A stretch of 35,597 nucleotides of DNA from Bacillota bacterium. Its GTDB lineage: Bacteria; Bacillota_I; Bacilli_A; Izemoplasmatales; Hujiaoplasmataceae. Shown in pieces: positions 1 through 35,597 of this stretch. Position 1 is the stretch's first letter, and each line of letters starts with the position of its first letter. The stretch covers positions 1 through 35,597 of the forward strand of contig JAKPZU010000078.1 in assembly GCA_029559915.1 (NCBI GenBank), written 5' to 3'. The notes beneath the pieces were generated by a model. It was not told the origin of the DNA. It saw nothing but the letters and a program-made list of their open reading frames with translations, and searched no databases. A program made the translations under genes and the position numbers.

Positions 1-412
1 TCATATAAACTGATAACTCAGTTACGTCGCCCAAATAATCTGTATACGTTAGGGTCAGTTGCTTATAAACCTTAACTCTAAAATAGGTTGGAACATTACT
101 TTGAACTATAACATCCACACGAAGATTTTCAATAAAATCATCTGATGTTTCACTATCGATATTAACCAAATAAACTCCTGGTTTATAAACACCAGGAGCA
201 ATCTCTACTTGAGAAGCCGACATTAATCTGGTAGTGCCATCATGAAAATAAATATCCAAATCGACGTCCACAATTCCCATATTCGGATTATATTCTAAGC
301 TTTGTTCAAGCCTTGTCGTAAACCAGGCATAGGTAATAAACACAAAAGAGGAAATTGTTAAGAAAAACAATATCCAAGATAAAACGAAATGCCTTTTAGA
401 TATTTCTATCAT
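1..412 (-). CDS. Exported/surface protein, N-terminal part (truncated by window edge); single N-terminal hydrophobic segment ending ..FITYAWFT, SipW-cognate-like
   Basis: Manual minus-strand translation from ATG at 412: MIEISKRHFVLSWILFFLTISSFVFITYAWFTTRLEQSLEYNPNMGIVDVDLDIYFHDGTTRLMSASQVEIAPGVYKPGVYLVNIDSETSDDFIENLRVDVIVQS... Open to base 1; absent from the ORF track because it runs off the edge. Confidence 0.75.
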   Translation of the reverse strand, partial: MIEISKRHFVLSWILFFLTISSFVFITYAWFTTRLEQSLEYNPNMGIVDVDLDIYFHDGTTRLMSASQVEIAPGVYKPGVYLVNIDSETSDDFIENLRVDVIVQSNVPTYFRVKVYKQLTLTYTDYLGDVTELSVYM

Positions 413-445
413 TGGTTTATCCCCTTTCCAAAAATATCTTTAATA

Positions 446-477
446 TGAAAAATGCCCTTGTCTTCTTAGGACAGCAT
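446..477 (-). terminator. Second tandem terminator-like hairpin
   Basis: Minus: AUGCUGUCCUAAGAAGACAAGGGCAUUUUUC; AUGC/GCAU and UGUC/GACA pair with a 3-nt bulge, then U-run. 3' arm resembles that of hairpin 1 (GACAAGGGCAUUUUU vs GACGAGGGCAUUUUUU). Confidence 0.6.
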
Positions 478-495
478 CTTATATTTCTTTGTAAG

Positions 496-529
496 AAATA
501 AAAAATGCCCTCGTCTTTATGACAACGGC
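496..529 (-). terminator. Riboswitch-associated terminator hairpin 1
   Basis: Minus: GCCGUUGUC-AUAAA-GACGAGGGC followed by AUUUUUUAUUU; 5' arm begins within the aptamer 3' end. Confidence 0.7.
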
Positions 530-594
530 AACTGGCTACCATCTATCGAAGGCCCTATAGCTTTGCGTCACTAGCTTTCACTAGTTTTGCTATT
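526..594 (-). ncRNA. Cyclic di-GMP-I (GEMM-I) riboswitch aptamer
   Basis: Minus strand reads AAAUAGCAAAACUAGUGAAAGCUAGUGACGCAAAGCUAUAGGGCCUUCGAUAGAUGGUAGCCAGUUGCCG. It has the GEMM-I hallmarks: GCAAA, GAAA tetraloop hairpin, GACGCAAAGC, GGGCC receptor side, GGUAGCCxGUUGCCG. Confidence 0.93.
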
Positions 595-886
595 TACGAT
601 TATATTATATTATTAAGGGCAACACTTGTCAATAATATTGTCAAATTTTAGTTTGATTATGCAATAATTTTATAAAATTGGACTTTAGCAACAAATCGAG
701 GAAAGAATATTATTTTCTTTTGCAAAAAATGAGCAAATGACATATAATATGTGACATGTGTTTATAAATATGGAAAATATGGTAAAAATGAGCTTTTCAT
801 CACAAAACATTAACAATATTTTTGTTGTTTTTAGACACAAAAAATGATATGATATATATTGCGAAAATTATTAAGGAGTGGAAAAC

Positions 887-3800
887 ATGAATAACCCATT
901 AGCTAAAAAGATTATAATAATTGGATCGGTAGTTTTAGCCGTTGTCATCGGAGCAATAGTTCTTTCTTTGACAGTCGGCAAAAAAACAATTCCAAACTTG
1001 AAAGATCCTAACGGCATCTTCTATGAAAGATTGGATGAACAAGGCAATGTAATCTATACAATCACAAACGAAGAAATCTATGAACAAATAAAAGGCAACA
1101 ACGGCGTTCAACAATTAATGATGATGGTCGACGCTGAATTGTTGAAAGGATATTTTGACGATATTACTGAAGCGGAGATTACCGATAAGTTGCAAAAACT
1201 TACTTACGGTACTGACGATGATGACGCAATCGCTGAAATGGACCTCGAAGAAAAACAGAATAAAGAAGACGAATTCGCTAGATCAATGGTTTTAGCTGGT
1301 TATGCTGGAAACGAATACGAATATGTCACTTTAATCATCGCCAGAGAAAAATTCGCTTATGAATCTCTATTGGCAAAAATTACGGAAACTGAAGTTGCTG
1401 CAGCATTCATCTCTTCTTATTTCGAAGATATGAAAGCCATCAACATCCGTTTTACTTCGCAAGAAGATGCTAAAGCTGTCTTGGAAAAATACCATTTAGC
1501 TGAAATTTATGGAAACACCTTGGCGCTTTACAGAGGGTATGCTTATAATTCAGAGACTTTAAAAGATATTAACGATGATATCGTTGAAGCCTATCAGTCC
1601 GTTACTGTTTATTACTTTGATGATAGCGACAATATCCGTGATTTCAACAAACAAGTCGTTTATACTTTAGGAACAAATGGTTTTTATACCGATAAAGACT
1701 CAAAGAGTTATTCATTGGACAATGAAGGGAATCTTCTAAACGATGTTCCGGCTATTGTCATTGAAGCAGACTTAATTTTTGAAGATTATGATACTGCCAA
1801 AACTTATAAAGATGCCAACACAACTTACTATACAATGTCCAGAACTGATGCTTTCGATAAAGACGAAAACGTCTTGATCAAGGATTTAGATGGCAATTTG
1901 GTTTACACCTTGAAATCAGACAATAAAGTATATAACACTGAAGACGTAGACGTCACAACAACTGCTAAGTTAATCTTTAACAAAAACTATAAAGAACAAA
2001 AACATGTTTCAACCTTTACACCAAACAATACAGACGAACTTTCTGAACAAGAAATTCTCAACTACTATATCTTGATGTACAATTACGTTTACGGTGAATA
2101 TCGTGACCTATTGCCAGAAGCCGCTACCAAAACTGAACTTACAGCTTTAGACAACGAAAACTTAATGTTTAACTTTGATGAAGTAAATAAAAAATCAGCT
2201 TCTCTGGCTACTTACATATTTAAGACTGTATCGCAAATCAATTCCAGGACTTATTCTTCTAAACCTCAATCTATCGCCGTTTCCCAAGAAACTTTCTACT
2301 ACATGACTTACAAACTTGAAGAACCGACAAAGCTTAATTTAGGAAAACAAGTTCTTGATTTGATTGAACAAGATATCGTCAACCAAGTTCCAAAAACTGT
2401 TGTTGAAAATATAGAACTTCCTACTTCTGGCGAATATAACGCTACTATTGCTTGGGTATCTTCCAATAAAGAAGTTATCGCCAATGATGGTAAAGTAACT
2501 CCTCCAGCAGTAAATTCAATCGTTGACTTGAGCTATACCATCAAGGTATTGGGAGAAACCAGAATAGGCAAGATTACCATCAATGTCTTGACGGATGGCA
2601 ACAACATCAAAGATCTTGATCTGGAAGTACAATATCCTAGCTTGAAAACATTAATCAACAATCAAGAAATTTATGATGCAGTCAGTGCTAAACTGGTTGA
2701 AACCAAAGTCTATGGTTCTACCGGAAGTACCAATATCAATAAAGAACTTGCGACCTTAAGAACAGATAATGGTTTAGAAATCTACGATTATTATCTAGCA
2801 AAAGATTATCGCGAACTTGATGCTACTTACGACAAAGAAAATAATGGCAACAAAACTATTATCGCAAGTTTGGAAAAAACCCTGGATAGCGAAGAAGCTT
2901 TTGAAATCACAGCTGATGATTTATACGCTTACACCTTAGGAAAATCTCCTGCCATTTATACTTTACAGGCAGCACAATTCAAGGAAGTCTTATATTCCTC
3001 ATTCTATGAAGAAAGTTTTGGCACTGAAAGAAACGTTCAAAAGAATAAATCTTTGAGAATGGATGAAATTCATGCAGTTGTAGCCAATTCAAAATCATAT
3101 TATATCTACATGAAGAGCATGTACGAACAATACGGCATGACTTACCCTTATAAATCCTTCTTGGATTATGCTTATTCACAATATGGCACAAAAACTGAAA
3201 CTGAATTGATGCAATATTTCATCGTATCAGAATTAAGACCTTATTATATCAATAGTGTCATCGATGAAGAAAATGTGGTTCAAGCCTTATATTCAATCGT
3301 TGAAGACAACTATAACAACTACTTCTCACTAGATGTAACTCAAATATTGATTTATCTGGATTACAATGAAGACGGCAAACCAGACAATTACAATGATTAT
3401 GTCGCTAATCTAACTCCGGAAGAAAACACTGCATTCCTATCGCAACTTGCGACATTAGAAACAACAATCAATGATTTTGAAGGTGACTTCAAGGCCTTGG
3501 TAACAGCCTATAAGAAAGCAACCAGAGAAGATGCAACTTGGGGAAGCTTCAAACAAACAGGTATTCTACTTCTTACCGAAGAATTGAACATGCCTGATGA
3601 AGAAGATGAAAAAGTTACTCATTCCTTGCATTACAGCGGTAAATACGGTGTAAAAGACTCTTATGACCCTGACTTCACTTCTGCCTTGATTTCTCTATAT
3701 GAAGAATATCGTTTGCCACAAAATCTTGAACTTGCAGAATTGAAATCGGATTTGGTTGTTACACAATTCGGACTTCACCTGATCTTAGCTAAGAAAGGTG

Positions 3801-4219
3801 AAAACTTCGAACAATTCTCCGCTAAATATTTAAGTACGACTGAAGGTGCAGCTGCTTTCGACAGTGCCTCCTACAATGAATTCGATATGCCGACCGTTGA
3901 GCAACTCGAGTTGTATGCAACCTATAAGTTTTATTCAATGGTTTATGATTTGAGCAATGCCGACGTTGAGGATAAATATGGTATCACTGTTCCAAAGATT
4001 CCTGCCTCTGTTACAAAAGCACTTGATTTTTACTTTGAAGATGTTATCAATCAAGTCTATGTACTTGGCACAGCCAATATTGAAATTGCCAGATCAATGG
4101 CTAACGGAAACTTCCTTGGCAATGATTTGATCGATTGGGAAACTTCCGCAATCACGGCTAATCTTCAAACCATCGAAGACGCTTATTACGGTGCGGTATT
4201 ATCTAAATATTTCGAATAA
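887..4219 (+). CDS. Large membrane-anchored PrsA/SurA-like foldase (parvulin-like) with an internal bacterial Ig-like domain
   Basis: N-terminal TM, no lipobox Cys; SurA_N-like helical segments; C-terminal LVVTQFGLHLILAKKGENF resembles the parvulin 'GyHII' strand; Ig-like segment ENIELPTSGEYNATIAWVSSNKEVIANDGKVTPP. ATG at 887 has AAGGAG at 873-878; the track start (GTG 878) overlaps that SD. Confidence 0.7.
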   Translation: MNNPLAKKIIIIGSVVLAVVIGAIVLSLTVGKKTIPNLKDPNGIFYERLDEQGNVIYTITNEEIYEQIKGNNGVQQLMMMVDAELLKGYFDDITEAEITDKLQKLTYGTDDDDAIAEMDLEEKQNKEDEFARSMVLAGYAGNEYEYVTLIIAREKFAYESLLAKITETEVAAAFISSYFEDMKAINIRFTSQEDAKAVLEKYHLAEIYGNTLALYRGYAYNSETLKDINDDIVEAYQSVTVYYFDDSDNIRDFNKQVVYTLGTNGFYTDKDSKSYSLDNEGNLLNDVPAIVIEADLIFEDYDTAKTYKDANTTYYTMSRTDAFDKDENVLIKDLDGNLVYTLKSDNKVYNTEDVDVTTTAKLIFNKNYKEQKHVSTFTPNNTDELSEQEILNYYILMYNYVYGEYRDLLPEAATKTELTALDNENLMFNFDEVNKKSASLATYIFKTVSQINSRTYSSKPQSIAVSQETFYYMTYKLEEPTKLNLGKQVLDLIEQDIVNQVPKTVVENIELPTSGEYNATIAWVSSNKEVIANDGKVTPPAVNSIVDLSYTIKVLGETRIGKITINVLTDGNNIKDLDLEVQYPSLKTLINNQEIYDAVSAKLVETKVYGSTGSTNINKELATLRTDNGLEIYDYYLAKDYRELDATYDKENNGNKTIIASLEKTLDSEEAFEITADDLYAYTLGKSPAIYTLQAAQFKEVLYSSFYEESFGTERNVQKNKSLRMDEIHAVVANSKSYYIYMKSMYEQYGMTYPYKSFLDYAYSQYGTKTETELMQYFIVSELRPYYINSVIDEENVVQALYSIVEDNYNNYFSLDVTQILIYLDYNEDGKPDNYNDYVANLTPEENTAFLSQLATLETTINDFEGDFKALVTAYKKATREDATWGSFKQTGILLLTEELNMPDEEDEKVTHSLHYSGKYGVKDSYDPDFTSALISLYEEYRLPQNLELAELKSDLVVTQFGLHLILAKKGENFEQFSAKYLSTTEGAAAFDSASYNEFDMPTVEQLELYATYKFYSMVYDLSNADVEDKYGITVPKIPASVTKALDFYFEDVINQVYVLGTANIEIARSMANGNFLGNDLIDWETSAITANLQTIEDAYYGAVLSKYFE

Positions 4220-4235
4220 ACAATATCAAAAATAA

Positions 4236-4270
4236 AACTGTTGGATTTTTTAAAACCCAACAGTTTTTTT
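4236..4270. terminator. Bidirectional terminator between convergent genes
   Basis: AACTGTTGG-ATTTTTTAAAAC-CCAACAGTT followed by T-run; A-rich on the other side. Confidence 0.85.
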
Positions 4271-5193
4271 TATTCAGACAGTTTGTGTTTATAATATCTT
4301 TCTCTTTCCAAGACACCGATAGGCCCCGTTAAATCGCCGTTTTCCACCAACTCAAGTTCTTCACCCAAAACGCAAGCTTTGGAATCGATGTTGTCGATGA
4401 AATGAATCATTAACGCTTCAGCGATATTCGGTTTTTTTGGTGAACCGAAGTTTCCGTAATAATGATGGGACAACATGATGTGCTGCAATAACATAACTTC
4501 TTCCGAATCGGAATAATTTAAATCTTTGGCAACTGCATCAAGCAAGGAAACACCCATGGAAATATGCCCAATCAGTTTACCCTTGATTGTATAATTGCTG
4601 CCCTCAAAAGAATCAAATTCATGAATCTTGCAGATGTCGTGCAAGATGATACCGGAATACATCAAGTCTGCATTCAACCAATCATATACTTCTAGAAACC
4701 CTTTGGCCAATTTCAACATTGAATGTGTATGGTAGGCAAGTCCGGAAATATAGGCGTGATGAAATTTGGTGGCTGCCGGATAAAGATAAAAGTCTTCTTT
4801 ATTATCAAGATAGATCTTTTCAGTCACAGCCTTTATCACCGGGTTTTTCAGGTTGGCTATGATTGACTCGATGTCTTTAACAATCACGGATGTATTGATA
4901 GGTGCGTGATTATAAAAGAATTTCATCAATTTTTCTTTTTTTTCATCAGAAATATCGATTTCTGAAAGTTTTTTATATTCCAAGGCTTCCAAATGAACTT
5001 TCTCCTTGAATATTACGCCCTCAGTTTTAAAGAAATAAATCTTGTTCAAGGATAAGGTATCATCTTGTTTTAGTCTGACGATGACGCTTTCGTTATTTTC
5101 GGTCAAAACGGTAACCGGATAGGTTTCATAGGTCGAATCGTTTAGCTGCAAGACTTTTGCAAAAAAGTCATATTTTTTACCGGCTTCAAACAT
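4270..5193 (-). CDS. yhaM: 3'->5' exoribonuclease YhaM family (OB-fold + HD domain)
   Basis: N-terminal OB-like region, HD motif HDICKIHEFD, HIMLSHHYYGNFGSPKKP. Likely ATG at 5193 (MFEAGKKYDFF) with GAGGG upstream, overlapping the end of the pullulanase gene. Confidence 0.85.
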   Translation of the reverse strand: MFEAGKKYDFFAKVLQLNDSTYETYPVTVLTENNESVIVRLKQDDTLSLNKIYFFKTEGVIFKEKVHLEALEYKKLSEIDISDEKKEKLMKFFYNHAPINTSVIVKDIESIIANLKNPVIKAVTEKIYLDNKEDFYLYPAATKFHHAYISGLAYHTHSMLKLAKGFLEVYDWLNADLMYSGIILHDICKIHEFDSFEGSNYTIKGKLIGHISMGVSLLDAVAKDLNYSDSEEVMLLQHIMLSHHYYGNFGSPKKPNIAEALMIHFIDNIDSKACVLGEELELVENGDLTGPIGVLERERYYKHKLSE

Positions 5194-7285
5194 TTCCCTC
5201 ATCTCCCTTCTTAAATATATATGTGCCAATTGCTTTTAAATTATATTCAGATGTTTCCTTGACTAAAGTCGGGCTTGAAGAGATGAGAAGGCTATATTCT
5301 TCAGGTATGATGATTGTCTCTTCAATATCTGTTGGTTTAAATACCAACAACAAATTACAGGTGTCATTGTAATGAACCAATAACGATCCCGAGTTAAGAC
5401 TGATACAGTCGGTTTTGGCTTCGAGGTCGCTGGCTGCCTTCAATTTAAAACAATTGAAGTTTTTTCTGATTTTGATTAATTCTCTGACAAATTTGATTTG
5501 TTCATCATGATTTTCCCGTAAAGTCCAATCGACTTTATTGATTTCATCTCCTGATATATATGAATTCTCATCAAGATTCTTGGTCCGGAAAAACTCTTGA
5601 CCCGAATGCAAGAACGGTACTCCTTGCGATAAAATTACCATGGCTGTCGCCAAAAGTTGTTGCTTCCTGATTAAATCCAAATCATCAGTCATGAACAAGC
5701 ATTTATCAAAGAAAGTCAAATTGTCATGGCATTCAACATAATTGATGCTTTGAGCTGAGTATTTGAACATGAACCTATTTCTGGCGCTTCCCAGCACCAT
5801 TTCCTTGACCAAATCAAGATTTTGAACATTACCCGTGGTATAGCCAGGTTCTTTCGGATTGAAGGTTGATCCTTTTATGGTTTCCCTGAATCTGTCATTA
5901 AAAAAACCGATGGTAGGAATTACTTTTTTACTGGCCATATGAGCCATACGATCAGCGAGGTTTGATGTGTACATATTCCAGCCTTCGCCATAAACGATGA
6001 TTTGCGGATTATAGTCATGCAACTCCTGAGCCAATTCATTCATTGTCTCATAATCAATCAAACCCATCAAGTCAAATCTGAACCCGTCTACCTTGTACTC
6101 ACTTGCCCAAAAATGGGTAGCGTCGATTATTAATTTTCGCATCATTTTTCTATGAGTTGCCAGGTCATTCGAACAACCGGAAACATTGGTATTGATGCCA
6201 TTTCTATCGACATGATAGGCATAACCTGGAACCAGTTTTTCCAAAGAAAAATTGAAGGAATCGTAGACATGATTATAAACCACATCCATGACCACGGAAA
6301 TATTTTTTTCGTGCAACTTGTCAATCATCATTTTCAATTCATTGACTCTGGAATAAGCATCGTTTGGTTTTGTGGCGAACGAACCCTCAGGAACCAAATA
6401 TTGACTTGGATTGTAACCCCAGTTGTATTGAGTTTCAGGAAATTCTTCGTCTATTCCTTCAAAATCGAAGAATGGCATTAACTGAACATGGGTTATTCCC
6501 AGTTCAACCAAGTAATCAAGACCAGCTGAATACCCATTAGACGTTTTGATTTTTTCTTCAATGAATCCCAGATATTTTTTAGGATTATTGAAACTAACGT
6601 TTTCATCACTTGTAAAGTCCCTGATACTAGTTTCATAAATAATCGCATCTAGTGGATTTCCGCTAAATTCAGGCTTATTTTTCATTTGATAAGTCTTTTT
6701 GAAATCAATTACGAAATTATATTCACCATTAGCATTGGCAGCTTTTCCATAAGGGTCCAAAACCACTTGTTCCTTACCATTGACATAAACCAGATAACGA
6801 TATTTGTATCCATCCAAATCACCGCCAATATAGATTCGCCAGACTCCCGCAACCCGATTTTCCAGCTCATAATATTTTAGATTGCCAGACTTGTCAATCA
6901 GTTCTAATTTTACATATTTAGCGACTGGAGTCCATATTTTGAATTTTGTGCCATCCGGACTATAGGTAAAACCTAAATCACTTTTTTTGTAGTTGTAAAT
7001 ATTGTCGAACAATTCTGTTCTAACAATCTTGCCAGTATATAGTTCTGACATTTGTTTTTTGGTATTTTCGACAAAATAAACTTTGGTCAAATCAATATAA
7101 GCGTCGAAATTTGCAATTAATTTGATTTCTACGCCCAAGTTTATTTTTTGATTTATTTTAAGTTTGATTATCTCTTCATTACCAACCAAGAAATATTCGA
7201 GGTTGTCCTGATAATTTTTGATGGGTATGATGATTGTGAGTTCATCAAAATTATCAAGGTAACAGTAAAACGGTCTTTTATCCAT
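5186..7285 (-). CDS. pulA: Type I pullulanase
   Basis: Pullulanase signature YNWGYNPSQYLVPEGSF; GH13 motifs DVVYNHVY, VDGFRFDLMGLID, GEGWNM, YVECHDN. Confidence 0.93.
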   Translation of the reverse strand: MDKRPFYCYLDNFDELTIIIPIKNYQDNLEYFLVGNEEIIKLKINQKINLGVEIKLIANFDAYIDLTKVYFVENTKKQMSELYTGKIVRTELFDNIYNYKKSDLGFTYSPDGTKFKIWTPVAKYVKLELIDKSGNLKYYELENRVAGVWRIYIGGDLDGYKYRYLVYVNGKEQVVLDPYGKAANANGEYNFVIDFKKTYQMKNKPEFSGNPLDAIIYETSIRDFTSDENVSFNNPKKYLGFIEEKIKTSNGYSAGLDYLVELGITHVQLMPFFDFEGIDEEFPETQYNWGYNPSQYLVPEGSFATKPNDAYSRVNELKMMIDKLHEKNISVVMDVVYNHVYDSFNFSLEKLVPGYAYHVDRNGINTNVSGCSNDLATHRKMMRKLIIDATHFWASEYKVDGFRFDLMGLIDYETMNELAQELHDYNPQIIVYGEGWNMYTSNLADRMAHMASKKVIPTIGFFNDRFRETIKGSTFNPKEPGYTTGNVQNLDLVKEMVLGSARNRFMFKYSAQSINYVECHDNLTFFDKCLFMTDDLDLIRKQQLLATAMVILSQGVPFLHSGQEFFRTKNLDENSYISGDEINKVDWTLRENHDEQIKFVRELIKIRKNFNCFKLKAASDLEAKTDCISLNSGSLLVHYNDTCNLLLVFKPTDIEETIIIPEEYSLLISSSPTLVKETSEYNLKAIGTYIFKKGDEGNV

Positions 7286-8450
7286 CTAGTCTCTCCATCA
7301 GTATCTTTGCGTATTCTTTTAATTTTTCAAAATCATTTTGTAGGTGACGGTTGACGACTTGGAATTCCAATTCTTCCAAGACTTCACCGATTATTTCTTC
7401 ATTGTAGATTTTCTTTATCTCCAATAAATCCGAACCGTTGATTTGCATTTGGTCACGTCGCTTTATCGGTAGATGTTCTTCAATCTCTTCAATCAACATT
7501 TCTTGATCGTTATTAGGAAATCTTATCAACTGGATTTTGTTCGCTCTCAAACATGCAGTTTTTCCCAGTTTATAAACTAATGAAGGATTGAAACGTGAGT
7601 TTTTTATCGTCTTCAAAATATGAACCATCCGATACATCAGCATTTTTTCTTTATTGGAAAAACGCCAGTATTCAGGGATTTCCTTATTTTCAAGACATAA
7701 ACTGAAAGCGAAAAACTCTGTAAAATCCAAGTTTATTTCGCTATTAGAATATAGTGCGATTGATTGGGTGAAAATTGGAAAAGCTCTCTTAATATCAATG
7801 TCCACCATATATTTTATTGCTTGTTTTTGGTTAATCTCCTTAAAGATATACTCTAGCTCGGGAATCACTCTTTCGCTCGGTAATAGGTTAATTTTTTCTG
7901 CATTGTTCTTCATGCTCTTCAAAGTTGATTCTTCGATGAGAAAACCGAATTTACTGACAAATCTCAATGCTCTCAAGATTCTTAATGCATCCTCATCAAA
8001 ACGTTCATCAGGATTGCCAATCGCTTTAATTATGCCCTTTTCCAAATCATCTTTTCCATTGAACAAATCGACAATATTACCACCCGAATCCATAGCCAAA
8101 GCGTTGATGGTAAAATCTCTACGTTTTAAATCGTCGATAAGTTTGTTGGTATATACAACCGATTCCGGTTTACGGTGATCTTCATATTCCTTATCAATCC
8201 TGTAAGTCGTTACTTCAAAAGCATGCTCTTCAAGATATACAGTGATGGTACCATACTTCTTTCCGGTAGCCTTGGTATTTTCAAACAACTCTTCTACCTC
8301 GTCCGGTAAAGCGTTGGTGGTGATATCAATATCATCTGATTCTTTATTTAACAGATAGTCTCTCACAAAACCGCCTACAAAGTAGGCTTCATATCCGGAT
8401 TCAATTAGTTTTTCCAGAATGGTTCTTCCCAAAGCATGCGATCTATTCAT
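7278..8450 (-). CDS. cca: CCA tRNA nucleotidyltransferase
   Basis: YFVGGFVRDYLLNKESDDIDITTNALP, RRDFTINALAMD, FDEDALRILRALRFVSKFGF. Confidence 0.93.
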   Translation of the reverse strand: MNRSHALGRTILEKLIESGYEAYFVGGFVRDYLLNKESDDIDITTNALPDEVEELFENTKATGKKYGTITVYLEEHAFEVTTYRIDKEYEDHRKPESVVYTNKLIDDLKRRDFTINALAMDSGGNIVDLFNGKDDLEKGIIKAIGNPDERFDEDALRILRALRFVSKFGFLIEESTLKSMKNNAEKINLLPSERVIPELEYIFKEINQKQAIKYMVDIDIKRAFPIFTQSIALYSNSEINLDFTEFFAFSLCLENKEIPEYWRFSNKEKMLMYRMVHILKTIKNSRFNPSLVYKLGKTACLRANKIQLIRFPNNDQEMLIEEIEEHLPIKRRDQMQINGSDLLEIKKIYNEEIIGEVLEELEFQVVNRHLQNDFEKLKEYAKILMERLDG

Positions 8451-8593
8451 AAAATCACCAAAATAATTATACCATAATCATTGATATTATACTAATTGTT
8501 TTACAGTAAATCATTGATTAATGTAGAGCGTTTTCCTTCAAGATTTATGTTTTTAAATTGCTAACTTTATGTTATAATACTTTCGGTGAGAAA

Positions 8594-9211
8594 ATGAAGT
8601 CAATAGCTGGTTTTTCCCAAGTTGAATATATCGAAAAAAAGTCGAGATTCATCGGTCTTATTTTTCATGTCGAAACTGTCGAAGAAATAAATTCAATCTT
8701 GGAACAAGCCAGAAAAGATTATCCTGAAGCAAATCATTATACCTATGCTTACATCCTGGATGATTTCCAACAAAAATATTCCGATGACGGTGAACCAACT
8801 AGAACAGCCGGTTATCCCATCCTTGAAGTCATCAAGAACAATAACCTCAATGATTGCCTTATAATCGTCATTCGATATTTCGGAGGAATTCTATTAGGTG
8901 GAGGCGGCTTGATCAGGGCTTATTCTCACACCGCTGCTTTAGCTGTCAAGCAAGCTGAATTCACAAAAAAAATAACCACATTCACCTGCAAGGTTACTTG
9001 TGATTATGAATTGATTGGCAATATCGATAAAATCATACGTGAACAAACCCGGCTCGAAAAAGTGGATTATAGTGATGTTGTTACCTTTTACTTTCAACTT
9101 GACGAACATAATTTTTCAGAAATCAAGGAGAAAATCTTCAACCATAATAATTATCAGGACAAACTTGAGATTATCTCCCAAAAAGAAGGTTATGTCAAAG
9201 TAGATTATTAA
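8594..9211 (+). CDS. YigZ/IMPACT family protein (UPF0029)
   Basis: FxQVEYIEKKSRFIG, SDDGEPTRTAGYPILE, VIRYFGGILLGGGGLIRAYSHTA. ATG 8594 with GGTGAG RBS at 8585. Confidence 0.9.
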   Translation: MKSIAGFSQVEYIEKKSRFIGLIFHVETVEEINSILEQARKDYPEANHYTYAYILDDFQQKYSDDGEPTRTAGYPILEVIKNNNLNDCLIIVIRYFGGILLGGGGLIRAYSHTAALAVKQAEFTKKITTFTCKVTCDYELIGNIDKIIREQTRLEKVDYSDVVTFYFQLDEHNFSEIKEKIFNHNNYQDKLEIISQKEGYVKVDY

Positions 9212-9425
9212 GATTTTCAAACAATGATACGATGGCATCAACGAAGAAATATCCAAGTATTACCGAAATGACCATATACAAAAAGCGGATTTGATCTCCG
9301 GAATTTGGTTTAAAGACCTTTGCTAAATCCACTGCTTGAATTGTTTTGAAAATGAACATTGTTGCTACAAAAAATAAAATTATTCTTGAAATCAAAAATA
9401 CGCTATTGTTGACAATTACTAACAT
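9195..9425 (-). CDS. DUF1146 (YwzB-like) small membrane protein
   Basis: MLVIVNNSVFLISRIILFF...DQIRFLYMVISVILGYFFVDAI; ATG 9425 with GGAG RBS; overlaps the yigZ-like 3' end by 17 nt, convergent. Confidence 0.65.
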   Translation of the reverse strand: MLVIVNNSVFLISRIILFFVATMFIFKTIQAVDLAKVFKPNSGDQIRFLYMVISVILGYFFVDAIVSLFENLNNLL

Positions 9426-9429
9426 TTTA

Positions 9430-9930
9430 TCACTCCAATATTGAATCAGGTATGAATTGATCACTCTCAATGTCGGTGTAGACATTGATTACCAATTCAT
9501 TCGGTAAACAAACGATAGGAACCAAAGGTGATGAAGTTGGTTTTTGAAATTGACAAAGATCTTTCGGACTTTCTTGATAGGCTACGCTGATTTTTTCATC
9601 AGCCACCACTACTTTTATACCGACAATTTGATTTGTTTCGGCATATTCGTCAGTCACATAAAGTTCTGTCATTTCGGTTGTGGTTTTGCCCGGTACATAA
9701 TAGATGCCTTCTTGTGCTCTAGCTACATGCACTTGTTCCTTATAGATGGTATCATAGACATGATACTCATTATTTTTTAAATTTATCATCAGGATTACTT
9801 CGTTTTGATAAACTATCTTTGCGTAAGTATTGCCGGTATCATTGATTTTTTCAATGATTTTAAATGCCAAGCCGCTAAGCAACGCAAACAGCAAAATCAA
9901 TCCGATGAAAATAATATCACGCTTTTTAAT
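9430..9930 (-). CDS. NusG domain II-containing protein, single N-terminal TM
   Basis: Conserved C-terminal IKVVVADEKISVAYQESPKDLCQF...IVCLPNELVINV. N-terminus best read from ATT 9930 (IKKRDIIFIGLILLFALLSG) with AGGTGA at 9940-9935; ORF track starts at TTG 9900 inside the TM. Confidence 0.7.
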   Translation of the reverse strand: MKKRDIIFIGLILLFALLSGLAFKIIEKINDTGNTYAKIVYQNEVILMINLKNNEYHVYDTIYKEQVHVARAQEGIYYVPGKTTTEMTELYVTDEYAETNQIVGIKVVVADEKISVAYQESPKDLCQFQKPTSSPLVPIVCLPNELVINVYTDIESDQFIPDSILE

Positions 9931-10000
9931 AATATCACCTGCTTACAAAGATAATTATATAACAAATTCGACTATTTTTAAATAAAAAAGGAGACTCGAC

Positions 10001-11155
10001 ATGAAAAAAGCTTTATTGCTAATCATACTTACGATATTTACCGTTACATTAACTGCCTGCGGTGGCGAAACTACAGTACTGACAAACCCCAATCCTGACA
10101 TTTGTATTGATAACGGCAATGGTGTGTTTACCTGTGAAAAACGTTATACATCCTATTTTGATACAGTATTGTCATTAAAAATATATATTAGCTCTGAAAC
10201 TACTAAACCAGTAAATGAAATTTTCCAGGAATTTGAAGAGTTGACGATAAAGTATCATCAATATTTCGATAAGTATCACGCTTATTCAGGCGTCAACAAT
10301 CTTTACAGCATCAACAACTCAACTGCTCCGGTTAAAATCGATAGAGAATTATTCGACGCCATCGTCTTTGCCAGAGACAATGAAGATATTTATAAAGATG
10401 GTGAAACTTTGCTCTTCAATATCGCTCTTCATCCACTTTTGGAAGTTTGGCATAATGCAAGAAACAGTGGCGAATGCGATTCATTCATCGAAATCGGCGT
10501 TGATTATTGTCCGGTACCCACCGCTGAACTTGATGGTGTAACCTTCAATATTGATCCTCAAGACATCATTCTGGACGAAGAAAATCTGACCATTGATTTT
10601 GCCAAAGATGATATGGGGCTTGATTTAGGCGGATTTGCCAAAGGATACTTCAGTGAAATCATGGCTGAACATCTCAACCAATACAATATCAATTACATTC
10701 TCAATCTTGGTCAGTCAAATGTTTATGCCCATGGTCAAAATTTGACCAAACAAGATGGTTTATTCTATATCGCTTTAACCACTCCTTTCAGGGGTGAAGG
10801 CGATCCGGCTTATTACGCTGTTGTTAAGCTGTCAGACGGACTGAATCTGGTCTCCAGCGGTAACTATCAGAGATATTTCAAGAATGTTGATAATTTTAGC
10901 GATGAAACGCTTTATCATCACATCATTGATCCAAGAACATATTATCCGGGCGGTGAAGTCACCAGCCTTACTGTACTCTATGACGACGCAGCCATTGGCG
11001 ACATCTTGTCAACCACGCTATATTTAATGACTCTTGAAGAAGGGCTTGAATTCGTGAACAACACTGAAGGTTTGGAAGCACTGTGGTATGTCGACAAAGA
11101 CAATATAGTCATGAGTGATAATTTCGCAGATTACTTAATGGAACCAATCAATTAA
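10001..11155 (+). CDS. apbE: FAD:protein FMN transferase (ApbE), lipoprotein
   Basis: Lipobox LTAC; YTSYFDTVLSLKIY; LDLGGFAKGYFSE; YHHIIDPRTYYP; ends ILSTTLYLM. Confidence 0.92.
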   Translation: MKKALLLIILTIFTVTLTACGGETTVLTNPNPDICIDNGNGVFTCEKRYTSYFDTVLSLKIYISSETTKPVNEIFQEFEELTIKYHQYFDKYHAYSGVNNLYSINNSTAPVKIDRELFDAIVFARDNEDIYKDGETLLFNIALHPLLEVWHNARNSGECDSFIEIGVDYCPVPTAELDGVTFNIDPQDIILDEENLTIDFAKDDMGLDLGGFAKGYFSEIMAEHLNQYNINYILNLGQSNVYAHGQNLTKQDGLFYIALTTPFRGEGDPAYYAVVKLSDGLNLVSSGNYQRYFKNVDNFSDETLYHHIIDPRTYYPGGEVTSLTVLYDDAAIGDILSTTLYLMTLEEGLEFVNNTEGLEALWYVDKDNIVMSDNFADYLMEPIN

Positions 11156-11178
11156 AAAAGCGCCTCAGCGCTTTTTTT
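11154..11178. terminator. Bidirectional terminator
   Basis: AAAAAAGCGC-CTCA-GCGCTTTTTTT. Confidence 0.85.
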
Positions 11179-11686
11179 ATTTGAAGTTCTTGATGGTATC
11201 GGAAAAATTGGTAATTATCCTTCTAGCTAAATAAGCAGTTATCAATCCTGTTGGCACACTTAAGGCAATCATGTATGGCAAAAGGTAAATCAAGGTTTCC
11301 GTATTGGAAACGACGATTGCCGCTGCAATCTGTCCTACCATATGCAATAAAGAACCAAATACAGAGATACTAAAAATCGATAATTTAGTTTTTTTAATCA
11401 AAATCATTCCCAAGATTGCGAGCATTCCACCAGAGATACTAATCCAGAATGAATTTGAAAATAAACCGCTGTAAGTCAAAGCTACAATTAAAATCCTGAT
11501 AAAAACTACCAGAAAAGCATCCTTCTCACCCAAAGTCATCAGCACAATCAAAGTTATGACATTGGCTAGGCCAAGTTTAACCCCCGGCACTAAAAAAATC
11601 ATACCGGAAATCGCTGTTTCGACGATTGATAAAACCACCGAAATCGAGATCATTATAGCAATAAAAATAAGTTTACGTGTCTTCAA
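11177..11686 (-). CDS. Gx transporter family / heptaprenyl diphosphate synthase component I-like membrane protein
   Basis: PGVKLGLANVITLIVLMTLGEKDAFLVVFIRILI...SISGGMLAILGM, about 5 TM helices. Confidence 0.85.
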   Translation of the reverse strand: MKTRKLIFIAIMISISVVLSIVETAISGMIFLVPGVKLGLANVITLIVLMTLGEKDAFLVVFIRILIVALTYSGLFSNSFWISISGGMLAILGMILIKKTKLSIFSISVFGSLLHMVGQIAAAIVVSNTETLIYLLPYMIALSVPTGLITAYLARRIITNFSDTIKNFK

Positions 11687-11699
11687 AATCCCAAATCCT

Positions 11700-12116
11700 T
11701 TACTTTTTTACAGATAAGTATCTAAACAACATGCTGATAGGCCAGAATAACAAAGCGATTAATATCAAGATGAACCATAAGATATCAGCGAAAAACTGAA
11801 TAAAGGTAAAATTGATATAAATGGCTATGCCACTGACGATTAAATATCCCAATAAAGAAAACAGGAATTGATGTTTTCTTTTTTTTATGATTTCTTGTTT
11901 CTTGTTAAGTTCTGGATAAGCTTCCAAAACGTCATGAACATCACCGAACTCATTAATTGATTTATCGATGGCTTCTTCAAGTGGAGTTCCGCTTTGAACC
12001 AAGTCGTCAACTTTTTCTTCCAGACTGGTGGTTAAAATCTCAATCAGTTCTTTTTTATCTTGATCGTTAAAATAGTCTTTCAATAATTTACTTACAAAAG
12101 TCTTAATCTTGTTCAT
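11700..12116 (-). CDS. HAAS/DUF1700-like membrane protein
   Basis: N-terminal helical region with GTPLEEAIDKSINEFGDVHDVLEAY followed by two TM segments; start overlaps the padR-like gene. Confidence 0.7.
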   Translation of the reverse strand: MNKIKTFVSKLLKDYFNDQDKKELIEILTTSLEEKVDDLVQSGTPLEEAIDKSINEFGDVHDVLEAYPELNKKQEIIKKRKHQFLFSLLGYLIVSGIAIYINFTFIQFFADILWFILILIALLFWPISMLFRYLSVKK

Positions 12117-12441
12117 TTGATTCTCCTAACATATTGAACATGATTTTTCTTAGCATGTCCCATTCGGAAAGCATTTCCTTGAAATAAGCCCTTCCCAAAG
12201 GACTTACTTGATAATATCTTCGCTTGCCACCGAAGGTTTTCTCCCCTAGATATGAAGAAATCAACTCTTTTTTCTCGAGTCTTTGTAAAACCGCATAAAG
12301 AGTTGCTTCTTTTATTAAAAATAAATTGTTGGTTCTTTCCTTGATTACGTTAACGAGTTCATATCCATACATGTCTTTTTCCATCAACAATTTCAGGATG
12401 ATGGTTTCGATATGTCCTCTGATAACATCACTGTTAATCAT
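12103..12441 (-). CDS. PadR family transcriptional regulator
   Basis: HIETIILKLLMEKDMYGYELVNVIKERT...KEATLYAVLQRLEKKELISSY...GGKRRYYQVSPLGRAYF. Confidence 0.92.
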   Translation of the reverse strand: MINSDVIRGHIETIILKLLMEKDMYGYELVNVIKERTNNLFLIKEATLYAVLQRLEKKELISSYLGEKTFGGKRRYYQVSPLGRAYFKEMLSEWDMLRKIMFNMLGESNEQD

Positions 12442-12449
12442 ATGTACCC

Positions 12450-13304
12450 CTATTGTTTTAAGAGATATCCGATTGTAATCGCTCCTTGACCGGAGTGTGC
12501 GGCTACTGCCGGAGCCAATAAATAATCCTTGATTTCCCCAGTTTCTGGTCTTAAAGTCAAGACTTTCTCCCTGATGTATTTTACAGTTCCCGGATTGTTG
12601 GCATGAACGATGAAAGCTTCAACATTCTTGCCTGCGGTTTCTTCCATGAATTTTTCAATGACTCTGTCGACCGCTTTACCGAAAGTACGAATTTTTTCTA
12701 TACTAACCACTGCACCGTTTTGATCTATTTCCAATAGCGGCTTTATCTTGAGCATTTTAGCCATGAATCCGGCAGCGTTTGAAAGTCTGCCGTTCTTAAT
12801 CAAGAATTTCAAGTCATTTACCGCAAAATAGATTTTATTGTTATCACGAATGAATTCCAAATCCTTGATGATTTCTTCCATTGATTTGCCAGCCACGAAA
12901 TCTTCGTGTGCCTTAAAAATCATTTTGCTTTCAATATAGCCGACTGATTTGGAATCAAACACATGAACTTTGACACCTTCAACCATTTTTGAAGCCATGA
13001 TGGCATTATCATAAATACCGCTCATTTTTGATGAGATGGTTACGAACAAAATTGTATCGCAGCCTTGGTCGCGCAATTTTTCGTATGCCTCCAACATTGT
13101 ACCTGTTGAAGCCATGGAAGTTCTCGGTAAAATGCTTGGGTCTTTATCGAGCATTTCATAAAACTCAGGTGCCGTCAATTCTTCATAATCGACGTATTCC
13201 TTATTGCCCATAATGACCATTGATCTGATGATAGTAACGTCAAAATCATAATCAAGATAATCTATCGATGAATTTGTGCATACCATTAAGCCTAATTTTT
13301 TCAT
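12450..13304 (-). CDS. DegV family protein (fatty-acid binding)
   Basis: Phasing LFVTISSKMSGIYDNA, SKSVGYIESK, LKFLIKNGRLSNAAGFMAKMLKIKPLLEI, AAHSGQGAITIGYL. Confidence 0.9.
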   Translation of the reverse strand: MKKLGLMVCTNSSIDYLDYDFDVTIIRSMVIMGNKEYVDYEELTAPEFYEMLDKDPSILPRTSMASTGTMLEAYEKLRDQGCDTILFVTISSKMSGIYDNAIMASKMVEGVKVHVFDSKSVGYIESKMIFKAHEDFVAGKSMEEIIKDLEFIRDNNKIYFAVNDLKFLIKNGRLSNAAGFMAKMLKIKPLLEIDQNGAVVSIEKIRTFGKAVDRVIEKFMEETAGKNVEAFIVHANNPGTVKYIREKVLTLRPETGEIKDYLLAPAVAAHSGQGAITIGYLLKQ

Positions 13305-13377
13305 AAATATCCCCCTTAACCTTACTATTTAATTATAATCGATAACGGCTAAAAGTCAATATTCACACAAGATATTA

Positions 13378-14958
13378 CTATCTTCTGCCTTTTTTAGAAA
13401 CGGATAGGATGACCTTTTTCCCTTTTAGTTTTTTATTCTTACAATTGCTCATGATGGCTGTCGCATATTTTTTATCGACGGAGAAGAATGAAAAAGCAGA
13501 CAAGATAGCAATATCTTGAATTTCCTTGCCATTCATCTTGACATTGGAAGTGACAAAATCTAGCACATCGGAAACTGTAAGACTTAAGTCTTTGCCAACA
13601 TTAAGATGGAAACGAACCCAATCTTTTTTATTGATTGATGTATTTTCAGTATTGAAACTTTCATTGATGTCTTCAATATTATTATGATTAGTTTCAAGAG
13701 CATTCAATTTTTTTAATAAAGCCGCAATAATTTCATCTTCTTTTAAGTTTTCGGCCACCATTTGATTTAAAACTTGATACTCTTTTTCTAGTGATTCGTT
13801 ATTGATGATATCTTTAATTTCTTCGATAAATTTGGAATTCTTCACATCGATGACTTTTTCATAAGTCGGGATACTGCGTTTTTTGATTTTTGTGTTGGTC
13901 AGTCTTTCAATTTCATCAATTTTTCTGACTTCACCCTTTGATACAAGGGTAAAAGAATAACCAATATTGCCTATTCTTCCGGTTCTGCCGATTCTATGGA
14001 TATAATATTCAGCCTTTTCCGGTACGTCATAGTTGAACACGGCTTCCACATGTTTAATATCCAAACCTCTAGCCGCGACATCAGTCGCTACCAAAACTTC
14101 GATGACGCCGTTATGGAATTTATTCAAGACATCAAGTCTGGTTGTTTGTGGCAAATCGCCATGGATTTTGTCACAATTGATTTTTCTGCCTATCAATTCT
14201 TCGGTAACTTTGTCGACCTGTAATTTGGTATTACAGAAAATCAGTGCCAAATTTGGGCGATAGATGTTTAACAAGCGATAGATGGCTTCGGTTTTGTTTT
14301 CTTTTTTAACTTTGTAATAGTATTGCGAAATATCTTGATTTGTCTTTTCTTCACCGACAGAAGTTACCAATTCGGGATTGATCAAGTATTTTTGCGCTAA
14401 ATCAACGATTCTTTTTGGCATTGTCGCTGAGAACATCAAAGTTTGTCTGTTTTCCGGAGTATATTCAAAGATAGTTTCAATATCTTCGATAAAACCCATC
14501 TTCAACATTTCGTCAGCTTCATCCAAAACCAAATATTTGATATTGGAAAAATTCATCGTTTTTCTTTTTAAGTGATCGATGATTCTTCCTGGAGTACCGA
14601 TGATGATTTGCGGTTTTTTCCTAAGTTCTGCGAATTGTCTGGTGATAATTTCGCCACCATAAACATTGACGATTCTTGCGCCATTGATATATTTGGAGAT
14701 ATTGGTCAATTCCGCTTTTATCTGAACTGACAATTCTCTGGTAGGAGTAATGATCAAGGCTTGGATTTCATTGCTGGTGAAATCGATCATTTCCAATAAA
14801 GGAATACCAAAAGCAGCGGTTTTCCCTGTACCTGTATGCGAATTCCCGATGACGTCCTTGCCCATTAATAATAAAGGAATTGTTTGCTCCTGGATAGGAG
14901 TCAAATTGACAAATCCCATTTCTGTTATTGCTTGTTGAATTTCGTTCTTAATTTTCAT
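13378..14958 (-). CDS. DEAD-box RNA helicase with C-terminal DbpA/CsdA-type RNA-binding domain
   Basis: SHTGTGKTAAFGIPL, PTRELSVQ, TPGRIIDHL, VLDEADEM, SATMP, DVAARGLDI, HRIGRTGR. Confidence 0.93.
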   Translation of the reverse strand: MKIKNEIQQAITEMGFVNLTPIQEQTIPLLLMGKDVIGNSHTGTGKTAAFGIPLLEMIDFTSNEIQALIITPTRELSVQIKAELTNISKYINGARIVNVYGGEIITRQFAELRKKPQIIIGTPGRIIDHLKRKTMNFSNIKYLVLDEADEMLKMGFIEDIETIFEYTPENRQTLMFSATMPKRIVDLAQKYLINPELVTSVGEEKTNQDISQYYYKVKKENKTEAIYRLLNIYRPNLALIFCNTKLQVDKVTEELIGRKINCDKIHGDLPQTTRLDVLNKFHNGVIEVLVATDVAARGLDIKHVEAVFNYDVPEKAEYYIHRIGRTGRIGNIGYSFTLVSKGEVRKIDEIERLTNTKIKKRSIPTYEKVIDVKNSKFIEEIKDIINNESLEKEYQVLNQMVAENLKEDEIIAALLKKLNALETNHNNIEDINESFNTENTSINKKDWVRFHLNVGKDLSLTVSDVLDFVTSNVKMNGKEIQDIAILSAFSFFSVDKKYATAIMSNCKNKKLKGKKVILSVSKKGRR

Positions 14959-14976
14959 TTTTTCTCTTTTCTTGAA

Positions 14977-15004
14977 AAAAAATCAACTGTTTAGTTGATT
15001 TTTT
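14977..15004. terminator. Hairpin terminator, probably bidirectional
   Basis: AAAAAATCAACTGTTTAGTTGATTTTTT. Confidence 0.75.
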
Positions 15005-15428
15005 ACGTCTCTAAATCTATTATTTCAATTCCATTAAGTTGTAAATATGTAGCGGTGATTCCTTTGCCCTTTATGCGGGTGCCTGAAAAACTACCGTCAT
15101 AAATACACTTAAAACCACAAGACGGTGAACCGTCTTTGAGGATGATGCTTTTGGCTTCAGCTTGTCGCATTATTGCCAATGTTTTTTTCGCTCCCAGCAG
15201 AAAGTTGTCAGTAACGTCTAAACCCTCTTGGTTCATGACCTTACCATCTTTTTGAATTTCACTTGGTATTCTCGGTGTAGAAAGTCCGCCCAATTCTTCA
15301 GGGCAAACCAAGACAACCTCTTTTCCTTTTAGGTATTCAATAACCTTAAAATTGAGATTGTTTTTCGCATTATATTTACAATTAACACCCAATAAACAAG
15401 CACTGACAGCTATAGTTTCTCTTTTCAT
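15003..15428 (-). CDS. DUF523 domain protein
   Basis: VSACLLGVNCKYNAKNN, VCPEELGGLSTPRIPSEI, KTLAIMRQAEAKSIILKDGSPSCG. ATG at 15428 immediately follows the KH gene stop. Confidence 0.88.
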   Translation of the reverse strand: MKRETIAVSACLLGVNCKYNAKNNLNFKVIEYLKGKEVVLVCPEELGGLSTPRIPSEIQKDGKVMNQEGLDVTDNFLLGAKKTLAIMRQAEAKSIILKDGSPSCGFKCIYDGSFSGTRIKGKGITATYLQLNGIEIIDLET

Positions 15429-15429
15429 C

Positions 15430-15681
15430 TTATTCAAATGAATCAATATCGATTTTTATCTTTTTTCCTTGCTTGGATGCAGCAGCGTATGATATCGTTC
15501 TGATTGCATTGGCGATTTTTCCGCCCTTACCGATTACCCTGCCTAAGTCTTCCTGGTTAACTAGGACTTGGATTGTAATAGAATTTTCATCTTCGGAAAA
15601 TTTCTTTACCAATAGATCTTCCGGATGAATGACTAATGGCGTAACCAAGTCGAGGACTAGTTTTTCAAAATTAACAGCCAT
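15430..15681 (-). CDS. KH-domain RNA-binding protein (YlqC/KhpA family)
   Basis: VNQEDLGRVIGKGGKIANAIRTI; downstream of rpsP. Confidence 0.9.
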   Translation of the reverse strand: MAVNFEKLVLDLVTPLVIHPEDLLVKKFSEDENSITIQVLVNQEDLGRVIGKGGKIANAIRTISYAAASKQGKKIKIDIDSFE

Positions 15682-15692
15682 TATTATACCTT

Positions 15693-15962
15693 CTACTTAC
15701 TATTCTTTTCAGATAAAAATTCTTCGATAACCCCAGCTTTTTTTAATAAACTTCTAACCGTGTCTGTAGGTTGGGCACCAGCATGTAACCATTTTTTTGC
15801 TAATTCGTTATCGATTTCGACAAATGCAGGTTGTTTAGTAGGTTCATAAACACCAACGATTTCCAAATATCTACCATCTCTAGTTTTTCTAGCGTCGGCA
15901 GCTACGATACGATAAAAAGGCTTTTTGTGTGTACCAAATCTTTGTAATCTTAATTTTACCAT
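15693..15962 (-). CDS. rpsP: 30S ribosomal protein S16
   Basis: MVKLRLQRFGTHKKPFYRIVAADARKTRDGRYLEIVGVYEP. Confidence 0.97.
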   Translation of the reverse strand: MVKLRLQRFGTHKKPFYRIVAADARKTRDGRYLEIVGVYEPTKQPAFVEIDNELAKKWLHAGAQPTDTVRSLLKKAGVIEEFLSEKNSK

Positions 15963-16013
15963 AATTAATAATCCTCCTAAATAAATTTCCTGTCAAATTA
16001 TAACAAAAAAAAT

Positions 16014-16055
16014 ATGGCCTGTCAAGTATTTTCTATTGACAGGCTAAATTATTTT
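16014..16055. terminator. Terminator of the DUF2129 gene
   Basis: GGCCTGTCAA-GTATTTTCTA-TTGACAGGCT perfect stem flanked by A-rich and T-rich tracts. Confidence 0.75.
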
Positions 16056-16286
16056 TTAGATTGAAAAACTTAGTGATTCCATCTCTTGTTTTGATGCTTC
16101 TATTTTCTTCACAAGACGGTGGTTTTTAAGGTTGTTGTAAAGTTCGTCATATCTTTCTTCGTCGATATAACCGGTAAGATACTTAAGATTGTCATTGACA
16201 TATGTAACGTTGACATTGAATTCTTTAAGTTTATTGACAATTTTCTTATTTCTAAAATAGATGATTATGCCTTTTCTTTTGATCAT
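16056..16286 (-). CDS. YlbG/DUF2129 family protein
   Basis: KRKGIIIYFRNKKIVNKLKEFNVNVTYVNDNLKYLTGYIDEE...VKKIEASKQE. Confidence 0.8.
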   Translation of the reverse strand: MIKRKGIIIYFRNKKIVNKLKEFNVNVTYVNDNLKYLTGYIDEERYDELYNNLKNHRLVKKIEASKQEMESLSFSI

Positions 16287-16410
16287 TATGAACCCCTGTT
16301 TATCTGTTTGTTTAGTTAATTATACCATATTATAGCGCTTTTCCAAATAGTAATGGTCAATTTTCTTTATTTTTATAATTGAAAGTGTTATAATTTTCTT
16401 GGTGATAAAT

Positions 16411-16983
16411 ATGTTATTAAATAAAGATATAATTATGGATGGTCATCCAACTTTAAGATTGAGAGCCAAACCAGTTGACCTGCCTTTATCAGATGAAGTT
16501 TTCAATACTCTGAAGGATATGATGGAGTATATTGAAAACTCTCAAGATGATGAAATGGTGGAAAAATATGGTTTAAGATCTTCAGTCGGTCTAGCCGCTC
16601 CACAAATCAATAAATCATTAAAAATGTTTTGTATGAAAACACTTGATGAAAATTTTAAGGTCCTGCACAAATATGCAGTAGTTAATCCCAAAATTATCTC
16701 TTACTCTGAGGCGACAACATATCTTCCAAGTGGAGAAGGTTGTTTATCGGTAGACGAAGATACTACTGGTCTTGTTAAAAGACACAAGAAGATAAAAGCC
16801 AGAGTCAATCTGGTAAATTTGGAAACCAAGGAAGTAAAGGAAACCATTCTTAAACTTTCAGGTTATCCAGCAATTGTCTTTCAGCATGAATATGACCATT
16901 TAATGGGTGTCTTGTTCATTGACAAGATTTCTGATGAACTTCCTGAAAGTGAAGCTATAGAATTTCATTATGAAGAAGATTAA
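16411..16983 (+). CDS. def: Peptide deformylase
   Basis: GLAAPQ, EGCLSV, QHEYDHLMG motifs. ATG 16411 with GGTGAT RBS. Confidence 0.95.
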   Translation: MLLNKDIIMDGHPTLRLRAKPVDLPLSDEVFNTLKDMMEYIENSQDDEMVEKYGLRSSVGLAAPQINKSLKMFCMKTLDENFKVLHKYAVVNPKIISYSEATTYLPSGEGCLSVDEDTTGLVKRHKKIKARVNLVNLETKEVKETILKLSGYPAIVFQHEYDHLMGVLFIDKISDELPESEAIEFHYEED

Positions 16984-17011
16984 AGCCTATCGTTGCGATA
17001 GGCTTTTACTT

Positions 17012-18223
17012 TTATAATATTTTCTTTAATTCTTTGACAAAATTAATACCGAATTCCCTAACTTCTTCTTCTTGGGACTTTGATGGTCTAAACTTGATTT
17101 TTAAGCCTGGTAATGGTTTCATCTTCAATTGTTCCAAGCGTTGAATGATATTGTCGACAGCTTCTCCGCTCCAACCATAAGAACCAAAAGCTGTTGCTAT
17201 TTTTCCCTTTAATTCTTCGTAGTGGACTTTGGCAAGAATTTCCCATATTGTCGGTAAAGTGTCTCTTACAATTGTGGCGGAACCGATTAGAAAGGCATTG
17301 GCTTGCTTGATTCTTTTGACAACGTCGTCGACTTTGGTCTCAATCAAATCATATAATTCTACATTTATTCGGCCAGAAAACTCTTCTATGATTGCATCTT
17401 TGATGATGTAAGCCATAGTTCTAGTATAGTTATATGCACTGGCAAAAGGAATCACTACAAGCGGGATTTCATTGGTAATTTCTTTGGACCATTCTTCATA
17501 AAATCTGATGGCCTTCGGAATATAATCGCCTTCTAAAACCGCTCCATGAGAAGTTGCGATAATTATTGGGTTATACTCTTTGACTTTTTGTACGCCTCTT
17601 CTTACGGCTGGCATGAACGGTGACATGATGGCATCAAAGTACTCTTTCAAGCTTCTGTCATAATCCTTGATATTTTTCAATGTCGAAGACATAACACCGT
17701 CGAAAGCATAATGAGCTCCGAAGAAATCACATGTAAAAAGAATATTATCCTCTTTAAGATAGGTAAACATCGTGTCTGGCCAATGAAGATTTGGCTGTAG
17801 AGTAAACTCCAAAGTTTTGTTTCCTAAACTCAATGTTTCTCCTTCTTTTACTTTGTGATACTTAAGGTCGGATATATTGACGATTTCTTTTAAATTCATG
17901 TAAGCCGGTATGGAACCATATATTTCAATATCAGGGTTCTTTTCCAAAACATATTCTACACATCCGGAATGATCAGGTTCTGCATGATTTACAATCAAAT
18001 AATCAATATTTTTAATATCGATAATATCATTAATTCTCGAAAAGAATTCTTCCTTGAAAGGTTCTTTGGCGGTATCGATCAAAGCAGTTTTTTCACTGCC
18101 GACAATTAAATAAGAATTATATGTAGAACCGAATTCGGTCGCCATGACTATATCAAAAACCCTCAAGTCATAATCAATCGTGCCTACCCAGTAGACACCT
18201 TCAGTAAGTTTATACGATTTCAT
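17012..18223 (-). CDS. FprA family flavodiiron protein (metallo-beta-lactamase + flavodoxin)
   Basis: HAEPDHSG, HWPDTMFTYL, CDFFGAH, SHGAV, flavodoxin domain IATAFGSYGWSGEAV. Confidence 0.93.
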   Translation of the reverse strand: MKSYKLTEGVYWVGTIDYDLRVFDIVMATEFGSTYNSYLIVGSEKTALIDTAKEPFKEEFFSRINDIIDIKNIDYLIVNHAEPDHSGCVEYVLEKNPDIEIYGSIPAYMNLKEIVNISDLKYHKVKEGETLSLGNKTLEFTLQPNLHWPDTMFTYLKEDNILFTCDFFGAHYAFDGVMSSTLKNIKDYDRSLKEYFDAIMSPFMPAVRRGVQKVKEYNPIIIATSHGAVLEGDYIPKAIRFYEEWSKEITNEIPLVVIPFASAYNYTRTMAYIIKDAIIEEFSGRINVELYDLIETKVDDVVKRIKQANAFLIGSATIVRDTLPTIWEILAKVHYEELKGKIATAFGSYGWSGEAVDNIIQRLEQLKMKPLPGLKIKFRPSKSQEEEVREFGINFVKELKKIL

Positions 18224-18306
18224 ATTTTCACCTCAGTAATATTATACAAGAATTGCAACTTTTAGACAAATAATTAACTTTTTTAATTTGATATTTGCTA
18301 AGTAAT

Positions 18307-18368
18307 TGACAACATGGCCTTTTTTTGATAAAGTACTATGTGTGATAGAGTAGTTTTTATCAAGGAGG
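18307..18368 (+). promoter_or_regulatory. degV promoter and leader hairpin next to the RBS
   Basis: TTGACA (18307) with 17-bp spacer to TAAAGT; TTGATAAA (18325-18332) / TTTATCAA (18356-18363) inverted repeat whose 3' arm runs into AAGGAGG. Confidence 0.5.
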
Positions 18369-18375
18369 AAATAAT

Positions 18376-19260
18376 ATGAGTTACAAATTAATCAGCGATT
18401 CCTGCGTCGATATCCCAGCTAGTTTGGCCAAAGAACTTGAATTGGAAATACTTCCATTAAAGGTTACCGTCAAAGGTAAAGAATATGCGAATTATCTTGA
18501 TAATCGTGAAATCAAGCCCGAAGAATTTTATAATCTTTTGAGAGAAGAAAATACAGCTTCAACGGCGCAATTGAACCCTAATGATTTTGTGGAAACTTTC
18601 ACGCCGTTTTTAAATGCTGGGCAAGACATTCTCTATTTAAGTTTTTCCAGTGCTTTGTCAGGAACCTATAATTCCAGTATCATTGCCAAGAAACAACTTT
18701 CGGAAGAGTATCCTGAACGAAATATCGTATGTTTGGATACCGCATGCGCTTCCATGGGTCAAGGTTTATTGGTAACTTTGGCTGCGAGAAAAAAACTTGC
18801 AGGAGAAAGCCTTGATGAAGTCAAGAATTATGTTGAGGGCATCAAATTGGATATATGCCATCTGTTCACGGTCAGTGATTTGGGACATTTGCGCAGAGGT
18901 GGTAGACTCTCTGCCAGTTCCTTGGTTTTAGGCAATTTACTGAACATCAAGCCACTGCTTCACGTTAATCTAAAAGGTGAACTTAAGGTTTACGGTAAAG
19001 CTAGAGGCAGATACAAATCCCTGAACAATCTAATTAGCAGAATGGAAGAAACTTTTGATAAAGATCGAAATGAGATCATCTATATCTCCCATGGCGATTG
19101 TTTGGAAGACGCCATTTATGTCAAAGACGCTTGTAAGGATAAGTTAGGATTAAAGGAAGAACAATTCCTGATAAATCATATCGGCCCAGTCATCGGCGCT
19201 CACTCAGGAGTCAACACCTTGGCCATCTTCTATATCGGTAACGAAAGAAACATTAAGTAG
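18376..19260 (+). CDS. DegV family protein
   Basis: MSYKLISDSCVDIPASLAKELELEILPLKVTV, LYLSFSSALSGTYNS, LGHLRRGGRLSASSLVLGNLLNIKPLLHV, HSGVNTLAIFYIG. Confidence 0.95.
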   Translation: MSYKLISDSCVDIPASLAKELELEILPLKVTVKGKEYANYLDNREIKPEEFYNLLREENTASTAQLNPNDFVETFTPFLNAGQDILYLSFSSALSGTYNSSIIAKKQLSEEYPERNIVCLDTACASMGQGLLVTLAARKKLAGESLDEVKNYVEGIKLDICHLFTVSDLGHLRRGGRLSASSLVLGNLLNIKPLLHVNLKGELKVYGKARGRYKSLNNLISRMEETFDKDRNEIIYISHGDCLEDAIYVKDACKDKLGLKEEQFLINHIGPVIGAHSGVNTLAIFYIGNERNIK

Positions 19261-19278
19261 AGATTTTTCTCTACTTTT
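19253..19278. repeat. Target-site duplication, left copy (contains degV stop codon and terminator hairpin)
   Basis: TTAAGTAGAGATTTTTCTCTACTTTT; AGTAGAG-ATTTTT-CTCTACT is a hairpin with T-run. Confidence 0.95.
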
Positions 19279-20934
19279 CAGAGTGTTGACAAAGTACCTT
19301 AGAAATAGGGTACTTTTTGTTTTAATGATAAACATTATAAAAGAGAGTATAGTTTAGTGAATAATGAAATAAATAAAAGCGCTAAAATTAGCGGACAAGC
19401 GAGACATTTAGCGATAAATATGGTATAATATAGTTGGTGATAGAGATGATAAGTAAAAAAGATGAACAATCAAGAAAAAATATTCAAATGATAGATATCG
19501 ATACCTTAGTACCGAAGAATCATTTGGTAAGACATATTGAAAAAGTAATCAACTTTGAATTTATAAGAGAGTATGTAGAAGATATGTATTCAATGGATAA
19601 AGGCAGACCATCAATCGATCCGGTTGTGTTGTTTAAAATTGTCTTTATCCAATTTTTATTTGGAATAAAGTCAATGAGACAAACAATCAAGGAAATTGAT
19701 GTCAATGTCGCATACAGATGGTTTTTGGGATATGGGTTTACTGAACCAATACCTAACTACTCTACATTTTCTCAGAACTACCGGAGAAGATTTGTCGGAA
19801 CTGATGTCTTTGAAAAAATCTTTAAACATATCTTGTCATCGCTAATAGAGAATGGACTTATAAAAGAAGACACTTACTTTATTGACTCTACCCATATAAA
19901 AGCTTATGCGAATAAAAGGAAAGTGGACACTGAATACATCGATGTAGATTATAATATTTACGCAAAAAACTTACATGAAGAAATTAATCGGCAAAGAGAG
20001 AAAGAGAATAAAAAGAGAATTGATTTTAATCAAAAGAAGAAAGTAGCTATAAGTAGGACTGATCCAGAAAGCGGAATGTTTCATAAAGGAGAAAAAGAAA
20101 AACAATTAGCGTATTCAGTCCAGACTGCAGTCGATGAAAACGGCTGGGTTATGGGCTGTAAGACGACAGCTGCCAGTGTAAACGACAATAATGCAGGTAT
20201 GGAATTCGTTGATGAACTAACAGATGAGTTCAAAGAAACTAAAGCAGTGGTGATGGATGCAGGATATACATCACCCCTCTTACAAGATATCTTATTAAGC
20301 AAAGGCATAATGCCTGTACTGCCATACAATAGACCTAAAGGAAAGAAACTAAGTAAAGAATCTGGAGAAGTTGAATTCACATATACAAAACACTATTTTA
20401 AATATGACGAAGTAAACGATTTATATCTTTGTCCATACTTAAAACAATTGACCTATAGAGGAATAGATTCACAAGGATATAAAGTATATCGCTCAAGAAC
20501 CAAAGACTGTAAAGACTGTCCATATAAACATAAATGTACCAATCAAAATACCAAGATCATCAGTAGGCACTTACTGGAATATACCAAGAAACAGAGTATG
20601 GAATTCAGATTGACTGATGAGGGTAAAGAGTTATACAAAAAGAGAAAATATACCATCGAGCGACTTTTCGCTCAATGTAAGATGAGTCATTGTTTAGGTT
20701 TTACTCTTTTAAGAGGTAAAGAGAAAAACCACAATCGTAACTTAATCATTTATAGTGCCGCTAACATTAAGAAGTTAGCGTTATTGGTTTGGAAATATGA
20801 GTTAGAAATAAGGAAGATATCTTCTCTTACACAAGCTTTTTTGACTAAAATTAGACGTTTTTTATTAGTTTTACTTAAAAATCAAAAAAACAACCTAGTT
20901 TTCATCAACTAAGTTGTTATTTGTCAACACTCTG
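19279..20934 (+). mobile_element. Complete IS1182-family-like insertion sequence, 1656 bp
   Basis: 15-bp perfect terminal inverted repeats CAGAGTGTTGACAAA...TTTGTCAACACTCTG; one full-length transposase; flanked by 26-bp direct repeats TTAAGTAGAGATTTTTCTCTACTTTT at 19253-19278 and 20935-20960. Confidence 0.95.
19446..20912 (+). CDS. IS1182-type DDE transposase
   Basis: IDIDTLVPKNHLVRHIEKVI, GRPSIDPVVLFKIVFIQFLFGIKSMRQTIKEI, YFIDSTHIKAYANK, DPESGMFHKGEKEKQLAYSVQTAVDENGWV, KDCKDCPYKHKC, RLFAQCKMSHCLGFTLLRGKEK. Confidence 0.95.
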   Translation: MISKKDEQSRKNIQMIDIDTLVPKNHLVRHIEKVINFEFIREYVEDMYSMDKGRPSIDPVVLFKIVFIQFLFGIKSMRQTIKEIDVNVAYRWFLGYGFTEPIPNYSTFSQNYRRRFVGTDVFEKIFKHILSSLIENGLIKEDTYFIDSTHIKAYANKRKVDTEYIDVDYNIYAKNLHEEINRQREKENKKRIDFNQKKKVAISRTDPESGMFHKGEKEKQLAYSVQTAVDENGWVMGCKTTAASVNDNNAGMEFVDELTDEFKETKAVVMDAGYTSPLLQDILLSKGIMPVLPYNRPKGKKLSKESGEVEFTYTKHYFKYDEVNDLYLCPYLKQLTYRGIDSQGYKVYRSRTKDCKDCPYKHKCTNQNTKIISRHLLEYTKKQSMEFRLTDEGKELYKKRKYTIERLFAQCKMSHCLGFTLLRGKEKNHNRNLIIYSAANIKKLALLVWKYELEIRKISSLTQAFLTKIRRFLLVLLKNQKNNLVFIN

Positions 20935-20960
20935 TTAAGTAGAGATTTTTCTCTACTTTT
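20935..20960. repeat. Target-site duplication, right copy
   Basis: Identical 26 bp immediately after the right IR. Confidence 0.95.
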
Positions 20961-21020
20961 TATTTTTATCAAACTTAAATAATGTTATAATTAATTAAAC
21001 TAACTAAAAACGAGGTTTAG

Positions 21021-21845
21021 ATGATGTATGAAATACTAGAAAAATTGGAACTGAATAAAGATGTCGATCTGTTCAAAATCAAGGCACCACTTGTCGCCAA
21101 GAATACAAAACCTGGTAATTTTGTAATCGTTCGTGTTGATAAACTTGGCGAAAGAATTCCTTTGACAATAGTGGAAAGCGATTCTGAATCAATTACGATA
21201 ATTTCTCAAAAAGTGGGATTTTCCACAAAATTGTTAAGTAAAAAGGAAAAGGGAGATTTTATTGAAGATGTGGTTGGTCCATTGGGTGAAGCCATCAAGA
21301 TTAAAAATATCAAGAACTTGATTGCGATTGCCGGTGGAGTCGGCGCAGCACCACTTTACCCACAACTTAAAAGTTATCACTCTAGCGGTACAAAAATTGA
21401 TCTTATAATCGGTGCTAAGGATAAAGAACATTTGCTGCTGATGGATAAATTTGCGGAAGTTTGTGAAAACATCTTCGTAACTACCGATGATGGTTCCGTT
21501 GGAAGAAAGGGGTTTGTCACAGAAGTCTTGAAAGAAAGACTTAAAGACAAGTCCTATGATTTTTCCATAACAATCGGACCTTTGATTATGATGAAAAACG
21601 TTCTTTTAATAAACAAAGACTATAACCTTCCTACCGATGTATCTTTGAATCCAATCATGATTGACGGAACCGGCATGTGTGGAAATTGCCGCGTCAGCAT
21701 CAATGGCAAAAATCATTTTGCCTGTGTTGAGGGCCCTGATTTTTCAGCTGAAGGGATTGATTTTGATGAATTGATCAGCCGACAAAGATATTATAAAGAT
21801 AAAGAACATGTCTGTAATTTAAGACTGGGTGAATCAGATGATTAA
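21021..21845 (+). CDS. FAD/NAD-binding [2Fe-2S] subunit (NfnA/SudB/PyrK-like) of an NADH-dependent ferredoxin:NADP+ oxidoreductase-type enzyme
   Basis: AIAGGVGAAPLYPQLK; DGTGMCGNCRVSINGKNHFACVEGPDFSAEGIDFDEL. Confidence 0.85.
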   Translation: MMYEILEKLELNKDVDLFKIKAPLVAKNTKPGNFVIVRVDKLGERIPLTIVESDSESITIISQKVGFSTKLLSKKEKGDFIEDVVGPLGEAIKIKNIKNLIAIAGGVGAAPLYPQLKSYHSSGTKIDLIIGAKDKEHLLLMDKFAEVCENIFVTTDDGSVGRKGFVTEVLKERLKDKSYDFSITIGPLIMMKNVLLINKDYNLPTDVSLNPIMIDGTGMCGNCRVSINGKNHFACVEGPDFSAEGIDFDELISRQRYYKDKEHVCNLRLGESDD

Positions 21846-23208
21846 ACGTACAATTATGCCAGTGCTTGATCCATCCATCAGAAATACTTCATTCTCCGAA
21901 GTGGCTCAAGGATATTCACTGAATCAAGTGAAAATTGAAGCCTCAAGATGTCTTGATTGTAAAAATCCTAGATGCGTGACGGCTTGTCCCGTCAATATTG
22001 ATATACCAAGATTCATCAAGTTAATTCTTGAAGATCGTTTTCGAGATGCATACTGCACAATTTATTCAGACAATATTCTTCCGGCTGTTTGCGGTAGAGT
22101 TTGCCCTCAAGAAAAACAATGTGAGGGTGCATGTGTTTTGGGAGTGAAGTTTGAACCAGTTGCGATTGGCGCTTTAGAAAGGTATCTGGGAGATTATAGT
22201 TTGGAACATAATGTCTTCCGACAAGAAATAATAATTGATAACGGTAAAAAAGTTGCGATTATCGGTAGTGGACCTGCAGGTCTTGCCTGTGCTGCACAAA
22301 TCAGGAGAATGGGTTATTCAACCGATGTCTATGAAGCTTTGCATGAATTCGGTGGAGTTTTAAAGTATGGCATTCCCGAATTCAGGTTACCTAAATCAAT
22401 TGTCGATACCGAAATTGATAGATTAAAATCTCTAGGTATCAACTTCTATAAAAATGTCATTATTGGAAAAACTTTGACTATCGAACAGTTGTTTAATGAA
22501 TTGAATTATCAAGCGATTTTTATCGGTTCAGGCGCTGGTCTTCCAAGTTCTCTCGGGATAAAGGGAGAGAACTTGAACGGAGTTTACTATGCGAATGAAT
22601 TTCTAACCAGAGTCAATCTCATGAAAGCGAATAATTTTCCATTTTCAGCTACACCGATAAAAGTCGGTGAAACCGTAGCGGTCGTTGGTGGCGGTAACGT
22701 AGCTATGGACGCAGCCAGAACCGCAAAAAGGCTCGGAGCAAAAAAAGTAATTATCATCTACCGCAGAGATATGGAATCATTACCAGCAAGGCTTGAAGAA
22801 ATTCATCATGCCGATGAAGAAGGAATTGATTTTATGCTTCTTCTCAATCCAGTTGAAATAATCGGCGAAAATTATGAAGTGAAATCAGTAAAATGTCAAA
22901 GAATGGTGTTGGGTGAACCAGATGAATCAGGCCGAAGAAAACCAATACCTATTGAAGAGTACGAAACAATTGACATCAATAATTTGATAGTCGCAATCGG
23001 TCAAAGTCCAAATCCGATAATCAAAAAATCAACTCCAAATTTGGAAGTTGACAAATGGGGTTGCATCAAAGTCAATGATTATCAAACATCTATTCCAGGG
23101 GTATTCGCAGGTGGCGATATCGTCACTGGAGCGGCTACAGTTATCTTAGCTATGGGTGCTGGAAAAACTGCTGCTTTTAATATCGATAAGTATATAAAGA
23201 CGCTTTGA
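21838..23208 (+). CDS. GltD-like FAD/Fe-S subunit (NfnB/SudA-like; glutamate synthase small-subunit family)
   Basis: ASRCLDCKNPRCVTACPVNIDIPRFI, CGRVCPQEKQCEGACV, IIGSGPAGLACAAQI, VGGGNVAMDAARTAKRLGA, GVFAGGDIVTGAATVILAMGAGK. Overlaps the preceding gene. Confidence 0.88.
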   Translation: MIKRTIMPVLDPSIRNTSFSEVAQGYSLNQVKIEASRCLDCKNPRCVTACPVNIDIPRFIKLILEDRFRDAYCTIYSDNILPAVCGRVCPQEKQCEGACVLGVKFEPVAIGALERYLGDYSLEHNVFRQEIIIDNGKKVAIIGSGPAGLACAAQIRRMGYSTDVYEALHEFGGVLKYGIPEFRLPKSIVDTEIDRLKSLGINFYKNVIIGKTLTIEQLFNELNYQAIFIGSGAGLPSSLGIKGENLNGVYYANEFLTRVNLMKANNFPFSATPIKVGETVAVVGGGNVAMDAARTAKRLGAKKVIIIYRRDMESLPARLEEIHHADEEGIDFMLLLNPVEIIGENYEVKSVKCQRMVLGEPDESGRRKPIPIEEYETIDINNLIVAIGQSPNPIIKKSTPNLEVDKWGCIKVNDYQTSIPGVFAGGDIVTGAATVILAMGAGKTAAFNIDKYIKTL

Positions 23209-23230
23209 GTTTTAAAAAGCGTCTTTTTTT
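23199..23230 (+). terminator. Terminator after the nfn-like pair
   Basis: AGACGCTTTGAGTTTTAAAAAGCGTCTTTTTTT. Confidence 0.85.
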
Positions 23231-23239
23231 AAAAAAATC

Positions 23240-23312
23240 ATGACAGGGTTGTCATAAACACTTGACAAAATAAAAAAATAGGAATAAAATAACATTATGA
23301 CAAGGTTGTCAT
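23240..23312 (+). promoter_or_regulatory. Promoter bracketed by two TetR-type operators
   Basis: ATGACA-GGGT-TGTCAT (23240-23255) and ATGACA-AGGT-TGTCAT (23297-23312) flank TTGACA (23262) - 17 bp - TAAAAT (23285). Confidence 0.85.
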
Positions 23313-23328
23313 AATTATGGAGGTCAAA

Positions 23329-23949
23329 ATGCCAAGTAAAACTTTCATCAATCTAGAAGCGGAAAAAAGGAAACGAATTGTTGATGCGACTGTTTTTGAG
23401 TTCGCTTCAAAACCCTATGAACAGGTAATGATTTCGGACATTATCAAAAAAGCAAAAATTCCTCGAGGAAGCTTTTATCAATATTTTATCGACAAGGAAG
23501 ACCTTTACATCTATATTATCGATGTGATAAAACAAGAAAAAATGACTTTCTTTGAATCAACTCTTAATAATTATAATGGTTTAAAATTCCTTGATTTAGT
23601 GAGAAAGCTCTATGAGGAAGGTGTCCAGTTCGCTCTAAAATATCCTAGATATGTCAAAATCATGGATTTTTTGATGAAGAATAAAAATCCATTATATGAT
23701 AAGATTATGGCCGAAAATGTGCTTTATGCCGAAAAAGTCTATGCAAATTTAATCGATCAAGATAAAGCCAAAGGTTATATTCGTGAGGATATAGATTCAT
23801 TGACCTTTGCAAAAATTATTGTTCAGTTGACAACCAATATTGCCGTTGAGGAACTTGATATCGATAATGAAGAAGAAAGCTTTAAAAGAATGTTGGAAAG
23901 AAATAATCAAATACTTAAAATCATCGAATATGGTGTGCTGAAAGGATAA
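23329..23949 (+). CDS. TetR/AcrR family regulator
   Basis: KRKRIVDATVFEFASKPYEQVMISDIIKKAKIPRGSFYQYFIDKEDLY; ATG 23329 with GGAGG RBS. Confidence 0.93.
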   Translation: MPSKTFINLEAEKRKRIVDATVFEFASKPYEQVMISDIIKKAKIPRGSFYQYFIDKEDLYIYIIDVIKQEKMTFFESTLNNYNGLKFLDLVRKLYEEGVQFALKYPRYVKIMDFLMKNKNPLYDKIMAENVLYAEKVYANLIDQDKAKGYIREDIDSLTFAKIIVQLTTNIAVEELDIDNEEESFKRMLERNNQILKIIEYGVLKG

Positions 23950-23953
23950 ATCT

Positions 23954-24817
23954 ATGTTTAAAGTTCAGAATTTAAAATTCCGTTACAAAAAGAATGATGA
24001 AGATGTTTTAAAAGGTATTAGTTTTGAAATTAAAGAGGGAGAAATCTTTGGCTTTTTAGGGCCTAGCGGCGCAGGAAAAAGCACAACACAGAAGATCATC
24101 ATTAAAATCCTGGAAGACTACCAAGGCAATATCTCCTATAAAGGTAAAGATTTAAAAGAATATAAGAATGATTTCTATGAAGAAATTGGTGTTAGTTTCG
24201 AGATGCCAATCCATTTCTCCAAAATGACAGCCATGGAAAATATTAATTTCTTCCTAAGACTTTATAAGGAAAACGCTGATGTCGAAGCCTTGATGAAACG
24301 AGTCGGACTTTGGGAAGACAGAAAAAAAATGGTAGGAGAGTATTCCAAAGGTATGAAGATTAGACTGAATCTTGTGAGAGCTTTAGTTAATAAGCCGAAG
24401 ATGCTGTTCCTGGATGAATCAACTAATGGATTGGACCCTACCAATGCCAAGATATTAAAAGACTTAATCAAGGAATTTCGTGAAGCTGGAGGGACTGTAT
24501 TCATTACTTCTCACATCATGGCTGACATCGACCAACTTTGTGACCGAGTCGCGTTTATAGTCAATGGTGAAATCAAGGAAATTGATTCTCCAAGAAATTT
24601 AAAAATTAGATATGGCAAAAAAGCCGTTACCGTCGAATACAAGGAAAACGGTGGTACCCAAAAGCAAGAGTTTCCTTTGCAGGAAATCGGTAAAAATAGC
24701 GACTTTATCAAATTGTTAGCTAACAAGGATATCGAAACGATTCATAGTGGCGAAACAACCCTCGAAGATATTTTCATCAAAGTGACAGGGGTGAAACTAA
24801 CCAATGAAGAACAATAA
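23954..24817 (+). CDS. ABC transporter ATP-binding protein
   Basis: Walker A GPSGAGKST, signature YSKGMKIRLNL, Walker B MLFLDESTNGLDP. Confidence 0.95.
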   Translation: MFKVQNLKFRYKKNDEDVLKGISFEIKEGEIFGFLGPSGAGKSTTQKIIIKILEDYQGNISYKGKDLKEYKNDFYEEIGVSFEMPIHFSKMTAMENINFFLRLYKENADVEALMKRVGLWEDRKKMVGEYSKGMKIRLNLVRALVNKPKMLFLDESTNGLDPTNAKILKDLIKEFREAGGTVFITSHIMADIDQLCDRVAFIVNGEIKEIDSPRNLKIRYGKKAVTVEYKENGGTQKQEFPLQEIGKNSDFIKLLANKDIETIHSGETTLEDIFIKVTGVKLTNEEQ

Positions 24818-25541
24818 ACTATTACTTCTTGTCAAAGGTGATCTATACCGTTTGAACAAGTACAATGTCTTCTTCATGAGCCTTTTAATTGCCTTGGCTT
24901 GGGGGTTGATTTTATACTTTGTCAACGCCGAAGTGTTCAACGCACTATTGCCTTTTATAATATTGACGGACGCTACTTTGATGAGTATATTTTATATTGG
25001 GTCAGTAATGTTCTTTGAAAAGAAAGAATCTACCCTTTCAACAATTCTCGTTACTCCAGTATCCAACCAAGAGATTATCTTATCAAAGGTTTTGTCAAAC
25101 ACTCTTCACAATCTCTTCTCGACAGCTTTGATAATTATCGCTTTCGTCTTTATCAAAGATACGGAAATTAATTATCTATTGATGCTTCTGGCGATAATTG
25201 TAGTCACTTCCGTTTTTACCAGTTGGGGATTATTGATATCTTATTTTCAAAAGGACTTTACGACCATGTTGACGAATATCATGGCTTTGATGTTTGTCTT
25301 CCTACTGCCAACCGCATTATATAGTTTCGGTGTTTTAAAATCCGCTATTTGGGAATATATCTTATTGATCAATCCAATACAGGCAGCCCAGGAAGTTATA
25401 ATGGGTGGTTTTAAGGGCATTACGCTTGATTGGCAATATTATTTCAGTTTGGGCTATCTACTCATTGGTGGATTTTTAAGTTATAAATTTCTTATCGTTC
25501 CGTATTTTAATAAATACGCCGCTTCGATAAGTGGAGTGTGA
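24804..25541 (+). CDS. ABC-2 type permease
   Basis: Six hydrophobic segments, EKKESTLSTILVTPVSNQEIILSKVLS. Confidence 0.88.
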   Translation: MKNNKLLLLVKGDLYRLNKYNVFFMSLLIALAWGLILYFVNAEVFNALLPFIILTDATLMSIFYIGSVMFFEKKESTLSTILVTPVSNQEIILSKVLSNTLHNLFSTALIIIAFVFIKDTEINYLLMLLAIIVVTSVFTSWGLLISYFQKDFTTMLTNIMALMFVFLLPTALYSFGVLKSAIWEYILLINPIQAAQEVIMGGFKGITLDWQYYFSLGYLLIGGFLSYKFLIVPYFNKYAASISGV

Positions 25542-26269
25542 TTTTTATGTTTAAAACAATTTTAAAATCGGAGCTCAAAAACATTTTCCGTGACAGCATG
25601 TACATATTCTTCATGGTCTATCCAGTTATAATGGGAGTCGCTGGATATTTCTTGGTACCATATCTTAGAGAAACACTCGCTCCAGGCAATATTATTCCAG
25701 AAATCACCGTCATGTTGTTCATCTTGATGACAGGCTATATGTTTGGCGCTTTGACTGCTTTTACGCTTTTGGATGATAAAGACGATAACGTCTTGATGAG
25801 CTTAAAGATAACGCCGGTGTCAGTAAAACTGTATGTGATATTTAAACTTGCGATCAGCTTCATCTTTGGATTTATTGCGACGTTGGTCATCATTCTTGCA
25901 ACTGACTTTTTGCCGGGTTCAAGTTTTTGGATCATCCTGATGATTTCGATTCTTGGAGCTTTGCAAGCTCCTGGAGTTGCCTTGATTGTCAATTCATTCG
26001 CCAATAATAAAGTCAGCGGCTTTGCAATCATGAAGATGAGCGGATTGATTTTGATGGTTCCGGTAATTGCCTTCTTTGTTCAGTCCTGGCAAGAAGTTTT
26101 CTTGATTTTCGCTCCAGGATTTTGGTCGGCTCGTTTGATTCAAATGGAACTGATAACTGCGCTTGAAACCAATTTTTCAGTTATGGTCTATTTTGTTTTT
26201 GGAGTGATTTACAATATTTTATTCACATATTTATTTATGAAATTATTTTCAAAAAGAAGTAATTTATAG
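25538..26269 (+). CDS. ABC-2 type permease
   Basis: Multi-TM; DDKDDNVLMSLKITPVSVKLYVIFK; overlaps the preceding permease. ATG 25547 is an alternative start. Confidence 0.85.
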   Translation: MIFMFKTILKSELKNIFRDSMYIFFMVYPVIMGVAGYFLVPYLRETLAPGNIIPEITVMLFILMTGYMFGALTAFTLLDDKDDNVLMSLKITPVSVKLYVIFKLAISFIFGFIATLVIILATDFLPGSSFWIILMISILGALQAPGVALIVNSFANNKVSGFAIMKMSGLILMVPVIAFFVQSWQEVFLIFAPGFWSARLIQMELITALETNFSVMVYFVFGVIYNILFTYLFMKLFSKRSNL

Positions 26270-26278
26270 GAGGAAATT

Positions 26279-26473
26279 ATGAGAGTATTGAGTATTATTT
26301 TAATTGTTTATGGTATCATTTGCTTCTTGATTGCAGCTCTTAGACCTACCTTCATCATGCAGAGTAAGAAGTTTCAGTTAATGGAAAAATACATTGGAAA
26401 ACTAGGAACAATTCTGTTGGTCTTGGGCTTTGGAATTGCGGCTTTAGTTGCAGGAATTCTCATCTACGAATAA
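26279..26473 (+). CDS. Small two-TM membrane protein, co-transcribed with the ABC exporter
   Basis: 64 aa, two hydrophobic segments, AGGAGG RBS just upstream. Confidence 0.7.
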   Translation: MRVLSIILIVYGIICFLIAALRPTFIMQSKKFQLMEKYIGKLGTILLVLGFGIAALVAGILIYE

Positions 26474-26479
26474 AAGATA

Positions 26480-26502
26480 AAGAGGTCAGTTGACCTCTTT
26501 TC
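26480..26502. terminator. Bidirectional terminator
   Basis: AGAGGTCAGTTGACCTCTTTTC. Confidence 0.75.
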
Positions 26503-26517
26503 TTTCTGTTTTATAAT

Positions 26518-26958
26518 TTAGTCTTTATTGAAGAAACTTATCTGTAAAAGTCTGATTTTGGTGCTTTCCTTAATGTCGCCGTCACTCTTTACATTAGCAA
26601 CTTTGATCCAATAATCAAGTGCAACTTCCAAGTGTTGTTTAACGTGGGCTGTAGCCAATAGATGACCTATGCTTCTCAAATAATTTTTCATCAAGTCATC
26701 ATGGTTTCTCGCTTTAGCGTGAATTATGAAAATCATTTTTCGAAGAGATTTAAGTTTCGTTCTTTCTTTGTTGTATCTTTCGAACTCATTAACTGCCATT
26801 TTGATAATTACATCTTTTTCATAATCGTAATCGATGTACAAAGAACAGTTATTAAGTAAAAAAATGCAATAATCATAAATTTCATTTTCAGTAAGATTTT
26901 CAATTTTCTCAACTAGTATTGTCCTTAAACTATCATCGTCAATAACCTTGATTTTCAT
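26518..26958 (-). CDS. Imm-5-like putative immunity protein (all-helical)
   Basis: C-terminal SIGHLLATAHVKQHLEVALDYWIKVA resembles the Imm-5 'gHaaAtaHv..H' motif; 4-nt ATGA overlap with upstream gene. Confidence 0.45.
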   Translation of the reverse strand: MKIKVIDDDSLRTILVEKIENLTENEIYDYCIFLLNNCSLYIDYDYEKDVIIKMAVNEFERYNKERTKLKSLRKMIFIIHAKARNHDDLMKNYLRSIGHLLATAHVKQHLEVALDYWIKVANVKSDGDIKESTKIRLLQISFFNKD

Positions 26959-28013
26959 AATCGTCCATTCTTTTCATAAATGACAAAAACACGATTATCT
27001 ACATTTATTTCGCCAACAGACTCATTATGGATGAATACCTGTCGGTTGTTCTTCAATATCATGACAAAGTGACGGTAGTGGACATATTGTCCGATTCTAA
27101 AAGAATTCAAGGGATCGAAACCAATCACTTCTTCACAAAGGTGAACCTTGGGATTTGATTCAAGGATAGTTGTGATTCGATTTGTTATCGTTTCATAATA
27201 ATCAACCAAGAAATTAAGATCCAAACTCGTTTGTTCGTAAAAGACGGGTTGAGGTTTGATTCCCGTAAACAATATCTGGTATATCGGTTTTGTTTCCTCA
27301 CCGATTTTATGGACAAAGTTCAAACCATATTTGTCTTTTACCAGTAACATCAACGCTCCTATTTCATAGGATATGCTCCTGGAAGGAATATAATTCCTGA
27401 TATTCTTTATGGTGTTTTTGAGTTGATCATAGGCTTTTTGATATTCCAGAACATCAAGTTGTTTCAATACTTGAAGTTCGACGTATCTTGCCATACCTTC
27501 TACTGTTTCAATACCTTCTTCATAGTATAATTCGTTGACATAATCACTTCTTCTTTTTTCTCGATAAGAAACAAACTTTTCTAGAGCTTCTTTATCTTCT
27601 TCATCATATGCTTTCAGTAATAACCTAGTTTCATCATATTTAAGTGAGATGTTATATTTTTCATATAAGTAGCCTAAGCCCACAAATTCATTGGGAAATC
27701 TGATTTCTTTTGAATCCATTTGCCAAGCATGAAACATCTCATGTACAATCTTACTGGCAAGAACGTTGAAATGAACATAGATATTTTCAATATTCCAGAT
27801 TGCTAGATACTTGCCCTCAAAAATGATGGCTGTGTTACCGGTAAAGCGATGGTCATGAGCGATAACTCTATCTCTCATCACAACTATTTTACTATTGTAG
27901 AGGGCAAAGTCATATGGTGAAAAATCAGGATAAATCCCTGAAAAATCGAGACTAGTTATTTTCCTGTCAATTTCCTTAAACAATTCTACTAGTTCTTTTT
28001 TGTTGTTTTTCAT
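26955..28013 (-). CDS. Putative zincin metalloprotease-like protein
   Basis: SKIVHEMFHAWQMD (HExxH) followed by EEGIETVEGMARYVELQ (candidate third ligand). ATG 28013 with GAGG upstream. Confidence 0.55.
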   Translation of the reverse strand: MKNNKKELVELFKEIDRKITSLDFSGIYPDFSPYDFALYNSKIVVMRDRVIAHDHRFTGNTAIIFEGKYLAIWNIENIYVHFNVLASKIVHEMFHAWQMDSKEIRFPNEFVGLGYLYEKYNISLKYDETRLLLKAYDEEDKEALEKFVSYREKRRSDYVNELYYEEGIETVEGMARYVELQVLKQLDVLEYQKAYDQLKNTIKNIRNYIPSRSISYEIGALMLLVKDKYGLNFVHKIGEETKPIYQILFTGIKPQPVFYEQTSLDLNFLVDYYETITNRITTILESNPKVHLCEEVIGFDPLNSFRIGQYVHYRHFVMILKNNRQVFIHNESVGEINVDNRVFVIYEKNGRL

Positions 28014-28122
28014 TATCAATAACCTCTATAGATATTAATTACATCTTCAATTATAACAAACTATTAAAAGTTTATAAATGTTATAATTAATAATAAAACT
28101 TATCCGGGAGCTTAGATAACTT

Positions 28123-28752
28123 ATGATTAAATGTCCATTGTGTGATTCAAAAACTAGCTTTTACCTTTCTTTTCGCCAGAAAGATTACCGAAATTGCGAT
28201 AATTGCCACTCGGTTTTTCTTGATGAAGAATATACCATATCCGAAGAAAAAGAAATGAAAAGATATGAGTTGCACAATACCAATATCAATGACTCTGGTT
28301 ATCTTAAATTCATCAAACCTCTGTCGAACTATGTTGAGAATAATTTTACCAACAGTGACAAAGGCTTGGATTTTGGCTGTGGTAAAGAAGGTGTGGCAGC
28401 TGAGTATTTAAGTTCTAAAGGATTATCTCTCTCCATGTATGATCCCTATTTTCACGATAACAAGCAATTATTGAATGAAACTTATGATTTTATTATTTCT
28501 ATTGAAGTGATTGAACACTTCAATAATCCTGACAAAGAATTCGCATTATTATACAAAATGCTGAAAAATGGCGGTCAACTAATCTTAATGACAGATTTAT
28601 TATCAGAAGATACGGATTTTCTAAACTGGTATTATAAAAATGACGAAACTCATGTGTTCTTCTATAGTCCGAAGACGTTTATCTACATCAAGGAAAAATA
28701 TGGCTTTGACTCCATCGCTATTAGAGAACGATTAATTGTTTTGACCAAATAA
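28123..28752 (+). CDS. Class I SAM-dependent methyltransferase with N-terminal zinc ribbon
   Basis: CPLCDS...CDNCHS zinc ribbon; GLDFGCGKEGVAAEYL; YDFIISIEVIEHFNNPDKEFALLYKMLKNGGQLILMT. Confidence 0.85.
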   Translation: MIKCPLCDSKTSFYLSFRQKDYRNCDNCHSVFLDEEYTISEEKEMKRYELHNTNINDSGYLKFIKPLSNYVENNFTNSDKGLDFGCGKEGVAAEYLSSKGLSLSMYDPYFHDNKQLLNETYDFIISIEVIEHFNNPDKEFALLYKMLKNGGQLILMTDLLSEDTDFLNWYYKNDETHVFFYSPKTFIYIKEKYGFDSIAIRERLIVLTK

Positions 28753-28785
28753 AAAAACGGCTTATCGAAAAGTCGTCTTTTAAAA

Positions 28786-29010
28786 TTATTTTTTAATTAA
28801 TTTAATTGTAAATACAATCATTGATACAAAAGCAATCAAAGCGGTAATAATTATAATTACTAAAACTATTATTGAAGTTTCAAGGCTCAGGAAAGAATAC
28901 CACGGCTCATAGGTGTCTATATATTGATATAGTGGAATGGCAATCATAACCCCAATGATCAATATAATAGTCGATAAAACAAAAAGGATTATTGATGTTT
29001 TTTTAGTCAT
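28786..29010 (-). CDS. Small hypothetical two-TM membrane protein
   Basis: 74 aa, two hydrophobic segments; preceded by AGGAG. Confidence 0.5.
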   Translation of the reverse strand: MTKKTSIILFVLSTIILIIGVMIAIPLYQYIDTYEPWYSFLSLETSIIVLVIIIITALIAFVSMIVFTIKLIKK

Positions 29011-29169
29011 AGTTAGTAAGTCTCCTTATTTAATGGATTGTAATGGGTAAATGACAGAGATAAGGGTTCAGTTCAATAATGACAATTTTTATATATTATA
29101 ACATTTACTCAGATATTATGAAATGCCTGTTCTTATTTCTTATAAATCCAATCATCAAGAACTCTACCA

Positions 29170-29206
29170 AATAAAAAAAGATACTTTGAGTTAAAGCATC
29201 TTTTAA
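29170..29206 (-). terminator. Terminator downstream of the AbiE/TIR remnant
   Basis: Minus: AAAAGATGC-TTTAACTCAAA-GTATCTTTTTTT. Confidence 0.7.
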
Positions 29207-29220
29207 TCGTTAAATCTGTC

Positions 29221-29270
29221 TTGTCATAACCAAGTTTGTGCCACTTTTGAGGTTGTCATAACCAAGTTTG
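29221..29270. repeat. Two 18-bp direct repeats, 32-bp period (candidate IS end remnant)
   Basis: TTGTCATAACCAAGTTTG at 29221-29238 and 29253-29270. Confidence 0.85.
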
Positions 29271-29278
29271 CTATGTAA

Positions 29279-29410
29279 TTAGTATGGAGTTTGTTTTGGA
29301 TGCATAAGGTATAACAACCGACTGTTCAAAAACCGTACCAATCCAGCACACTCTTCATTCTTCCAAGCATATGATATGAATACTTTGGAATTTTCAATAT
29401 CTGACATCAT
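29279..29410 (-). pseudogene. Truncated TIR-domain protein N-terminus
   Basis: Minus translation MMSDIENSKVFISYAWKNEECAGLVRFLNSRLLYLMHPKQTPY*; KVFISYAWKNEE..VRFLNSRL is a TIR box-1-like start, ending after 43 codons. Confidence 0.6.
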
Positions 29411-29424
29411 CCAACTCTTAATTA

Positions 29425-30387
29425 TTATTTGTGATTCATCATCTTCCATAAAACCATTGGATGTTCTTTTAATCTATCTGCTATTGCTTTATCAAATAGT
29501 AGTTCTGGATTAAATTCACCAGCATTAAAGGAATCTATATATTTTTGTTCAGTTTCAGTTAACTCAAATAACGTTTCAATAAATTGGCTTACTGTTTGTT
29601 TAAAAGCATCTGTATCTATTCTTTCACCAACATGTAGCAATGGAATAAGATTACGTTTTATTGCACTAAATGACATGTTTTTCATGTTTTTCTTAAACTG
29701 ATTCAATAAATCACCAAATGGTTGAAATTCATTTGACATTAAAAGATAAAATATGCTGCATTTTTTAAGTATATCTAACTCGTTGTCCAGTAGTATTTGA
29801 TTATTAACAAGTTGAAATACGTCGAACACATCTCTTGCAGTAGTTCTTCCTATTAATGCTGCTATCTTACTTCCATATAATTCAACCTTGTTAAGAGCTA
29901 AAATAGATTCATTATCTATTATTTTTGAGCTTAATTTATAGTTCACCGGTTCAAGAATCTGAATACGGTTTGAATAATTCAGTTCAATCTTTATGTTATC
30001 TCTGCTTCCAGCTGCATTTGTATACTTTAAAAGATATGAATCAAGCGTAAAAGTAAATCTTGATTTCGGATCAATAGTATATCCATCTAGAGCAACAAAA
30101 GCACTAATGAGTTTTCTGTGTAGTTCTCTCATCTCCAACATTTCTTCTTTGGAGGAATTAGAATTAAAATCCATATCAATATCAACTGACAGTCTAGGAA
30201 AATCAAACAAGCATAAATTAATTGCTGTCCCACCCTTTAGAACATATTTTCCTTTAAGTTCTTCATTTTCATTAAATAATTTTAGCAGTTCAGATAATCG
30301 AAATACTTTTTCTAAAGTATCTCTATTAAATTTATTATATTGAGCAATCTTAGTTAAGTCTCTTAAATTATAATTTCTCATCTTCAT
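29425..30387 (-). CDS. AbiEii-type nucleotidyltransferase toxin
   Basis: YVLKGGTAINLCLFDFPRLSVDIDMDF, KIELNYSNR, KVELYGSKIAALIGRTTARDVFDVF. Confidence 0.9.
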   Translation of the reverse strand: MKMRNYNLRDLTKIAQYNKFNRDTLEKVFRLSELLKLFNENEELKGKYVLKGGTAINLCLFDFPRLSVDIDMDFNSNSSKEEMLEMRELHRKLISAFVALDGYTIDPKSRFTFTLDSYLLKYTNAAGSRDNIKIELNYSNRIQILEPVNYKLSSKIIDNESILALNKVELYGSKIAALIGRTTARDVFDVFQLVNNQILLDNELDILKKCSIFYLLMSNEFQPFGDLLNQFKKNMKNMSFSAIKRNLIPLLHVGERIDTDAFKQTVSQFIETLFELTETEQKYIDSFNAGEFNPELLFDKAIADRLKEHPMVLWKMMNHK

Positions 30388-31123
30388 TCTCCACCAATAA
30401 CTTGTCTAAATTGTAACAATATAGATTCCATTCTTTGTAGTATTTGTTTAAACGATGTTTTTCGTTTGTGAAATACTTCACACCCTTAATACCTAGGGTT
30501 TTCATTTGATTTAGAATTGAATCATCAACCAAATATCCATCATTAAAATGCGATAGTACTAATCCTACTTTATTAAAGAGAATTTTTTTATTCACAAATA
30601 ATAAATATTCCATAATCTCTGATCCATTGATTACTGGGAGTGCAGATAAATTATAAATTAATTCTTCCATATCGTCATACGATTTTGCATCATCTATACA
30701 ATCTACTATTGTTTTTGGTAGCGTGCTTACGCGTACACCATTAATAGTATCTACATACTTATCATTTGATACATTTTTATACTTATATTCGTTATACTCA
30801 AATGTAAAATCATAAAATCGCTCTATACTAGCAGTTACAACATCATTATAAACTTGATTATTATATCCATAGTATTCAAAGGCACTGTAATGAGATACAT
30901 AAGAACTTTTTGTGATATTTGATGCTATTTCATACTTACTAGGTATAACACCAGTCGTTTCGAAACTCATAGTCACATATAAGTTTTTCTTAACTCTTTT
31001 TATATACCCTTTTTTTAAATAATTTTGCAATGTTTCACGAGCCAAGTTTTCACTATTGGTTATTCCAACAACGAAGGAAAAATCAAACACTCTTTTCTCA
31101 GAAAATATTTCCATGTATTTCAT
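30368..31123 (-). CDS. AbiEi-type antitoxin/transcriptional regulator (winged helix)
   Basis: TLQNYLKKGYIKRVKKNLYVTM, YVSHYSAFEYYGY, INGVRVSTLPKTIVDCIDD; overlaps the toxin gene. ATG 31123 with GGAG at 31131-31134 preferred over GTG 31132. Confidence 0.87.
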   Translation of the reverse strand: MKYMEIFSEKRVFDFSFVVGITNSENLARETLQNYLKKGYIKRVKKNLYVTMSFETTGVIPSKYEIASNITKSSYVSHYSAFEYYGYNNQVYNDVVTASIERFYDFTFEYNEYKYKNVSNDKYVDTINGVRVSTLPKTIVDCIDDAKSYDDMEELIYNLSALPVINGSEIMEYLLFVNKKILFNKVGLVLSHFNDGYLVDDSILNQMKTLGIKGVKYFTNEKHRLNKYYKEWNLYCYNLDKLLVENEDEKL

Positions 31124-31156
31124 AGTTATCACTCCTCATTTATATTTTACCTTATT

Positions 31157-31194
31157 TTGAATGTTATAACAAGTATTTTTGTATTATCATTCAA
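31157..31194 (-). promoter_or_regulatory. Candidate AbiEi operator overlapping abiE promoter
   Basis: Imperfect inverted repeat TTGAATGTTATAACA (31157-31171) / TGTATTATCATTCAA (31180-31194), 12/15 matching; minus-strand promoter TTGTTA-17 bp-TAAAAT overlaps it. Confidence 0.5.
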
Positions 31195-31557
31195 CTATTG
31201 TAAATAAATTATTGTATTTCTTAACAAGAAGATAATGAAAAGTCTGTATTTGATGCATAAAAAATGCAATCCAAATAATTTTTGCAACGATCTTTCTATT
31301 TGTATAAGAAATTCCGTTGCATTTATATGAAATTTCTAAAGAACGACATAAGTTTTTTTTCATATCCTCATTAAAGCATTGCACTAAAAATTTTTCATAA
31401 GTTCTATTCTGTATATTGTTGTCTCATTATATACAATATTATTAGATAATTATTTCTTCTAAATATTCCTCCCTATTTGCAATCTTATATCCATGCTTGT
31501 CTACCTGTATTTATATCATAAATGTAAAAAGAAAATTTTGAGTATTAACAAAAAGAA

Positions 31558-31578
31558 AACACCTGTTAAACAGGTGTT
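31558..31578 (-). terminator. Terminator of the tRNA cluster
   Basis: AACACCTGTT-A-AACAGGTGTT followed on minus strand by TTCTTTTT. Confidence 0.8.
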
Positions 31579-31587
31579 AAACACATA

Positions 31588-31661
31588 TGGAGGACCCTGC
31601 CGGATTTGAACCGGCGGTGGGGGAGTTGCAGTCCCGTGCCTTACCGCTTGGCTAAGGGTCC
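31588..31661 (-). tRNA. tRNA-Cys (GCA)
   Basis: GGACCCTTAGCCAAGCGGTAAGGCACGGGACTGCAACTCCCCCACCGCCGGTTCAAATCCGGCAGGGTCCTCCA; anticodon loop CTGCAAC; encoded CCA. Confidence 0.95.
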
Positions 31662-31707
31662 GTTTAATAAATAAAGACTAAGTTGCCTTAGTCTTTGATT
31701 TAACAAG

Positions 31708-31784
31708 TGGTCGGGAAGACAGGATTCGAACCTGCGACCTCCTGGTCCCAAACCAGGCGCTCTACCAAGCTAAGCTACTTCCCG
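31708..31784 (-). tRNA. tRNA-Pro (TGG)
   Basis: CGGGAAGTAGCTTAGCTTGGTAGAGCGCCTGGTTTGGGACCAGGAGGTCGCAGGTTCGAATCCTGTCTTCCCGACCA. Confidence 0.96.
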
Positions 31785-31791
31785 TATAAAA

Positions 31792-31868
31792 TGGCGCGCT
31801 CATCAGGAGTCGAACCCGAAACCTTTTGATCCGTAGTCAAACGCTCTATCCAATTGAGCTATGAGCGC
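31792..31868 (-). tRNA. tRNA-Arg (ACG)
   Basis: GCGCTCATAGCTCAATTGGATAGAGCGTTTGACTACGGATCAAAAGGTTTCGGGTTCGACTCCTGATGAGCGCGCCA. Confidence 0.96.
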
Positions 31869-32085
31869 ATAAGTGCCATGAATTGAATGGATTATGCATT
31901 TCGAAGATAAAAAGGGTTAATCACATATCCTAAATTAAAGGCCGATATATATATTATCAAAGATTGAAGTAAAAAGCAACTTTTTTTTACTTTATTTTTT
32001 TATTTTCTTATTTTAATTAAACAAGCATATTGAACCTGCTTTTCCAACATTTTAGGTATAATAGCTTGTAGAAGGAGTGAATGAG

Positions 32086-32931
32086 ATGAATTATTACTAC
32101 CATCAAGATGCAATTCATGTTTCACGCGTTGATCTCTATGTAAAAAACCTCGATAAAAGTCTTAATTTTTATCAAAATTCACTGGGTTTTTCCATCCTTG
32201 ATCAAAACGAAGAATATACATCTTTAACCGCAAATCATAAAAATGAACTAATCCGTTTATATGAAAATCACAAACAATCAAAATCAAATAAAATGAATAT
32301 CTACCACTTTGCCTTGCTTTTGCCAACAAGGAAAGACTTGAGCAGATTTTTACATCACTTGATAATCAAGCAAATACCTATTGATGGTGCAGCCGATCAT
32401 TTGGTCAGTGAAGCGATATATTTAAGAGATCCTGATGGCATAGGAATCGAAATCACCTGTGATAGGGATGATCAAGATTGGCAAATCAAGGCTGAAAAAA
32501 TCATCATGGATTCAATGCCATTTGACTATAAGGGCGTGTACTACGAAACAGAAAATCATCTTCCTTTCAGCAATCTGCCGGATGATACGGTTATCGGACA
32601 TTTGCATCTACAAGTCAGCGATTTGAATAAAGCAAAGGAATTTTATCAGGAAATCATTGGTTTTCGTGTAACCAACGACGAGATTAGCAATGCTATATTT
32701 ATGTCAGATAAGAATTACCATCACCATTTGGCGATAAATACCTGGTATCGCCAAAAAGAGAGAAATGATGAATTCCCAAAAATGCGATCGTTTACCATTA
32801 ATTATCCGAATTGCGAAAAATACCTCAACACCATCGAAAACCTGAAGAAAGCCAACATCGATATCCAAGAAACTAGTGAAGGTATCTACATTAAGGATAT
32901 CGACAATACCACAATCTGCCTAAAAATATAA
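32086..32931 (+). CDS. VOC family (glyoxalase/ring-cleaving dioxygenase-like) two-domain protein
   Basis: HVSRVDLYVKNLDKSLNFYQNSLGFSIL and second module IGHLHLQVSDLNKAKEFYQEIIGFRV; LRDPDGIGIEI. Confidence 0.9.
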   Translation: MNYYYHQDAIHVSRVDLYVKNLDKSLNFYQNSLGFSILDQNEEYTSLTANHKNELIRLYENHKQSKSNKMNIYHFALLLPTRKDLSRFLHHLIIKQIPIDGAADHLVSEAIYLRDPDGIGIEITCDRDDQDWQIKAEKIIMDSMPFDYKGVYYETENHLPFSNLPDDTVIGHLHLQVSDLNKAKEFYQEIIGFRVTNDEISNAIFMSDKNYHHHLAINTWYRQKERNDEFPKMRSFTINYPNCEKYLNTIENLKKANIDIQETSEGIYIKDIDNTTICLKI

Positions 32932-32934
32932 AAA

Positions 32935-32960
32935 AGTCTTATCATGCGATAAGGCTTTTT
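32935..32960. terminator. Terminator
   Basis: AGTCTTATC-ATGC-GATAAGGCTTTTT. Confidence 0.75.
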
Positions 32961-32967
32961 CTTTTGA

Positions 32968-33984
32968 TTATAATAAACCGTAAGTTCTAAAAAGTAATAT
33001 CAGAGCGAAGATGGTCAAAATCGAAGTTATCGTCGTCCATACCACCAGCTGTACGGCCAAATCTTCGTCGCTGTGCAACTCTTTTGCATATATCGCACTG
33101 GCTATAGCCGTAGGCGATCCGAAAAGCGCAATCAGAGCGGGATAAACATTATTGTCAAAAACGAAGTAGCTAGAGTTAAAAGCAAGGATGACAGCAGTTC
33201 CCAAAATAAGTGAAGGCGCTAAAAAACTTCTCAAGAATGTTCCAAGAATAATTTGATTCTTTAATTTCTTGATAACATGAAACTTAAAAGTGCCACCCAA
33301 GACAATCAAAGCCAATGGTGAAGCGATTTGACCCAACTAAAGAATTGGGGTATATATAAAAGGCAAGTTCTTTTCTAAAGAGAAGACCAGTTCATTGGTG
33401 ATAGGGTCTGTGGGAATATAGCTTCGGAGCCAAATCAGAAGAAACCCTAAACCGACGCCGATAATCGGGGGATTCTTTATCACTTTTAAAAATGTCTGTT
33501 TTAGAATGTTGCGTTTTTCCGTTCTATCATTAAACAACGATAAAACAATTACGGAAAAACCGTTCGACATTGGAAAAGAAACAAGGGTAATCAAAGCTAC
33601 ATTCGCAACTGCCATATCGCCGCCGATAGCTGCGGCTAATGGAATCCCGATAATCGCAAAGTTAGGATTGATAATCCCTTGGGTGATGACTCCTCTTTGT
33701 TTTAAATCCTTGACAAAAAATTTGGAGACGAGTAATCCGATCATCAGCAAAACCAAAATGCCTAGGGCTGAAAAAAGCATTACGGACCAATTGATATCGC
33801 TCAAGCTTTTTACTGAGTAAATATTATTAAACAACAACGCCGGTAAAGCGATGCGAAAAACGATTTTATTGGCAATTTCTAAGAATTTATCATTGATGAA
33901 ACCGGTGGCTTTCAATAAGTAACCCAAACCAATCAAGATAATTATTGGCAAAATAGCATTTAATGCAAAAATAAAAGTAGACAT
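32968..33984 (-). pseudogene. AEC family transporter interrupted by an in-frame TAG
   Basis: MSTFIFALNAILPIIILIGLGYLLKATGF...PFIYTPIL* then in the same frame LGQIASPLALIVLGGTF...; stop is CTA at 33337-33339 on plus; start ATG 33984 with AGAGGAAAT upstream. Confidence 0.8.
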
Positions 33985-34054
33985 AATTTCCTCTGATAAA
34001 TAATAATTTTCTAGCAAAAAGCATTTTAATTATATCAAAACTGATAAATTAAAA

Positions 34055-34074
34055 CCAGCAGTTTACGCTGCTGG
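34055..34074 (-). terminator. Terminator of the RNR gene
   Basis: Minus: CCAGCAGCGTAAACTGCTGG followed by TTTTAATTT. Confidence 0.7.
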
Positions 34075-34085
34075 AGTTATATTCA

Positions 34086-35597
34086 TTAGATTGCACACTT
34101 CTCATAATCGCAATTGTTATTGCTACACTGGATACAGCCTTGTTTTTTTATCAAGACAGAATGGCACATTGGACATAATTCCTTTTCCATCTTTTCCGGT
34201 TTATATTCATGATTTTCAATGTTGATATGAGTAATATACTCTTTTTTCTTTTCTGAGATTTTGTTGAACCATGATTCTTCCACATGCATATCTGGAGCTA
34301 CTCCTGGATTCAAATCTTTGGTATCGGCATTGATTCCTGAGAGAATACCGATTTTTGCACAACGGTCTCTAAAGACGGTTGCTCCTTTAAGGTTTTTCTT
34401 CCAGGCTGTTAAATAAATGTTCATTACGTCTTCTACAGTCGCACTGTTTGGAATGTTAAATGTGGAACTGATAGCAGTATCAACATATTTTTGGATAACC
34501 GCCTGAACGTTAGCGCGATCCATAAAATCGATATTTTGTGATGTTATTTTCGCCCATTCCGGTAAATCCTCCGGATCAATATTCATCGTTTTAGCCATGG
34601 CCATCGGTGTTTTTTCCCAGACTGTAATTTTCTTTTCTTCATCAAACATGGAGATTATTCTTCTAGTATAGGAAATCTGGAAGAAAGGTTCTACTCCACC
34701 ACTGACGCCTAAAATATTGGAGATAGATCCTGTAGGAGCGATACTGAGGAGTCTTGAATTTCTCATTCCATACTTTTTGACCAATTCATCCACTTCCGGA
34801 GTTATAACAGTCTTATAGAATCTTGAAGCAGAAACTTTATTGTAATCAAAAGCCGGAAAAGCACCTTTTTCTTTGGCGTTTAAAGCAGTAGCTTTCGTTG
34901 CTTGATTAATCATTCTGCTCATTAAAACGTCAAGGAAATCCAGAAATTCTTGCGAACCATAAGGAAGTTTCATGCTTAAAGCCAAATCCGCTAGTCCCAT
35001 AAGACCAAGACCGACTTCACGATATTTCTTCACGTGTTCTCTTTGTTCCTTCAATGCATGACGATTTCCCAGCAGCGTCAACAAATCATCTAAGGCGTAA
35101 ATCATTTCTTCAACTACATGATCAAATCTTTCCCAATCATAAAAACAGTCTTCTTTAAAAGGATTCTTAACGAAAGCGTTGAGATTGATGCTGCCTAAGT
35201 TACAAGAACCATGAGCCATTAAAGGTTGTTCGCCACATGGGTTCGTGGCTGTGAATTTCACGTCTTCATATTCACTCAAGAAATGATATTCATTCATCTT
35301 GTCAATAAACATGATTCCTGGATCGCCCATGGTATGAGCGGAGTAAGCGATTAATTCCAGTAAATCTTTTGCTTTTACTCTTTTTTCAATTAATTCATAT
35401 GGTGTTTCGAATTTCATTACCCAAATTTCATCTTTTTCAACTGCGTTCATGAAATCATCCGTAAGAGCAATAGAGATATTTGCCCCATTGATTTTATTCA
35501 GGTCCAACTTCGTAGTGATAAATTCGATAATATCCGGATGATCAATATTCAAGACCAACATCAAAGCTCCACGACGATTGTCTTGTTGGGTATTAAG
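34086..35597 (-). CDS. nrdJ: Adenosylcobalamin-dependent (class II) ribonucleoside-diphosphate reductase, C-terminal part (truncated by window edge)
   Basis: Open reading continues to the edge (LNTQQDNRRGALMLVLNIDHPDI); NPCGEQPLMAHGSCNLGSINL; SIAPTGSISNILGVSGGVEPFF; C-terminal zinc ribbon CPMCHSVLIKKQGCIQCSNNNCDYEKC. Confidence 0.9.
   Translation of the reverse strand, partial: LNTQQDNRRGALMLVLNIDHPDIIEFITTKLDLNKINGANISIALTDDFMNAVEKDEIWVMKFETPYELIEKRVKAKDLLELIAYSAHTMGDPGIMFIDKMNEYHFLSEYEDVKFTATNPCGEQPLMAHGSCNLGSINLNAFVKNPFKEDCFYDWERFDHVVEEMIYALDDLLTLLGNRHALKEQREHVKKYREVGLGLMGLADLALSMKLPYGSQEFLDFLDVLMSRMINQATKATALNAKEKGAFPAFDYNKVSASRFYKTVITPEVDELVKKYGMRNSRLLSIAPTGSISNILGVSGGVEPFFQISYTRRIISMFDEEKKITVWEKTPMAMAKTMNIDPEDLPEWAKITSQNIDFMDRANVQAVIQKYVDTAISSTFNIPNSATVEDVMNIYLTAWKKNLKGATVFRDRCAKIGILSGINADTKDLNPGVAPDMHVEESWFNKISEKKKEYITHINIENHEYKPEKMEKELCPMCHSVLIKKQGCIQCSNNNCDYEKCAI

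Follow-up and report, generated by a model that had tools for sequence, protein, structure and literature searches.

The leader described here is likely to represent a GEMM-I ON switch whose one aptamer controls two intrinsic terminators in series (T1 and T2) by means of the same switching strand, S (GCCGUUGUC). The sequence examined (the window, 35,597 nucleotides in length) is the whole of contig C84 of a draft assembly of 2.49 Mb in 430 contigs, and it belongs to the Izemoplasmatales (wall-less Mycoplasmatota relatives), in agreement with a preliminary description of this DNA, which had placed it near the wall-less bacteria. The aptamer, the promoter, the complementarity of both terminator 3' arms to S and the conservation of these elements across the family are seen directly in the sequences, and we infer that both terminators are under ligand control, that a further hairpin (H) acts between them, that the polymerase meets two checkpoints and that the ligand turns expression on.

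All parts of the leader are on the minus strand of the window. A perfect sigma-70 type promoter, with the -35 box TTGACA (627..632) and the -10 box TATAAT (604..609) separated by 17 nt, ends about 7 nt upstream of the transcription start, which judging from this spacing should lie at about 598-596. A promoter of the same perfect form is present just 5' of 59 of 74 family aptamers, and the 17-nt spacer is seen in all 70 good promoter matches. The c-di-GMP-I (GEMM-I) aptamer claimed in the preliminary description was confirmed with the covariance model RF01051, as cmscan reported a full-length match (524..601; model positions 1-87) scoring 64.6 bits (gathering score, 35) with an E value of 1.3e-10. 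The aptamer retains C92, the A47-containing GACGCAAAG core and a P2 with a GAAA loop (GNRA type), all of which are kept across the family, while its P3 tetraloop receptor region, as judged from the alignment only, reads CCUUCG...GAUGG, a variant of the CCUAAG/UAUGG type. RF01051 matches were found in 32 of the 34 genomes of the family, and the source genome contains a second one, on contig C243, located 5' of another exported protein.

The strand S (521..529) is the 3' strand of the aptamer, with C92 at 528, and it serves as the common 5' arm for both terminators; the UUGCCG motif that had been noted as common to the aptamer and the T1 5' arm is accordingly located at the aptamer 3' end. The two 3' arms with their U-runs, quoted earlier as GACGAGGGCAUUUUUU (515-500) and GACAAGGGCAUUUUU (462-448), are both present. 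The T1 3' arm GACGAGGGC (507..515) pairs with S at 8 of 9 positions with one G.G mismatch and is followed by the U-run UUUUUU (500..505), and the T2 3' arm GACAAGGGC (454..462), which likewise pairs with S at 8 of 9 positions and for which a conserved local partner is absent, is followed by UUUUU (448..452). In folds, the tail of the T1 3' arm together with its U-run pairs with a downstream strand, AAGAAAUAUAAGAUGC, forming the hairpin H (470..512). A ribosome-binding site, GGAAAGGGG (421..429), precedes the controlled gene (2..412, with its ATG at 412-410), whose frame is cut by the contig end and specifies the N-terminal part, i.e. at least 137 aa (MIEISKRHF...FITYAWFTT...), of a YAWFT-type exported or membrane-anchored protein, thus bearing out the exported-protein target proposed earlier. 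The predicted fold of the 192-nt leader is more stable than those of all 200 dinucleotide shuffles (z -3.34), and in its best fold the T2 3' arm is paired with the aptamer 3' strand, rather than two separate hairpins being formed.

The arrangement recurs far more often than chance would allow, as is seen across the family, for which about 75 aptamers were read together with their leaders. T1 is formed in these by the last nucleotides of the aptamer, where S has the form GCCGUU[A/G]UC, with GA[U/C]GAGGGC, and in most leaders a second U-run is found 46-87 nt after T1 (median 60). A 9-mer that pairs with S at 8 or more of its 9 positions lies within the 16 nt before the second U-run in 51 of the 62 leaders that have one, compared to 42 of 1502 other U-runs from the same loci, and arms pairing at 9/9 positions are seen in 41 of these 62 leaders versus 1 of the 1502. 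The final set consists of 50 leaders from 29 genomes, one of the 51 (L078) having been dropped due to the location of its "T2" within a coding sequence. In all 50 leaders the T2 arm pairs with S at 8-9 of 9 positions and no other stretch of the whole leader complements this arm better than S does. The best ungapped partner available to it between T1 and T2, on the other hand, averages 6.4/9, compared to 6.5/9 for shuffled sequence; as this is no better than chance, T2 lacks a conserved 5' arm of its own, and two separate local hairpins were ruled out as the main structure. In minimum free energy (MFE) folds of the region from S to T2, S is paired to T2 in 48 of 51 leaders, with H enclosed by this pairing.

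The pattern of sequence variation is also consistent with the pairing of S with T2. Across 23 distinct rows, 97.6% of the S:T2 pair cells are paired, whereas slid controls gave 26-89%. U-A alternates with U-G in three of the pairs, and pair 7 changes from A-U to G-C with both sides altered, this being the only one of the nine pairs that changes on both sides. The covariation of S nucleotide 7 (A/G) with nucleotide 3 (U/C) of the T2 arm (9/11 versus 1/30, Fisher p 4e-4) is derived from related rows, and because of this relatedness the counts are inflated and the p-value is optimistic. For S:T1, 91.3% of the pair cells are paired and the same pair covaries, but most rows have a G.G mismatch at pair 4, where most of the T2 arms have G.U. 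T2 thus matches S better than T1 does, which argues against T2 being a mere leftover copy of T1. The preliminary description had suggested that the second hairpin looked ligand-independent or could be a duplicated expression platform. Regarding the first suggestion, since the T2 arm pairs with S and not locally, T2 should also be ligand-controlled, and judging from the sequences it is probably not ligand-independent. Of the second suggestion, the likeness of the two 3' arms holds, and follows from their common need to pair with S, but there is only a single 5' arm. That T2 is left over from a tandem riboswitch was ruled out here, as no second aptamer is present and the T1-T2 spacing of 46-87 nt is too short. 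True tandem aptamers do occur in the family (L010, L024 and L025); L010 (G004) has three, the second and third of which carry C at ligand position 20, and L024 (G002) has two, both of these leaders being located 5' of a TasA-like exported protein.

If T1 alone were controlled by the ligand, then T2 would be an independent fail-safe of the kind seen in tandem terminators and the similarity of its 3' arm to that of T1 would be a remnant of duplication. A published precedent for this is provided by Bc1 of Bacillus thuringiensis, where one GEMM-I aptamer is followed by two rho-independent terminators described as "weak-strong", and c-di-GMP causes T1 to unfold but leaves T2 folded, so that T2 hides the response (PMC11218506). 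Further, T2 of the window can form a weak, bulged local hairpin (AUGCUGUC/GACAAGGGCAU; local MFE -6.1 kcal/mol), and in 25 of 51 leaders at least 6 of the 9 positions of the T2 arm are paired in the local fold. However, a self-contained, aptamer-independent T2 of the Bc1 type is not what the family exhibits, given that the local partners are at the shuffled level and S fits in 50/50 leaders, and the better fit of T2 than of T1 arms to S is not predicted by simple inheritance from a T1 duplicate. We therefore regard a fail-safe T2 as unlikely. It is far less probable still that the leader is decayed or non-switching, viz. an attenuator without response to any ligand. The change of the main ligand-contact base could be viewed in this way, and Bc1 is a natural aptamer without measurable regulation (PMC11218506), but the aptamer core, the promoter spacing, S, T1 and T2 are all kept across 29 genomes in front of diverse target genes, and the changed base is nearly fixed rather than drifting. 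Based on these considerations, control of both terminators through S is the reading that we favor, and in such a case both terminators should respond to the ligand here, unlike the situation described for Bc1.

In 50 of 51 leaders the hairpin H is seen, with 6 or more pairs joining the T1 tail/U-run to the downstream half, and its mean z against mononucleotide shuffles is -3.5. An exact-complement test, in which the 6-7-mer of each leader was compared with those of others, was uninformative, since with G.U pairs and the U-run present the classes do not separate cleanly. In folds of the growing chain of the window leader, computed as MFE secondary structures that take no account of ligand, tertiary contacts or kinetics, S is initially in the aptamer, pairs with T1 when the chain reaches 507, returns for the most part to the aptamer at about 465, after the formation of H, and pairs with T2 at 454. 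When the same was done for 50 leaders, all 50 passed through T1 and 35 ended in T2, but S was freed before T2 in just 18. Due to this, a resetting of S by H is a weakly supported hypothesis, and the pairing of S with T2 is the firmer of these two results.

The mechanism that we propose is as follows. If the ligand is absent, then S would leave the aptamer and pair with the T1 3' arm, and RNA polymerase would halt at the first U-run. In the case of a polymerase that has moved past T1, H would capture the T1 3' arm and its U-run, thereby freeing S, which would be able to rejoin the aptamer; the freed S could then pair with the T2 3' arm, causing the polymerase to halt at the second U-run. However, if the ligand is bound, then S would be kept in the aptamer, H would be harmless, both T1 and T2 would be blocked and the exported-protein gene would be transcribed. 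The polymerase would thus pass two checks separated by about 60 nt, and this double check may sharpen or tighten the response. C92, which is located within S, pairs with the ligand in GEMM-I structures. The direction of switching, proposed earlier on the basis of bases common to T1 and the aptamer, is supported by analogy with the Geobacter pilM switch, where the terminator sequesters the C92 equivalent (C75) and measurements showed that the ligand turns transcription on (PMC9262584). As T2 uses the same strand S as T1, the same ON-switch logic should also apply at T2. The description of pilM includes only one terminator, compared to the two present here.

An important feature that the preliminary description missed is a change in the ligand pocket. 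At model position 11 of RF01051, which we take to be position 20 of the Vc2 aptamer, the window aptamer has A (at 591), where the consensus is G, and this change makes c-di-GMP uncertain as the ligand. The aptamer thus lacks the G20 of GEMM-Ia and carries the A20 of GEMM-Ib. In the 75 family aptamers, position 20 is A in about 66, C in 3 and G in 6 (three of the latter from one genus and three of another subtype), whereas it is G in 44 of the 46 sister-family aptamers read (36/38 and 8/8); one regex match on the plus strand of L030 is a false aptamer and was left out of the counts. Therefore, the change is specific to this lineage and nearly fixed within it. With A20 in the pocket, either c-di-GMP or 3',3'-cGAMP could bind, and of these we consider c-di-GMP the more likely ligand, although with less than full confidence. 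The alternative, namely that the aptamer senses 3',3'-cGAMP in the manner of GEMM-Ib, and that a wall-less lineage possesses a cGAMP regulon for surface proteins, is less probable. In addition to the prevalence of A20 in this family, an A20G change turns the selectivity of a Geobacter cGAMP riboswitch to c-di-GMP (PMC6456294), a natural A20 aptamer from Desulfobacca acetoxidans has gained affinity for cGAMP, exceeding that of its G20 neighbours (PMC9481103), and A20 and G20 aptamers are found in the same genomes, even in one leader, as if they were reading different inputs. However, position 20 has been described as contributing to selectivity and not as a hard filter, and cGAMP riboswitches can still bind c-di-GMP by protonation of the adenine (PMC9262584). 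The lower P2 pair, the first after A20, is also G-C here, as in the c-di-GMP aptamers, unlike the C15-G40 of Geobacter (PMC6274999), although the latter pair may not be required.

The genes for making second messengers also bear on this question. The preliminary description had made its c-di-GMP reading dependent upon the presence of diguanylate cyclases, and GGDEF genes are found in all 34 family genomes (4-25 in each); a check for GGDEF/EAL and SipW genes showed both to be present in the source genome and in the family. A DNA-pattern search for the Hypr GGDEF motif over the 34 genomes, mostly incomplete drafts, gave five matches, all of them chance-like. At the GGDEF selectivity position, the first 30 family domains have Asp in 30/30 cases with no Ser or Thr, and among the 30 GGDEF domains read from the complete genomes G022 and G028, Ser and Thr are absent from this position wherever the motif is intact. 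Of the domains from G022 and G028, only L228 (G022) combines an intact GGDEF motif with Asn at the nucleotide-selectivity position (GYDVGN). The SMODS/DncV enzymes were rejected as a source of cGAMP, since such synthases are present in only 3 of the 34 genomes and not family-wide. A more speculative and doubtful version of the cGAMP reading would be that an unrecognised cGAMP synthase exists and that the A20 aptamers constitute a family-wide cGAMP switch for surface proteins, which is read twice with resetting by H, so that the ligand is needed twice. The source assembly (G000) itself looks mixed, as it has a size of 2.49 Mb and 5.5% contamination compared to 1.2-1.6 Mb in the genus, and foreign DNA may be the source of its GGDEF genes on contigs C238 and C387 and of its SMODS gene on C405.

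Another GEMM-I subtype, which has G20 and in which the lower P2 pairs are flipped (CC...GG), was also observed in the family at L025 (+, 1707), L091 (-, 468), L113 (-, 497), L117 (-, 477) and L118 (+, 112). The terminator arm of this subtype, GAUUUUGGCUUUUU, base-pairs to the 5' strand of the same aptamer, which places the whole aptamer in the loop, and in four of the leaders (L025, L091, L113 and L117) the G20 aptamer follows an A20 aptamer in tandem. Coexistence of A20 and G20 aptamers in tandem would make sense if they differed in ligand or affinity.

In regard to the genes that are controlled, a near relative (L030) has an intact 302-aa YAWFT-type homologue followed by a gene for a second exported protein. 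Pfam, NCBIfam and PDB sequence searches revealed no significant match for the exported-protein families. The matches of the second target protein in a genome search come mostly from Tenericutes, Izemoplasmatales/Izimaplasma, Bacilli and Bacillota genomes, including Candidatus Izemoplasmatales, HGW-Tenericutes and Mycoplasmatota bacterium strain zrk2. The targets of the A20 switches include YAWFT exported proteins with a large exported partner, a conserved MSQK...SYYG...GNFTF protein, TasA-like short exported proteins and GGDEF-EAL proteins, and SipW-like genes, which are present in 33 of the 34 family genomes as signal peptidases, occur in or near several target clusters. These associations suggest that the switch controls surface or matrix proteins. 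An A20 switch is located 5' of GGDEF-EAL-type protein genes at L088 (G002), L103 (G025) and L108 (G030), and such targets could provide feedback on the second-messenger level. The MSQK protein (L138), representing a second target class, has a predicted fold consisting of a membrane helix and beta strands (mean pLDDT 75); the best PDB match, the archaeal bundling pilin 7ueg (E 7e-4, TM 0.26-0.34), is too weak for the protein to be classified by it. Elsewhere in the window, a divergent gene on the plus strand (887-4219) encodes a predicted membrane-anchored protein of 1110 aa with an atrophied bacterial Ig domain (PF20578), a homologue of which adjoins the switch in L030 too. On the minus strand (29425-31132), an AbiEii-type nucleotidyltransferase toxin gene (PF08843, E 9.5e-24) overlaps an upstream 254-aa gene; the two are likely a type IV toxin-antitoxin pair and they adjoin a tRNA cluster (31591-31868).

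The leader resembles the known GEMM-I riboswitches in its full-length match to RF01051, its P2 GAAA loop, core and C92, and in its proximity to genes for surface/matrix and GGDEF-EAL proteins, but it differs from them in having A20 in place of G20 and in having one aptamer serving two serial terminators through S. With the Geobacter cGAMP riboswitches (e.g. pilM and Gmet_0970) it shares A20 and, by analogy, an ON switch in which C92 is sequestered by the terminator, but its lower P2 pair is G-C and no Hypr GGDEF was found in the family; the cGAMP riboswitches described so far are from several Gram-negative bacteria (PMC9262584). Tandem c-di-GMP-I riboswitches (e.g. Bc3-5, PMC4759541; reviewed in PMC9481103) likewise make more than one termination decision per leader, but each decision has its own aptamer, whereas here one aptamer is used for two decisions. 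A dual terminator in one platform was called rare by the authors of the Bc1 work (PMC11218506). In the open-licence papers searched, we found no description of a platform with two serial terminators sharing an aptamer strand, nor of c-di-GMP or cGAMP riboswitches in Izemoplasmatales. Thus, the aptamer itself is of a known family, and what appears not to have been described before is the double terminator with its shared strand and the occurrence of A20 throughout a lineage of wall-less bacteria.

The near fixation of A20 in a family with canonical diguanylate cyclases raises the question of whether position 20 is a natural ligand selector or whether A20 is serving c-di-GMP signalling. Expression platforms are usually drawn with one terminator per aptamer. 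As the published GEMM-I dual terminator (Bc1) lacks a ligand response, a working counterpart would be useful. A conserved design of one strand and two terminators would provide a simple RNA double check of ligand occupancy for which no second aptamer is needed, and such a design may sharpen or tighten an ON switch.
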